This document shows, piece by piece, positions 1 to 64,000 of a DNA stretch of 64,000 nt; positions within the stretch are counted from its first letter, which is position 1, and the number at the start of each line of letters is the position of its first letter. The notes below the pieces were generated by a model. That model worked only from the letters and a program-made list of their open reading frames with translations. It had not been told where the DNA came from and searched no databases. Both the position numbers and the translations under genes were made by a program. The stretch comes from Brevundimonas sp. AJA228-03 (GTDB lineage: Bacteria; Pseudomonadota; Alphaproteobacteria; Caulobacterales; Caulobacteraceae), in assembly GCF_017795885.1 (NCBI RefSeq), contig NZ_CP059297.1, positions 1,493,001-1,557,000 of the forward strand, written 5' to 3'.

Positions 1-3
1 TTT

Positions 4-2379
4 TCACAGGAACCTCCTCTGGTCATGGAAGGGATCGCGCCAGAGCGCGTAGTCGTCGCCGACCTCGGCGCGGAGGCGGTCGAGCAGGGCGGTGGTCTCG
101 GTGCGGCCGGACAGGACCGACAGGGCGTCGTCCATGCCGCTCAGGTCCAGTTCCACGACCACGCTGTCGTGGCCCTGCTTGACCAGGAAGCGGTGCGACT
201 CCGGGGTCAGGACCTCCCGCACCAGACGGAACTCCTCCTGGGTCAGGCCGAAGCCGTCGATGTAGTCGCGCGCCTGGCCGTGGGCGTTGGGAAGGAAGAT
301 CTTGGTCGCGCACTGTTCGAGGATGGCGTGGGCGATCGGGGAGCGCAGGGCGTCGGCGGGCGATTGGGTGCCGAACACCATCAGGGCGTTCTGCTTGCGC
401 CAGGTCTTGAGCCCGTCCTGGGCCAGTTCTGTGAAGGCCGGGTCGCCCAGCACCTTCCAGAACTCGTCGATGTCGAGGACGAGACGGCGGCCGTCGACCC
501 GCTCGGCGATGCGGTGGAACAGATACAACATCGCTGGTGTACGGACCTCGTCGTGGTCGAGCACCTGAGTGATGTCGAAGCCGGCGAAGCGGGCCTCCAG
601 ACTGAGGGCGTCCTCGTCATTGTCGAGGACCCAGCCGAGGGGACCGCCCCTTTGCCAACGCTCCAGCCGCGCGCCCACGCCGCCGGCGTCGCCCTGGCCA
701 AGGAGGCTGCGCAGGGCGGCGATGGACCGGCGCTCGCGCGGCAGGGCCTCCAGCGCGGCCACGCCCTGATCGATGGCGCGGGCCTGGGGCACCGTCAGGG
801 TTTCGTCCGGCCGGGCGACGAGGGTCCGGACCAGGCGGACGAGGAAAGCGCGGTTGGCGGGACTGGGTGAGAGCGCCTTGAACGGGGCGAAGCCGGTCGG
901 TTCGCCGTTGCGCAGGGCGAGATAGGTCCCGCCGCAGGCGCGGACGAAGATCTCGGCGCCCCGGTCCTTGTCGATGAAGAGTTGCTGGGCGTCGAACCGC
1001 TCAAGCTGCGCCAGCATGAAGTTCTGGACCACGGTCTTGCCCGACCCCGAAGGCCCGCAGATGAAGGTGTGGCCGAGATCGCCGACGTGGAAGTTGAACC
1101 AGAAGGGCGAACCGGCCGTGGTGCGCAGCACGGCGACGGCCTCGCCCCAGTGGTTGCCGCGGGCCTTCCCAACCGGATGGGCGTGGAAGGGCGCCAGGGC
1201 GGCGAAATTGCGCGAGGTGATCGCGGCCGGTCGGGTGCGGCGGGCGAAGGCTCCGGGGAACTGGGACCAGAAAGCCGCTTCCAGGCCCAGATCCTCGCGC
1301 GCCACGACGAGTCCGGAGTCCGCGAGGATGGCGCGGGCCCTGGACAGGTAGTCGGCCAGCGCGGTCGGGGTGTCGCCGTGCACAAGGATCGACGCCTGGT
1401 GTTCGCCCATGACGAAGCGATTGCTGACGAGGTCGTCGAGCGCGTCCGACAGGCCGGTGATCTGCGAGGCCGCGCGGTCCCGCGCCGAGACCATCTGGTT
1501 CTGCTTGCGCTCCATCACCGCGCGAGCCGAGGCCTTGGAGAGGAAGGCGAAGGACTGGCTGATCACGAAGCCGAACCGGACGCTCAGCAGCTCGTCCCAC
1601 AGCCCGGGCCGGGTCGTGGCCGGATATTCCTTGACGGCCAGGACCCCGGCGTAACGGGCCTCGGCGGCGTCCCGCAGCTCCAGCGTCTCGCGTCCGAAGA
1701 TGGCGCGCACGGTGTAGACCGCCGCGCCGAGGTGGCCGAACACGATCGGGACCGGCGACCGGCGCCCGGTCAGCAAGAGGCGCATGACCTCCATCGGCTC
1801 GGAGAACCACAGGTCGCCGCGCTCATAGAGACCGAGCCGGCGCGGCGCATAGCGCCCGAGGTACTGAACCAGGTCGCGTCCGGCCTCCTCGATACGCTGG
1901 ATATGGGCGACCTCGACTTCGGCGTCTTTGCGGCGCGCCGCCCTCAGACGCTTGGCGAGCGCCGCGGCGCGGTCGCCGGCGTCCCGGCCCGGATGCAGGA
2001 CGAGGGTGACGAACAGCTCATTGATCCAGAGCCGGCGTCCCGCGACACGATCGTCGTAGAGGGCGCCGAGCTCCCCGGCGAAGGCCGAGCGGAAGCCGGC
2101 GGACCGCTCCAGCTCGACCGGGCGGCGGACCACATGATGCCAGATCGCCAGACGGTCGTCGGCGAGATTGCGCCAGGCCTGGTTGAGCTTGACGTGCCAG
2201 TCGTTGAGATCGCGGGTGTCGGCGGTCTCGAAGCTGGCGCCGTCGACTTGGAACACCATCATCAGGGCGCCGCTGTCGAGCGCTACCACATGGTCCGAGA
2301 CGTGACGGGCGTAGGGCAGGTGCGGCCGGGCGTCGGCCTCGCGTCGCAGCCGCGCGGGAGAAACGCCGCCCTCAGCCAC
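4..2379 (-). CDS. virB4: VirB4/TrbE-type conjugation ATPase
   Basis: This is the type IV secretion ATPase that powers pilus assembly and substrate transfer at the inner membrane. The 791-residue product has a CagE/TrbE-like N-terminal half, a Walker A motif GPSGSGKT with Lys near residue 448, and a Walker B region reading RRLVLDIDEFWKV near residue 635. I chose the GTG at 2379 because it overlaps the virB3 stop and gives the family-like N-terminus LPYARHVSDHV; the longer open frame reaching 2598 only shadows virB3. The length fits VirB4 proteins (about 790-830). The operon must continue left of the window. Confidence 0.93.
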   Translation of the reverse strand: MAEGGVSPARLRREADARPHLPYARHVSDHVVALDSGALMMVFQVDGASFETADTRDLNDWHVKLNQAWRNLADDRLAIWHHVVRRPVELERSAGFRSAFAGELGALYDDRVAGRRLWINELFVTLVLHPGRDAGDRAAALAKRLRAARRKDAEVEVAHIQRIEEAGRDLVQYLGRYAPRRLGLYERGDLWFSEPMEVMRLLLTGRRSPVPIVFGHLGAAVYTVRAIFGRETLELRDAAEARYAGVLAVKEYPATTRPGLWDELLSVRFGFVISQSFAFLSKASARAVMERKQNQMVSARDRAASQITGLSDALDDLVSNRFVMGEHQASILVHGDTPTALADYLSRARAILADSGLVVAREDLGLEAAFWSQFPGAFARRTRPAAITSRNFAALAPFHAHPVGKARGNHWGEAVAVLRTTAGSPFWFNFHVGDLGHTFICGPSGSGKTVVQNFMLAQLERFDAQQLFIDKDRGAEIFVRACGGTYLALRNGEPTGFAPFKALSPSPANRAFLVRLVRTLVARPDETLTVPQARAIDQGVAALEALPRERRSIAALRSLLGQGDAGGVGARLERWQRGGPLGWVLDNDEDALSLEARFAGFDITQVLDHDEVRTPAMLYLFHRIAERVDGRRLVLDIDEFWKVLGDPAFTELAQDGLKTWRKQNALMVFGTQSPADALRSPIAHAILEQCATKIFLPNAHGQARDYIDGFGLTQEEFRLVREVLTPESHRFLVKQGHDSVVVELDLSGMDDALSVLSGRTETTALLDRLRAEVGDDYALWRDPFHDQRRFL

Positions 2380-2707
2380 GGGACAGCTCCGCCAGACGAT
2401 AGCGGCGGACGAGGGGGAGGGGCGTCGCCGAGCTCCCGCCCCAGAGCGCCGCGTTGCGCGACCGGCCCTTGGTTTCGACATAGACGAACAGCAGCCGGAA
2501 GGCGTTGTGGTCGGCCCGGCAGATCGCCCGGAACACCAGGTGCAGGGCCGGGGCCACGAGCAGGTAAAGCAGGCTGCCTCCGACGAGGAAGACGACACTC
2601 GACACGATGACGTTAACGCCCATGGCCTCCATGGGCACGCCCAGGATCATAGCCGGCCGCGTGCAGGCCAGGAACAGCGGATCCTCCGTCAGACGTTCGT
2701 CAGCCAT
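2372..2707 (-). CDS. virB3: VirB3/TrbD-like T4SS inner-membrane protein
   Basis: Small T4SS component that works with VirB4 in pilus biogenesis. The 111-residue protein has the family signature DPLFLACTRPAMILGVP near the N-terminus, followed by one long or two adjacent membrane segments (about residues 25-55). It overlaps the 60-residue ORF upstream and virB4 downstream by a few bases each, so the genes are translationally coupled. The C-terminal tail is soluble and basic. Confidence 0.85.
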   Translation of the reverse strand: MADERLTEDPLFLACTRPAMILGVPMEAMGVNVIVSSVVFLVGGSLLYLLVAPALHLVFRAICRADHNAFRLLFVYVETKGRSRNAALWGGSSATPLPLVRRYRLAELSRG

Positions 2708-2882
2708 GGGGGCCTCCCGCAGACAGGCGCGACAGGGCCAGGCCGATAGCCAGGCCGGAACCGAGACCGGCGAGGATCTGGGCGAACCGTTTGGGCGAGA
2801 TCAGCCTCAGGCCCAGCATCAGGCACAGGGCGAGAAACAACGACGCCGACCCGATCCACAGCCAGGGCGCGGCGGCGGTCAT
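2700..2882 (-). CDS. Small two-segment membrane protein in the T4SS operon
   Basis: A 60-residue ORF lies between virB2 and virB3. Its ATG overlaps the virB2 stop (ATGA) and its stop overlaps the virB3 start. It has two hydrophobic stretches (about residues 6-22 and 35-50) separated by a basic turn, LRLISPKRF. I do not recognise the family. The canonical virB order has no gene here, but the tight coupling on both sides argues that it is real and belongs to the secretion machine. Confidence 0.6.
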   Translation of the reverse strand: MTAAAPWLWIGSASLFLALCLMLGLRLISPKRFAQILAGLGSGLAIGLALSRLSAGGPHG

Positions 2883-3181
2883 CAGGCGCCGCCGGTGATC
2901 AGGTTGACGATCTCGGCCGCGCCGAAGACCACGACGATGCCGAGCACGACGATCGCCGCCCGGCGCAGGTCGAACAGGCCGAACATCCACAGGATGCCGA
3001 CGATCACGACCGCCAATACCGCCAACAGACGGGCGGTATTGCCCGTGAGCATATCGACGACGTTCTGGAGCAGGCCTTCGACATTGGCCGAGGCGAGCGC
3101 CGGCTGAACCAGGAGAAGACTGGCGGCGAGGGCGATAGCGCCGGCGGCGCCGGCCCTGCGGACGGTCGCGGGTGCGGTCAT
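2882..3181 (-). CDS. virB2: VirB2/TrbC-like major pilin
   Basis: Conjugative pilin precursor of 99 residues. It has a signal-type N-terminus (about residues 8-30, ending near PALASA) and two hydrophobic helices separated by a short basic loop FDLRRAA, the usual TrbC/VirB2 architecture. It starts two bases after the VirB1 stop. Cleaved and membrane-stored subunits would polymerise into the pilus. Confidence 0.85.
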   Translation of the reverse strand: MTAPATVRRAGAAGAIALAASLLLVQPALASANVEGLLQNVVDMLTGNTARLLAVLAVVIVGILWMFGLFDLRRAAIVVLGIVVVFGAAEIVNLITGGA

Positions 3182-3182
3182 C

Positions 3183-3821
3183 TCAGAACTCCGTGTCTGG
3201 GGCGGCTGTGAAGGTGAGGACGGCGCTCATCCGGGCGCGCGCGAAGACGTCCCAGTCGGGCGGCGGGGACTGCGGCGCGGCCCGCCGCGGGGGGCTATCG
3301 TTCGTTGCGGGTCGAACGTCCCCCAGGGGCAGGACGCCCAGGGACGCGGCGGCGGCCTCGACCCGGCCCACGTAGCCGTTACGAAAGCCGCGCTCCGGAT
3401 GGCCGGTGTTGTATCGAGAGAGCGCCACCCTCAGGGTCGTCTGGCGATCGACGCCTTCGGCAGGCCGATAGCCCGCGCGCAGGACGACGCCGGCGGCGGC
3501 GAGGTTGCGGCACGGGTCGAAGGCCGCCTCGACCGACAGGCCGAGCCAATCCAGATTGTCGCTGTTGATCTGGGCCACCCCGAGATCGAGATTCGCCCCG
3601 CGCGCCAGCAGGCCGCGGGCGATGCGCGCCGCGTCGGCGGCGTCACGCGGAGGCCGGGATGGGCGCGGACCCCGGTTCACCCCGATCGCGACCGGGTTGA
3701 AGCGGCTTTCCGCATAGGCGATGGCGGCCAGGGTTTCCGGGGCCACCTGCGGCGCGCAGGCCTGGGACAGGCTGAGGATCAGATTGAGGTCGAGCAAGGC
3801 GGGCTCCATCGGGAGCCCCAA
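3183..3821 (-). CDS. virB1: VirB1-like lytic transglycosylase
   Basis: Peptidoglycan hydrolase that opens the wall for T4SS assembly. The SLT fold is visible: the catalytic-Glu region reads AIAYAESRFNPVAIGVN near residues 33-50, followed by GVAQINSDN and ALSRYNTG motifs. An internal ATG at 3809 (MEPALLDLN) is an alternative start. No clear signal peptide is seen. First gene of the virB operon; the next upstream gene on this strand is the LuxR-type regulator, 52 bases away. Confidence 0.85.
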   Translation of the reverse strand: MGLPMEPALLDLNLILSLSQACAPQVAPETLAAIAYAESRFNPVAIGVNRGPRPSRPPRDAADAARIARGLLARGANLDLGVAQINSDNLDWLGLSVEAAFDPCRNLAAAGVVLRAGYRPAEGVDRQTTLRVALSRYNTGHPERGFRNGYVGRVEAAAASLGVLPLGDVRPATNDSPPRRAAPQSPPPDWDVFARARMSAVLTFTAAPDTEF

Positions 3822-3873
3822 GCAAACCCGATCGGCCCCTTAGCTGGCGACCCGCGACCCTCCCGCCGGAAAT

Positions 3874-4140
3874 CTACGGTAGGAAGGTCCGCGGTTCCGC
3901 AGGTCGCCCCGCCTGGCCTGCGAGGCGCGCCACCGCCTGGATGCGCGTGCGAACGCCGAGCGCGCGGCAAGCCAGCATCAGATGCTCGTCAACGGTCCGC
4001 CCCGAGATGCCGATCTGTTCGGCGATCCGGGGAGAGCTCAGACCCTGGGCCGCCAGGGCGAGACATTGGCGCTGCCGGTCGGAAAGACGGTCGGTCAGGT
4101 CCGAAGCGGGGAACGGGTTACTGGACGAATACGCGGACAT
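3874..4140 (-). CDS. Stand-alone LuxR-type HTH protein
   Basis: An 88-residue protein that is essentially only a GerE/LuxR C-terminal HTH: the region LSDRQRQCLALAAQGLSSPRIAEQIGISGRTVDEHL is the classic motif, followed by a GVRTRIQAVARL helix. I chose the ATG at 4140 because longer forms would overlap the XRE gene upstream; the ribosome site is weak. It has no receiver or ligand domain. It lies directly before the virB operon and probably regulates it together with the XRE gene. Confidence 0.75.
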   Translation of the reverse strand: MSAYSSSNPFPASDLTDRLSDRQRQCLALAAQGLSSPRIAEQIGISGRTVDEHLMLACRALGVRTRIQAVARLAGQAGRPAEPRTFLP

Positions 4141-4201
4141 AGACTCAAGCACAGACCCAACGGTGGGTTTGCGGCAAGCCCGCAGGTTCTCGGCGGGGCG
4201 T

Positions 4202-4708
4202 CTACGGTGTCGGATTCCCGGAGGATCCTCCATCCTCGCCGTCGCCGGGCGCAACCAACTTTCCCAACCTCTGCTGCAACCATGCATTGGCGGCGCTGTC
4301 TCGGCGGACGGACTGCAGGGCGAGGTCCTTCAGCGCCTTGGTGAAGGTGTTGATGATCGTGCGTGCGTCGAGTTCGCCGAGCACGTCGCCGACCTCGGCA
4401 TCGAACTCCTGCAAAGCGACCATCAGAATGGTCATCAACTTGTTGTCGGCGGTTCGCAAGGCGAACTCCGGTGATCCAAGAGCGAGCGCGGCCAGGATCG
4501 CGTAGGCGTCGCAATCCGTCGCTTCGGCGAAGCGATGAATTCGTTCGAGATTCACGCGCCCGCCGCCGGACTCGAAGTGTTCGTATGATCGAAGGGCCAT
4601 GCCCATCGCCTGAGCGATCTCGGTTGTCTTCATCCGACGATGGGTCCGGATCAGCCGAAGCGCAGCCGACAGGGTCTCGCTCTGGGACTGGCGTTCGGCA
4701 CGATCCAT
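4202..4708 (-). CDS. XRE-family HTH regulator of the T4SS region
   Basis: A 168-residue protein with an N-terminal XRE helix-turn-helix (about residues 20-60: LRLIRTHRRMKTTEIAQAMG, then SYEHFESG) and a helical C-terminal domain that may dimerise. I prefer the ATG at 4708 over the longer frame to 4843 because the N-terminal extension is unlike any domain. It lies upstream of the small LuxR-type gene on the same strand, a pairing that suggests joint control of the conjugation operon. Confidence 0.75.
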   Translation of the reverse strand: MDRAERQSQSETLSAALRLIRTHRRMKTTEIAQAMGMALRSYEHFESGGGRVNLERIHRFAEATDCDAYAILAALALGSPEFALRTADNKLMTILMVALQEFDAEVGDVLGELDARTIINTFTKALKDLALQSVRRDSAANAWLQQRLGKLVAPGDGEDGGSSGNPTP

Positions 4709-4975
4709 CGGTCGGCTTTCCTCGTCGTTCTCGAGGCCGCCGGACTTACGCCTCAGAACCCCTACTGGTTGAAAAATGCGCCAACGACGCTTCAAATGAA
4801 AGGCGCCAAGGAAACGGTGTCTAAAGCTTGCGGAAAGGCGCAAACAACATGCGGGTTGCTAACGAAACCTGTAGATTTTTCGTTCGATCCACGTCCGCCA
4901 AGCGACGCGCGGGATGATCCGCCATGCCAAAGATTTCCTGAGCGTGGCGATTCCGGAGACGGAAGGCGGGACGTC

Positions 4976-5593
4976 GTGAAGACAAGGGATCCCTATCACC
5001 TCGCCTTGACGGCCCTCGCCCAGTTCGCCGGAGCCGGCAGGTTCGGCTGGGGCATGCCGCTGGTCACGACAGCCGTGGCCGAGGAACTGGGGTTGAGCCC
5101 GACGCCCGTGCGTGAGGCGCTCGCGCGGTTAGCGGGCGAGGGCATCATAGAGCATCGACCTGGGCGCGGATATTTCGCGCCCAGCCCCAGTTCGTCGGAT
5201 ATCATTGAACTTTATGAGCTGCACGGGCGATTGGCCAATTGGGCGCTGATCGGTTGCGGGAGCAGCCTCGTCTGGCCCCTCGCAGAAAAAGCTGGTGCCC
5301 CGCAGGAGCGCCTGGAACGGCTGTTCGTCCAACTCGTCGAGGCGTCCGGAAACGGAGCTCTTATCCGCGCTCATCGCCGCACGGTGGCGCAGCTACGGCC
5401 GATCCGCGTCGTTGAGGAGCGTGTGGCTCCCCTGTCCTCGGAGGTCGTCGATCGCATGGAAGGCCTTCTGTCCCAGGCGCGGCTCGATCATCTGATACCT
5501 TTAGTCGAGACATACCACAGTGAGCGTTCGGAGCATGCGCAGCCTGTGTTCGCCATGATGCGGAAATCAGCAGAAAGTATTGACCAAATATAG
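4976..5593 (+). CDS. GntR-family regulator upstream of the lasso operon
   Basis: A 205-residue protein with a winged HTH at about residues 15-70: VAEELGLSPTPVREALARLAGEG followed by a RPGRGYF wing are the GntR hallmarks. A helical, FCD-like but short C-terminal effector domain follows. I chose the GTG at 4976 because AGGCGGG lies just upstream and the region before it reads as non-coding. It ends 73 bases before the lasso precursor and runs in the same direction, so it may be a local regulator of the lasso genes. Confidence 0.8.
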   Translation: MKTRDPYHLALTALAQFAGAGRFGWGMPLVTTAVAEELGLSPTPVREALARLAGEGIIEHRPGRGYFAPSPSSSDIIELYELHGRLANWALIGCGSSLVWPLAEKAGAPQERLERLFVQLVEASGNGALIRAHRRTVAQLRPIRVVEERVAPLSSEVVDRMEGLLSQARLDHLIPLVETYHSERSEHAQPVFAMMRKSAESIDQI

Positions 5594-5666
5594 ATTGAAA
5601 ATAGAGGATGTTGAATGACTTACTGCCCGACCGGAGCATCCCGTTCCGGCTTTAGGAGGCAATGTC
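5594..5666 (+). promoter_or_regulatory. AT-rich leader before the lasso precursor
   Basis: Short intergenic stretch with unusually low GC at its left end (from about 5578). It ends in a strong Shine-Dalgarno, AGGAGG at 5654-5659, seven bases before the precursor ATG at 5667. It is a likely site for precursor transcription start or control. I cannot pin down -35/-10 boxes. Confidence 0.4.
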
Positions 5667-6011
5667 ATGTTGAAGACCCTGTCTGGCCTGATCCGCCTCG
5701 GATCGGCCGAAAGCCAAACCCGCGCGGAGGTCGGCGTCGAGAAAGCCGAACTGAATCCGATCTATCACTACGACGACGATGGCGGTCGCATCGGCCTGCA
5801 GCGCCTCGGCGCCGCCGGTCTGGAAACCCGGGCCACCGGTCCAGGCCCGAAGACCGAGCTCAACCCCGTCTTCACCTACGAAGACACCGGGGTGCGCGCC
5901 GAGGTCGTTCGCCTGGGGGCGGCGGAAACGCGGACGCGGGCTGACTCCGAGGAAGGGCAGCTGGAGCTGATCCCGGTGCAGCGCTGGGAAATGGGCGGCG
6001 CAGCCCGCTGA
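5667..6011 (+). CDS. Triple-core lasso peptide precursor (A)
   Basis: A 114-residue ORF built of three 36-residue units. Each unit has a leader motif RLGxA (residues 10-14, 46-50, 82-86), a Thr-Arg pair (18-19, 54-55, 90-91), then a core beginning with Ala (20, 56, 92) with Glu at core position 9 (28, 64, 100) and Pro at position 12. The cores begin AEVGVEKAELNPIYHYDDDG, ATGPGPKTELNPVFTYEDTG and ADSEEGQLELIPVQRWEMGG. The leader motif and Thr at -2 match astexin/caulonodin-type precursors, where residue 1 is joined to an acidic side chain at 7-9. The B and C enzymes follow directly. Normal precursors have one core and are about 40-60 residues. Confidence 0.85.
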   Translation: MLKTLSGLIRLGSAESQTRAEVGVEKAELNPIYHYDDDGGRIGLQRLGAAGLETRATGPGPKTELNPVFTYEDTGVRAEVVRLGAAETRTRADSEEGQLELIPVQRWEMGGAAR

Positions 6012-6069
6012 CCTGTCGCAAGGCGTCGGCCCGAGAAGCCGGCGCCTTGTTGCCTTGAAGGATGCGGCG

Positions 6070-6708
6070 ATGGGCTCTGACCTGAGAGGCGATGTTCATG
6101 TCGCCTGTGTTGGCGACGCCATGGTCCTGCTCGACCTGGCGGCCGACAGCTATTTGTGCCTGCCCAATGGCGCGGAGGACCTGATCCGCGGCGCGGACGG
6201 CGCCCCGATCTTTGGCGCCGGGGTGGTCGGGCGCGCCCTGGCCGAGGCCGGACTGCTGGCCGAGGGACCGCGACCGCGCGTGCCGCCGCCGCCGCCCCGG
6301 CCGACACAGACCGTGATCCACGGGCGGCCTTCCCGGGCGCCGAGCCTTCTCGACTGGGGGGCGGCATTGGCCGCCACGGCCGAGATGCGCCGCATAAGGT
6401 CAGGGGCTGGGGTCGAGGCCTATCTCGCCGGCGCCGCCGACGATGGGAATGATCGGACCATGGACCGCGTCGCTGAAGCGGCGCGGACCTTCTGGCGGCT
6501 CGCGCCTTGGCTTCCGATCGAGGGCGAGTGTCTCGTTCGATCGGCGTTGCTGATGCGTTTTCTTCGCCGACGCGGACTGCGGGCCGACTGGGTCTTCGGG
6601 GTGAGGCTCTTCCCGTTCATGGCCCACTGTTGGGTCCAGGCCGATGATCTGTGTCTGAACGACGATGTGGAACGGCTGACCGCCTATAGCCCGATCTATT
6701 GCCGATGA
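6070..6708 (+). CDS. Lasso B protein: fused RRE and transglutaminase-like leader peptidase
   Basis: Removes the leader from the lasso precursor. The 212-residue product has an N-terminal PqqD-like recognition element (about residues 8-60) that should bind the RLGxA leader, a Pro-rich linker (about 75-90), and a C-terminal transglutaminase-like protease. Visible catalytic residues are Cys154 in GECLVRS, His186 in FMAHCWV and Asp198 in CLNDD. I chose the ATG at 6070, which has AAGGA seven bases upstream, over the TTG at 6055. The gene starts 58 bases after the precursor and overlaps the cyclase start (ATGA at 6705), so the two are translationally coupled. Confidence 0.9.
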   Translation: MGSDLRGDVHVACVGDAMVLLDLAADSYLCLPNGAEDLIRGADGAPIFGAGVVGRALAEAGLLAEGPRPRVPPPPPRPTQTVIHGRPSRAPSLLDWGAALAATAEMRRIRSGAGVEAYLAGAADDGNDRTMDRVAEAARTFWRLAPWLPIEGECLVRSALLMRFLRRRGLRADWVFGVRLFPFMAHCWVQADDLCLNDDVERLTAYSPIYCR

Positions 6709-8462
6709 CCTGGGCCGATCACGGGTATCTGGTGATTCAGACGAGCCGGCCCAGCGCCGAAGACGCCGCCGTCCTGGACCAGGCGCGCGGAGCGCTTCAG
6801 GCGGTTGGGTGGAAATGCGCGATCTCGGTGGAGGGTTTGGACATCTATCTGGGACCTCGCTCGCCCCTGAACGTGCGTCTCGTGCACCGCCGTCATGTTC
6901 TGATCGGGGAGTACCGCTGGCGTGATCGGGCCCTGTCCGCCGTCATCGGCTGCAGCCGTGGCCCGGTCGACCTGGGACGCAGCGCCGTCCGCGCCGGCTG
7001 GGGGCGATACATCCTGGCCTGGAGCGCTGACGACGAGCGCCTCGGCCTGCTGCGGGACCCGAGCGGGGCGATCGATTGCCTGGCCTGGCGTCGCGGGGGT
7101 CTTCGTATCGCCGCAGATCAACTGCCGCCCGAGGTCGATCTGCTTCTGCCTGAGACGGTCGCGATCGACTGGCCAGTGTTGGGCGAGATCGCCGACCAAC
7201 CTGGTCTGCTGAGCGATCGGCCGCCCCTGCGTGGAATAACCTCGGTTACGCCAGGCGACGTCGCCCTGGTCGGTGATCAGATAGAGGCGCACACAGTGTG
7301 GCGTCCCGCCGAAGCTTGCCGGGTAAATTCCTGGGACGACTCGCCCGACGCCCTGCGTCGTGTGGTCGATGGGGCCGTGGCCGGCGTGTCGGAAGGGCAC
7401 TCGATCCTGCTCGGTGAAATCTCTGGCGGGCTGGACTCCGCGATCGTCTCCAGCAGCCTCGCGGCCGTCGGTGCAAGGTCCAAGGCGTCCTACGTCAACT
7501 ATTTCGGGGACTGGGCCGAGGGCGACGAACGCGCCTATGCGAAGGCCGCGGCAGACAAAAGTGGTGCGCGCCTGACGATGGCGCGCAAGCCCGTCGCGGC
7601 CATCACGCCGCAGATGCTCGAGCCCCTCGGCTGGGGTTTCCGACCCGCGCTTCATGGCGTCGATGTCGCTTACGATGAGGACGTGGCCCGACGGATCGGC
7701 CGCGTCGGAGCCACTGCCCTGATCACGGGACAGGGCGGGGATGCCGTATTTTTCCAGGCTCCGGATCCCCAGGTGGTCATCGACCGGCGTCGCCGAGAAG
7801 GGCTTCGTGGTCTGGACCCACGCTACTGGGCCGAGGTCGGACGTTGGACGCGCCATTCGGCCTGGACCCTGGGCGTTCTGGCGCTTTGGCCGCCCCGGCC
7901 TTCGACCCGAGACCGCCGCTGTCATCCGTGGCTCGCCGACGCCGATGACATACCGCCTGCAAAGAGAGGGCAAATCCTTCGGCTGGCGAACTGCCAGTTG
8001 TTCTGGAGCGATTGCCGACGGGCGCGGGCGGCCCAGTTGCTCCACCCTTTGCTCACCCAGCCGGTGATCGAGCATGTCATGGCGGTCCCTGCGGATCGGC
8101 TCATCCTGGGTGTGAGGGATCGGGGACTGGCCCGCGTCGCCTTCTCCGAGCGGTTGCCACCCTCGATCCTCGAACGCCGGGACAAGGGCGACCTCAGCCA
8201 ATTCTATGGCCGCGTCGTCCTCTCCAGCCTGGTCGAGCTTCGTCCGTTTCTTCTCGATGGTCTGCTGAGTGAACACCGCCTGATCGACCGGGTCGATCTG
8301 GAGCGCGAACTGACGCCGGAGCGTCTGGTGTGGAGTCCCCTCAGCAACCGTCCACTACTGCTGGCGGTCCTCGAGACCTGGGCCAGGCACTGGACCGAGC
8401 GGATCGAGCGGCGTGGGCGGCCCCAGATAGCGCGCCAGCCAGCCGAGGATCCGATCATGTAG
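6705..8462 (+). CDS. Lasso C protein: asparagine-synthetase-like lasso cyclase
   Basis: Adenylates the acidic side chain (predicted Glu9) of the core and closes the macrolactam on the N-terminal amine, trapping the tail. The 585-residue protein has a glutamine-amidotransferase-like N-terminal half without an obvious N-terminal catalytic Cys. It also has the PP-loop ATP motif SGGLDS at residues 240-245 and ITGQGGDAVFF near 345. The ATG overlaps the B stop. Its last 108 bases run antisense to the end of the isopeptidase gene, so the C-terminal tail after about residue 550 may be poorly conserved. Order A-B-C differs from the A-C-B order usual in related clusters. Confidence 0.9.
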   Translation: MTWADHGYLVIQTSRPSAEDAAVLDQARGALQAVGWKCAISVEGLDIYLGPRSPLNVRLVHRRHVLIGEYRWRDRALSAVIGCSRGPVDLGRSAVRAGWGRYILAWSADDERLGLLRDPSGAIDCLAWRRGGLRIAADQLPPEVDLLLPETVAIDWPVLGEIADQPGLLSDRPPLRGITSVTPGDVALVGDQIEAHTVWRPAEACRVNSWDDSPDALRRVVDGAVAGVSEGHSILLGEISGGLDSAIVSSSLAAVGARSKASYVNYFGDWAEGDERAYAKAAADKSGARLTMARKPVAAITPQMLEPLGWGFRPALHGVDVAYDEDVARRIGRVGATALITGQGGDAVFFQAPDPQVVIDRRRREGLRGLDPRYWAEVGRWTRHSAWTLGVLALWPPRPSTRDRRCHPWLADADDIPPAKRGQILRLANCQLFWSDCRRARAAQLLHPLLTQPVIEHVMAVPADRLILGVRDRGLARVAFSERLPPSILERRDKGDLSQFYGRVVLSSLVELRPFLLDGLLSEHRLIDRVDLERELTPERLVWSPLSNRPLLLAVLETWARHWTERIERRGRPQIARQPAEDPIM

Positions 8463-10805
8463 GTCTCGCAGGTTGCCCGGACTCGCATAGGTGTGGCCCT
8501 CTCCGAAATAGGTGAGGAGGGCCGCTTCCCGGTCGAGCCGGTAGAGCGCGCCGAAAAGCGAGCCCATCCTGGCCGTATCCAGGTCCGATTCGATCAGGAG
8601 AACGGGCGCGCGCAGGTCATCCACACGGTACAGCGGGCTGGCCTCTACATAGGCCTCGGGGCGTTGCGCGAAAAAGCCGAACGAGCCTTGGCCGGTCTCG
8701 CCCCAGCCTGCCATCTGGCCGACCGGAACGCCCTCGTCAGGCGCGACGCGATAGAAGGCGGGCAACTCCATGGAGCGGCTCAGGTCTGCATAGCCGTTCG
8801 ACGCGATTACGGCGCGGAACCGATCGCTCTGTGTCGCGGCGCTCAGGACGCCGTATCCGCCGAAACTGTGTCCGATCAGGGCGACCCGATCCGCGTCGAT
8901 CAATCCCCGTCGGCCGGCCTCGTCCACGATCGCCAGGATGCGGTCGGCAAGGCCTTCCGCCGCCGGAGGCCCGCCAGGCTTGAGGGGAAGGCTGACGACC
9001 AGGACGGCATAGCCGGCCCCCGCAAGCACCACGGGGTTATTCTGCAGCTGTGTCGTGCCCGGCGACAGGGCCGCCGGCGCCGAGCGCGGCGCGGAGCCGG
9101 GATAGACCACGACAACGACGGGCGGCCGGGCGCCCTCCGGCAAACCCGGCGGCTGCAGCAGCCAACTGGTCAGGGGTTGGCCGTCGGGGCCGGTGTGAGG
9201 CACTGGCACGATCCGGCCCCAGTCGATGTCCCGCCACCCTGCGTTCGCGGGAGCGATCGCTTCAGCGCCGCCCGACCGGTGAACGCGCAGGCCGCTGTCG
9301 CCCCGATCGGTCAGATAATGCGTCACGAGGAAACTGGCGTCGGGGCCGGCCGCAAGGATCCGCTCGTCGGGCTGCAACGGCGTCACGCAAGTCTGACGGC
9401 GGTCGGCCAGACGTGACAGGCATGCCCCATCGACAAGGATGTGCGAGCCGGCCTCGAGCGCGCTGGGGTTCCACCGCTCCGGATTTCCGCCATCACCATT
9501 CGCACCCTGGCCCCAGAGCCGCCCGGCGGCTATACGGGCGCCGTCGCCGCCGAATCGATAGACGCCGTCTGACCTTTGGATCGCCGCGCGTCCGCGAAGC
9601 GACACGAGGCGTTCGGCTGGCTCAACGACCGGGACCCGAGGCTCGCCTGCCGCTTCCGGCCGCAACCAGACCCTGCCTCCAGTTCGCGAACGCGCCTGGA
9701 CGACAGGTTGAGCGCCATCCCAGCTCGCCAAAGGCACGGCGACCCCGTCCCAGGTCCGCTCGATCCAGGGTGAGTCCTCGCCCATCGTGAGCGGTCGGGC
9801 GCGGCCGTCTTGCCGGACCAGCCAGTAACGTCCGTCCTGATCGAAGTCGCCGCCAAGAGGGCGTCCGAAGACCAGAAGGCGGTTCGAGTCCGGCGACCAT
9901 GACAGCAGGTACATGGCCAGGTCTTCATCCGGCAGCGGCTGCCGGGTTGCGCCTGTTTCCAGGTCGACGAGCGTCAGCCGTCGGCGGCGGAGAGGGTCGC
10001 CGACCCGCAATGGCCTGCCGGGACTGGGTTGAAGGTCCTCGGCCTCCTCGAGGAGGGCCGCATGGCCGCCGTCCGGCGAGAGTCGAAGGTCGAACCATTC
10101 GCCCGAAGCCAAGGCCCGTGAACGTCCGCTGGCGACGTCGAGGGCGACAAGATTGGACGCCAGGGCCTGAGACCGGCTATCGCGCTGCCGGCCGCTGGGG
10201 ATGTAGACCGAGCTGGCGCCGTGGCCGCTCGCGGCTGTACGCCACAGCCGTTCGATCCGTGCCTGGGCCTGATAGCCGACGCGCATCGCCACGGGCGGAT
10301 CATCTAAGGGCCGGGCCACGAAGATCAGTTCGGTGGGCGAGCGCCAGGCGACCGTCCGTCCGAACTGGATCCATTCCGGCGTGAACGGATGCCAATCGAC
10401 GGCGCCGGTGTCGAGCGTGAGGACGCCCAGGCGCACACTGTTTTCGGTGACTCGGAAGACCACCATCCGTGCACCGTCCGGAGAGAAGGGGCCGGAAACA
10501 TAGCCGACATCGTGGCCGGAAGAAGCGAGCCGGACCTTCGGCTCGCCACCCGCAGCGGGGCGAACCTCGAGTTCGCTCAGCAGCCAGTTCACCGCCGTCG
10601 ACAGCGCATAGGAGCCGGCCTGATCATAGGCCGCCTGTCGTTCGACCGTGATCCACCGTCCGTCAGGACTGATGCGAACCGTGCCGGTGTCTTCGTGTCC
10701 GACGAGGTCATCGACGGTGAACGGCCGGCCGGTCTGGGCTGACGCGGGACAGACTCCGGCCAGGCTCGCCGCCAGGGCGAGCGCCAATAGCGAGCTCCGC
10801 ATCAC
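8355..10805 (-). CDS. Lasso peptide isopeptidase (AtxE2-like, S9 family)
   Basis: Exported hydrolase predicted to cut the isopeptide bond and linearise the lasso. The 816-residue product has a signal peptide (residues 1-23, ending ASAQ), a beta-propeller-like middle with repeated SPDG motifs, and a C-terminal alpha/beta hydrolase. The visible triad is Ser647 in GHSFGGY, Asp743 in ESDLDTA and His771 in GEGHTYA. It starts within the TonB receptor stop (ATGA) and so lies in the fecI-fecR-receptor operon. It converges on the cyclase gene with a 108-base overlap. The Pro-rich last 25 residues look like a tail beyond the fold. Confidence 0.92.
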   Translation of the reverse strand: MMRSSLLALALAASLAGVCPASAQTGRPFTVDDLVGHEDTGTVRISPDGRWITVERQAAYDQAGSYALSTAVNWLLSELEVRPAAGGEPKVRLASSGHDVGYVSGPFSPDGARMVVFRVTENSVRLGVLTLDTGAVDWHPFTPEWIQFGRTVAWRSPTELIFVARPLDDPPVAMRVGYQAQARIERLWRTAASGHGASSVYIPSGRQRDSRSQALASNLVALDVASGRSRALASGEWFDLRLSPDGGHAALLEEAEDLQPSPGRPLRVGDPLRRRRLTLVDLETGATRQPLPDEDLAMYLLSWSPDSNRLLVFGRPLGGDFDQDGRYWLVRQDGRARPLTMGEDSPWIERTWDGVAVPLASWDGAQPVVQARSRTGGRVWLRPEAAGEPRVPVVEPAERLVSLRGRAAIQRSDGVYRFGGDGARIAAGRLWGQGANGDGGNPERWNPSALEAGSHILVDGACLSRLADRRQTCVTPLQPDERILAAGPDASFLVTHYLTDRGDSGLRVHRSGGAEAIAPANAGWRDIDWGRIVPVPHTGPDGQPLTSWLLQPPGLPEGARPPVVVVVYPGSAPRSAPAALSPGTTQLQNNPVVLAGAGYAVLVVSLPLKPGGPPAAEGLADRILAIVDEAGRRGLIDADRVALIGHSFGGYGVLSAATQSDRFRAVIASNGYADLSRSMELPAFYRVAPDEGVPVGQMAGWGETGQGSFGFFAQRPEAYVEASPLYRVDDLRAPVLLIESDLDTARMGSLFGALYRLDREAALLTYFGEGHTYASPGNLRDLHDRILGWLARYLGPPTPLDPLGPVPGPGLEDRQQ

Positions 10806-13759
10806 CAGCTCCGGGTCAGCTGCAGGGACACGAACCGGCCCAGTACATTGGTGTTGGCCGCGTCGTAGGCCACGCCTTGGGGCGCGTCGTAAAACGGGGG
10901 ATCACGGTCGAACAGGTTCTGGACCGTGAGCGAAAGCATCGCCCCGGCGAGGACGCCGTCCTCCGGGGCGTATCGGACCAGCACATCAGCAGTCGTCCAT
11001 GACCCGATCCTGTTACCGACGAGGTCCTGGTACGATCCGACGTAGTTCAGGGAAGGGGCCACGGTCCAGGATCCGCGCGACCAACTGCCCGAGGTCCGGC
11101 CCCGAAGCCCGACCGGGAAATTGGGGCGGTCGACCTGAGAGACGGTGGGCGATGTCGGAGTCGGTTGAGCGTCAAAACGCTCCAGCCAGGTCATGTTCAC
11201 CGCCACGTTGAACGCGTTCGGGCCGAGATCGAAGCCGTAGTCGGCGGTGATGTCGGCGCCCTGAACTTGCACCCGCGCCGTGTTGACGTAACGCGCATCG
11301 ACAATCGCGCCGTAGGCGGTGGCGGGGAAAAGGTCCCGAAGACCCGTCGTCGGCAGATCGAGGATCGCCTGGATGGCTGCCCGATCGTCGGCGTTGTTGA
11401 TCGGGTCGAGCGTGCGAACGAACGGCGCCAGCGACGGGTCGCCCAAAGCCGTGAGAATGCTCTCCAGCGCCGGTTGGCCAATCCTGTTGTCGAAGTCGGT
11501 TCGAAAGAGGTTGACCCCGAACTGAAGCCCGGGGACCGCATCTGGCCGGACCTCGAAACCGCTGGTCCAGGTGTCGGCTTCCTCAGGTTGAAGATCCGGG
11601 TTGCCGCCGTACAGGATCATCGAGAGGATCTGTTGAGACCCCCGAGGCAGGATGGAGGGACTGGCGCTGGGCGCATCGTTCAGCTCGCGCAAGGCGGGCG
11701 CGCGAAATGAGCGGCCGTAGTTAGCTCTGAAGAGCAGTTCGTTCGTGGGCTTCCAGAGCACGCCGACCTTGGGACTGGTCGTCTGCCCCACGTCGCCATA
11801 GTCCTCAAACCGCGCCGCAAGGGAGAGCTCAAGCCGTTCCAATCCCGGGCGAGCGTTGTCGGCGCCGAAGAGCGGCAGGCGCACCTCGGCGAAGGCGGCC
11901 GAGACCTGTCGGTCCGTTTCCGTCGCTGCGCCCACGGCCGGCGCGCTCCCGGATGTGAATCCGGTGAACTGGCGCTCAAATGTTTCTTCCCGGAACGCCA
12001 GGCCCGCAGCCAGCCGCAGCGGGCCGCCCGGGAGATCGAGGATCGTGCCGCCGACCTGGAGATTGGCGGATGAAACGGTCGTGCGACTGTGGGTCCGCGT
12101 GTAGCCGGAGCTGATGAAATCGAGCACCGTGCTATTATTGATGAGCCCGTCGCCAAAGGGATTCAGATAGCCGTCCCGCACGGCGCTGAATGGCGTGGCC
12201 GGATTGTCCCCTACGGCTCCGAGCGCCTCCCGCAGATAGGTCGATTGAAGCGCGCCATCCGTTGCATTACGGCTTTCCTCGGATGAATAGGCGACATAGG
12301 CGTCGAGCTTCCAGTCCGCGAACAGATCAGCCACGCCGCCCACGGTGGCGCCGAAACTTTCCACCTCGCCACTGATGCGCGGAGCCGGAATCTCCTTCTG
12401 GAACGAATAGGCGACGGTGTGCGATCGCGCGCCGGCCGGCGACACGAAGAACGGATTGGCCGAGGTGACCGTCAACAGGGTGCTGATGGGGAAGGACACC
12501 GTCTCGTAGTTGCGTCGTCCGTAGCGCGCGTCGCCGCTGATCTCGAAGCGGTCGCCCAAGTCCTGCCGTGCGGCAGTGTAGACGCTCTCCCGGGTTTGAC
12601 GGGGGAGAACATTGACCCCGGCCCGGTGGTTCTCGAGGTTGATCTGCCCGGCGAGAAAATCGCCGGGCCGAAGGCCGACGCCCGCCTGACCCGGCGGGAT
12701 GGCGTAGGTCGGAACGTAGCTGCCTGAAGCCGCGTCGAACACGACGATGTTGCCCGGATTGCTGTAGTATTGCCTTCGGTCTGTTCCGCCGCGCCACCGC
12801 AGGTCCGCGTCGCTGGCGAGCCGCCTTTCCGACCCCGCCAGCGCCTCCCGATCATAGTATTCATAGGTGATCATCGCGCCGCCGCCGGTCCATCGCCGGC
12901 CGATCGTCTGTCCGAACTGATACTCGCCGCTCGCGCCGTCCCAGGTGTCGCCCAGCCGAATCCGGGTCTCCGCACCGTCGTAATCGTCGCGCAGGATGAT
13001 GTTCACCACGCCGCCCACCGCGTCGGCGCCGTAGAGGGCAGAAGCCCCGTCGAGCAGAACATCGACGCGTGCGATCGCGGCCGTGGGGATCGAGGAGACA
13101 TCGGCGAAGTCGCCCTTGGCCCCGGTGCCTGCCAGGCGTCGACCGTTGATCAGGACGAGCGTGGCGTCGCTGCCCAGGCCGCGAAGGTTCACGCCGTTCG
13201 CAAAGGTCGAATTGGTGCCGGATCGGTCGGCGCCGTTGTTCAGTGCGCCTTCGTTGGCGGTGCCGCCGAAATTCTGCGGCAGGCTGGCGAGCAGTTGGGC
13301 GACCGTCGCCCGTCCTTCGCGGTCCATCTGGTCGCGGGTCACCGTCACGACGGGCGACGGGCCATCGCCCGCTCCACGGATCAGGCTTCCCGTGACGACC
13401 ACTTCCTCGAGTTCGGTCGCTTCGGCTGCATCCGCGTCCGCTCGCGCCGAAGGGTCATAGAGGACGAACACATTGGAGCGGGTCCGCCGGTGCGACAGGC
13501 CGGTGTCGCGCAGCAACGCAGCCAAGGCGGCCTCGGCCGGATAGCTCCCGCTGAGGCCCGGCGATTGGCGGCCGGCGACGAGAGCGGCCGGGTACAGGAT
13601 CTGTTGCCCGCTCTGCTGGGCGAAGGCCGTCAGAGCGCGATCGAGCGGTCCCGCGGCGACGTCATAGCGTCTCACCGCATCCGCAGTTTGCGCGATCACC
13701 GGCGTCGCCGACGCCAGGAGCAGCGCGGACAGCGCTGTTGAACCCAGACCCATACGCAT
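10802..13759 (-). CDS. TonB-dependent receptor with STN signalling domain (lasso uptake/sensing)
   Basis: Outer-membrane beta-barrel transporter of 985 residues. It has a signal peptide (about 1-24), an STN domain (about 30-105; FAQQSGQQILYPAAL, GLSGSYPAEAALAALL) that contacts FecR-type partners, a plug with the TonB-box-like EEVVVTGS followed by VAQLLASLPQNFGG, then a barrel ending in Trp. The STN domain plus the adjacent fecR and fecI show that it is a signalling receptor. Its operon position with the isopeptidase indicates a lasso peptide ligand, which is an inference. An ATG at 13753 is an alternative start. Confidence 0.92.
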   Translation of the reverse strand: MRMGLGSTALSALLLASATPVIAQTADAVRRYDVAAGPLDRALTAFAQQSGQQILYPAALVAGRQSPGLSGSYPAEAALAALLRDTGLSHRRTRSNVFVLYDPSARADADAAEATELEEVVVTGSLIRGAGDGPSPVVTVTRDQMDREGRATVAQLLASLPQNFGGTANEGALNNGADRSGTNSTFANGVNLRGLGSDATLVLINGRRLAGTGAKGDFADVSSIPTAAIARVDVLLDGASALYGADAVGGVVNIILRDDYDGAETRIRLGDTWDGASGEYQFGQTIGRRWTGGGAMITYEYYDREALAGSERRLASDADLRWRGGTDRRQYYSNPGNIVVFDAASGSYVPTYAIPPGQAGVGLRPGDFLAGQINLENHRAGVNVLPRQTRESVYTAARQDLGDRFEISGDARYGRRNYETVSFPISTLLTVTSANPFFVSPAGARSHTVAYSFQKEIPAPRISGEVESFGATVGGVADLFADWKLDAYVAYSSEESRNATDGALQSTYLREALGAVGDNPATPFSAVRDGYLNPFGDGLINNSTVLDFISSGYTRTHSRTTVSSANLQVGGTILDLPGGPLRLAAGLAFREETFERQFTGFTSGSAPAVGAATETDRQVSAAFAEVRLPLFGADNARPGLERLELSLAARFEDYGDVGQTTSPKVGVLWKPTNELLFRANYGRSFRAPALRELNDAPSASPSILPRGSQQILSMILYGGNPDLQPEEADTWTSGFEVRPDAVPGLQFGVNLFRTDFDNRIGQPALESILTALGDPSLAPFVRTLDPINNADDRAAIQAILDLPTTGLRDLFPATAYGAIVDARYVNTARVQVQGADITADYGFDLGPNAFNVAVNMTWLERFDAQPTPTSPTVSQVDRPNFPVGLRGRTSGSWSRGSWTVAPSLNYVGSYQDLVGNRIGSWTTADVLVRYAPEDGVLAGAMLSLTVQNLFDRDPPFYDAPQGVAYDAANTNVLGRFVSLQLTRSW

Positions 13760-13852
13760 ACTCTTTCCCCCTTAGGTTACCCGCGCGTTGGCGGGACGGG
13801 GAAGAGACGATGGGGAGGGCGGGTCCCCCTAAGTCCGCTTACGAATTATAAT

Positions 13853-14839
13853 TCAGGCTGGAGGCCCAGACAGGATCACTGTGCCATCGGGCCGCCGCTC
13901 GGCTTTCACCGAATAGAGATCCTGCAGCGCGGCGATGAAGCCATCGGTGTCGCCGGTGTCGAAAACGCCGCTGACGGGGATATCGGCGATGTGCGAGGCC
14001 CGCAGATCAATCTTCTCGTCGCTGTAGCGATTGATCTCCGCCACCGCGGCCCGTATCGGCGTCGCCCTGAAGATCAGACGGCCGGTGGTCCAACTCGTTT
14101 CCTGGGCGATGTCGACGGTCGCCACCGCCGGACGCGGCGCCGCTGTGACCACTTGCTGGCCCGGGTTGAGCGACCATCCGGCGTCGCCTTGGGCGGTTTC
14201 CCGTACCGACACGCGACCCTCGACCAAAGTGACGCGCGCGCCGTCGCCCATCCGGCGGACGTCGAAACGGGTTCCGATCGCCGTAACGTCGGTGTCGCCT
14301 GCTGAGACCACGAAGGGCCGGGCCGGGTCGCCAGTCACGTCGAAGAAGGCCTGTCCCGACAGCAGCGCCACCGATCTCCGGTCGTCGCGCAGTCGGACCT
14401 GGATCCGTGACCCCGTGTCTAGGGTGACGCGCGACCCGTCATCCAGACGCACGGTGCGCTGCTCGCCAACGGCGGTCGCATAGTCGAGCGGCCTGTTGAC
14501 GGCCCAGAGCGCTCCGGCGGCGACGACCGCGACGGCGGCCAGCGCGACGCCGCCGAGCGGCGTCCAGAGCCGGGACACCAAGGCTCGCGCGCGGACGGGG
14601 GACGAGGCCTTGCCCATCGCTTCTGCCGTCAAGTCGCTGATGTCGGGGTCGCCCGCCAGGGTGTTGGTGGCGTTCCAGACGGATTCAACCCGTTCGTAGG
14701 CGCGTGCATTGTCGGGATTCCGTCGCCAGGCGCTGAACGCCTTGACGTCGTCCGTGGACACGCGCCGCTGGCTGAGGCGAGCAAACCAGGAAGCGGCTTC
14801 CTGCCGTCGGATGTCGAGGTCGCCATCGACCGTCATCAT
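13853..14839 (-). CDS. FecR-like anti-sigma/signal transducer
   Basis: A 328-residue protein with an N-terminal cytoplasmic FecR region (about 8-60, ASWFARLSQRRVS then FSAWRRNPDNARAY), one membrane helix near residues 105-122, and a periplasmic FecR domain with GEQRTVRLDDGSRVTLDTGS. A C-terminal secretin-like segment would bind the receptor STN domain. The start at 14839 has an AGGCAGGG ribosome site; 14836 is equally possible. It starts seven bases after the fecI stop. It should hold FecI inactive until the receptor is occupied. Confidence 0.88.
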   Translation of the reverse strand: MMTVDGDLDIRRQEAASWFARLSQRRVSTDDVKAFSAWRRNPDNARAYERVESVWNATNTLAGDPDISDLTAEAMGKASSPVRARALVSRLWTPLGGVALAAVAVVAAGALWAVNRPLDYATAVGEQRTVRLDDGSRVTLDTGSRIQVRLRDDRRSVALLSGQAFFDVTGDPARPFVVSAGDTDVTAIGTRFDVRRMGDGARVTLVEGRVSVRETAQGDAGWSLNPGQQVVTAAPRPAVATVDIAQETSWTTGRLIFRATPIRAAVAEINRYSDEKIDLRASHIADIPVSGVFDTGDTDGFIAALQDLYSVKAERRPDGTVILSGPPA

Positions 14840-14846
14840 ACCCTGC

Positions 14847-15335
14847 CTAATCGTCCAGCCGAGCGACGCAGTGCTCCAGCGCCTTCGACATCCGCCACTC
14901 GACGGTCTTGACACTGAGGCCGCGCGCCGCAGCGATCTCGGGATAAGTCATACCGCCAAAGCGGCTCAATACGAAGATGTCCCTATACAGCGGAGGCATG
15001 GTGAGGATGATCTGCTTCAGCATCAACTGTTCCGCCTGAGACGCGGACTCGCTCTGATCTTGGCCGAAATCGCCTGAGGACTCGCGTTGGCGCTTCAGAC
15101 GTCGGCTCTCGTCGCGCACCAGATTGAGCGCAATTCGCAGCAGGAAAGCCTTAGGATGCCGGATGTCCGCGCTCCGATAGGGAGCCGCGCGAAGATAGGT
15201 CTCCTGAACCACGTCGGCAGCCTGGTCGGCGCCGACGTGCGCCCTAAGCCGCCCATCGAGCCAGCCGGCATAGCGACGATAGAGACCGTTCAGGCCCTCC
15301 GCCGCTTCCGGTTTCAGCTCTTTGGCATCGGTCAA
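14847..15335 (-). CDS. FecI-like ECF sigma factor
   Basis: ECF sigma factor of 162 residues with sigma-2 (ADQAADVVQETYLRA) and sigma-4 (PPLYRDIFVLSRFGGMTYPEIAAARGLSVKTVEWRM, read in two parts) regions. I chose the TTG at 15335, which has GGAGA six bases upstream and gives a typical FecI length; the open frame continues to 15647, but that extension is not sigma-like. It heads the operon fecI-fecR-receptor-isopeptidase and probably transcribes it when the receptor reports ligand. Confidence 0.85.
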   Translation of the reverse strand: MTDAKELKPEAAEGLNGLYRRYAGWLDGRLRAHVGADQAADVVQETYLRAAPYRSADIRHPKAFLLRIALNLVRDESRRLKRQRESSGDFGQDQSESASQAEQLMLKQIILTMPPLYRDIFVLSRFGGMTYPEIAAARGLSVKTVEWRMSKALEHCVARLDD

Positions 15336-15686
15336 CGCGAATCTCCGGCCTCCGGGGAGGGACGGGGAATCCGAAGACGAGATCGCGCAGGCTCCGCACC
15401 CCGGGCGGGCGCACGGGTTCGGGCCGCTGACAAGCGACAGGCGCGTGAGACGCGCGTCGTTGAGTTTGACTTCGCACAGGGGATTCCAGGCCCCTGTCGG
15501 CGCGGACGCCGACACCCGAGCATGAATCAAACGGAATCCAGACGCAAGCCGGAGGGGGCGGGCGTTGGAATCCTCTGCGAATAAGGCCCGCTTCAACCCC
15601 GCCCGCACCGATCGGAAGGCCGCAAAAAAGCGGCGGAAGGCCCGCAAAACATTGACGTTGCCCGCCGGCGAAGCCCCCGTGTACGG
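15336..15686. other. Divergent intergenic region, fecI / luxR-type gene
   Basis: About 350 bases between the FecI start and the small LuxR-type gene, which point away from each other. Promoters for both are expected here. I see a short tract of repeated GCGG/GCCC runs but no clear operator, RNA gene or terminator. Confidence 0.4.
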
Positions 15687-15956
15687 ATGAAGTCAGACAA
15701 CCAGTGGTGTACCATGGAAGCCGTTGCCGAAGATCCTGATCGACAGCCGGTCGCTGTCTCACTGAGCCCGCGCGAACAGGAATGCCTCCAGTGGGTGTGT
15801 CGCGGAAAAAGCTCCGCTGATATTGGGACCATTCTGTCTCTGTCGCCCCGGACGGTGGATTCCTACCTTGAGAAAGTCTGCGCCAAATTGCGGGTCCGCA
15901 CCCGGATCGAGGCGGTCGCGAGTGCTGTCCGCGATGGATTGATTGATCCGGCCTGA
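15687..15956 (+). CDS. Stand-alone LuxR-type HTH protein
   Basis: An 89-residue HTH-only regulator: LSPREQECLQWVCRGKSSAD and IGTILSLSPRTVDSYLEKV form the GerE domain, followed by LRVRTRIEAVASAV. It resembles the small regulator at 3874-4140, including the VRTRI-AVA tail, so the two are paralogues. The start may instead be the ATG at 15714. It lies between the lasso operon and the first copy of the 113-bp repeat. Confidence 0.72.
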   Translation: MKSDNQWCTMEAVAEDPDRQPVAVSLSPREQECLQWVCRGKSSADIGTILSLSPRTVDSYLEKVCAKLRVRTRIEAVASAVRDGLIDPA

Positions 15957-15961
15957 GGCGA

Positions 15962-16074
15962 AGGGGGCGGGCCAGGAACTTCTGTGAGGAAGCCCGGCGT
16001 TTCACCGCCGACCGCCGCCGACGCTCACGCGTCCCCTGGCTCTCGATCGGCGCCTATCGTTCCCGGAACCCGCC
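15962..16074. repeat. 113-bp direct repeat, copy 1
   Basis: Identical at 109 of 113 positions to 27947-28059, in the same orientation. It contains the palindrome GTTCCCGGAAC at 16059-16069. Together with copy 2 it brackets the 12-kb nickel/cobalt/cadmium efflux block. It is non-coding in all convincing frames and lies directly after the LuxR-type gene stop. Confidence 0.9.
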
Positions 16075-16121
16075 ATTGCCTTTTTAGCGCAGGACGTCAG
16101 GTTGCGCACCTGCCGCCCGTC

Positions 16122-17246
16122 TCACGCCGTCAGGGCGACGATCGCCTGCCAGGTCAGGACCACCCCGACGATGCTGATCAGGGCGCCCGACGCATAGGGC
16201 GCGCGCCGGGCGAAGGTGGCGAAGCCGCCGGCCCAGCGCTTCTCAGCATGCCGCATGCCTAGGGCGGCGACCACGCCGACCGTGACCATAGTCACGGCCA
16301 GTCCGATCGAGAAGCAAAGGACGAGGGTGGCCCCCAAGGCGACCTGCTTGAGCTGTAGGCAGAGCAGCAGGACGGTGATCGACGCAGGGCAAGGGATGAG
16401 GCCGCCGGTCAGACCGAACAGGATGATCTGCCAGGTCGTCACCTTTCGATTGGCGAACCGCGCCTTGATGTCATTGGCGTGGGCTCGCTCGTGGGCGTCC
16501 TGATAGCCGGGATCGGAGACGTCCAGCCCGCCATGGTCGTGACCATGATCGTGACCGTCCTCGCTGAAGTTCACTTCGAAGGCGTGGACGTGGCCGCGGT
16601 GGCCGATGGTCAGCCGTGCCGCGAAGGCGTGCGGTTCCGGAATCGCCTCGGTGGAGCGGAGTCGGTCGCCGTCGCGCTCGAAGGTGAAGCTCTGGGTCGC
16701 GCCGCCCGCCCGGGTGGTCGTGACGATGACGTCGTCGGCTTCCAGCAGCGGTCCGCTCTCGGCGGTTATGCGGAACTCGGGCGGGACGTCGTCCTCGAAG
16801 ATGCCGAGGATGAGGACGCCGTGTCCGGTGTCGATGCGGCGTGTCTCGTCATGGGCGTGACCATGGTCGTGCTCATGATCGTGTTCCTTGGGCGCGGCGC
16901 GTTGCTCGCGCCAGGTGGCGAAGATCATCCAGGCGGCGACGCCGAGGATGATCAGGGCGGACGCCAGTTGGAACCAGGGCTCGGACGATTCCAGATCGAG
17001 GTTGCGGCCGAAATAGAGGCCGGCGAGCGCGATCGCCCAGACGATGGCGGTGTGGGACAGGGTCGCCGACAGACCCAGCAGCATGGCCTGCCAGACGGTT
17101 CCGCGCACGGCGACGATGAAGGCCGCCATCATGGTCTTGGAGTGGCCGGGCTCCAGCCCGTGCAGGGCGCCCAGCAGCAGGGCAGAGGGTATGAAGAGCC
17201 AGGCGTGGGCCGAGCCCTGCTGCAGCAGGTCCGCGAACGGGGTCAT
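16122..17246 (-). CDS. rcnA: RcnA/NicO-type nickel-cobalt exporter
   Basis: Inner-membrane efflux permease of 374 residues. The first helices contain ALHGLEPGHSKTMM, the signature of the NicO/RcnA family. A large His-rich loop (EHDHEHDHGHAHDE near residue 120, DGHDHGHDHGG near 235) should bind metal, and GGLIPCPASITVLLLC begins the second helix bundle. The ATG at 17246 follows the dmeR stop by seven bases, giving a dmeR-rcnA operon under the palindromes at 17538-17583. Confidence 0.9.
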   Translation of the reverse strand: MTPFADLLQQGSAHAWLFIPSALLLGALHGLEPGHSKTMMAAFIVAVRGTVWQAMLLGLSATLSHTAIVWAIALAGLYFGRNLDLESSEPWFQLASALIILGVAAWMIFATWREQRAAPKEHDHEHDHGHAHDETRRIDTGHGVLILGIFEDDVPPEFRITAESGPLLEADDVIVTTTRAGGATQSFTFERDGDRLRSTEAIPEPHAFAARLTIGHRGHVHAFEVNFSEDGHDHGHDHGGLDVSDPGYQDAHERAHANDIKARFANRKVTTWQIILFGLTGGLIPCPASITVLLLCLQLKQVALGATLVLCFSIGLAVTMVTVGVVAALGMRHAEKRWAGGFATFARRAPYASGALISIVGVVLTWQAIVALTA

Positions 17247-17253
17247 CGGCGTC

Positions 17254-17529
17254 TCACAGGTATTTGGTGATGTCTTTGAAATCGGCGATGGCCTTGCGTG
17301 CCTCGTCCGGATCGCCCTCGGCCGCATGGGCCAGGCAGTGGTCGATGTGGTCGTGGATCAACGTCTTCTTGGCGGCGGCCACCGCCTTCTCGATGGCGTG
17401 AAGCTGCTGCGCCAGATCCTGACAGGGCCGGCCGCTCTCGATCATCTGGATGACCGTGTGCAGATGGCCGTCGGCGCGGCGAAGGCGTTTGACGATCTCG
17501 GGATGGGAGGCGTGGGAGACGTGGGCCAT
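17254..17529 (-). CDS. DmeR/RcnR-type metal-responsive repressor
   Basis: A 91-residue CsoR/RcnR-superfamily repressor. Metal ligands are visible: the N-terminal His in MAHVSHASH, Cys in GRPCQDLAQQ and the helix HDHIDHCLAH. The sequence resembles DmeR (LKRAEGHL-like segment LRRADGHLHTVIQMIESGRP), which controls nickel/cobalt export. It should bind the two palindromes just upstream and release them when nickel or cobalt binds. Confidence 0.88.
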   Translation of the reverse strand: MAHVSHASHPEIVKRLRRADGHLHTVIQMIESGRPCQDLAQQLHAIEKAVAAAKKTLIHDHIDHCLAHAAEGDPDEARKAIADFKDITKYL

Positions 17530-17537
17530 GACGCCGC

Positions 17538-17558
17538 ATATCCTCCCCGGGGGGATAT
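17538..17558. promoter_or_regulatory. DmeR/RcnR operator 1
   Basis: Palindromic ATATCC ... GGATAT around a C/G tract, the arrangement expected for RcnR/DmeR-type repressors. It lies nine bases before the dmeR start. Confidence 0.75.
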
Positions 17559-17564
17559 TGCAAC

Positions 17565-17583
17565 TATCCTCCCCGGGAGGATA
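17565..17583. promoter_or_regulatory. DmeR/RcnR operator 2
   Basis: Perfect 9+1+9 palindrome TATCCTCCCCGGGAGGATA between dmeR and the divergent MFS gene. With operator 1 it can control both directions. Confidence 0.75.
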
Positions 17584-17626
17584 AGGTCCGCTTGGCGCGC
17601 ACTCGCGCCGGACCTCGGAGTCGCTC

Positions 17627-18955
17627 GTGTTCTCTCCCCTGCGTCACCGCGCCTACCGACATCTGTTCATCGCCCAGGTCGCGGCTCTGCTGGGGACGGG
17701 GATGGCGACTGTCGCGCTCGGTTTGCTGGCTCACGACCTGGCGGGCGCCAGCGCCGGCGAGATCCTCGGCGCCGCGCTGGCGATCAAGATGATCGCCTAT
17801 ATCGGCGTCGCGCCCTTCGCGAGCGCCTTGGCGGCGAAGCTGCCGAGGAAGACTCTGTTGGTGTCGCTTGATGTGGTCCGCGCCGGCGTGGCCGCCGCCC
17901 TACCGTTCGTCGGCGAGGCCTGGCAGGTCTACGCCCTGATGACAGTTCTCTATGTCGCGTCGGCGGCCTTCACTCCGGCCTTTCAGGCGATGATCCCCGA
18001 TCTGCTGCCGGACGAGGGCGAATACACCAAGGCCCTGTCGCTCTCGCGCCTGGCGGCCGATCTGGAGAGCGTGGCTAGCCCGGTTGCGGCGGCGCTGCTG
18101 CTGGCGGTGATGAGCTACAACAATCTGTTCGTCGGAACGGCTCTCGGCTTCGTCGTCTCGGCCCTTTTCGTGGTCAGCGCGGTCCTGCCCGCCCTGTCCC
18201 GGGCGCAGCCGCTGCCTTTCATGCGGCGGCTGACCGGCGGCCTGCGCCTGTTCGCTCTCACCCCACGCCTGCGCGGATTGATGGCGATCAGCCTCGCCGA
18301 GGCCGCAGGCGGGGCGATGGTGTTCGTCAACACCGTCGTCCTGGTTCAATCCCGTTTCGGACTCTCGGGCCAGCACACCGCCTGGGCCCTGGCGGCCTTC
18401 GGGCTCGGCTCCATGGGCGCCGCGGTCGCCCTCCCGCGTCTGCTCACGCGGGTCTCCGACCGCAGCGCCATGCTCTGGGGCGCGGTCATCATGACGGGCG
18501 TCCTGCTCGCGGGATCCGTTCTCGCCACGAGCTATGTCGTGCTGCTCGGGCTGTGGGCCGTGATGGGCGTGGGCTATTCCTTGACGCTGACACCGGCGGG
18601 ACGGGCGTTGCGTCGCTCCTCCAACGCCCAGGACCGGCCGGCCCTGTTCGCGGCCCAGTTCGCCCTGTCGCACGCCGCCTGGCTGGTCGCCTATCCGGTG
18701 GCAGGCCTGGTCAGCGCCGCCGTCGATCCGAGCGCGGCCTTCCTCGTTCTGGCCGGCCTATGCGCGGTCGGTACGGTGCTGGGGTTTGTCATCTGGCCGG
18801 CGCACGATCCAGCGGACCTCCCGCACGTCCACGATAATCTGAGTGCGGGGGATGCGCACTTGGCCGACGCGAAGGTGACCGAGGCCGGGGCTGCGCATGC
18901 GCATCCGGTCGTCATCGACGACAGCCATCCGCGGTGGCCGAAGCGTCCGGACTGA
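17627..18955 (+). CDS. NreB-like MFS metal exporter
   Basis: A 442-residue major facilitator with about 12 membrane helices (MFS_3-like, starting FSPLRHRAYRHLFIAQVAAL) and a His-rich cytoplasmic tail from about residue 405 (HVHDN, HLAD, AHAHP, DDSHPRW). This tail and the shared operator region with dmeR point to nickel export of the NreB kind. GTG start at 17627. Confidence 0.82.
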   Translation: MFSPLRHRAYRHLFIAQVAALLGTGMATVALGLLAHDLAGASAGEILGAALAIKMIAYIGVAPFASALAAKLPRKTLLVSLDVVRAGVAAALPFVGEAWQVYALMTVLYVASAAFTPAFQAMIPDLLPDEGEYTKALSLSRLAADLESVASPVAAALLLAVMSYNNLFVGTALGFVVSALFVVSAVLPALSRAQPLPFMRRLTGGLRLFALTPRLRGLMAISLAEAAGGAMVFVNTVVLVQSRFGLSGQHTAWALAAFGLGSMGAAVALPRLLTRVSDRSAMLWGAVIMTGVLLAGSVLATSYVVLLGLWAVMGVGYSLTLTPAGRALRRSSNAQDRPALFAAQFALSHAAWLVAYPVAGLVSAAVDPSAAFLVLAGLCAVGTVLGFVIWPAHDPADLPHVHDNLSAGDAHLADAKVTEAGAAHAHPVVIDDSHPRWPKRPD

Positions 18956-18978
18956 CGATCGGCTCGCTGGGTGCGACT

Positions 18979-19236
18979 TCAGGTCAGTCGATCGAGATAG
19001 GCCGCCCAGGCTTGACGACCTGCCGGGGTTAGCACGATCCGGGTGCGTGGCTTGCGTCCCAGGAAGCCGCGTTCGATGCGAATGAACTGGCTCTCCGAAA
19101 GCCGTTCGAGATGCCGCGACAGGACATTGTTCGCGGTCTCCAGCGCACGGGCGATCTCGGTGAAGTCGGCGCTGCCGCGATCCGACAGATAGGCAAGAAC
19201 GCCGGCCCTGGTGTGATGGGCGAGAAGATCGCTCAA
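18979..19236 (-). CDS. Small winged-helix (MarR/ArsR-like) regulator
   Basis: An 85-residue winged-helix protein of the HTH_34 type: SDLLAHHTRAGVLAYLSDRG, then FTEIARALETANNVLSRHLE as recognition region and a wing GFLGRKPRTRIVLTPAG. The TTG start at 19236 overlaps the stop of the membrane-protein gene (TTGA), so I reject the longer frame that begins inside that gene. It probably represses its own operon through the site near 19880. Confidence 0.75.
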   Translation of the reverse strand: MSDLLAHHTRAGVLAYLSDRGSADFTEIARALETANNVLSRHLERLSESQFIRIERGFLGRKPRTRIVLTPAGRQAWAAYLDRLT

Positions 19237-19856
19237 CCGGCGCGTTCCCGCATCAGCAGTATCGCCGGGAAACAGGCCAGGCCGAGCAGGCTGAGGCCGA
19301 CGAGCAGGACGAGTTCGACGGTATTGCCGACCACGGCGGCGGCCAGGGTGGCGGCGAAGCTGGCGACGGCGACGATGAGCAGCCAGCGGCGATCGGTCAT
19401 CAGCGCCGTCGCCCACCAGGCCGCGCCCCAGAGCGCCAGGACCGTCATCGGCAGCATGAAGGCCGTCTGGGCGACATCGCCCGTCGGCTGGGCCGCGGCG
19501 TAGAGATAGGCGACGATCACCGTCACAAAGGCCGCGAAGGCGGCCGACCAGGCGGCGGTTGCCGCGCGGCTGAGACCGCGCCCGCGCGAGACGAAGGTCC
19601 GCCATGCGGTCCAGACGGCCATGACGATGAAGGCAAGATGGGCCACGGGCGGGATATAGTGGACCCAGGGGTAGAAGAGGCCGCCCGGATCATCGGCCCC
19701 ATCGATGACGATGGAGGCGTAGATCAGAAGGAAGCACAGACCGTAGCCCGCGCCGAACACCGCCATCACCGGCAGGAACGGAGCCGGGCGGCCTCGACCG
19801 GCGTGCGCGATCCGCTTGAGATAGGACAGGTCGGCGGGCGTGGGCGTCTCGGTCAT
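19233..19856 (-). CDS. Six-helix membrane protein, function unknown
   Basis: A 207-residue protein with a short hydrophilic N-terminus and about six membrane helices. I do not recognise a functional family. It is translationally coupled to the winged-helix regulator, a pairing often seen for membrane proteins of unknown role. It sits between the NreB-like and hupE-czc genes, but nothing in the sequence (no His-rich loops) ties it to metals. Confidence 0.7.
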   Translation of the reverse strand: MTETPTPADLSYLKRIAHAGRGRPAPFLPVMAVFGAGYGLCFLLIYASIVIDGADDPGGLFYPWVHYIPPVAHLAFIVMAVWTAWRTFVSRGRGLSRAATAAWSAAFAAFVTVIVAYLYAAAQPTGDVAQTAFMLPMTVLALWGAAWWATALMTDRRWLLIVAVASFAATLAAAVVGNTVELVLLVGLSLLGLACFPAILLMRERAG

Positions 19857-19879
19857 GGCGGTCTCCGTTCTGCGATAAG

Positions 19880-19892
19880 TTTGTATAACAAA
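19880..19892. promoter_or_regulatory. Palindrome upstream of the membrane-protein/regulator operon
   Basis: TTTGT-ATA-ACAAA inverted repeat in a short AT-rich patch 24 bases before the ATG at 19856, a likely operator or promoter element for the winged-helix repressor. Confidence 0.45.
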
Positions 19893-20100
19893 GTAGTCGC
19901 GTCAAGGCTGTTTCTCGAGCGGGCGTCGAGACGTCGCTCGACGCCTCCTATGAACGGAGGGTCGGAGGTGGTGGCCACTGTCGGCGGCCGGCCGACGCGC
20001 CGACCCGCGTTCGAGAAGAGCTGATCCCGCGCCGGTTCCGAGATGGGGCCGACGCGGGAGGCTTTGGTGGGCGGGCGTCCGGCGCGTGTCTTGGCGAGGC

Positions 20101-20811
20101 CTACTCGATGAATTCGACTCGCTCGTAGGCGCCGTTCGTCACCAGGGTGATGGTGACCGGCTCATCGCCGCGGTTGCGCCAGAACCAGCCGTGCTTGCCG
20201 TCGAAGGCGGCCACGAGCACGCCCTGTACGCGAGTGTCTGTCCCCTTGCCGTAGCCGTGGTAGGAGATCCCGCGCCCGTCGCCGTGGGTGTCGTAGTTCA
20301 CCGCCCCGCCATCGGCGGACCAGGTGAACTCGGCGCGATCCCCTTCCTTCATGGTGAGCTTGATCTCACCGCCCTCGTCGGGCTCGAGCGTCAGGCTCGT
20401 GCGGTCCGAACGGACTGGCGTGCCCGGCGTCGTCGCGGCCGTCACGGGCGCAGGGCCTGCGGCTGCAGGGGGCGCTGCGGGCGGAGCGACAGGGGGCGCA
20501 GCCGTCCCTGGCTGCGCCCCGGTTGCTGGAGGCTCCATCGGCGGCGTCAGAGGTGTCGTGGCGATCGGAACCGCCTGGGGCGCGGCGCCGGCCTCCTCGG
20601 CCGCGGCTTCCGCGGCGAGTTGGCGCTTGATCCGTCCCATCTCGGTCAGGCCGAGCAGAGAGCCGACCCGCGTGGGGTCGATCCCGTACTCCGCGGGCAG
20701 GACGACGGTGACGAGCAGGGCTGAAGCGACGACCACGGCGATGCCGGTGGACTTCAGCAGCTTGGCGGTCGACGGCAGTTCGGAGGCGTCGGGCTTGTTG
20801 GCGTTGTACAT
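20101..20811 (-). CDS. Single-pass transmembrane anchor protein of the czc-hupE operon
   Basis: A 236-residue protein with one N-terminal membrane helix (about residues 20-42), a Pro/Ala-rich stalk (about 75-130) and a C-terminal globular domain containing EFTWSADGGAVNYDTHGDG and WFWRNRGDEPVTITL, a beta-rich fold. It is the last gene of the operon, 13 bases after hupE. The function is unknown; the position suggests a periplasmic accessory to metal handling. Confidence 0.75.
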   Translation of the reverse strand: MYNANKPDASELPSTAKLLKSTGIAVVVASALLVTVVLPAEYGIDPTRVGSLLGLTEMGRIKRQLAAEAAAEEAGAAPQAVPIATTPLTPPMEPPATGAQPGTAAPPVAPPAAPPAAAGPAPVTAATTPGTPVRSDRTSLTLEPDEGGEIKLTMKEGDRAEFTWSADGGAVNYDTHGDGRGISYHGYGKGTDTRVQGVLVAAFDGKHGWFWRNRGDEPVTITLVTNGAYERVEFIE

Positions 20812-20824
20812 TTGAGGTCTCCGG

Positions 20825-25993
<5,169 letters not shown>

Positions 25994-25997
<4 letters not shown>

Positions 25998-27306
25998 GAG
26001 CGAGTCTCCAGGCCGAGCAGGTCGGCATGCGCGCCGGTCAGCCGATCAAGGCGGGCGCGATCGATGTGGAATTGTTTGAGAACGGCGACCCTCCGCGCCT
26101 TCGTCGCGAGAAGCGCGGTCTGGGCGGCGATGACGTCGTTGTAGGTGAAGCCGCCACGCGCGAAGCCCTGGCGCACGAGCACGACGGCGCGCTCGGCCTG
26201 CGGCAGAGTCTCGTTGGCGATGCGGCTTGCTTCCAGGGCCCGCGACGCGAGGAGCACCTGCAATCGCGCGATTTCCCGCTCGCGGCCGCCATGTCGGCCT
26301 CGGCGGCGACGCCCTCGAACCTGGCGCGGTCAATGGCGCCTTGGTTCCGATCATAGCGGCCGAGGGGGATGGAGCCGCCAACCACCAGGCCGAGATCCTG
26401 TCCATCCCAGAAATGGCGGACGCCGACGCTGACCGTCGCGTCGGGCGTGGCCCGCGCCTGTTCGAGGCTGACCTGCGCCTGGGCGACGTCACGCTGCGCG
26501 GCCAAAACCGCCAGGTCGATCTCGGCGGCGGCCCCAGCCACCTCGCGAGCGGCGCTGGTGTCCTGGAAGTCGGCCGGATCGAGGGAGAAATCCAGTGCGC
26601 CGGTCCAGAAGCGCCCCAGAGTGGCCCGGGCGAGGCGGGCCTGAATCTCGGACTGATCGAAATCGATCTGGGCCTGCGCGAGTTCGGCCTCGGCGCGGGC
26701 GCCGGCGAACAGGGGGTCGCGGGCCATGTCGACCCGACGCTGCACCTCTTCCTGGAAACGCTCGGCCAGGGCGAGGCGCTCCCGCGCGATCTCAAGCTCA
26801 GCCTGGGCGGCCAACGCTTCGGCCCAGGCGCGCTGTACCTGCTCAAGACGGTCCAGTCGCCTGATCGCGGCTTCTGCCTGCACGACGGCGGCTTCGCCGC
26901 GCGCCAGCGCCACACGCGCGGTTCGATCGCCGCCGCGTTCGAACCGCTGCTCATAGGACAGGGTCGTTTCCGTCCGGTCGATGATGTCGCCTCCGCCCAG
27001 CGTGGGCAGGTTCTCGACCATCAGGCCCACTGTCGGATTGGGGCGGACGTCGGCCTGACGCACCGCGGCTTCGCCGGCGCGATCGCGGGCTTCCAGACCG
27101 GCGCGGGCAGGATCCGCGACGGCGGCGCGACGCAACGCTTCGTCCAGAGGGAGTGAAGGTGTCGGGGCGTTGGTCGGCGACTGAGGCGTCGCCGCTTGGG
27201 CGAACGCCGTCGTCGCCGGCAAGGCAGCCGTCAAAGTGAGCGCGAGGGCCGAAACGGCCCCATATCGCGCCCATGATCCGGCGCAACCGGACAGGGGATG
27301 TCTCAA
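25994..27306 (-). pseudogene. czcC: CzcC-type outer-membrane efflux protein, frameshifted
   Basis: Outer-membrane factor for CzcBA. The first about 345 residues read normally from ATG 27306 with a signal peptide (ending TAFAQA) and OEP helices. Near 26279-26284 the frame breaks: the upstream frame turns into a Ser/Arg-rich string, while the true C-terminal helix (QVLLASRALEASRIANETLP onward) continues in another frame to the stop at 25994. One missing base, where the family reads Ala-Glu-Arg-Glu-Ile-Ala, would explain it. The coupled stop/start with czcB is kept. It could be a sequencing error. Confidence 0.8.
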
Positions 27307-27354
27307 GGGTAGTCTCCAAAAACAGGGCGCGCACGGCCGTGCGGCGGTGCAGGA

Positions 27355-27795
27355 TCAGACGATCAGGTGCTGCTGTTTTGGAGGGTGGGAAGGACCGTCA
27401 CCTCGGAATCCCGGCGGGGTGAGGTCTGGCGTTGGTCCCAGATCAGCGGAGGCCCTGATCACGGACTCGATCGGATGTGCGGGCGTCGCCAAGGCGACCT
27501 GAACGTCACCGCCACCGTGGTGGTGATGCTTGATCGGACCGTCCCCGGGCGTCTCGGCGACCTCGAACGCCAAGGCGTCGTCGGTCGGTGAAGGCTCCGG
27601 CTGATCGTGCTCATGTCCGTGGCCTTGATCGCGCTTATGATCGTGGTCGACCATGGCCGCTGCCGCATAGGACACCCCTGGGAACTGCAGGCCGTGTTCG
27701 ATGCGATGCTGGGTGTTGATCACGCCATGCGCCTGCAGCGCGACCACGATGGTCACGCCGAGACAGACGCAGAAGAGGCGGAGCAGTGGCGGCAA
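27355..27795 (-). CDS. His-rich exported protein before czcCBA
   Basis: About 146 residues from a TTG at 27795 (the frame is open to 27936). It has a hydrophobic N-terminal segment PPLLRLFCVCLGVTIVVALQ and His clusters DHDHKRDQGHGHEHDQ and KHHHHGGG, all metal-binding in style. It lies 48 bases before czcC on the same strand and is the likely first gene of the operon, with a CzcI-like position. No known domain is recognised and the start is uncertain. Confidence 0.6.
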   Translation of the reverse strand: MPPLLRLFCVCLGVTIVVALQAHGVINTQHRIEHGLQFPGVSYAAAAMVDHDHKRDQGHGHEHDQPEPSPTDDALAFEVAETPGDGPIKHHHHGGGDVQVALATPAHPIESVIRASADLGPTPDLTPPGFRGDGPSHPPKQQHLIV

Positions 27796-27946
27796 GATGG
27801 ACGTCCCCGATTCTCGTCGGTTAGGGGGAATCGCCGTGCCGCGCAACGGCGGGATCGTCGCAGCACCGCAGTCGTCGGATCGCCGGCCGCTTTCGATCAA
27901 GCCTCGGCCAACCGGGCCGATCGCGAGGTGACGCAACGGTCGCGGG

Positions 27947-28059
27947 AGGGGGCGGGCCAGGAACTTCTGTGAGGAAGCCCGGCGTTTCGCCGCCGATCGC
28001 CGCCGACGCTGACGCGTCCCCTGGCTCTCGATCGACGCCTATCGTTCCCGGAACCCGCC
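27947..28059. repeat. 113-bp direct repeat, copy 2
   Basis: Second copy, four mismatches to 15962-16074, same orientation, containing GTTCCCGGAAC at 28044-28054. It lies between the czc operon and the DUF7662 gene, closing the metal block. Confidence 0.9.
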
Positions 28060-28137
28060 GACGATGAGCCTACACCGCTCACGGCGGGTTGCGAAGGTCG
28101 GGCTTGACCGAAGGCGGCAGGGGAGGAAAACACGCCG

Positions 28138-28437
28138 ATGGCCAAATACGCGCCCCTCGCAACCTTCCTTCGGCGCCAGAAACAGGCCGAAGTGGACCTG
28201 ACATTCCGGGACATCGAACGGATCGTCGGCGGCATTCTGCCGAAGGCCGCGACCACGGATGGATGGTGGCGAGCGGACCCGTCCGGGCCTGAAATGCCTC
28301 AGCACGTCGCTTTTGCGGACGCCGGCTTCGTCGCCGAACCGCAAACACGCGCCGAAACCGTCCGCTTCGTCCGGATGAACGCCGCGCCGTCTCCCGCTAG
28401 GCTGGAGCAGGCCGACGAACGGGATGAAACACTCTGA
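28138..28437 (+). CDS. DUF7662-like protein
   Basis: A 99-residue soluble protein. The layout AKYAPLATFLRRQ ... LTFRDIERIVGGILPKAA ... WWRAD ... AFADAGFVAEPQTRAETVRFVR matches the small DUF7662 domain seen beside many restriction and defence genes; the match is from memory. Function unknown. It is on the plus strand, facing the copper genes across a strong hairpin. Confidence 0.65.
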   Translation: MAKYAPLATFLRRQKQAEVDLTFRDIERIVGGILPKAATTDGWWRADPSGPEMPQHVAFADAGFVAEPQTRAETVRFVRMNAAPSPARLEQADERDETL

Positions 28438-28441
28438 CGCC

Positions 28442-28489
28442 GGCCCGCCCCCCGGCAATCCCCGATGGGAGATCGCCGGGGGGCGGGCC
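28442..28489. terminator. Strong GC hairpin between convergent genes
   Basis: A perfect 15-base inverted repeat, GGCCCGCCCCCCGGC at 28442-28456 and its complement at 28475-28489, with an 18-base loop, sits between the DUF7662 stop and the stop of the copper-protein gene. It has no T tract, so it is a barrier or bidirectional terminator by position. Confidence 0.6.
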
Positions 28490-28501
28490 AGGTCGGACCG
28501 A

Positions 28502-28726
28502 TCAGTTGTGGGCGGCGTGACCCTGGGGCGCCGGCGTGTCCGACGGAGCCGGGGCTGGCGGCGCCGGCTCCGTCGGCGCAGGATCGGTCTTCATCTCGTC
28601 ACAGCAGCTCATGGCGGCGTCGGCAGCCATGTCCTTGCAGCAGTCGCAGCCCTCGGCGGCCAGAGCCGCCCCGGCGCTCAGGGCGAGGATCGCACCGGCG
28701 GCGGCCAGCAGGTTGGAAACTTTCAT
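28502..28726 (-). CDS. Small Cys-rich exported copper-binding protein
   Basis: A 74-residue protein with a signal peptide (residues 1-24, ending ALAAE) and a short mature part with CDCCKDMAADAAMSCCDEM, then a Pro-rich tail ending HAAHN. Five cysteines with flanking Met and His suit Cu(I) binding. It follows the copC-like gene by ten bases on the same strand. The longer frame to 28810 is not needed. No named family is recognised. Confidence 0.65.
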   Translation of the reverse strand: MKVSNLLAAAGAILALSAGAALAAEGCDCCKDMAADAAMSCCDEMKTDPAPTEPAPPAPAPSDTPAPQGHAAHN

Positions 28727-28736
28727 CGTCGTTCTC

Positions 28737-29120
28737 CTAGTGAACCATGAAGCTGACGGAGCCGGACATTTTGTGTCCGTCCGGACCTTCGGCGGCCCAG
28801 GCGGCAGCATAGGTTCCCGGCGCGAGACGCGGCAACGCTACGCTGACAGTCGCGGCGGCTGGCGCAGCTGGTGCGGTCACGACGATCGGAGCCTGGCCCT
28901 CGGCGGTGAGGGTCACGGTTTTCAGCATCATCGGGTGAGGGAAGGTCGCGCTGAACCGTTCGGGCGAACCGGATGTCATCGCGCCGTCGGCCGGGGTGGT
29001 GACGATGCCGGATGCGGCCGGAGCCTGGCGTTGCATTCCGGCGTGACCGGCGTGCGCGTCCTGGGCGGCGGCGGCGCCGGCGAAGGCCAGAGCGGCGGTA
29101 AGGGTGAGAACGCGGATCAT
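28737..29120 (-). CDS. CopC-like periplasmic copper protein
   Basis: A 127-residue exported protein: signal peptide to about residue 19 (AAAQDAHAGHAGM), then a CopC immunoglobulin-like fold with ITTPADGAM-type start, FPHPMMLKTVTL and a conserved end AEGPDGHKMSGSVSFMVH. His at the N-terminus and in DGHKM suit Cu(II). It sits between copB and the Cys-rich gene, downstream of copA. Confidence 0.82.
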   Translation of the reverse strand: MIRVLTLTAALAFAGAAAAQDAHAGHAGMQRQAPAASGIVTTPADGAMTSGSPERFSATFPHPMMLKTVTLTAEGQAPIVVTAPAAPAAATVSVALPRLAPGTYAAAWAAEGPDGHKMSGSVSFMVH

Positions 29121-29136
29121 GGGTGGTCTCCTTCGG

Positions 29137-30285
29137 TTAAAACCAGGCCTTGAGGCCGACGACGACGCGGGTGTCTTCCGCCTCGCCGCCTCGGGCTTCG
29201 ATGTAGTCGGCGGTGTTTCCGAGCGCGCGGCTCCACTCGACGCCGACGTAGGGGGCGAACTCCTTGCGGAATTCGTAGCGCAGTCTCAGGCCCGCCTCGA
29301 TCGAAGAGAGGCCCGAGCCGATCTCCAGCCCCGGAATATCACTGGCTGAGGCGTCGATTTCGAGGCGCGGCTGGAGGATCAGGCGCTGGGTGAGGCGCTG
29401 ATCGTACTCGGCTTCGACGCGAGCGGTCAGGTCGCCCTTTGTGGACAGGAAGGCGGCTGCGTCGATTTCGAACCAGTAAGGGGCCAGTCCCTGGAGACCC
29501 AGGACCAGATGGGTCGTGTCGTCCCCGCCGGAACGGAAGTCCTGGCGCACGCCAGCCTGCACGTCCCAGAACGGCGCGACCGCGCGGCTGTAGAGGGCTT
29601 GGAGTTCGGCCTCCTCCAGAGCACCGCCGAAATCGCCTTCGCCCTCGGACTTCCACCAAAAGCGGTTGATGTCGCCGCCGTTCCAGCCCTGAACGTCCCA
29701 CAAGTAGGTGTCCCCGCCATCGCCGAAGCCGGTTTCGAGGCGGTCGATGATGACGGCGGTGGTGCGCACATCACCGTTCTCGGCGATCAATGTCTGGCGC
29801 GATGCCTCCATCGCCTCTGCGCCGAAGATCAGGTCGGCGGCGTGCGTCGGACCGCTCAGGGCGGCGGCCGGAGCCGCCGCCTCTGGAGGTCTGCCGGGAT
29901 CGTCCGCGCTGGTCGGGACATCCGGCGGGCCCATGCTCATGGCAGACATGTCGTGTCCGGCGTGAGGGTCCGCCTGGGCGGGTTGCATCGTGGACATGTT
30001 GTGGCCGGCGTGCGGATCAGCCTGCGCTGGCGCCATGGTCGACATGTCGTGACCTGCATGAGGATCGACCGCGGGCGGCGTCTGCGCCGACGGCATGACA
30101 TGACCGGCGTGCGGATCCTGCGCTGGCGGCCGAGCGGGCGTTTGAGGCGTGGCGACCGGAACAGGGGCAGGTCTTGGCGCAGGAGACGCGGGCATGACAT
30201 GGCCGGCGTGTGGGTCCTGGGCCTGTGCGCTCAAGGCGCTGGCGGCGAGGATCAAGGGCGCGAGTGTGAGGGCAAGCCGGTTCAT
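29137..30285 (-). CDS. copB: CopB outer-membrane copper resistance protein
   Basis: A 382-residue protein with a signal peptide (ending SAQAQ), then five tandem copies of a DPHAGH(V/D/N)M motif (about residues 24-120) and a C-terminal beta-barrel typical of CopB (LIFGAEAMEASRQTL ... AWF end). The repeats are His/Met copper-binding arms. The ATG at 30285 overlaps the copA stop; the frame further upstream is not coding. Confidence 0.9.
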   Translation of the reverse strand: MNRLALTLAPLILAASALSAQAQDPHAGHVMPASPAPRPAPVPVATPQTPARPPAQDPHAGHVMPSAQTPPAVDPHAGHDMSTMAPAQADPHAGHNMSTMQPAQADPHAGHDMSAMSMGPPDVPTSADDPGRPPEAAAPAAALSGPTHAADLIFGAEAMEASRQTLIAENGDVRTTAVIIDRLETGFGDGGDTYLWDVQGWNGGDINRFWWKSEGEGDFGGALEEAELQALYSRAVAPFWDVQAGVRQDFRSGGDDTTHLVLGLQGLAPYWFEIDAAAFLSTKGDLTARVEAEYDQRLTQRLILQPRLEIDASASDIPGLEIGSGLSSIEAGLRLRYEFRKEFAPYVGVEWSRALGNTADYIEARGGEAEDTRVVVGLKAWF

Positions 30286-32084
30286 CAGGCGGCTCCGTCC
30301 ATGGGCCGCACCGTCACGACATTGAACATGCCGGCGTGCATGTGCATCAGCATGTGGCAGTGGAAGGCCCAGTCTCCGGGTGCGTCGGCGGTCAAATCGA
30401 AGGTCACTTTCGATCCCGGCGCGACGTTCACCGTGTGCTTCAGAGGTTGGTGGCCTTCGGGCCCGCCCGTCACCAGTTCGAAGAAATGGCCGTGCAGATG
30501 GATTGGGTGGCCCATCATGGTGTCGTTCACCAGGGTTACGCGGACCCGTTCGTTTCGTTCGAAGCGGATCGGCTCGACAAGCTCCGAGAACTTCCGCCCA
30601 TCGAAACCCCACATGAACCGTTCCATATTGCCGGTGAGATGGATTTCCATCGTCCGGGACGGCGGACGGCGATCCTTGTTCGGCTGGAGCGAAACCAGAT
30701 CGGTGTAGACCAGCACGCGGTGATCGACGGTTTCCAGGCCGAGGGGTCGGTCGCCCAACCGGTTGGCGGGCGCCATGGCGATCATATCGACGCCCACGCC
30801 AACCGCCATGTCGGCCGGCGCGTTTTCTGGGTCCCTCATGTTCATCGGCCCCATGCCCGCCATATCGGACGCGGGAGCGGCGGCCGGGGTCTGCCCCATG
30901 GCGGCGTGATCCATGCCGGACATCGCGCCATGGTCCATGCCCGCCATCCCGCCGTGATCCATCCCACCCATGCCCATGTCGCGCATGGTCAGGGTCGGAA
31001 CCTCCCGGAGCGGCGGAACGTCCGCTGTCATGCCCAGGCGTGGGGCGAGAGTGGCGCGGCCCATGCCGGAGCGATCGATCGCTTCCGACACAATGGTGTA
31101 GGCGCGGTCCTCGGTGGGCCGGACGATGACGTCGTAGGTTTCGGCAACCGAGATCTGGAACTCGTCGACCTCGACGGGCCGGACATGATCGCCGTCCGCC
31201 TGGACCACGGTCATCGGCAGGCCGGGAATTCGCACATTTAAAATCGACATCGCCGAGGCGTTGATGACGCGCAGGCGCACGCGTTCGCCAGGACGAAACA
31301 GGCCGGTCCAGTTCTCTTCCGGGCCATGGCCGTTGACCAGGAATGTGTAGGTCGTCCCGTTCACGTCGGAAATGTCACGCGGATCCATGCGCATCTGACC
31401 CCACATGCGCCGCTCCTCGAGGCTCATGCCGTCCGCGCCTGAGAGCAGACCGGACAGGGTCGTCCGCTGGCGGTTGAAGTAGCCGGGGCTCTTCTTCAGC
31501 TTCGCCAGGATATCGTGGGGATGCATGAAGCTCCAGTCCGACAGGACCAGGACATGCTCGCGGTCGTAGGCGACGGGATCGGCGCCGGCCGGGTCGATGA
31601 CGATCGGTCCGTAGTGGCCCATCGCCTCCTGCAGCCCGGAGTGGCTGTGATACCAATAGGTGCCCGACTGCTTGACCGGAAACTCATACACGAAGGTCTC
31701 GCGCGGCCGGATGCCCGGGAAGCTGATGCCCGGCACGCCGTCCATCTGGAACGGCAGGAGAACGCCGTGCCAGTGGATCGAGGTGTCCTCGTCCAGGGTG
31801 TTGGTCACCGACAGGCGGGCGTTCTGACCCTCGCGAAGGCGCAGCAGCGGCGCCGGAAGTAGTCCGTTGACCGTCACGGCATGACCGGTGCGTCCCCCGA
31901 CCGAGAACGGCGAGTGGCCGACCGTGAGGTTGATGTTCGGGCCGACGAGGGACGGCAACTCCGACCGAAGACCCGCTGAGCCGGTCTGGGCCCAGGCGGG
32001 CAAAAGGCCCTGCAAGCCGAGCAGACCGCCTCCCGCCGCGGCGCTGCGTAGAAGGGTGCGTCGGTCCAGTCGCATGATCGACAT
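30285..32084 (-). CDS. copA: CopA multicopper oxidase
   Basis: Periplasmic Cu(I) oxidase of 599 residues exported by Tat (RRTLLRSAAAGG near residue 8). Copper sites are visible: HWHG near residue 100, YWYHSHSG near 145, HPIHLHGHFFELV near 530 and WAFHCHMLMHMHAGM near 570. A Met-rich insert (MGGMDHGGMAGMDHGAM near 375) probably collects Cu(I). An alternative start is at 32075. First structural gene of copA-copB-copC-like. Confidence 0.95.
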   Translation of the reverse strand: MSIMRLDRRTLLRSAAAGGGLLGLQGLLPAWAQTGSAGLRSELPSLVGPNINLTVGHSPFSVGGRTGHAVTVNGLLPAPLLRLREGQNARLSVTNTLDEDTSIHWHGVLLPFQMDGVPGISFPGIRPRETFVYEFPVKQSGTYWYHSHSGLQEAMGHYGPIVIDPAGADPVAYDREHVLVLSDWSFMHPHDILAKLKKSPGYFNRQRTTLSGLLSGADGMSLEERRMWGQMRMDPRDISDVNGTTYTFLVNGHGPEENWTGLFRPGERVRLRVINASAMSILNVRIPGLPMTVVQADGDHVRPVEVDEFQISVAETYDVIVRPTEDRAYTIVSEAIDRSGMGRATLAPRLGMTADVPPLREVPTLTMRDMGMGGMDHGGMAGMDHGAMSGMDHAAMGQTPAAAPASDMAGMGPMNMRDPENAPADMAVGVGVDMIAMAPANRLGDRPLGLETVDHRVLVYTDLVSLQPNKDRRPPSRTMEIHLTGNMERFMWGFDGRKFSELVEPIRFERNERVRVTLVNDTMMGHPIHLHGHFFELVTGGPEGHQPLKHTVNVAPGSKVTFDLTADAPGDWAFHCHMLMHMHAGMFNVVTVRPMDGAA

Positions 32085-32214
32085 CTAGGCTCGGTCCTCG
32101 CTCAGGTTGTCTCGACCTCGTCATTCCGGGCGGAAGAACGGACGGTCCTACTGCCAATACGCATGAACGCGCCGGTCCCCTTGCATCGAACCGCCTCAAG
32201 CGACGACGACCACG

Positions 32215-32769
32215 TCAGAGTCGCCGAAGCGCCTCGGCGAGCTTGGCGCGCGCCCTGGCGACGCGGGTCTCGACCGCCTTGGGCGTAGCCCCCACGATTA
32301 GCGCGACCTCGGCGTGGGACCGACCCTCCAGGGCGGTCAGAAGCAGCGGCGCCTTCAGGGCGTCCGGTAGATCGGCGATGGCGCGGTCCAGCGCCGCCCG
32401 ACGCCGTCCGTCATCCACCTGTTCCTCGGGCGTCGCCGCTCCATCCCCGACCGCCAGGGCTTCGGGCGCGTCCAGGCCCATCACACCGCGAACCACCCGG
32501 CGAACCGTGCGCTTGCGGCCCCAGTCGCGGCATTTGTTGACGGCGATCGAGCGGAGCCAGGTTGAAAAGCTGCGGCCCGGATCATACCGGCGAATGGCGA
32601 GCCAGGCGGACGCATAGGTCTCCTGGACGACATCGTAGGCCTCTTCGTCGTCGCCGATATATCGACGAACGAAGCGATGCAGGTCGCCCTTGGTCGCCGT
32701 CATCAACGCGCTGAAGGCGGCCCGGTCGCCCTTCGCCGCCCGTGCTCCGAGTGGAACCCCCGAATCCAC
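32215..32769 (-). CDS. CnrH-like ECF sigma factor
   Basis: A 184-residue ECF sigma factor: sigma-2 region EEAYDVVQETYASAWLAIRRY and sigma-4 region LPDALKAPLLLTALEGRSHA with EVALIVGATPKAVETRVARAR. It is the last of three coupled genes (anti-sigma, sensor, sigma) that mirror CnrY-CnrX-CnrH of nickel/cobalt resistance. It probably drives the copper operon directly downstream. Confidence 0.88.
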   Translation of the reverse strand: MDSGVPLGARAAKGDRAAFSALMTATKGDLHRFVRRYIGDDEEAYDVVQETYASAWLAIRRYDPGRSFSTWLRSIAVNKCRDWGRKRTVRRVVRGVMGLDAPEALAVGDGAATPEEQVDDGRRRAALDRAIADLPDALKAPLLLTALEGRSHAEVALIVGATPKAVETRVARARAKLAEALRRL

Positions 32770-32776
32770 GCTGATT

Positions 32777-33217
32777 CTACCCTGCGTCTTGCAGGAGAGC
32801 TCCGACGACCTGACGGTCGAACACCTGAGCCTGCTGGGGCGTCAGGACCGACCGCATCTTGAACACATGGGCGATGGTGGCCTTCTGGAGATCGCCCATG
32901 GCGACGTGGAAGTGATCGACCGCGGCCTGGACCTGCGGACTGTCGCCCTCGCTGACCGCGATCGCGTCCGCCAGTTCGCGATTGGCGGTTCGGACTTCGG
33001 CTTCAAGCGCGCCGCGCCGCGACGCGAACCGGGCTTCGATTGCCTCTAGCCGGGCTTCCTGGTCCGCCGTGAGATCCAACTGGTCATGGACGATGCTGTG
33101 CAGACTGGGCGTTTCGTGCCGCTTCATCAACCAGGCTGTGCTGGCCCAGGTCCCCGCGCCGCTGGCAAGGGCGGCCAGCGCCGCCGTGATCGCGATGGAC
33201 CGCCACCCCGCCGTCAT
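32777..33217 (-). CDS. CnrX-like periplasmic metal sensor
   Basis: A 146-residue protein with one N-terminal membrane helix (about 8-30) and an all-helical periplasmic domain. MKRHETPSLHSIVHDQLDL supplies His residues and LTADQEARLEAIEARF is typical of the metal-resistance CpxP/CnrX fold. It binds metal and releases the sigma factor from the membrane anti-sigma protein. It overlaps the upstream gene by four bases. Confidence 0.8.
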   Translation of the reverse strand: MTAGWRSIAITAALAALASGAGTWASTAWLMKRHETPSLHSIVHDQLDLTADQEARLEAIEARFASRRGALEAEVRTANRELADAIAVSEGDSPQVQAAVDHFHVAMGDLQKATIAHVFKMRSVLTPQQAQVFDRQVVGALLQDAG

Positions 33218-33492
33218 TCGCCGGCTCCGAGAGTCCCGATCGGAGAGAGGCCTGCCGACACGCTGAACACCCGCATTTCGGAAGGTTCAGCCCTGGCGGA
33301 CAGGGCGAACAGGCCCCCGTTGGCGACGCCCACGACGAGCGCCATGGCCAGAGCGGCGACGCGAACCTGACCCATCCGCCGTTCGCCGACCCGGTCCTCG
33401 ATGCGGCGCCACACATCGGACTCCAGCCCGGAAAGCGCGATCTGGCTCTCCGGCCGGGCGCTCGCGATCAGGCGATCGATGTCCTCAGTCAT
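33214..33492 (-). CDS. CnrY-like membrane anti-sigma factor
   Basis: A 92-residue single-pass protein. It has a short cytoplasmic N-terminus with helix IDRLIASARPESQI that would bind the sigma factor, one membrane helix at about residues 45-65, and a short periplasmic end. The ATG at 33492 is preferred over the frame to 33522. First gene of the sensor-sigma trio, overlapping the CnrX-like gene. Confidence 0.72.
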   Translation of the reverse strand: MTEDIDRLIASARPESQIALSGLESDVWRRIEDRVGERRMGQVRVAALAMALVVGVANGGLFALSARAEPSEMRVFSVSAGLSPIGTLGAGE

Positions 33493-33564
33493 GTTCCACC
33501 TCTGTCGGCCCCCTAGTCCCATACGCGTCGTACAGCCAAATCCCTCGGTTTAGGTCTCGCGCCG

Positions 33565-34482
33565 TCAAGGCAACGAGGCCGGGGGCGCGAGCGCCCCCAT
33601 TACGGCGACGATGGTCAGAACGGCGAGGGAGAGCGCGAATTCCACCACCAAGCTTCGCCGCAGGTGACCAAGCACCGGACTGGAATCCGCACCGGCGGCC
33701 TCGAAGGCGGGGGTCAGGCGGAAGCGATTGACGGCGGCCAGGCTCAGCATGAGACCGAACAGGACGATCTTGAGGATAAGCCAGCGGCCATAGGCCGTAT
33801 CGGTCAGCGTCCAAAGCCCGCTCCATCCGACCAGGAAGGCGCTGTTCACCACCCCTGTCAGCAAAAGAGCAGCGACGGCGGCCGTGCCGACACCGGCGAA
33901 GCCGGCCAAGGCGCGCGCCAGAGCCAGGTCTTGCGCGGACGGTTCCTTGGGCCGCCACACGACCAGAGCGGCAAAGGCGGCCAGAGCGCCGACCCAAAGC
34001 GACGCCGAAAGGGCGTGTAAAATATCGGACGCCAGATGGATCCCATGTCCGGAACCCTCGGTAGCCGCGCCATGACCGGTCCAGGCGAAGCTCGCCGAGA
34101 CCAGAAGGCCGAGTGAGGCGCAGACCCACCACAGCCGGGGCCCGGGTCTGATCATCGCGATCGCCGCCACGGCCAGAAGCGCAGTGGCGGACCGCACCGC
34201 CAGCGCCATGCCGAGACCCATGCCGGTGACCATCATGCCCAGCGAACCGGGCTTCATCGCTTCGCTAAGGGATCCCGCCATCATCGCGGTCTGGGCGACG
34301 AGGGCGGCCGGAGCCGCCAGAGCCAGCACCAGCGCCGCCCAGAACAGAGCAGGCCGAGGCCAGGCTAGGGGGAGGGGTCCGGTCGCCCGCGCGCTGTACA
34401 TCAGGAAGGCGGGCAGACCGAACAACAGGGCGGCCGCGACGTACTGGACCGCTCTCAGGCCAATGACCCAGGCCTCGATCAC
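33565..34482 (-). CDS. copD: CopD inner-membrane copper protein
   Basis: A 305-residue protein with about eight helices and the CopD/YcnJ C-terminal domain; the segment ALLLTGVVNSAFLVGWSGLW and KIVLFGLMLSLAAVNRFRL are characteristic. It works with CopC in copper transfer across the inner membrane. It starts one base after the copC stop. Confidence 0.9.
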   Translation of the reverse strand: MIEAWVIGLRAVQYVAAALLFGLPAFLMYSARATGPLPLAWPRPALFWAALVLALAAPAALVAQTAMMAGSLSEAMKPGSLGMMVTGMGLGMALAVRSATALLAVAAIAMIRPGPRLWWVCASLGLLVSASFAWTGHGAATEGSGHGIHLASDILHALSASLWVGALAAFAALVVWRPKEPSAQDLALARALAGFAGVGTAAVAALLLTGVVNSAFLVGWSGLWTLTDTAYGRWLILKIVLFGLMLSLAAVNRFRLTPAFEAAGADSSPVLGHLRRSLVVEFALSLAVLTIVAVMGALAPPASLP

Positions 34483-34483
34483 G

Positions 34484-34846
34484 TCAGCGAACGGTGAAGG
34501 CGTAGGAACCGGTCATGCGGTGACCGTCGCTCGAGGCGATCTGCCAGTTGACGGTATAGCCTCCGGCGGCGAGCGGTCGCGCGAGCGCGCCCGTGATCGA
34601 CCGGCCGTCCTCGCTGACGGTCGTGCTGACGGCGGCCTTCGCGCCGGCCGCGTTCACGACTTCAAGCGTCGAGAAGGCCGGGACCATCCGCTCGCTGAAG
34701 GTAAGGGCGATGGACCGGGGTGCGGCCACGGTCGCGTTCGCCGCGGGCGTCGAACTGACCAGACGCGCATGAGCGCTGACTGCGCCGGCGGTCATGACCA
34801 CGGCCGCGGCGACGGCGAAGGCGGGAACGAAACGATTGAAACGCAT
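34484..34846 (-). CDS. copC: CopC periplasmic copper chaperone
   Basis: A 120-residue CopC with a signal peptide ending near VSAHARL. The mature N-terminal His (after cleavage) and the C-terminal SSDGHRMTGSYAF segment are the Cu(II) ligands. STPAANATV and LTFSERM are family landmarks. It forms a copC-copD pair. Confidence 0.92.
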   Translation of the reverse strand: MRFNRFVPAFAVAAAVVMTAGAVSAHARLVSSTPAANATVAAPRSIALTFSERMVPAFSTLEVVNAAGAKAAVSTTVSEDGRSITGALARPLAAGGYTVNWQIASSDGHRMTGSYAFTVR

Positions 34847-34915
34847 GTCGTGACTCCACTGACATCCAGACGATGTCTCAGAAATACGCGGCGGTCGCCC
34901 CTTTCCCTCGCCGGC

Positions 34916-37270
34916 CTAGAGTTTCACCGCGCGCAGTCTCAGCGCATTCCCGATCACGCTGACCGAGGAGAGCGCCATCGCGAGCGCCGCCAAGGCCGGC
35001 GAGAGAAGCCAGCCGAACACGGGATACAGCAGGCCGGCCGCCACGGGGATGCCGAGGGCGTTGTAGCCGAAGGCGAAGACGAGGTTCTGGCGGATATTGC
35101 CCATGACCGCGCGGGAGAGCCGCCGTGCGCGCACGATCCCTTGCAGATCGCCGCCCAGCAGGGTGACGCCGGCGCTCTCGATCGCCACGTCCGACCCCGC
35201 CCCCATGGCGACGCCCACATCGGCTGCGGCGAGGGCAGGGGCGTCGTTGACGCCGTCCCCCGCCATGGCGACGATCCGACCCTGCGCACGAAGCTGTTGA
35301 ACGACGGCCGCCTTGTCCTGCGGCAGGACTTCGGCTTGGACCTCGTCGATGCCGAGGCGCCGCGCGACGGCTTCGGCCGTGGTTCGGTTGTCTCCAGTCA
35401 TCATGACCAGCCGCAGGCCGGCCGCCTTCAGCGCGAGGATCGCCTCAGGCGTGGTCGCCTTGACCGGATCAGCGATACCGATGACGCCGGCCGCCTTTCC
35501 GTCGACCGCCACGAAAATGGCGGTGGCCCCGTCGTGGCGGAGCGCGTCCGCCTTCGACTCCAGCGTGGAGACGTCGATTGAAAGCTCGCCCAGATACCGG
35601 GTGTTGCCCAGGGCGACCTGGCGGCCCTCGATCGTCCCGCGGACGCCGCGGCCGACCGGGCTGTCGAAGTCCACGGCCTCGGAAAGGGGGATGTCCCGGT
35701 CCTTGGCTGCCCGGACGATCGCGTCGGCCAACGGGTGTTCGCTGCCGCGCTCAAGGCTGGCCGAGAGACGCAAGATGTCCGCTTCGGCGAAGCCCTCGGT
35801 GGGCAGGATCGCCGTTACCGACGGACGTCCCTCTGTCAGGGTGCCGGTCTTGTCCAGAACGAGGGTATCGACCTTCTCGAAGCGTTCGAGCGCTTCGGCG
35901 TTCTTGATCAGGACGCCGGCGTGCGCCCCACGCCCCACGCCGACCATGATGGAGATCGGCGTCGCCAGTCCCAGCGCACAGGGACAGGCGATGATGAGGA
36001 CCGAAACGGCGGCGACAAGGGCGTAGGAGAGGCGGGGTTCCGGACCGACCAGGCCCCAGACGACGGCGGCGAGGAGGGCGATCGCGATCACGGTCGGCAC
36101 GAACCAGCCGGAGACCGTATCGGCCAGCCGCTGGATCGGTGCGCGGCTGCGCTGGGCCTGGGCCACCATCTGCACGATCTGCGCCAGCAGAGTGTCGGCG
36201 CCGACCTTGTCGGCGCGCATGATGAAGGAGCCGGTCTTGTTCAAAGCGCCGGCGACGACCCGGTCGCCGACTTCCTTGGTAACCGGCATGGACTCGCCGG
36301 TCACCATGGACTCATCGACGGCGACCCGGCCATCCAGGAGTTCGCCATCCACCGGGATCTTCTCTCCGGGCCGAACCCGCAGGCGGTCGCCGACGGCGAT
36401 CTGGTCGAGGGAGACATCCTCGTCGACGCCGTCCGCGCGGACCCGTCGCGCGGTCTTGGGCGTGAGGTCCAACAGGGCTCGAATTGCGCCGGAGGTTTGT
36501 TCGCGGGCGCGCAGTTCCAGAATCTGTCCGACGAGGACCAGCACGGTGATGACCGCCGCCGCCTCGAAGTAAACCGGTGCGCTTCCGTCGGCTTTCAGGA
36601 AGGCGGGCGGGAACAGGCCCGGCGCGATGACGGCCACGACGCTGTAGAGCCACGCAACGCCGACCCCCATGGCGATCAATGTGAACATGTTGAGCCGACG
36701 GGTGCGCAGCGACGTCCACCCGCGCTCGAAAAAGGGCCAGCCACACCACAGGACGACGGGGGTCGCCAGCGCGAACTGGATCCAGTTCGACATCTGGCCC
36801 GGGATCAGCCTGTGTAGGTTGGTCAGGTGCCCGCCCATCTCCAGAGCGAAGACCGGCAGGGTCAGGGCCAGACCGACCCAGAAGCGGCGGGTGAAGTCGA
36901 TCAGTTCGTGGTTGGTCGGCGCTTCCGCCGTGACCATTTCGGGCTCGAGCGCCATGCCGCAGATCGGGCAGGAGCCTGGGCCTTCCTGCCGAATCTCCGG
37001 GTGCATCGGGCAGGTGTAGATGGCGCCGGGAACGGCCGGCTCGGACTCCGCTCGGGGATTCAGGTAACGCGCCGGATCCCCGACGAACTTGGTCCGGCAC
37101 CCTGCCGAACAGAAGAAATAGTCCTGACCGTCATGACTGGCTCGGTGAGCGGTGGTCGTCGGATCGACTGACATGCCGCAGACGGGATCCTTGACCACAG
37201 CCGCACCGTTCGAGGCCTTCGCTGCGCAGCAGGCGTGACCCGGGGCATGATTGTGAGGATGCGTGGACAT
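34916..37270 (-). CDS. CopA-type Cu(I) P1B-ATPase with N-terminal YHS and metal-binding domain
   Basis: A 784-residue copper-exporting ATPase. The N-terminal segment has a His/Cys-rich start ([12 protein letters not shown]), a YHS domain ([10 protein letters not shown] ... YFFCSAGC), and [22 protein letters not shown], a heavy-metal-binding motif. The core has the CPC channel motif [11 protein letters not shown], phosphorylation site DKTGTLTEG and [10 protein letters not shown]. Divergent csoR shares its operator region, so it is probably induced by Cu(I). Confidence 0.95.
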
Positions 37271-37301
37271 GTCGCTGTCTCCGGTTGACCGAAGCGTTCA
37301 C

Positions 37302-37322
37302 ATATACCCGTGGGGGGTATAT
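37302..37322. promoter_or_regulatory. CsoR operator 1
   Basis: Palindrome ATATACCC ... GGGTATAT with a G/C tract in the middle, 31 bases before the copper-ATPase start, the expected CsoR site type. Confidence 0.75.
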
Positions 37323-37328
37323 CGCAAG

Positions 37329-37345
37329 ATACCCTCATGGGGTAT
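37329..37345. promoter_or_regulatory. CsoR operator 2
   Basis: ATACCC-TCATG-GGGTAT inverted repeat between the ATPase gene and csoR, seven bases from operator 1; the pair can control both genes. Confidence 0.75.
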
Positions 37346-37371
37346 ATGTGGGTTCTGAAAGGCGAGGTCAG

Positions 37372-37647
37372 ATGCAAACCGATACGAAACCCAAGGTCCT
37401 CAACAGGTTGAGCCGGATTGAAGGCCAGGTGCGGGGAATCGCGCGCATGGTCGAAGACGACCGGTACTGCGTCGACCTGCTGACCCAGTTGCAAGCCGTT
37501 CGCGCCGCGCTTCATCGCGTGGAGACCGAAGTGCTGAGGGATCACCTCGATCATTGCGTCATGGGCGCTATGACTGGCGACGATCCAGAGGATCGAAAGG
37601 CCAAGGCCGGGGAACTGATCGAACTCCTGGCGCGGGCCGGACGGTAG
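37372..37647 (+). CDS. csoR: CsoR Cu(I)-sensing repressor
   Basis: A 91-residue CsoR/RcnR-family repressor. The Cu(I) ligands are Cys in DDRYCVDLL and His/Cys in LRDHLDHCVMGA, the C-H-C set. LNRLSRIEGQVRGIARMV is the first helix. I chose the ATG at 37372, which has AGGCGAGG upstream; the frame to 37285 runs over the operators. Confidence 0.92.
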   Translation: MQTDTKPKVLNRLSRIEGQVRGIARMVEDDRYCVDLLTQLQAVRAALHRVETEVLRDHLDHCVMGAMTGDDPEDRKAKAGELIELLARAGR

Positions 37648-37700
37648 ACGGAACGAACGAGGCCTCCTGGTCGCTACCGTCGGGATATCAAGGAGCCGTC

Positions 37701-38126
37701 ATGAAACGCATCAGCCTCGTCCTCGCCGCCTGCGCCCTGTCCGCGGCCTGTTCCCCGCAAGCCGAAGAGCCCGCCGTGGCGGCGCCGGAGGCCGCCGCAA
37801 CGGCGGGTAGCCATGGCGCGATGGAGGGCGGCATGGCCGCGGCCGCGCCCGGCGACTCCGTCGCCACCCAAGGTTACAAGGCTTCAATGAACACCATGAT
37901 GGAGGCGATGCCCGCCTTCACCGGAGACGCGGACATCGACTTCATGAAGCAGATGCGTGGTCACCACGTCGCCGCCGTTTCGATGGCGCGTGTGGAACTC
38001 GCGCAAGGCAAGGACACCCAAGCGCGGAACCTGGCCCAGGAGGTGATCACGGCGCAGGAGCGCGAAATCACCCTGATTGACGCTTGGCTTGCCGAGAAGG
38101 GAGCGTCTGCGGCTCCCGCCGCCTGA
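37701..38126 (+). CDS. DUF305 lipoprotein
   Basis: A 141-residue lipoprotein (lipobox LSAACSPQ at about 13-20) with a DUF305 domain: YKASMNTMMEAMPAFTGDADIDFMK, QMRGHHVAAVSMARVEL, GKDTQARNLAQEVITAQEREI. Met and His rich, as in CopM-type copper-binding proteins of copper islands. It follows csoR by 53 bases on the same strand and probably shares its control. Confidence 0.85.
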   Translation: MKRISLVLAACALSAACSPQAEEPAVAAPEAAATAGSHGAMEGGMAAAAPGDSVATQGYKASMNTMMEAMPAFTGDADIDFMKQMRGHHVAAVSMARVELAQGKDTQARNLAQEVITAQEREITLIDAWLAEKGASAAPAA

Positions 38127-38134
38127 CCGCTAGA

Positions 38135-38632
38135 TCAGCGCGCCGCGTGCGAAGACCAATGGATGTGCGTGATCCGCCATCCGTCGGCCTCGTGGCGTAA
38201 AACCATTGTCTCGACCGAGAGGCTGTCGATTGGGCGGCCGTTGAACGCGCCTGTCGTTCGGCTTTCGCTTGCGACCCAAGCGCTGTCGGCACCGGCGCGC
38301 GCGATGCGGCGGGACCTGACGCTGGGCACAGCGGCTGAGAAGGCGGCGTCGGCCGCCAAGTGGTGTTCGGCGTACTCGGCCTTCGACCGTTCCGCCCCAC
38401 CGCCCTCGAAGATCAGGACGTCGTCGGCCAGGAGGGCCAGTGCAGCGTCTGTTTCTCCGTGTTCGAGCGCAGCGTGGAAGGCGTCGACGACACTCGTCGC
38501 CGCGGCCGCCTCGGCCTGCACATCATCGACGGAGGCTGCGGCGGCCTGGAGCGGTTCATGGGCGAGCGCCGGTCCGACCGATGTGAGCGACACAGAGAGG
38601 ACGACGGCGAGGAGGCACTTGGCGGCCGACAT
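38135..38632 (-). CDS. Exported SnoaL/NTF2-like protein
   Basis: A 165-residue protein with a signal peptide (ending PALAHE) and an NTF2-like fold of the DUF4440/SnoaL type (VVDAFHAALEHGETDAALALL, then DDVLIFEGGGAERSKAEY, and a WRITHIHWSSH end). Such domains often act on small molecules, and the role here is unknown. It is convergent with the DUF305 gene. An alternative GTG start is at 38665. Confidence 0.7.
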   Translation of the reverse strand: MSAAKCLLAVVLSVSLTSVGPALAHEPLQAAAASVDDVQAEAAAATSVVDAFHAALEHGETDAALALLADDVLIFEGGGAERSKAEYAEHHLAADAAFSAAVPSVRSRRIARAGADSAWVASESRTTGAFNGRPIDSLSVETMVLRHEADGWRITHIHWSSHAAR

Positions 38633-38639
38633 GGTAATT

Positions 38640-39131
38640 TCCCGGAAGCGGTGAACTAGTTTCACACGCTAGATGTCATTTCCAACGTAGGCGAGCCCGG
38701 CGACTCCCCGTGCCGGCGCCGCCTCAGTGCTTTGCCGACGTAATCGCCATACGACCGAGGCGGTAAGCTCGACGACCAATCTCCGGATGAGGTAAAGTGT
38801 ACGTCCAAGTGATGGTGCATGATCGCGGAGGGAATCAGGTCGGTTGCATTGCATCTGAGGGTTCTGAAAGTTCGATAGACCGCGAAAGATCGCGATTTCA
38901 CGAAAATTTTATTGATCAAGAATTGTCGAATGTTTTCAAAATACTTTCTGTCTGTCGGTTTTCTAATCGGTTCCATGTTCGGTGAAACGAGAAAAAATCA
39001 AGACAATCAATATCCTGGGTCATTTTGTGTGATCGAGTGGGAATGATCTGACGACCGCAAGGACCATCGCAGGACGGGCCGACCCTGAAGCCATGGACCA
39101 CCGGGTGATTGATCGGAATGAGGCAAATGTG
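38640..39131. other. AT-rich intergenic region
   Basis: About 490 bases with base composition clearly below the neighbours, especially 38860-39010. I see no convincing ORF, tRNA or terminator. It separates the copper genes from the CoA-transferase/sugar block and may mark a joint between acquired and resident DNA. Confidence 0.45.
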
Positions 39132-40238
39132 ATGATGGCTGGGTCCCGACCTCTTGCCGGTCTGCGCGTCGTCGAGTTCGACGCGATCGGGCCGGTTCCC
39201 CTGGCCTGCATGATCCTGGCCGACCTGGGCTGCGAGGTGATCCGCGTCGCGCGCCGGGCCGACGCGGCCAAGGTGTGGGATGACATCGGCGGCACCGTGC
39301 TTCATCGCAATCGCGGCCATGTCGAGGTGGATCTGAAGAACGCCGACGACCGGTCTGCCGTCGTGGAGCTGATCGGCCGGGCCGACGCGGTGATGGAGGG
39401 CTTTCGGCCCGGAGTCATGGAGCGGCTGGGTCTCGGGCCGGACGTCTGTCTGGACGCCAATCCGAAACTGGCCTTCGTCCGGGTGACCGGCTGGGGCCAG
39501 ACCGGTCCGCTGGCCCCGACGGCCGGGCATGACATCAACTACATCGCCCTGACCGGCGCCCTTCATGCGATGGGCGAGGCGGATCGACCGCCGGTACCGC
39601 CGCTCAACCTTCTGGGCGACTACGGCGGCGGGGCCATGTTCGCGGTCGTGGGCCTGTTGTCGGCCGTCATGCAGGCCCGCGCGACCGGGCGGGGACAGAC
39701 GGTCGATGTCGCCATGGTCGAGGGGACCGCGGTCCTGTCCGGGCTGTTCCACGCCATGATGGCCAGCGGCCTGTGGTCGGACCAGCGCGGCTCGAACCTG
39801 ATCGACGGCAGTGCGCCCTTCTATCGCTGCTATGCCTGTGCCGACGGAGGATATGTCGCGGTAGGGGCTCTGGAGCCGCAGTTCTTCGGCCTGCTGCTGG
39901 ACGGCCTGGGCATCGCGCGCGACCGCTTCTTTCAGCACGACCGCGCGGCCTGGCCAGAGATGACGGCAGCGTTCGAGGCCGCCTTTCTGACCCGCCCCCG
40001 CGACGCCTGGGCGGAGGTCTTCGCGGGCACCGACGCCTGCGTCTCGCCGGTGCTCGGCTTCGCCGAGGCGGCAGACCACCCGCAGACGCGCGAACGCGGC
40101 GTCTTTTCCACCGTGGAGGGGGTCCGCCACCCGATGCCGGCGCCCCGTTTTGCCGACAGTGTGGGCGATGTCGCGCCGCCATCGGGTGCCCGCGCCATGG
40201 CCGAGGCTCTTGCGGCCTGGACGGTCGCCCGACCCTGA
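39132..40238 (+). CDS. CaiB/BaiF family III CoA-transferase (racemase-like)
   Basis: A 368-residue family III CoA-transferase / alpha-methylacyl-CoA racemase-like protein. It begins SRPLAGLRVVEFDAIGPVPLACM; ADLGCEVIRV, DLKN and GFRPGVMERLG are family landmarks, and GHDINYIALTGALHAMG carries the racemase-type His/Asp region. Substrate unknown. I chose the ATG at 39132 because GAGGC lies seven bases upstream. It stands alone before the LacI operator. Confidence 0.85.
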   Translation: MMAGSRPLAGLRVVEFDAIGPVPLACMILADLGCEVIRVARRADAAKVWDDIGGTVLHRNRGHVEVDLKNADDRSAVVELIGRADAVMEGFRPGVMERLGLGPDVCLDANPKLAFVRVTGWGQTGPLAPTAGHDINYIALTGALHAMGEADRPPVPPLNLLGDYGGGAMFAVVGLLSAVMQARATGRGQTVDVAMVEGTAVLSGLFHAMMASGLWSDQRGSNLIDGSAPFYRCYACADGGYVAVGALEPQFFGLLLDGLGIARDRFFQHDRAAWPEMTAAFEAAFLTRPRDAWAEVFAGTDACVSPVLGFAEAADHPQTRERGVFSTVEGVRHPMPAPRFADSVGDVAPPSGARAMAEALAAWTVARP

Positions 40239-40248
40239 CCTCACGACC

Positions 40249-40262
40249 TGCAATCGATTGCA
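40249..40262. promoter_or_regulatory. LacI-family operator 1
   Basis: TGCAATCGATTGCA, a perfect 14-base palindrome of LacI/CcpA-like type, 39 bases before the amylosucrase-like ATG. An identical palindrome occurs at 48001-48014. Confidence 0.8.
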
Positions 40263-40300
40263 TTTGATGGGAGGAATGCTAGCGTGCTCTTCCAGTCCCG

Positions 40301-42142
40301 ATGTTGAACGACGCTTGCATGACCCTGACGGCCGAGACCCTTGCCGATCGATCCGCGACGACGCGCGCTGCGGACACGAGCGCACGGATCCTGCACGCCC
40401 GCTTTCGACGCCTGTATGGCGACCATCCGGACTGCGAGGTCATCCTGGCCCGGATCGAGGCCAGCCTGTCGCGCCATCGCGCGGGCCGCAGCGCCGACCT
40501 TCTGGCGCTCGATGCAGAGATCCAGGCGCTGCCCCGGGCACGGTCGGCGTCGGGACAGTCGGTCTACACCTTCTACGTCGACCGGTTCGCCACGGACCTG
40601 GCCGGGCTTGCCGGTCGCGCGGACTATCTGGAAGCCCTGGGGGTGAAGTGGCTGCATCCGCTGCCGCTGCTGCGTCCGAGGCCGGGCGACAGCGATGGCG
40701 GCTTTGCGGTCCAGGACTATCGCCAGATCGATCCGCGCCTTGGCGACATGGACGGGCTGGAGGCCCTGACGACGGCGATGCGCGGGCGGGGGATCGGGGT
40801 GATCCTGGACGTGGTCTGCAACCACACGGCCCGCGAGCATGCCTGGGCCCAGGCGGCGCGGGCGGGCGATCCCCGATACCGCGACTACTACATCACGGTC
40901 GAGGATCCGGACGACGTCGCACAGTGGGAGACGGATCTGATCGACGTCTTTCCCGACACGGCCCCGGGCAGTTTCACGCCGGATGCGGAGATGGGCGGCC
41001 ATGTCTGGACGACCTTCTATCCGTTTCAGTGGGACCTGAACTACGCCAATCCGGCGGTCTTCGCCGAGATGCTGGACGTCCTGCTGTATCTGACCGGCAA
41101 GGGGGTTCAGGGCTTTCGTCTCGACAGCGCACCCTTCCTCTGGAAACGGCCGGGGACCAGCTGCCGCAACCAGCCCGAGGTCTACTGGATCGTCGAGGCC
41201 TGGCGGGCGGCCCTGTCCATCGTCGCGCCTTCCGTCGTGCTGATCGCCGAGGCCATCGAGGGGCTGGAGGACGTCCTGCCGTTCTTCGGGGGCGAGGCCC
41301 CCGGCTGCGACCTGGCCTACAGCAACGGCGTGATGACGGCGCTCTGGGGGGCTCTGGCCGATGGCGAGGCGGCGATCGCGGCGAAGCTCATCGCCGCGGC
41401 CGCGGCCCGGCCGGACGGGGCCAACTGGCTGAACTACGTCCGGTGTCACGACGACCTGATCTGGAACGCCCTGGCCGCCTATGCGCCGCCCGAGGACCTG
41501 GCGCGCTGGTCGCGTTTCTATGACGGACAGGGGGGCAGTTTCGCCAACGGACGCGCCTTCCAGACGGCGGCCGGCGGCGTGCCGTCGACCAACGGCATGG
41601 CGGCCTCGCTGGTCGGGCTGGAGGACGATCCAACCCCGGACGGGCTGGCGGCGAAGCGGCTGATCCTGCTGTATGCGATCATCCACGGGCTGGACGGCTG
41701 GCCCCTGATCTACATGGGTGACGAGATCGGCCTGATGAATGACGAAGCCTACGCCGACGATCCCCTTCGCGCCGTCGATGGCCGCTGGCTGCACCGACCG
41801 ACGATGGACTGGGATCGGGCGCAGCTGAGGCGCGCGCCGGGTTCGGTCGGCCAGGGGCTGTTCGAGGCGATGCGACACCTCGGAGACGCCGCGCGTCGGC
41901 TGAACGACCTCGGCATCGCCGGCCGGGCCATCCCGGGCCCGGGCGGTGCGCCGGCGGTGCTGGCCTTCGCGCGGGAGGCGGGGTCCCGGCGGTTCCTGCT
42001 GCTGGCCAATATGAGCGACCGGAGCGTCCCGGTGACGGTGCCTCGGGGATATGCGGAGGCCCGGGATGTTCTGGGGATGGCGGATGACGACGACGGGACC
42101 CGGCTGGCCCCCTATGCCGTTCGCTGGCTGGTGACGCCGTGA
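40301..42142 (+). CDS. Amylosucrase-like GH13 glycoside hydrolase
   Basis: A 613-residue GH13 subfamily 4-like enzyme acting on sucrose or related glucosides. Motifs include [15 protein letters not shown], catalytic region [11 protein letters not shown] (Asp nucleophile, with Ser where Ala is usual), LIAEAIEG (acid/base Glu) and [10 protein letters not shown] (stabilising Asp). An ATG at 40319 is an alternative start; neither has a strong ribosome site. First gene of the amylosucrase-kinase-MFS operon downstream of the LacI operator. Confidence 0.85.
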
Positions 42143-43116
42143 GCGTGTTCGCGGGCATAGAACTGGGCGGGACCAAGGTCATGGTCGCCTTCGGCACCGG
42201 ACCCCACGACCTGTCCGAGCCCGTGCGCATCCCGACCACGACGCCGGATGAAACCCTCGGCGAGGTCGAGCGCCTGATCGCGAGCGTGGCGGCATACGGC
42301 AGTCTGAAGGCCATCGGCGTGGCGACCTTCGGACCTGCGCGTCTGGACCGGGCCGCGCCGGACTGGGGCACGATCCTGCCGACGCCGAAGCCGGGGTGGA
42401 GTGGTGCCTCGATCGGTCCCCGCCTGCGAGAGGCCTTCGGTGTCCCGGTGGCGTTCGAAACCGATGTGGCGGGCGCGGCGATGGGCGAGGGGCGGTGGGG
42501 TGCCGCGAAGGGCCTGAGCGACCACGCCTATGTCACGGTCGGGACGGGCATCGGAGTGGGCCTGATCATCAATGGCGCCCCCCTGCATGGCGCGCTCCAT
42601 CCCGAAGCCGGTCACATCAAGGTGCGCCGCGATCCCGCGCGCGATCCGTTCCCCGGCCTGTGCCCGTTCCACGGCGACTGTCTGGAGGGTCTGGTCAGCG
42701 GCCCGGCGCTGGCGGCCCGCACGGGTCGGCCGGGCGAGACACTGGCGGCCGACGACCCCGTCTGGGACCGGGTGGCCGACTATCTGACACAGGCCATGGC
42801 GACGCTGTGTTTCGTCGCCGCCCCCCGGCGGATCGTCATCGGCGGCGGCGTCGGCCGCCACCCGACCGTCCTGGCCGCCATGCGGTCGAGACTGGGCGGC
42901 GAACTGGGCGGATACCTGCCTCATCTGGCCTCGGCCGAGGCCATCGACGCCTTTCTGGTCCCGCCTGCGCTGGGTGACCGGTCCGGTGTCCTCGGGGCCA
43001 TCGCCCTGGCGCAGGCGCTTTATCACCCATCCCAAACGACCGAGGCCCCGGATGTTCCGGCGAGCCGAGGCACCCCGGAGGAAGACCCCCATGACGGCCG
43101 CCAGCCCGACGGATAG
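42139..43116 (+). CDS. ROK-family sugar kinase (fructokinase-like)
   Basis: A 325-residue ROK kinase. The ATP site IELGGTK lies at the N-terminus, and HPEAGHIKV plus the zinc motif [12 protein letters not shown] are the ROK signature. Together with the sucrose-type GH13 enzyme, fructokinase is the natural role: it would phosphorylate the fructose released. GTG start at 42139 overlaps the GH13 stop by four bases. Its last 26 bases overlap the MFS gene. Confidence 0.85.
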
Positions 43117-44338
43117 ACCCGGCAATATCGGGGTCATCAAGGCCCTGACCTATATGATGTTTATGATGTTCGCGATGACGACCGACTCGGTCGGCGTGAT
43201 CATCCCGAGCGTGATCCAGGAGTTCGACCTGGGCATGACGGCGGCCGGGTCGTTTCACTATGCGACCATGAGCGGCATCGCCCTGGCGGGTCTGATGCTG
43301 GGGTTTCTGGCCGACAGTCTGGGGCGCAAGCGCGCGATCATCCTGGGCCTCGCCCTGTTCGCGGTGACGGCCTTCCTGTTCGCGGTAGGCCAGAGCTTCG
43401 GCTTCTTCGTGATGCTGCTGTTCCTGTCCGGCGCGGCCATCGGGGTGTTCAAGACCGCGGCCCTGGCCCTGATCGGCGATATCTCGACCTCCACCCGGTC
43501 CCACACGGCGACGATGAATACGGTGGAGGGTTTCTTCGGGGTCGGGGCCATCGTCGGCCCGGCGGTGGTGGCCGCTCTGCTGGCCTCCGGCGCGTCGTGG
43601 AAATGGCTGTATGTCATCGCGGGCGGTCTGGCCGTTGTGCTGATCGCGATGGCCACCGCGGTCCGCTATCCGAGGCCCGTGGTCGGCCAGCAGAAGCCCG
43701 CAGACCTGAAGGCCACCCTGGCCATGATGGGCAATCCCTATGCCCTGGCCTTCAGCCTCGGCACGATGCTGTACGTCGGTGTGGAGACGGCCATCTATGT
43801 CTGGATGCCGACGCTGCTGGCGGACTATCGCGGCCCGGCCATCCTGATCGCGACCTATGCCCTGTCGATCTTCTTCGTGCTGCGGGCGGCCGGGCGGTTC
43901 CTGGGCGCGTGGCTGCTGGGTCGGTTCGCCTGGACCACGGTGCTGGTCGCGTCCAGCCTGGCCATCCTGATCTGTTTCGCCGGTGCCCTGGCGGGCGGGC
44001 AAGGGGCGGCGGTCTGGCTGCTGCCCCTGTCGGGCCTGTTCATGTCGGTGATCTATCCGACGCTGAATTCCAAGGGGATCAGCTGCTTCCCGAAGGTGCA
44101 GCATGGGGCGGTGGCCGGGGTGATCCTGTTCTTCACCTGCGTCAGCGCGGTGCTGTCGCCCCTGGCCATGGGTGCCGTCAGCGACACCTTCGGCGGGGCG
44201 CAGTACGGGTTCGTGCTGGCGACCGGCTTTGCGCTGGTCCTGTTCGTGGCCCTGCTGCTGAACCGGCTGTTCGATCCGTCCGCAGCGCGCCTGGCCGCCA
44301 ACGACGACCGTGACTATGAGGCCGCCTCCGCCGGGTAG
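43091..44338 (+). CDS. MFS sugar transporter
   Basis: A 415-residue major facilitator with about 12 helices. The inter-helix motif [15 protein letters not shown] lies near residue 75 and [16 protein letters not shown] near 120. The operon suggests that it imports the sugar split by the GH13 enzyme (or a product). The ATG at 43091 has GGAGGAA upstream. The gene stops three bases before the convergent lacI stop. Confidence 0.85.
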
Positions 44339-44341
44339 GGA

Positions 44342-45364
44342 TCAGGCGGCCGGGGCCGAATCCCGCACGATCAGCTCCGGCTGCAGCACGACCGAGGCCG
44401 CCGGCTCGCCGCCCAGCCGACGCATCAGAAGGTCGACCATGGCCTCGGCCCCCGCGTGCAGGTCCTGGCGTACCGTGGTCAGGGCGGGCGAGGCGTGGAT
44501 GGCGATCTCCAGGTCGTCATAGCCGACCACCGCAACATCGTCGGGCACGGACACGCCCCGTTCCGTCAGGGCGCGGATCGCGCTCATGGCGATGATGTCG
44601 GTCGCGGCGACGACGCCGTCGATGGTCGCCCCGGCGTCCAGGAACTCGCCGATCGTCTCATAGGCGGTCTGGGGGGTCAGATGGACGGGCAGGACATGGG
44701 CGGGAGGCGAGATGCCCATGGCGTGGTGCGCCGCCAGGAAACCCGCATAGCGTTCGCCCAGCTCGGGGAAGTCGGGATTGCCGAAAAAGGCCAGCCGCCG
44801 CCGTCCGGCATCCAGCAGGTGCCGCGTCGCCATCTCTCCGCCCACGCGGTTGTCCGTCCCGACCGTGCACTGGACCCGCCCCGGGAAGGACGCGCCCCAG
44901 ACGACCAGCGGCGGGTAGCGCGCGGCGATGACATCGATCGTCTCGATCTGGTCGGACTGGCCGATGACCAGGACTCCGTCGACGCGCCCCGAATCGGTCA
45001 TCCGGGCCAGCCAGTCGTCGTCTGACGGGATCACCCGCGACAGCAGCAGGTCATAGCCGTGCCGCGTCAGGGCATCGGCGAGATGTCCCAGCAGGGTGAT
45101 GAAGAAGGGGTCCGACACCGGCTGCCCGATCTCGTGGCCCAGCGGCAGGATGACCGCGATGGCCTGGGTCCGGCCGGTCCGCAGATTGCGTCCGACCACA
45201 TTGGGCCGATAGCCGTGTTCGCGGGCCAGGGCGGCGATCCGGTCGCGGGTCTCCTGACGGATCAGCGGACTGCCGGCCAGGGCGCGCGACACCGTCGAGG
45301 TCGACAGGCCCGCGATCCTGGCCAGATCCGCCAGACTTCCGATCTTGGCCGTCTTGTCGTTCAT
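44342..45364 (-). CDS. LacI-family repressor of the sugar block
   Basis: A 340-residue LacI repressor: HTH at the N-terminus (SLADLARIAGLSTSTVSRAL) with LIRQETRDRIAALAREHGYRPN, then a periplasmic-binding-protein-like sugar domain. The ATG at 45364 is chosen over the longer frame. It should bind the identical palindromes at 40249 and 48001 and so control the GH13 operon, the TonB receptor and perhaps uxaC. Confidence 0.9.
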   Translation of the reverse strand: MNDKTAKIGSLADLARIAGLSTSTVSRALAGSPLIRQETRDRIAALAREHGYRPNVVGRNLRTGRTQAIAVILPLGHEIGQPVSDPFFITLLGHLADALTRHGYDLLLSRVIPSDDDWLARMTDSGRVDGVLVIGQSDQIETIDVIAARYPPLVVWGASFPGRVQCTVGTDNRVGGEMATRHLLDAGRRRLAFFGNPDFPELGERYAGFLAAHHAMGISPPAHVLPVHLTPQTAYETIGEFLDAGATIDGVVAATDIIAMSAIRALTERGVSVPDDVAVVGYDDLEIAIHASPALTTVRQDLHAGAEAMVDLLMRRLGGEPAASVVLQPELIVRDSAPAA

Positions 45365-45487
45365 CGTTCCGCTTTGCGGTGTCGCGCGGCCGGGGTCAAA
45401 CCGCATCGACAAAGAAAAACGCGCGATCCGGACGGGGCCGGATCGCGCGACAGTTTGACCGCAGGGCTGAGGCTGCGTTCAGGAGGT

Positions 45488-47938
45488 CTAGAAGCGGTAA
45501 CGCAGGCTGACGCTGGCGGTCCGTCCGTTCAGGGTGCGGGCGCGCAGGATGTTGGTCGTGTTCGGCACGATCGAGCCTTCCTCGCTCTCGGTGACCGCGA
45601 ACTCGTCGAACACGTTGTTGACGTTCAGCGTCAGGGCCAGGTCGTCCGTCAGGTCATAGCTGGCGAACGGATTGACGATGACATAGCCCGGCAGGACCAG
45701 CTTGTTGTCGAACTGGGCGTAGGAATCGGTGGTGCCGACGACATTGGCCCCGACGCGGAAGGCCCCCCAGGTGTAGCTGCCGGTGCCCTGGAACACCCAG
45801 TCGGCCTGACGGCGCGGCGTGTTGCCCACATTGGCGGGGTTCAGGCGGTCGGCCGTGATCTCGGCCTTGGTGTAGGTCACCCCGCCCGAGAAATCGAACC
45901 CGCCCGCACGATAGAAGGCCTCGACCTCGATGCCCTTGGCCTCATATTCGGCGTCGGTGAAGGTCTGGCTGGTGGCCTCGAAGTTGGTCTCTTCCGTCTT
46001 GGCCAGGAAGGCGGTGGCGAACAACTGGACCGCGCCGTTGCGATAACGGACCCCGGCCTCGTACTGATCGACCATGTCCACCGCGGCGTCGCTGCTGCGG
46101 ATGTCGCCCGACGCCAGGATCGCGGGCCCGAACAGCAGGCGGTCGGCATTGGCCCGGCCCCCGCGGCTGGCCCGGCCGAACACGGCGGTGTCGGCGTTCA
46201 GCTGGTAGTTGGCCCCGATCGAATAGGACACGTAGTTCCAGTCATAGTCGACCGGCTTGGTGTTGGCATAATCGATCTGGGTGACCTGGGTTTCGGGCCG
46301 CTGGATGACGCCGTCGCCCGAGATGTCGCGGGTCGTCACGATGCCGTCGGCGAAGCTGCCGGTCGCCTTGCCGTTGTCGAACCGGATGGAGCCGTCGACG
46401 ATCAGGTCGCCGCGTTCCCAGCTCAGGGCCGCATAGGGGGCGTCGATCGTATAGTCGGTGTCGTACGAGCGGCGGCAGCAGTTGCCGAAGAAGGTCGCGC
46501 CATAGCCGACGAGACCGTTCTGGGTCTGCTTGACCCCACCCGAGTTGAACACGTCGACCAGGGCGGCATTGTCGCCCTTCACTTCCAGCAGGAAGGAGTT
46601 CCACAGCCAGTCCATGTCGATGCTCTGGCTGGAGCGATAGTAGCCGAAGGTCGTCTTCAGGGTGCCGCCGCCCGCCTGGAACTCGCGCTCCAGCTTCAGG
46701 TCATTGGCCATGTTGCCGAAATCGTTGATCTCGGTGTCGAACAGGACGATCTGTGCCAGCAGGCCGTTGCCGTTGGCGTTGGCCGAAACCAGCTGTCCGG
46801 CGCTGGCCCCGTTGGCATAGCGTGCGGTCGATCCCGCCCCGCCAATGCCGGCGGCGATGCTCGAGACCGAGCCCGTGCCTGCGGTGAAGGGCGAGACGAA
46901 CCGGCCCGAGGCAGAGGCGATGCGGAAGCGGTCCGTCAGGGTCCAGCCCGAACCGACGTCGAAGCTGGCTTCAACGCCCGCCGACAGGACTTCGGGGTGC
47001 ATGCCGTCCTTGATGTCGGAGACGCGCGGACCGTTGTCGCCGTTCAGGCCGGGGCTGACCTGGAACAGGGCCGAATGCAGCGTCTGGGACGAGGCGTCAT
47101 AGCCGGACAGGGGACCCCAGTTCGGGTCGCTGTTGGTGCCCGTCACCCGGATCGGGGAGGGCAGATAGCCGATCGCCCGGTCGTTCAGATATTTGGCGCT
47201 GACCCGCAGATAGCCGTTGGTGAACTCCTTCGTCAGCGAGGCGCGGATCTGGCCGCCGCTCTCGCCCGTATAGCCGGCGTCGCGCGCTCCCTCGCCGGAG
47301 CGATAGAAGCCGCCGATCGAGCCGTACAGGTCGTCGGTGATGTGTCCGCCGTACTGGAAGTCGCCGCGCGTGGTGTCGAAGTCGATGCCGCGCGTCAGGG
47401 CCAGCGAGCCGCCCTCCTGGCTGCCCGTCGCCGTGATCAGGTTGATGACGCCGCCCGGCGAGTTGGAGGCGAAGGTCGAGGCCGAGCCGCCCCGGACCGC
47501 CTGGACGCGGGCGACGGTAGCATCATAGCGGGTGAAGATGTCGGCATTGCCGAAGGCGATGTCGCCGAACTCGAGGATCGGCAGGCCGTCTTCCTGGATC
47601 TGGAGGAATTTCGCACCGCCCGTCGAGATCGGCAGGCCGCGCACGGCGATGTTGGCATTGCCTTCACCGCCGGAGGATTCCGAGCGGATGCCCGGGATGC
47701 TGCGGAAGATTTCGGCCGTCGAGCGCGGGGCCAGGTCCTCGACCGCCTCGGCGTTCAGGGTCGTGACCGAGACGCTGGAACGCAGCGTGGTGCTGGAACC
47801 GGCGACGGCCGTGACGACGATCTCGTCAAGGTTCGTCACTTCCTGATCGGTCTGCTGCGGCGTCGTGCTCTGTGCGAAGGCGCTGGTGCTCAGCGCGGCC
47901 AGCAAGGCGGCGGCGCAGACGGTTCCCGTGCGTTTCAT
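45488..47938 (-). CDS. TonB-dependent receptor for sugars
   Basis: A 816-residue outer-membrane receptor: signal peptide ending SAFAQS, TonB-box-like LDEIVVTAVAG, plug with IFRSIPGIRSESSGGEGNANI, and a barrel ending RYRF. No STN domain. It lies downstream of the LacI palindrome at 48001, so it probably brings the regulon's sugar through the outer membrane. The neighbours resemble known alphaproteobacterial sucrose/maltose receptors, but the substrate is inferred. Confidence 0.88.
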   Translation of the reverse strand: MKRTGTVCAAALLAALSTSAFAQSTTPQQTDQEVTNLDEIVVTAVAGSSTTLRSSVSVTTLNAEAVEDLAPRSTAEIFRSIPGIRSESSGGEGNANIAVRGLPISTGGAKFLQIQEDGLPILEFGDIAFGNADIFTRYDATVARVQAVRGGSASTFASNSPGGVINLITATGSQEGGSLALTRGIDFDTTRGDFQYGGHITDDLYGSIGGFYRSGEGARDAGYTGESGGQIRASLTKEFTNGYLRVSAKYLNDRAIGYLPSPIRVTGTNSDPNWGPLSGYDASSQTLHSALFQVSPGLNGDNGPRVSDIKDGMHPEVLSAGVEASFDVGSGWTLTDRFRIASASGRFVSPFTAGTGSVSSIAAGIGGAGSTARYANGASAGQLVSANANGNGLLAQIVLFDTEINDFGNMANDLKLEREFQAGGGTLKTTFGYYRSSQSIDMDWLWNSFLLEVKGDNAALVDVFNSGGVKQTQNGLVGYGATFFGNCCRRSYDTDYTIDAPYAALSWERGDLIVDGSIRFDNGKATGSFADGIVTTRDISGDGVIQRPETQVTQIDYANTKPVDYDWNYVSYSIGANYQLNADTAVFGRASRGGRANADRLLFGPAILASGDIRSSDAAVDMVDQYEAGVRYRNGAVQLFATAFLAKTEETNFEATSQTFTDAEYEAKGIEVEAFYRAGGFDFSGGVTYTKAEITADRLNPANVGNTPRRQADWVFQGTGSYTWGAFRVGANVVGTTDSYAQFDNKLVLPGYVIVNPFASYDLTDDLALTLNVNNVFDEFAVTESEEGSIVPNTTNILRARTLNGRTASVSLRYRF

Positions 47939-48000
47939 CGTGTCTTCCCCATGTGCCCGGACCTCTCGATCGGGTCCGCAGTGTTATGGCTAAGTCAAAA

Positions 48001-48014
48001 TGCAATCGATTGCA
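48001..48014. promoter_or_regulatory. LacI-family operator 2
   Basis: Same palindrome, TGCAATCGATTGCA, as at 40249. A degenerate half-copy (GCAACAATCGTTTGC) follows at 48012-48026. It lies between the TonB receptor and the divergent uxaC gene. Confidence 0.8.
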
Positions 48015-48199
48015 ACAATCGTTTGCAGCGCCGGTCCGCGGCCTGGTCCGGATGACCGGATCGCGCACGCCTCGTCCTACGAGACGATCCCCATGTCGCT
48101 GACCATGCCGAGTTTCGCAACTGGACCATGACACCGGTGTCGAGCTAATCCTCGGGCCGACGGGACGACATCGTCGTCGCCCCGAACCGGATCTCGCCC

Positions 48200-49615
48200 A
48201 TGCCCCAGCCCCTTCACCTGCATCCCGACCGGCTGTTTCCGGCCGATGCGGACACACGCGCCGTCGCGCGTCGCCTGCATGCCGAAATCGCCGATCTTCC
48301 GATCGTCAGCCCCCATGGCCATACTGACCCCGCCTGGTTCGCCACCAATGCACCCTGGGCCGATCCGGCGGAGCTGCTGATCACCCCCGACCACTATGTC
48401 TTTCGCATGCTGTTCAGCCAGGGCGTGCCGCTGGAGGATCTGGGCGTGCCGCGCGCGGACGGCGGTCCGGTGGAGACGGACCCCCGCGCCATCTGGCGGC
48501 GATTCGCCGAACGGTATCACCTGTTCCGGGGCACGCCGTCGCGGATGTGGCATGACTGGGTCTACACCCAGGCCTTCGGACTCGACGTCCGCCTGTCGGC
48601 CGAGACCGCGGATCACTATTACGATGTCATCGACGCGGCGCTGAAGACCGACGCCTTCCGGCCCCGCGCCCTGTTCGAGCGCTACAACATCGAACTGATC
48701 GCCACGACCGAGAGCCCGCTCGATCCGCTGAGCCATCATGCCGCGATCCAGGCCTCCGGCTGGAAGGGCAGGGTGGTCACCGCCTTTCGACCGGACCCGG
48801 TGCTGGATCCGGACTTCGAAGGGTTCCACGCCAATCTGGACGAACTGGGCCGGATCACCGGCGAGGACACCCGGACGTGGGACGGCTACCTCGCCGCGCT
48901 GCGCAACCGCCGCGCCTTTTTCGCCGCCCATGGCGCGACCTCGACCGACCACGGCCACCCGACGGCCTTTACAGCCGACCTGTCCGATGCCGACATCCGC
49001 GCCCTGTTCGCCCAGGTCGTGGCCGGTCCGGTGACGCCCTGCGAGGCCGAGCTGTTCCGCGGGCATATGCTGACCGAAATGGCGGCGATGAGCCTGGACG
49101 ACGGGCTGGTCATGCAGCTCCACCCCGGCAGCTTCCGCAACCACAACGCCGCCGTCTTCGCCCGCTTCGGCCGCGACAAGGGGGCCGACATCCCGACGCA
49201 GACCGACTATGTCCGCGCGCTGAAACCGCTGCTGGACCGGTTCGGCTCCGAGCCCGGCCTGACCATCATCGTCTTCACCCTGGACGAAACGGCCTATAGC
49301 CGCGAACTGGCCCCCCTGGCCGGTCACTATCCGGCCCTGCGGCTGGGCCCGCCCTGGTGGTTCCACGACAGCCCCGAGGGCATGAGGCGGTTCCGCGAAC
49401 AGGCCACCGAGACGGCCGGCTTCTACAACACCGTCGGCTTCAACGACGACACCCGCGCCTTCCTGTCGATCCCGGCGCGCCACGACGTGGCCCGGCGCAT
49501 GGACTGCGGCCATCTGGCCCGACTGGTGGTCGAGCACCGGCTGGAGGAGGACGAGGCGCACGAGGTCGCCCATGCCCTGACCTATGGCCTGGTCAAGGCG
49601 GCATACAGGCTGTGA
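48200..49615 (+). CDS. uxaC: Glucuronate isomerase UxaC
   Basis: A 471-residue uronate isomerase that converts glucuronate to fructuronate (or galacturonate to tagaturonate). SPHGHTDP near residue 38 is the metal-binding motif; PWWFHDSPEGM and AGFYNTVGFNDDTRAFLSIPARHD are further family regions. It is coupled to uxuB (GTGA overlap). It is divergent from the TonB receptor across the LacI palindrome. Confidence 0.92.
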   Translation: MPQPLHLHPDRLFPADADTRAVARRLHAEIADLPIVSPHGHTDPAWFATNAPWADPAELLITPDHYVFRMLFSQGVPLEDLGVPRADGGPVETDPRAIWRRFAERYHLFRGTPSRMWHDWVYTQAFGLDVRLSAETADHYYDVIDAALKTDAFRPRALFERYNIELIATTESPLDPLSHHAAIQASGWKGRVVTAFRPDPVLDPDFEGFHANLDELGRITGEDTRTWDGYLAALRNRRAFFAAHGATSTDHGHPTAFTADLSDADIRALFAQVVAGPVTPCEAELFRGHMLTEMAAMSLDDGLVMQLHPGSFRNHNAAVFARFGRDKGADIPTQTDYVRALKPLLDRFGSEPGLTIIVFTLDETAYSRELAPLAGHYPALRLGPPWWFHDSPEGMRRFREQATETAGFYNTVGFNDDTRAFLSIPARHDVARRMDCGHLARLVVEHRLEEDEAHEVAHALTYGLVKAAYRL

Positions 49616-51069
49616 CGCGGCTGTCCGAAGCGACGCTCGCCGGTCTGCCGGGCGCGATCGAACGCCCGGGCTACGACCGGGCCAGGGTCAGGATCGGTGT
49701 GGTCCATCTGGGGATCGGAGCCTTTCACCGGGCGCATCAGGCGGTGGTGTTCGACGACGCGCTGAGGTCCGGAGATTTGCGCTGGGGCGTGCTGGGCGTC
49801 TCGCTGCGTTCGGCAGGCGTGCGCGACCAGTTGCAGCCGCAGGACGGCCTCTACAGCGTCGTCGTCCGCGATGGCGAGACCGAGCACGTCCGTGTCGTGG
49901 GCGCGATCCAGAGCGTGCTCGTGGCACCCGAGGGACCCGCCGCTGTGGTCGAGGCCATGGCCTCGCCCGAGGTCCACATTGTCACCCTGACTGTCACCGA
50001 GAAGGGCTACCGGCTGGACCCGGCGACCGGGGCGCTGATCGAGTCCGATCCGGACGTCGCCGCCGATCTCGCGGACCTCGGTGCGCCTCGCACCGCTCCG
50101 GGCTTCCTCGTTGCGGCCCTGGCCCAGCGCAGGCGGCGGGGCCTGCCGCCCCTCACGGTCGTGTCGTGCGACAACCTCCCGCACAACGGCGCGCGGGTGC
50201 GGGCCGCGGTTCTGGGCATGGCAGGGCGGATCGATGCCGGTCTGGCGGCCTGGATCGCGGAAGAGGGGGCCTTTCCCGCCACCATGGTCGACAGGATCGT
50301 TCCTGCGACCACGTCGGACGACGTGGCGACCCTGACGGCGCGGCTCGGCCTGGAGGATCGGGGTATGGTCAAGACCGAGCCCTTTACCCAGTGGGTGATC
50401 GAAGACCGGTTCTGTGGACCTCGCCCGGACTTCGCCAGCCTGGGCGTGCAGCTGACGGACGCCGTCGCGCCCTGGGAAGATGCCAAGCTGCGGCTTCTGA
50501 ACGGTGCCCATTCCGCCATGGCCTATCTGGGCGGTCTGGCCGGCCATGACTTCGTGCATCAGGTCGTGGCCGTCCCGGCCTTCGCGGCCTTCGTCGGGCG
50601 TCTCTGGGACGAGGCCCAGACCACTCTGAGCCCGCCGCCGGGACTGGACATCGCCGCCTATCGCGCTGACCTGATGACCCGATTCCTCAACCCGGCCCTT
50701 CAACACCGCACCCGCCAGATCGCCATGGACGGGTCACAGAAGCTGCCGCAGCGCCTGCTGGCCACGATCGCGGACCGACTGGCCGCCGGGCAGGGGATCG
50801 AGGCCCTGGCCCTGGGGGTCGCGGGCTGGATTCGCTGGCAGGCGGGCGTGACCGAAGCGGGCGAGACCTATGGGATCGACGATCCCATGGCCGATGTCCT
50901 GGCCGATGCGCTTCGAGGCACGGCGGACCCCGATGCGCGGGTTCGGGCCGTGGCGGGTCTGGCCAGCCTCGTGCGAGCGCCGCTTGGCACCGACGAACGT
51001 TTCATCGCCGCCGTCGGGGCGGGCTTGTCCGGGATCGAAACCCGGGGCGTGGTCGCTGCCCTGGGCTGA
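49612..51069 (+). CDS. uxuB: Fructuronate reductase-like mannitol dehydrogenase family protein
   Basis: A 485-residue long-chain polyol dehydrogenase. The region VGVVHLGIGAFHRAHQAVVFD (first part IGVVHLGIGAFHRAHQ) is the NAD-binding start, and VKTEPFTQWVIED, KLRLLNGAHSAMAYLG and the catalytic Lys/Asn region are typical. GTG start at 49612 overlaps the uxaC stop. Position with uxaC makes fructuronate reductase (to mannonate) the likely role; uxuA is not in the window. Confidence 0.85.
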   Translation: MTRLSEATLAGLPGAIERPGYDRARVRIGVVHLGIGAFHRAHQAVVFDDALRSGDLRWGVLGVSLRSAGVRDQLQPQDGLYSVVVRDGETEHVRVVGAIQSVLVAPEGPAAVVEAMASPEVHIVTLTVTEKGYRLDPATGALIESDPDVAADLADLGAPRTAPGFLVAALAQRRRRGLPPLTVVSCDNLPHNGARVRAAVLGMAGRIDAGLAAWIAEEGAFPATMVDRIVPATTSDDVATLTARLGLEDRGMVKTEPFTQWVIEDRFCGPRPDFASLGVQLTDAVAPWEDAKLRLLNGAHSAMAYLGGLAGHDFVHQVVAVPAFAAFVGRLWDEAQTTLSPPPGLDIAAYRADLMTRFLNPALQHRTRQIAMDGSQKLPQRLLATIADRLAAGQGIEALALGVAGWIRWQAGVTEAGETYGIDDPMADVLADALRGTADPDARVRAVAGLASLVRAPLGTDERFIAAVGAGLSGIETRGVVAALG

Positions 51070-51075
51070 GCGCAG

Positions 51076-51108
51076 GAAAAAGGCCGCGTCTCTCACGAAA
51101 CGCGGCCT
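51076..51108 (-). terminator. Rho-independent terminator of exbD
   Basis: Nine-base stem (AGGCCGCGT at 51081-51089, ACGCGGCCT at 51100-51108) followed on the minus strand by a T run at 51080-51076. It lies 24 bases beyond the exbD stop and also faces the end of uxuB. Confidence 0.75.
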
Positions 51109-51131
51109 CTATCGGGTCGATGGCGGGTCGC

Positions 51132-51569
<438 letters not shown>

Positions 51570-51717
51570 AGGAAGTCTTCTCCATGCAGGCTCAGGGCAA
51601 GGGCCACGAGCGGCGCGATACGGTTCGAACGGTTTCTGGCGTCTGGCGCCCGCCTTGTAAAGCGGTCTCGGGCGTCCGTCGGTGCCGTCGGCGTCGTTTT
51701 CGCCGATCAGGCGAAGA

Positions 51718-52332
51718 TCAGCCCTTGGCCAGCTTCAGGAAGCGCTCGATCAGGGCCGGATCCGACTTGAACCGGCCGGTGAACCGCGTGGTGATGGTCG
51801 AGACGTGGCGGTGGTGCACGCCGCGCGTCGTCATGCACTGGTGCTCGGCGTCGATCAGCACGGCGACCCCGGCCGGCGACAGGTGATCCTCCAGCGCGCC
51901 GGCGATCTCCTGCGTCAGGGTTTCCTGGGTCTGCAGGCGTTTGGAGAAGATCTCCACCACACGCGCGATCTTGGAGATGCCCACGACCTTCTCGGTCGGC
52001 AGATAGGCGACATAGGCCTTGCCGAGGAACGGGGCCATGTGGTGCTCGCAATGGCTTTCGACCTCGATGTCGCGCAGCAGCACCATGTCGTCATAGCCCT
52101 GCACATCCTCGAACGTGCGGCTCAGTTCCCTGGCGGGATCGGCGGTATAGCCCTCGAACCACTCGCCGTAGGCGTCCACGACGCGCTTGGGCGTGTCCAG
52201 CAGGCCCTCGCGGTCGGGATTGTCGCCCGACCATGCGATCAGGGTGCGGACGGCCGCCAGGGCCTCCTCGCGCGTCGGACGGGTCAGATGATCGTTGCCG
52301 ACGAGGGTCGGCCTGGAGGCGTGTGCGTCCAT
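51718..52332 (-). CDS. folE: GTP cyclohydrolase I FolE
   Basis: A 204-residue type I GTP cyclohydrolase, first step of tetrahydrofolate synthesis. The zinc ligands are visible in [12 protein letters not shown] and [23 protein letters not shown] and PEGLL-like [18 protein letters not shown] are family motifs. Full length. The ATG at 52332 has no competing start. Divergent from cysS. Confidence 0.95.
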
Positions 52333-52485
52333 AAGATGATTTCAGCGACCAGTAGCGCCGGGACGAAGGTCCCGGATTGACGCGCGTCGCTCTCCCTGTT
52401 CATGGCCGCAGCTATTCGCCGGACCGACACGGCTATATGGGACGCAGGCTCCATCCCGCAAGAAAACGAACTGCAACGCTTCAAA

Positions 52486-53895
52486 ATGACGCTTTTCCTT
52501 CACGACACCCTGCAACGCCAGAAACGGGCCTTCGTGCCCCGCGATCCCGGGCGCGTGACCCTCTATGTCTGCGGGCCGACGGTCTATGACTTCGCCCACA
52601 TCGGCAATGCGCGGCCGCCGGTGGTATTTGACGTGCTGGTGCGGCTGCTGCGGCGCGAATACGGGGCCGACAGCGTCGTCTATGCCCGCAACGTCACCGA
52701 CGTAGACGACAAGATCAACGCCCGGGCCTTCAGGGAAGGGGTGCCGATCGGCGAGGTCACGGCCCGCTACGAGGCCGCCTATCTGGCCGACATGACGGCG
52801 CTGAACGTCACGCCGCCCGACATCGCCCCCCACGTCACCGACCATATGGACGCCATCGTCCGGCAGATCGGCCAGATCGTCGACCAGGGCTGCGCCTATG
52901 CGGCCGAGGGGCATGTGCTGTTCGACGTGTCCAGCTATCCGGCCTATGGCGCGCTGTCGGGCCGGAACCTGGACGACATGATCGCGGGTGCCAGGGTCGA
53001 GGTCGCCCCCTACAAGAAGAACCCGCACGACTTCGTCCTGTGGAAGCCCTCGAAAGCGGACGAGCCGTCCTGGCCGTCACCGTGGGGCGAGGGGCGGCCC
53101 GGCTGGCATATCGAATGCTCGGCCATGATCGAACAGGTTCTGGGCCTGCCGATCGACATCCACGGCGGCGGGATCGATCTGGTGTTCCCCCACCATGAGA
53201 ACGAGATCGCGCAAGGGGTCTGCGCCCACGGCCATGCCCATGGCGATCGCGCCCATGCGGAATACAGCCGCTACTGGATGCACAACGGCTTCCTGACCGT
53301 CGATGCGGAAAAGATGTCCAAGTCGGTCGGCAACGTCCTGCTGCTGCACGACCTGGTGCAGACCATGCCGGGCGAGGTCGTGCGCTGGGCCCTGCTGAGC
53401 GCCCACTATCGTCAGCCGCTGGACTGGAACCAGTCGCTGCTGGACCAGTCGCGAAAGAATCTGGACCGCCTGTACGGCGCGCTAAGGCGGGCCGCCGATG
53501 TCGCACCGCTCGGCGACATGCCGTCGCCAGAGTTCCTGACCGCCATCTCCGACGACCTGAACACGCCCGGAGCCATGGCCACCCTGTTCGCCCTGTCCAG
53601 CGAGATCGAGCGCGCGATGACGGCGGGCGATCACCATGCGGTGGGCATCGCCAAGGCCGAGCTGCTGGCCTCGGGCCGCATCCTGGGTGTGCTTCTGTCC
53701 ACGCCGGACCAGTGGTTCGAGGGCGGGGCCGACGATGCCCTGAAGGCCGAGGTCGAGGCGTTGCTGACGGAGCGGGTCACCGCGCGGGCCGAAAAGAACT
53801 GGGCCGAGGCGGATCGCATCCGCGACCGGCTGACGGCGCTGAATGTCGTGGTGATGGACGGCCCGACCGGGGCGACCTGGCGGCTGAAGGAGTAG
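52486..53895 (+). CDS. cysS: Cysteinyl-tRNA synthetase CysS
   Basis: A 469-residue class I aminoacyl-tRNA synthetase that charges tRNA-Cys. [16 protein letters not shown] holds the HIGN (HIGH) signature and zinc Cys; GWHIECSAM and KMSKSVGN are the other signatures. The ATG at 52486 gives the standard N-terminus; the frame to 52402 is an extension. It lies 1.6 kb from the odd tRNA-Cys-like gene. Confidence 0.95.
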
Positions 53896-54025
53896 GGCCC
53901 TTCTTCCGCCCCCTGCGGGGGAGGGCCGGCGGTGCGGACGCAGGTCCGTGAGGCCTGCCTTGCCGCCCCCACCCGGTCTCCGCTTCGCTCCGACCACCCT
54001 CCCCCGCAGGGGAGGGAGAAAGGCC
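53896..54025. repeat. Long-stem inverted repeat between cysS and mltB-like gene
   Basis: GGCCCTTCTTCCGCCCCCTG (from 53896) pairs with its near-complement at 53997-54025 (CCCTCCCCCGCAGGGGAGGG onward) across a loop of about 70 bases. It lies exactly between two convergent genes, and is either a bidirectional terminator or a dispersed repeat of the CCCCTGCGGGGG kind common in Caulobacterales. Confidence 0.7.
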
Positions 54026-55312
54026 TTACATTCCCCGCATCAGCTCGTCGGCGATCGCGGCCGTCAGATAGCCGTCGGCGATCCGCCCGTTGGCGATCTG
54101 CCATTGTCTGAGCGCCCGTCGCGTGCCCGAGCCGATGACGCCGTCGATGCCGCCGGGGTCGTAGCCCAGGCGTGCCAGGGCCGTCTGGGCTCCGAAGCGC
54201 TGCTCGCGCGAGATGGGCTCGTCGTTCGGCCATGTGCCGACCAGGCCTGGCTTGCCCGCGACGCCGTCGGCGGTCAGTCCGATGGCCAGGGCATAGCTGG
54301 CCGAGTTGTTGTAGCGCCGGATGACGTAATGGTTGGGCAGGGCCAGGAAGGCCGAACCGCGCGCGCCCTGCGGCAGCAGGATCGTGCCCGTCTCGGCTGC
54401 CTCCTCGGCGGTCGGCGCGCCGCCGTGGGCCAGGGTCACGCCGCGCCGGGCCCAGTCGCTCCAGGGACGGCCGTCCGCCTCGGCCAGCGAATAGTCGAAG
54501 CCGGACGGCAGCACGACCTCATAGCCCCAGGCCTGGCCGCGCTTCCAGCCGGCCTGGGCCAGCAGGTTGGCGGCCGACGCCAGCGCATCGGCCTCCGTGC
54601 CCCAGATGTCGACGCGACCGTCGCCGTTCTGGTCGACGCCCAGCCGCAGATAGTTGTCCGGCATGAACTGGGTCTGGCCCATGGCCCCGGCCCAGCTGCC
54701 CAGCAGGCCCGCGCGCTCGCGCCTGCCGTCGATGACGATGTCCAGCGCGTCTTTCAGCTGACCCTCGGCCCAGTCGCGGCGGCGTCCCTCGAAGGCCAGG
54801 GTGGCGAGCGAGCGGATCACGTCGCTGTTGCCCTGGACCTGGCCGAAGCTGGATTCATTGCCCCAGATGGCGACCAGGATCTCGGCCGGAACCCCGTATT
54901 GCCGGGTCACGCCCCACGGCACGGCATCGATGCGACGGCGTGCCTCGGCGATTCGCGCGGCCGAGGCGGCGTTCGAGATATAGGCGCCGGCCGGGCGGCT
55001 GAACTCCGGCTGGTTGCTGTCCAGGCGGATGACCTCGGGGTCGGGCGTCAGGTTGGCCAGCTGCTGTTCGTACTGGGCGCGTCGCGCACCGCCCTTCCTG
55101 TTCAGGAAGCCCTGTTTCCAGCCCTCGAACCCCGGCTGATCCACGCTGCTGGTTTGCGCCGGGGCGGGCGGTGGCGTCGTGGCCGACCCGGCTCCGCGTG
55201 GCGGCTGGCTCGCGGGGACCGGCGCGAGTGGCGCGACGGGTGGAGCCGCCGGCAGCATGGGCGCGCAGGCGGAGACGCAGGCGATCAGGGCAAGGCGATA
55301 GTCGAAGCGCAT
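54026..55312 (-). CDS. Lytic murein transglycosylase with peptidoglycan-binding domain (MltB-like)
   Basis: A 428-residue lipoprotein-like transglycosylase: N-terminal LIACVSACAP, Pro-rich linker, then SLT_2 domain with catalytic Glu in IWGNESSFGQVQGN and GSWAGAMGQTQFMP, and a C-terminal peptidoglycan-binding repeat (QTALARLGYDPGGIDGVIGSG). I chose the ATG at 55312 before the lipobox; the frame to 55357 is an extension. Confidence 0.9.
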   Translation of the reverse strand: MRFDYRLALIACVSACAPMLPAAPPVAPLAPVPASQPPRGAGSATTPPPAPAQTSSVDQPGFEGWKQGFLNRKGGARRAQYEQQLANLTPDPEVIRLDSNQPEFSRPAGAYISNAASAARIAEARRRIDAVPWGVTRQYGVPAEILVAIWGNESSFGQVQGNSDVIRSLATLAFEGRRRDWAEGQLKDALDIVIDGRRERAGLLGSWAGAMGQTQFMPDNYLRLGVDQNGDGRVDIWGTEADALASAANLLAQAGWKRGQAWGYEVVLPSGFDYSLAEADGRPWSDWARRGVTLAHGGAPTAEEAAETGTILLPQGARGSAFLALPNHYVIRRYNNSASYALAIGLTADGVAGKPGLVGTWPNDEPISREQRFGAQTALARLGYDPGGIDGVIGSGTRRALRQWQIANGRIADGYLTAAIADELMRGM

Positions 55313-55473
55313 GAAATCTTGAGTCTCCACGACCGGTCCGGCCTGCCAATGGTCCATACAAATAGCGCGCCACTATGGCCAACCGTTGCGGCCAGAGGGT
55401 GAACGCGTCGTCAACCATGTTCGCGAGGACACTTTCAAACCCTGCCGTTCATGATGCCCGGGCTCTCGGACAC

Positions 55474-55550
55474 GGCCTGGTGGCGGAGGGGCGACGCAAC
55501 GGGCGTGCAAACCCGTAGACCCTCCGTTCAACTCGGAGGCCAGGCCTCCA
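55474..55550 (+). tRNA. Aberrant tRNA-Cys-like gene (GCA)
   Basis: 77 bases that fold as a cloverleaf: acceptor GGCCTGG / CCAGGCC plus U-CCA encoded, a D arm starting TGGCGGAG, anticodon stem ACGGG/CCCGT and T loop TTCAACT. The anticodon GCA is at 55507-55509, with TGCAAA as in tRNA-Cys. Two oddities: the anticodon loop has 8 bases rather than 7, and acceptor plus T stem total 13 pairs (7+6, or 8+5 as in tRNA-Sec) instead of 12. It may be a real but unusual tRNA or a decayed copy. Confidence 0.55.
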
Positions 55551-55565
55551 TCCCCTTTTCAAGAA

Positions 55566-55667
55566 CGCTACCGCTCGGCTCGCGGAGCCTCGCTGCTTGA
55601 GCGCAATACAGGCGCTACCGCTCGCGACGCGGTCGCTCGCTGCTTGAGCGCGGTTTGCGCGCTACCG
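55566..55667. repeat. Two tandem 39-bp stem-loop repeats plus a partial third
   Basis: Units at 55566-55604 and 55613-55651 share CGCTACCGCTCG at the left and TCGCTGCTTGAGCGC at the right, while the 12 bases between them differ (each is itself a small palindrome, e.g. GGCTCGCGGAGCC). A third start, CGCTACCG, lies at 55660-55667. Period 47 bases. Lies between the tRNA-like gene and an acyltransferase gene. Confidence 0.75.
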
Positions 55668-55697
55668 TTTTCGGGACTGCGGCGCTATCACGACCGC

Positions 55698-56801
55698 GTG
55701 AACGCCGCCGCCGCCATTCCCCGCCGTTTCGAGGCCCTCGATTCCCTGCGCGGCATCTGCGCCGTGCTTGTGGTGATGTTCCACATGCCGGTCGCCAGCC
55801 ACTGGCGCGACTGGGGCCTGGTCCAGCACGGCTATCTGTTCGTCGACTATTTCTTCGTCCTGTCCGGCTTCGTCATCGCCCACGCCTATGCCGGTCGGCT
55901 GAAGACGCCCCGCGACGCCGGACGGTTCATGGTGCGTCGGCTGGGTCGGGTCTGGCCGCTGCACGTCCTGATGCTGGCCGCCTTCATCGGGCTGGAGCTG
56001 GCCCGGCTGTGGTTCCATATCGACGGCGCGCCGCCGTTCGTGCGCGACCGGTCGGTGGAAGCGATCTTCGCCAACCTGCTGCTGGTCCAGGCCTGGCACG
56101 TCCTGCCGTTCCTGACCTGGAACGGCCCGGCCTGGACGCTCAGCGCCGAAGTCGCCTGCTATCTGATCTTCGCAGGGCTCGTGCTGGTCGCGCCCCGGCG
56201 GTTCCGGTGGATCGGGGCGATCCTGGCCCTGATCGGGGCCGTCATGGTCCTCGCCTGGGCCCGGCGCTGGATGAACACCACTTATGACTTCGCCGTGCCG
56301 CGAGCGGTCTATGGCTTCTTCCTCGGCTGTCTGCTCCAGGGCGTCTGGACCCGCATTCCGCGTCTGAACGGGCACGCGGCGACGGCGCTGGAACTGGCGG
56401 CTGTCATGGCGATCTGCCTCTTCATCGGATGGGCCACCGGCCCGATCACCGTCGCCGTGACGCTGATCTTCCTCGTCCTCGTCTGGGTCTTCGCGGGCGA
56501 GGAGGGGGCCCTGTCCAGAGTTCTGGACCACCCCGCCCTGGTCACCCTGGGCCGCTGGTCGTTCGCCATCTACATGGTGCACATGTTCGTGCTGACGGTG
56601 CTGATGATCGTCGCGCGCAGGATCGATTGGGTGCCCGGCGGGCGGCGTATCGACTTCGGCTCCGTCTGGGTCAATGATCTGTTCGCCGTGGCCCTGTTCG
56701 GCCTGATCCTGTTGCTGGCCCTGGTCGCGCACCGCCTGGTCGAGACCCCCGCCCAGCGCCTGATCGACCGCTGGACGGCGCGGCCCAAGGTGGAGCCCTG
56801 A
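55698..56801 (+). CDS. Acyltransferase 3 family membrane protein (OafA-like)
   Basis: A 367-residue membrane acyltransferase with about 10 helices. It begins RRFEALDSLRGICAVLVVMFHM (catalytic His in the H of VMFHMP), and VDYFFVLSGFVIAHAY with FMVRRLGRVWPLHVL are family hallmarks. It transfers acyl groups to surface glycans. GTG start at 55698; the preceding frame runs through the repeats. Confidence 0.88.
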   Translation: MNAAAAIPRRFEALDSLRGICAVLVVMFHMPVASHWRDWGLVQHGYLFVDYFFVLSGFVIAHAYAGRLKTPRDAGRFMVRRLGRVWPLHVLMLAAFIGLELARLWFHIDGAPPFVRDRSVEAIFANLLLVQAWHVLPFLTWNGPAWTLSAEVACYLIFAGLVLVAPRRFRWIGAILALIGAVMVLAWARRWMNTTYDFAVPRAVYGFFLGCLLQGVWTRIPRLNGHAATALELAAVMAICLFIGWATGPITVAVTLIFLVLVWVFAGEEGALSRVLDHPALVTLGRWSFAIYMVHMFVLTVLMIVARRIDWVPGGRRIDFGSVWVNDLFAVALFGLILLLALVAHRLVETPAQRLIDRWTARPKVEP

Positions 56802-56815
56802 CGAGGAGGCGTCTG

Positions 56816-57235
56816 ATGGCGGAGGCAAAGCCCAGACCGACGGCCGTGTCGGTCGAGGATTTCATCGCGGCGGTCGAGGACCCCCGGCGGCGCGAGGACG
56901 CGGCGGCGGTCGTGGCCCTGCTGGCCCGGGCGACCGGGCTGGCCCCGACCATGTGGGGGTCGTCGATCATCGGCTTCGGCCGCTATCACTATCGCTACGA
57001 CAGCGGCCACGAAGGCGACGCGCCCCTGGTCGGGTTCGCGCCGCGCAAGGCCAATCTCGTCTTCTACATGGCCGCCGGCGAGGCCGCCCGCGCCGATGTC
57101 CTGAGCCGGCTGGGCAAGCACAAGACCGGCAAGGGCTGCGTCTATGTCAACCGGCTGTCCGACATCGACCCGGATGTTCTGGTCGAGATGGCGCGGGGAA
57201 GCATCGAGACGCTTCAGGCCCGCTATCCGGCCTGA
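56816..57235 (+). CDS. DUF1801 protein
   Basis: A 139-residue DUF1801 (YdhG-like) protein: SVEDFIAAVEDPRRREDAAAV, then MWGSSIIGFGRYHYRY, FAPRKANLVFYM and LGKHKTGKGCVYVNRLSDID are the conserved blocks. Function unknown. Follows the acyltransferase by 14 bases. Confidence 0.85.
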   Translation: MAEAKPRPTAVSVEDFIAAVEDPRRREDAAAVVALLARATGLAPTMWGSSIIGFGRYHYRYDSGHEGDAPLVGFAPRKANLVFYMAAGEAARADVLSRLGKHKTGKGCVYVNRLSDIDPDVLVEMARGSIETLQARYPA

Positions 57236-57237
57236 AA

Positions 57238-57462
57238 TCAGGCGGCCAGGCGCAGCTCGGCGTCCTGCCAGCCGCGCGCCTCGTCCCACAGGGCGTCCTC
57301 GTCCGAATAGCGGGCCGAGGCGCGGGCATCGATGACGTCGATCACCTGTTCCTCCAGTCGGTCCCAGATGATGGCCAGATCCGCGCAGCCCTCGGCCTCG
57401 CACGGCACGATCAGATAGCGGGTGGCGTTGACGGCGGCTTGAGGGGCGAATGCGTGAACCAT
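57238..57462 (-). CDS. Small hypothetical protein
   Basis: A 74-residue soluble protein, MVHAFAPQAAVNATRYLIVP at the N-terminus. No family recognised. It is convergent with the DUF1801 gene and divergent from the WYL regulator, with about 90 bases between the start codons, suggesting a shared control region. It may be a target of that regulator. Confidence 0.6.
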   Translation of the reverse strand: MVHAFAPQAAVNATRYLIVPCEAEGCADLAIIWDRLEEQVIDVIDARASARYSDEDALWDEARGWQDAELRLAA

Positions 57463-57553
57463 GGGACGATCTCCGTTGAGCGATGTCTTGTCGTTGATCG
57501 AGGTCTAGGACGGTGATACGTCAAAATCGGACGTATCGGTTGGGAGCGGGCCT

Positions 57554-58564
57554 ATGAGGCATGACAAGGCGGCCATGGTGCTGGAACTGGCCCGCCGTCT
57601 GGCCGCCTCGGCCGAGGGGCTGAGCCTGGACGAGATGGCCCGGGACCTGAACGTCGGCCGTCGCACCGCCGAGCGCATGCGCGACGCCGTCATCGCGCTG
57701 TTTCCGGCGACGGAGGAGGTGTCCGATCCGCCGCAGAAGCGCTGGCGCATCCGGGGCGGCCTGTCCGCCTTCGAACAGGCCCCCACCACGACCGAGCTGG
57801 TCGAGCTGAACCGGGCCGCCCAGGCCCTGCGGGCGGCGGGCGAGCCGGGCCGCGCGGCGGCGCTGGAGGGACTGGAGCGGAAACTGAAGTCGGCGATGCG
57901 ATCGACCACCCTGAACCGCCTGGCCCCCGATCTGGAGGCCCTGGTCCGGGCCGAGACGATCGCCGTCCAGGCCGGGCCGCGCCCGGGTGCCGACGAGACC
58001 ATGCTGGCCACGATCCGGGGTGCCATTCTGGCCCAGTCGCCGCTCGCCTTCATCTATGCCCGGCCCGGGGCGGAGGCGCGCAGGCGGACCGTGGCCCCGT
58101 GCGGTGTCATGTTCGGCCGCGCCAACTATCTGGTCGCCGCCGACCGCGACAGCGGCAAGGTCCAGACCTTTCGCCTCGACCGGATGAGCGCGGTCGAGGC
58201 CCAGCCCGGCTTCGCCCCGCCGCCCGCCGCCTTCGACCTGTCGGCCTTCGCCAGCCAGTCCTTCGGCATCTATCAGGACGAGATCGAGGATGTGGTCCTG
58301 TCGGTCACCCCGGCAGGGGCGGCCGAGGCGAGGGGTTGGCGCTGGCACCCGACCCAGTCGCTGGAAGACCAGCCCGACGGCTCCGTCATCGTCCGCTTCC
58401 GCGCGTCCGGCATGCGCGAACTGGCCTGGCACCTGTTCACCTGGGGCGACCAGGTGACGATCCTCGCCCCCCACCGGCTGAAGGCGGTCATGGCGGGAGA
58501 ACTGGCGGCGGCGCAGAGGGCGCTGGAGGCGGCTCCCGCGCCGGACCAGGTTCATCGACATTGA
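57554..58564 (+). CDS. WYL-domain transcriptional regulator
   Basis: A 336-residue regulator: N-terminal HTH (ASAEGLSLDEMARDLNVGRR, TAERMRDAVIALFPA) and a C-terminal WYL domain, with RRRTVAPCGVMFGRANYLVA (substituted WYL signature) and a WCX-like end. Divergent from the 74-residue gene. Ligand unknown. Confidence 0.85.
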   Translation: MRHDKAAMVLELARRLAASAEGLSLDEMARDLNVGRRTAERMRDAVIALFPATEEVSDPPQKRWRIRGGLSAFEQAPTTTELVELNRAAQALRAAGEPGRAAALEGLERKLKSAMRSTTLNRLAPDLEALVRAETIAVQAGPRPGADETMLATIRGAILAQSPLAFIYARPGAEARRRTVAPCGVMFGRANYLVAADRDSGKVQTFRLDRMSAVEAQPGFAPPPAAFDLSAFASQSFGIYQDEIEDVVLSVTPAGAAEARGWRWHPTQSLEDQPDGSVIVRFRASGMRELAWHLFTWGDQVTILAPHRLKAVMAGELAAAQRALEAAPAPDQVHRH

Positions 58565-58573
58565 ACCTTGTCA

Positions 58574-58712
58574 TCCCGGAAATCGCGCCAGCGATTATCC
58601 GGGACGCAGGACGCCCTCCTTCGACCTCCCGGAAGACGCGAAGCGGCTGTCCGGGAGACGGTGGAGTGCGGTCAGACTGTCTCCCGGACAATCGCTGGCG
58701 CGATTTCCGGGA
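58574..58712. repeat. 31-bp inverted repeat pair with palindromic spacer
   Basis: Arms at 58574-58604 and 58682-58712 (TCCCGGAAATCGCGCCAGCG... and complement) are complementary at 30 of 31 positions, separated by 77 bases that contain further TCCCGGA/TCCGGGA copies. A large stem-loop, with another perfect palindrome CCTCTCCCGCCGGGAGAGG at 58812-58830. Non-coding, of dispersed-repeat type. Confidence 0.8.
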
Positions 58713-58882
58713 GGGCCGGTCTCACGATGCCGCGTCCCGGCTCTTCGCTACGCTACGGCCGGGATGACAAGTCCACGGGAAGGCTGAATGTCGTTTGGTT
58801 CTGGCCTCCGTCCTCTCCCGCCGGGAGAGGGGTTACAGGGCCACGTCCGATTCTGACGCAGGCGCGTGGCAGGCTTTCCGGC

Positions 58883-59044
58883 ATGACCGACAGCGCGACC
58901 CGTACCCCCGACGACACCTGGACCCTGGCCCGGGACATGTATCTGAACGGCGCGACGGGCAGCCATGTCTGTCGCCGGTTCGGATTCCCGCCCTCCACCT
59001 TCTGGGCGCGCGCCGTCGAACCTCAGCGATCCTCCCGCATGTGA
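58883..59044 (+). CDS. Short, apparently truncated HTH-like ORF
   Basis: A 53-residue ORF with DTWTLARDMYLNGATGSHVC and RFGFPPSTFWARAVE. This resembles the N-terminal of Caulobacterales proteins that continue with EGWRRAD. Here the frame changes to unrelated residues just where it meets the toxin gene stop, on the opposite strand. I infer a gene truncated by insertion of the toxin-antitoxin pair. It overlaps relE by 22 bases. Confidence 0.5.
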   Translation: MTDSATRTPDDTWTLARDMYLNGATGSHVCRRFGFPPSTFWARAVEPQRSSRM

Positions 59045-59304
59045 AAGACCCGGGCGATCACGATGTGCTCGGGATCGACCCGATACTGCACGACATAGCC
59101 GCTGTCGCCGAAAGGGATCTTCAACTCTCGCAAACCAGACACTGTCTCTCGCCCCTGCAGGGGCCAATCGCCCAGGACCGGCCAAGCGGCCTCGACCGCG
59201 TCCATCGCCCGCAGGGCCGCCCCCTCGCTTTTCTCGGCCAGGAAGGCGTTCAATCGAAAGAGGTCGCTCCGGGCTTCCGGGGCGACGATGATCCGAAGGC
59301 TCAT
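59023..59304 (-). CDS. RelE/ParE-family toxin
   Basis: A 93-residue RelE/ParE toxin: IIVAPEARSDLFRLNAFLAEKS (first helix) and SGLRELKIPFGDSGYVVQYRVD with a final IVIARVFHMRED. Family acts on ribosome-bound mRNA or gyrase. It overlaps its antitoxin by four bases (ATGA), as usual for such pairs. Confidence 0.85.
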   Translation of the reverse strand: MSLRIIVAPEARSDLFRLNAFLAEKSEGAALRAMDAVEAAWPVLGDWPLQGRETVSGLRELKIPFGDSGYVVQYRVDPEHIVIARVFHMREDR

Positions 59305-59639
59305 GCCTTGGCGGCCAGCCGCGCTTCCAGGTCCGCGCGCAGTTCGGCCATCACGTCCTCGATGGAATGCGACACTCCTGTCCGGTCGTACTCCTCAATC
59401 GCTGCCAGGGCGGCCGCGTGCTGGAAGGCGACCGTTTCGGGCGTGCGCGTGTCGAGCATGACGGGGTCTTCCCCGGCCGCGTCGAACGGTGCGGCGTCCT
59501 CGCTGACGCCCTGCCTGGCTAGAGTATCGGTGATCACGACGGCCACCCAGGCTTCCGGGGACATTCCGGCCTCGGCGGCGGCGGCTCGAACGCGGGCCAG
59601 CAGGGCATCACCGAGCGTGAGATCTAATGAGGTTGTCAT
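59301..59639 (-). CDS. Antitoxin of the RelE/ParE-type pair
   Basis: A 112-residue protein with an RHH-like N-terminus (SLDLTLGDALLARVRAAAAE, AGMSPEAWVAVVITDTLARQ) and an extended C-terminal tail. It should bind the toxin and autoregulate. It lies upstream of the toxin and overlaps it. Confidence 0.75.
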   Translation of the reverse strand: MTTSLDLTLGDALLARVRAAAAEAGMSPEAWVAVVITDTLARQGVSEDAAPFDAAGEDPVMLDTRTPETVAFQHAAALAAIEEYDRTGVSHSIEDVMAELRADLEARLAAKA

Positions 59640-59679
59640 GGTCCAAGCCTACCACATCCGGTTGCGCCGGAAAACGGCC

Positions 59680-61107
59680 TTACGCCGCCCCGAACGGATA
59701 GGGGCTGACCGATTTGGACCAGTCGTCGACGGCCAGAACCCGGTCCACCGGCGGGGCGGCGCGCTCGGCGCAGGGATGGCGGTGGCACAGGCGGCAGGCG
59801 GGGCCGATGGGCGTGACCTCGGGGGCCGTCAGGTCCAGCCCGCGCGCATAGACCAGCCGATGCGCGTCCTTCAGCTCGCACCCCAGGCCGATGGCCAGGT
59901 CATAGCGTTCGCCGAACCCGTCGTGCCCCTGGCGATCGACAGTGCGGGCCAGGGTGAACCAGCGTCGGCCGTCCGGCGTCTCGATGATCTGTGTGACCAG
60001 TCGTCCCGGCGTGCGAAACGCCGAATGCAGCCGCCACCGGGGACAGGCTCCGCCGAACCGCGCGAACGGAAAGGCACCGGCGGCATAGCGTTTGGACACG
60101 TTGCCCGCCTGGTCGACCCGCATCAGGAAAAAGGGCACCCCCCGCGCGGTCGGCCGCGACAGGGTCGTCAGGCGGTGGGCGACCTGCTCGAACGAGACGG
60201 CGAACCGGGTCTGGAGCCGGGCGATGTCATAGCCGGTCGCCTCGGCCATCCGCTGGAAGGCGGCGTAGGGCATCAGGATGGCGGCGGCCAGGGTGTTGGT
60301 CAGCGACACCTTCAGCAGGGCCCGCGTCGTCGCATCCGGCGGCCGGGCCGCATCGGCCAGGGCGTTCAGCCCGGCGTCGTGCTCGGCCAGGGCCAGCTGA
60401 TAGGCGATGGCGAAGGCGCGCGAGGAATGGTCCAGGGTCTCCGACAGCAGCAGCCGTCGCCGGTGGGGATCGAACCGGCGGGTCCATTCCACCATCACCT
60501 CGGCCGGCATGACCTTGACCGCCAGATTGTGCCGCGTGGCCAGCCGGACCCGCGCCAGCGCCTCGCACCCCTCGCCGGTCATGTTCGGATCCAGCGCCGC
60601 GTGCAGCGTCTCGCCCAGTCCGTCCAGTTCGGGGAAATAGTTGGCCCGGGACTGCACATGGTCGCGCACCCAGTCGGCGGGGGAGGGGGCGTCCGCGGCC
60701 TGTCCACCTTCGATCAGGGCGGCCCGCGTCTTGTCGCGCTGCTCGGCAAAGGCCCGGTACAGCCGCACGATCGCCTCGGCGGCCCCGGGCGCGTCGTCAA
60801 CCAGCTGAACCAGCTCGTGGCGCGGCACCTCCAGCCCCTTGAACAGGGGGTCGGCCAGCACCTCCGCCAGGTCCGCCTCGCCCGCCACCCCTGTCTGGCC
60901 GAGCGTCCGCAGATCGACGTCATAGGCATCGGCCAGCCGCAGAAGCAGTTGCGCCGAGACCGGCCTCTGGTTGCGCTCGATATGGTTCAGATAGCTGGGG
61001 GAGACGCCGAGGTCCCCGGCCATGGCCGTCTGGGTCAGGCCCCGGTCGCGCCTCAGCCGCTTGACCCGGGCTCCGAGGAACAGTTTGCGGTCGGCGGAAA
61101 CATCCAT
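59680..61107 (-). CDS. ScfR/RamB-like short-chain fatty acid / glyoxylate regulator
   Basis: A 475-residue regulator with an XRE HTH (ARVKRLRRDRGLTQTAMAGD, LGVSPSYLNHIERNQRPVS), a central IrrE/ImmA-like domain and a C-terminal DUF2083 with CRLCHRHPCAERA. Divergent from aceA across two TGACAA-type repeats, as RamB is beside glyoxylate genes in actinobacteria. It probably represses or activates aceA and itself. Confidence 0.85.
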   Translation of the reverse strand: MDVSADRKLFLGARVKRLRRDRGLTQTAMAGDLGVSPSYLNHIERNQRPVSAQLLLRLADAYDVDLRTLGQTGVAGEADLAEVLADPLFKGLEVPRHELVQLVDDAPGAAEAIVRLYRAFAEQRDKTRAALIEGGQAADAPSPADWVRDHVQSRANYFPELDGLGETLHAALDPNMTGEGCEALARVRLATRHNLAVKVMPAEVMVEWTRRFDPHRRRLLLSETLDHSSRAFAIAYQLALAEHDAGLNALADAARPPDATTRALLKVSLTNTLAAAILMPYAAFQRMAEATGYDIARLQTRFAVSFEQVAHRLTTLSRPTARGVPFFLMRVDQAGNVSKRYAAGAFPFARFGGACPRWRLHSAFRTPGRLVTQIIETPDGRRWFTLARTVDRQGHDGFGERYDLAIGLGCELKDAHRLVYARGLDLTAPEVTPIGPACRLCHRHPCAERAAPPVDRVLAVDDWSKSVSPYPFGAA

Positions 61108-61116
61108 CGGCCCAGC

Positions 61117-61156
61117 TTGTCACAACATGACAAGAATTCAAGCGTCACATCATGAC
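61117..61156. promoter_or_regulatory. Paired operators in front of the regulator and aceA
   Basis: Two copies of an inverted repeat with a five-base gap: TTGTCA-CAACA-TGACAA at 61117-61133 and GTCA-CATCA-TGAC at 61144-61156, 27 bases apart start to start. The first is ten bases before the regulator start, so autoregulation is likely. Confidence 0.75.
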
Positions 61157-61267
61157 AAGATGACTTCGCACGCGGTCATCTGCGTGTATCAAAAGTGACA
61201 GGCCCGTGTTTGATGGTCGGGCCGCCGCGACGTTCGCTTCGGCCTCCTCAGATCCCAGAGCCGCGCC

Positions 61268-62548
61268 ATGACCACCTTCGCCGATCTCGTCCCATCCCCC
61301 GCCGGTCGTTTCGACGGCATCGAGCGCCCCTATACGCCAGAGGATGTGCTGAAGCTGCGCGGCTCGGTGCCGATCACCCACACCCTGGCCGAGCGCGGCG
61401 CCAACCGCCTGTGGGAGCTGCTGCATTCCGAGCCCTACATCAACGCCCTGGGGGCCGTGACCGGCAACCAGGCCATGCAGATGGTCCGCGCGGGCCTGAA
61501 GGCCATCTATCTGTCGGGCTGGCAGGTCGCCGCCGACGCCAACACCGCCGGCGCCATGTATCCGGACCAGTCCCTGTACCCGGCCAATGCCGCGCCCGAG
61601 CTGTGCCGCCGCATCAACCGCACCCTGCAGCGCGCCGACCAGATCGAGCATGCCGAGGGCGGGGCAAAGCGCGACTGGTTCGTGCCGATCGTCGCCGATG
61701 CCGAGGCCGGCTTCGGCGGTCCGCTGAACAGCTTCGAGATCATGAAGGCCTTCATCGAGGCGGGAGCCGCCGGCGTCCACTTCGAGGACCAGCTGGCCTC
61801 CGAAAAGAAATGCGGCCACCTGGGCGGCAAGGTCCTGATCCCGACCCAGGCGCATGAGCGCAACCTGATCGCCGCCCGCCTGGCCGCCGACGTCATGGGC
61901 GCGCCGACCATCACCGTCGCCCGCACCGACGCCGAGAGCGCCCAGCTGATCACCTCCGACATCGACGAGCGCGACCAGCCCTTCATCGACCGCGACAACC
62001 GCACGCCCGAGGGCTTCTTCCGCCTGAAGGAAGGCACGGGTCTGGACCACTGCATCGCCCGCGGTCTGGCCTATGCCAACATCGCCGACCTGCTGTGGTG
62101 GGAAACCTCCCACCCCGATCTGGAGGACGCCAAGCGGTTCGCCGAGGCGGTCCAGAAGCAGTATCCGGGCAAGCTGATGGCCTACAACTGCTCGCCGTCG
62201 TTCAACTGGAAGGCCAAGCTGGACGATGCGACCATCGCCAAGTTCCAGCGCGAGCTGGGGGCCATGGGCTACAAGTTCCAGTTCGTGACCCTGGCGGGCT
62301 TCCATGCCCTGAACAATTCGATGTTCGAGCTGGCGGACGGCTACCGCGACCGTGGCATGGCGGCCTATTCCGAGCTGCAGCAGCGCGAGTTTGCCAACGA
62401 GGCCATCGGCTACACGGCGACCCGTCACCAGCGCGAGGTCGGCACCGGCTATTTCGACCAGGTCGCCACCGTCATTTCCAACGGGCAGTCCTCCACGACC
62501 GCCATGAAGGAATCCACCGAAACCGCGCAGTTCGTCGCGGCCGAATAG
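61268..62548 (+). CDS. aceA: Isocitrate lyase AceA
   Basis: A 426-residue isocitrate lyase that splits isocitrate to glyoxylate and succinate. KKCGHLGG carries the catalytic Cys, [12 protein letters not shown] and NCSPSFNW are family signatures. The ATG at 61268 is the natural start. Regulated from the divergent operators. Needed for growth on acetate. Confidence 0.96.
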
Positions 62549-62568
62549 AAACACCAGGAGAGACACCC

Positions 62569-62778
62569 ATGGACCCGATCAGCCGCCCCCAGGCCATCAT
62601 CGACTTCTGCCTGGCCCCCCTGGATCTGGACCCCGGTTCGGAATCCGAAAAGGAAGTCCGCCGCCGTCTGGAGCACGTCATCAAGACCTTCCAGGCCAAG
62701 GCCGCCATGCCGGTCGCCGTCGACTTCTCGCGGATGCCGTCACAGGTCATCAACGAAGCCGCCCACGGCTACGAATAG
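62569..62778 (+). CDS. Small protein downstream of aceA
   Basis: A 69-residue soluble protein with AGGAGA just upstream of the ATG. It starts 20 bases after aceA and is in the same operon. Residues 40-55 include VIKTFQAKAAMPVAVDFSRM. I do not recognise a family; a similar small ORF next to aceA may be conserved in the order. Confidence 0.65.
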   Translation: MDPISRPQAIIDFCLAPLDLDPGSESEKEVRRRLEHVIKTFQAKAAMPVAVDFSRMPSQVINEAAHGYE

Positions 62779-62784
62779 GGCCTG

Positions 62785-64000
62785 TCAGGCGGCGAGGGCC
62801 TGTCTCTCGCCGCCGAGCTCGCTGACCAGGGCGATCAGCTCGGCCGCATCGAAGGGCTTGGCCAGATGCCGGTCGGCGCCGGCCGCCTTGCCGGCCGCGA
62901 TGTGGTCGGGCAGGGCGTTTGCCGTCAGCATGACGATCGGCGTACGGGGCGCCCCCTGCGTCGTTTCATGCAGCCGGATCTCGCGAACGGCCGTCAGCCC
63001 GTCCATGACCGGCATCTGCATGTCCATGAGGATCAGATCGAAGGGCTGGGCCCTGGTGGCGTCGAGGGCCTGCGCCCCGTCTTCGACCATGACCAGATCG
63101 ACCGGGGCCTGACCCAGAATCAGCTCCACCACCTTGCGGTTGGTCGGATGGTCGTCCGCGATCAGGACCCGCACGCGACGCGCGTCCGCGTCGACCGGGG
63201 ACACCGGCTCGATCGGCTGGATCACGGGGGCCGCGGCCGGGATATGGGGCAAGGTCAGGATGAACGCCGAGCCGCCCCCGGCCTCGCTTTCGCAGTCCAG
63301 CTGCCCTCCCATCATGTCCGCCAGCTGGCGGCAGATGGCCAGACCCAGGCCCGTGCCCCCGAACCGGCGGGTGATCGTGCCATCGGCCTGTTCGAACCGC
63401 GTGAACAGTCGCGCCTTGGCTTCCGCGTCGAAACCGACGCCGGTATCCTCGACGGTAAAGCGCAGGATCGCCGCACCGGTCCGGTCGTGTCCGGTCGAGG
63501 CCGTCAGGCTGACGAACCCCTGGGTGGTGAACTTGACCGCGTTCGACACCAGATTGGTCAGGACCTGTTTGAGCCGAACCACATCGCCGCGCACCCAGCC
63601 CGAGACGGCGGGGTCGATCTCGACAAAGAACTGCAACCCCTTTTCGGCGGCCGGGGCACCGTACAGGTGCGCAGCCTCATTGATCGCGCGTCTCAGGTCG
63701 AAGGGCTCGTCCGCGATCTCCAGCCGCCCGGACTCGACGCGGGCCAGGTCCAGGATGTCGCTCAGCAGGGTCTGAAGCGTGACTCCCGACGACTGGATCA
63801 GGTTCAGCATCTCGCGCTGGTCGTGGGTCAGATCCGTTCTGGCCAAGGCCTGTGTCAGGCCGATGACCCCGTTCAGGGGCGTGCGGATTTCATGGCTCAT
63901 ATTGGCCAGGAACTCGGACTTGGCCCGGTTCGCCGCCTCCGACGCATCGCGCGCCTCGGCCAGCGCCTGGGCGTCGCGTTTCAGATCGGTGATGTCGTTG
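62785..64000 (-). CDS. Hybrid sensor histidine kinase, partial
   Basis: C-terminal about 405 residues of a hybrid histidine kinase; the start lies beyond 64000. H-box NMSHEIRTPLNG, HATPase with DTGVGFDAEAKARLFTRFEQ and GTGLGLAI, then a receiver domain with VLIADDHPTNRKV and phospho-Asp in LILMDMQMPVMDG, Lys in HLAKPFD. The cut end (NDITDLKRDAQALAEARD) looks like the close of a PAS domain. Convergent with the small gene after aceA. Confidence 0.93.
   Translation of the reverse strand, partial: NDITDLKRDAQALAEARDASEAANRAKSEFLANMSHEIRTPLNGVIGLTQALARTDLTHDQREMLNLIQSSGVTLQTLLSDILDLARVESGRLEIADEPFDLRRAINEAAHLYGAPAAEKGLQFFVEIDPAVSGWVRGDVVRLKQVLTNLVSNAVKFTTQGFVSLTASTGHDRTGAAILRFTVEDTGVGFDAEAKARLFTRFEQADGTITRRFGGTGLGLAICRQLADMMGGQLDCESEAGGGSAFILTLPHIPAAAPVIQPIEPVSPVDADARRVRVLIADDHPTNRKVVELILGQAPVDLVMVEDGAQALDATRAQPFDLILMDMQMPVMDGLTAVREIRLHETTQGAPRTPIVMLTANALPDHIAAGKAAGADRHLAKPFDAAELIALVSELGGERQALAA

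Follow-up and report, generated by a model that had tools for sequence, protein, structure and literature searches.

A lasso peptide precursor with three leader-core units

The window, a 64,000-nucleotide stretch of Brevundimonas sp. AJA228-03 DNA, holds a lasso peptide gene cluster whose precursor gene encodes three tandem leader-core units in one polypeptide, and we predict that this chain is cut after each Thr-Arg by the B protein and then probably closed and threaded by the C protein into three different lassos. The precursor, protein A (5667..6011, + strand; 114 residues), was defined from the translation of its open reading frame (ORF) and from conservation in relatives, and is preceded by an AGGAGG ribosome-binding site (5654..5659, +) that was read directly, lies 7 nt upstream of the ATG and is rated good. 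Leader 1 (residues 1-19; 5667..5723, +) is followed by core 1 (residues 20-41; 5724..5789, +), a linker with leader 2 (residues 42-55; 5790..5831, +), core 2 (residues 56-77; 5832..5897, +), a linker with leader 3 (residues 78-91; 5898..5939, +) and core 3 (residues 92-114; 5940..6008, +). Each leader ends in Thr-Arg, cores 1 and 2 contain Ala1, Glu9 and Tyr16, and core 3 contains Ala1, Glu9 and Trp16; the C-termini of cores 1 and 2 are placed according to one-unit relatives.

Alignment of the units bears out the register that an earlier note on this DNA had described: the cores start at residues 20, 56 and 92, all Ala, with spacings of 36 and 36 residues; Thr-Arg stands ahead of each core (T18-R19, T54-R55 and T90-R91); RLG recurs at 10-12, 46-48 and 82-84 in the three leaders; and all units have Glu at core position 9 (E28, E64 and E100) and Pro at core position 12 (P31, P67 and P103). 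Beyond that note, Leu at core 10 is common to the three units and core 16 is aromatic in each of them (Y35, Y71 and W107). Every leader shows Leu-Gly at -9/-8, Ala at -6 and Thr-Arg at -2/-1, and pairwise identity among the units is 11 to 14 of 29 residues. Thr at -2, described as the usual recognition mark of lasso leaders (PMC10368454), is represented by T18, T54 and T90, and the features expected of a lasso core, a small first residue and Glu or Asp at positions 7-9, are found in all three units. The usual lasso layout, as reviewed in PMC13352647, gives each precursor a single leader and a single core; the window ORF has three of each, and we therefore class it as a variant. Elsewhere in the genus, this locus holds the units as separate one-unit genes, fused pairs or fused triples, and these relatives, together with the adjoining B and C genes, support the earlier interpretation of the ORF as a lasso precursor built of three leader-core units.

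The precursor is embedded in a lasso biosynthesis cluster

The genes run in the order GntR regulator, precursor, lasso B, lasso C, and then S9 peptidase, TonB-dependent receptor and FecR. The GntR-family regulator (4976..5593, +; PF00392, 40.8 bits, cut-off 27) lies upstream of the precursor, as it does in related clusters. The B gene (6070..6708, +) starts 59 nt downstream of the precursor and encodes a protein with a candidate RRE-like part at its N-terminus and a transglutaminase-like leader peptidase, in which Cys151, His183 and Asp195 are present (numbering of 6079-6705); it matches PF13471 and scores 83.8 bits against NF033537 (lasso_biosyn_B2; cut-off 33 bits), as expected of a B2-type leader peptidase. 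The C protein (6705..8462, +) is an asparagine-synthase-like lasso cyclase identified by PF00733 (66.5 over 21) and an SGGLDS motif at residue 240, and scores under the cut-offs of both NCBIfam cyclase models that it matches, NF033561 and NF033535. Between A and B, an RNA hairpin with a 13-bp stem (6018..6050, +) folds at -27.9 kcal/mol with a z-score of -2.23, 5 of 200 shuffles folding as well. This stable hairpin is a possible attenuator and might control how much precursor is made relative to the enzymes.

On the opposite strand, an S9-family peptidase (8355..10805, -; PF00326, 73.2 over 22.6; GHSFGG at residue 645) is a candidate lasso isopeptidase; since it scores only 73.3 against the AtxE2-type isopeptidase model NF033523, well under the cut-off of 400, we name it merely S9 peptidase. 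It is followed by a TonB-dependent receptor with an STN domain (10802..13759, -; PF00593 136.1, PF07715 66.7 and PF07660 42.5), a FecR-like anti-sigma factor (13853..14914, -; PF04773, 84.1 over 24) and an ECF-type sigma factor (14847..15647, -; PF08281, 53.4 over 25.7), whose listed start is probably too far upstream. In clusters of the astexin-2/3 type from Asticcacaulis, as described in PMC7549694 and PMC13352647, genes for B, C, an S9 peptidase, a TonB-dependent receptor and FecR are likewise neighbours; unlike in those clusters, the window precursor is fused and the S9 peptidase falls far below the AtxE2 cut-off. Judged by sequence, the enzymes and core marks of the window system are those of known lasso peptides. 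Type IV secretion genes adjoin the cluster at 4-3821 (-), comprising a VirB4/TrbE-like gene (PF03135), VirB3, a TrbC/VirB2 pilin and a transglycosylase; a LuxR-type regulator comes next, at 3874-4287.

Fused precursors recur across the genus

A profile of the precursor matches 41 of 131 genomes of the genus. Intact fused precursors are present in 20 of the 131 (13 two-unit and 7 three-unit, window included), and 20 further genomes match solely as separate one-unit genes, 16 of which were examined (G021, G063, G090 and G100 being left out). The named relatives are all Brevundimonas: B. intermedia VKM B-1499 has three units, and B. bullata HAMBI_262 and Brevundimonas sp. MYb52 have two-unit precursors. 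Fused and unfused clusters occur together in two genomes, G083 (L049/L068) and G148 (L055/L067); two clusters per genome are seen in four, namely these two, G140 (L069/L077) and G149 (L063/L064). In one more matching genome, G062 (L031/L061; genome completeness 89%), the reading frame is broken in the first unit of the precursor, of which intact near relatives occur among metagenome proteins.

At wider range, the profile matches 52 of 390 genomes and 3 of 22 genera in the family, and 15 of 398 genomes and 2 of 59 genera in the order. Two genomes of the family outside the genus were examined, G156 with a fused pair and G419 with a separate pair, and nine more match. A class-wide scan for the B2 family matched 28 of 289 genomes; among 30 loci searched with a loose unit pattern, which caught few plausible single precursors either, the window's locus alone showed tandem units, a result that does not speak against fused precursors in other groups. 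A protein search with a profile of the fused form retrieved 62 proteins, and no chain of more than three units was found among the proteins examined, under a search length limit of about 183 residues that misses much longer chains. One metagenome protein, P0028, is a three-unit variant lacking exactly the second leader, so that core 1 directly joins core 2; this loss, seen in one contig, may be an assembly fault.

Among the findings that, by the earlier note, would speak against a lasso precursor are homologues outside lasso clusters and a repeat that belongs to an unrelated protein family. Neither was encountered: all genomic homologues examined sit in lasso clusters, with B and C both present in each of 41 related stretches, and no other protein family in Pfam or NCBIfam matches the repeat. 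Protein A itself has no match to any Pfam or NCBIfam model, which would suit a structural repeat protein with no relation to lasso peptides, or an assembly or reading-frame artefact. Such an origin is nevertheless highly implausible, given the intact fused forms in the 20 genus genomes, the occurrence of three-unit forms in both named isolate and metagenome-assembled genome (MAG) records, the single contig of the window genome, and a neighbouring B gene that scores above a curated cut-off. The structural repeat protein was rejected on the missing Pfam/NCBIfam match and the lasso context of the relatives.

Core marks are conserved in internal and last units

We surveyed 137 units from 66 distinct fused proteins, collected from loci and protein matches and including the window's protein. 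Because Thr-Arg, Gly or Cys at -8 and a small first core residue were built into the unit pattern, constancy at these positions carries no information; the pattern left core positions 9 and 16 free. Of the 137 units, 136 have Glu9, the exception being Lys in the last unit of P0021, and core 16 is aromatic in 137 of 137. Internal units have Tyr at core 16 without exception (71/71), and likewise Glu9 (71/71), and the 66 last units have Trp (55) or Tyr (11) at core 16. Ring positions 2-8 are variable, with entropies of 2.1-3.1 bits; constant ends around a variable ring are the pattern that a family of different lassos would show.

Compared with its closest relative, L041, the window precursor has 12 synonymous differences, distributed 3, 4 and 5 over units 1, 2 and 3, and one nonsynonymous difference. 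More broadly, dN falls below dS in all 12 pairs and all 26 unit comparisons; the counts are small, and the pairs overlap and are not independent. The substitutions relative to L041 and the recurrence of the pattern in 66 distinct fused proteins argue that the triple repeat is not a chance arrangement.

These data also bear on the reading that the last core, with its Trp16, alone becomes a lasso and that the upstream units serve as surplus leaders or as spacers, raising the affinity for the RRE. Last units are strongly alike, like a classical precursor the last unit runs up to the stop codon, and added tails are reported usually to lower lasso yield (PMC13352647), all of which would suit it. 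However, spacers would need neither the Glu9 nor the Tyr16 that are kept in every internal unit; internal units match one-unit genes that have their own stop codons, and dN is lower than dS in internal units too. We therefore consider it rather improbable that maturation is restricted to the last core.

Internal units additionally tend to have Gly at 20 (62/71), Arg at 22 (43/71) and Ala at 23 (41/71). These residues fall in the linkers that separate the units, for example at window 5781-5804 and 5889-5906, and the Arg-Ala step of the linker, reminiscent of the leader cut between Thr-Arg and Ala, could be a second processing site.

Proposed maturation of the polyprotein

In paeninodin biosynthesis, B1 is described as binding the leader and passing it to B2 (PMC5067487). 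For the window system, we propose that B would bind each leader through its candidate RRE and cut between Thr-Arg and Ala, that C would link the freed Ala1 to Glu9, and that the aromatic residue at core 16 would act as the steric plug. Because the macrolactam needs the free amine of Ala1, each core must be cut from the preceding unit. Repeated leaders fit lasso chemistry, in which each core needs its own cut and a free residue-1 amine. The chain would thus fall into core 1 with leader 2 (36 residues), core 2 with leader 3 (36 residues) and core 3 (23 residues), and the two internal lassos would thread with the next leader still attached as a tail. Host carboxypeptidases would then trim these tails back towards the plug, so that cores 1 and 2, by the 21-23 residue cores of one-unit relatives, would end at residues 41 and 77. 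In this model, all three cores would become lassos and the internal tails would be trimmed.

Lasso cores are reported to mature despite long C-terminal extensions (PMC13003496, PMC7549694 and PMC13352647): astexin-1 accepts whole proteins, green fluorescent protein (GFP) or a leucine zipper, and pandonodin a 98-residue extension (PMC7549694, PMC13003496). Counting against threading with the next leader attached is the loss of yield that added tails usually bring (PMC13352647). The window precursor resembles these engineered fusions in that a core would mature with a long C-terminal extension, and differs from them in that the extension is natural and consists of the next leader-core unit.

Alternatively, the internal lassos might stay untrimmed as mature 36-residue products, retaining the next leader as their tail and perhaps rebinding the RRE. 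The chemistry demands just such an intermediate, its 36 residues are near the 33 reported for pandonodin (PMC13352647), and no dedicated trimming enzyme is obvious among the cluster genes. Yet cellular carboxypeptidases are described as shortening lasso tails as far as the plug (PMC13352647), and the cores of the one-unit relatives have only 21-23 residues; it is therefore unlikely that the tails persist. On the whole, protein A is probably a natural lasso polyprotein, in which three cuts between Thr-Arg and Ala would yield three lassos, each internal leader would have two successive roles, marking its own core for recognition and later forming the tail of the preceding lasso, and the chain would have been born by fusion of neighbouring precursor genes and would grow by adding units.

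Origin by gene fusion and gain of units

One-unit relatives, with the same core marks and cores of 21-23 residues, occupy the same place between GntR and B, as pairs or as three genes; in the tabulated pairs, the first gene has Tyr or Phe at core 16 and the second Trp. The fused two-unit proteins keep this order of first and second unit, and the three-unit proteins read Tyr, Tyr, Trp. The best-scoring counterparts of window units 1 and 2 in other proteins are first units, and those of unit 3 are last units. Two loci, L076 and L078, have three separate one-unit precursor genes, the third of which has Gly1, Glu8 and an aromatic residue at 15, a pattern that suggests an eight-residue ring.

A tree of concatenated B and C (37 rows, 754 columns, 37 of the 41 loci) left out L044, L045, L048 and L060, which share a genome with retained rows or nearly duplicate them; short proteins remain in L052 (C, 327 residues), L064 (C, 489 residues) and L049 (B, 156 residues). 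The 19 fused rows form one side of a branch with support of 100/100. No single branch sets the named outgroup rows apart from the rest, which makes the sister of the fused clade dependent on the root, and the tree program warns of long branches joining L062 and L079 to the other unfused rows. Among the unfused pairs, L062 and L079 have the B and C proteins closest to those of the window (44-46% for B and 41-42% for C, vs B 33-39% and C 35-38% for the other unfused rows). In both, the two precursor genes are in one frame, with TGA and four codons between the stop and the next ATG, whereas the first gap spans 92-98 nt and does not keep the frame at the five other unfused loci measured; the layout of L062 and L079 looks like the state just before fusion.

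From this pattern, two adjacent one-unit genes, the Tyr16 type first and the Trp16 type second, appear to have fused once. Fusion is preferred over fission as the direction because one-unit precursors are the general rule and because of the position of the root. A single origin of the three-unit form was rejected: constraining the five three-unit rows to one clade costs 212 log-likelihood units (p-AU 1.7e-51). As these rows lie in two places on the tree and do not form one clade, the third unit was gained at least twice, lost several times, or moved between clusters; the B and C tree points to acquisition of the second Tyr16 unit at least twice. Spread by plasmids was tried and rejected, the precursor having no match in 72,556 plasmid records. 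Viral contigs gave no match to B, but the patterns used followed the window's own B protein almost exactly, and this search is hence little informative.

Comparison with known multi-product systems

The caulosegnins of Caulobacter segnis are described as three precursors served by one enzyme set (PMC13352647). Like caulosegnin-type clusters, the window has one B/C pair for several leader-core units, and the unfused relatives of the genus share their layout outright, with two or three separate genes; in contrast to both, the window units form one polypeptide with repeated leaders.

In microviridins, several cores of one precursor are modified without leader removal. The microviridin precursor AMdnA is reported as a multi-core RiPP precursor with three core peptides (PMC5934393) and resembles the window precursor in combining three cores within one precursor with one enzyme set, but its enzymes are of the ATP-grasp class, a domain not found in Pfam scans of the listed genes neighbouring the window precursor. 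In the window, unlike in AMdnA, a leader precedes every core, presumably because the lasso route seems to need a separate cut and a free amine for each core.

No lasso precursor with several cores was found in the parts of the open-access literature searched, subscription papers being mostly beyond its reach, and the terms multicore, multi-core, multiple core, single precursor and same precursor are all absent from a 2026 review (PMC13352647). Within the open-access literature searched, the multi-core layout appears to be new for the class.

Implications

Such genes may escape precursor finders built around a single short leader-core ORF, and the arrangement provides a modular scaffold by which one gene could supply several lassos. 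If the proposed maturation is true, lasso enzymes act on a substrate chain and thread cores whose tail is a natural leader of 14 residues, and the engineered fusions merely imitate this natural threading. Within one genus, a single locus presents separate genes, an in-frame pair one stop codon apart, fused pairs and fused triples; with all these stages of layout seen at one locus, the step from a set of genes to a polyprotein becomes traceable.
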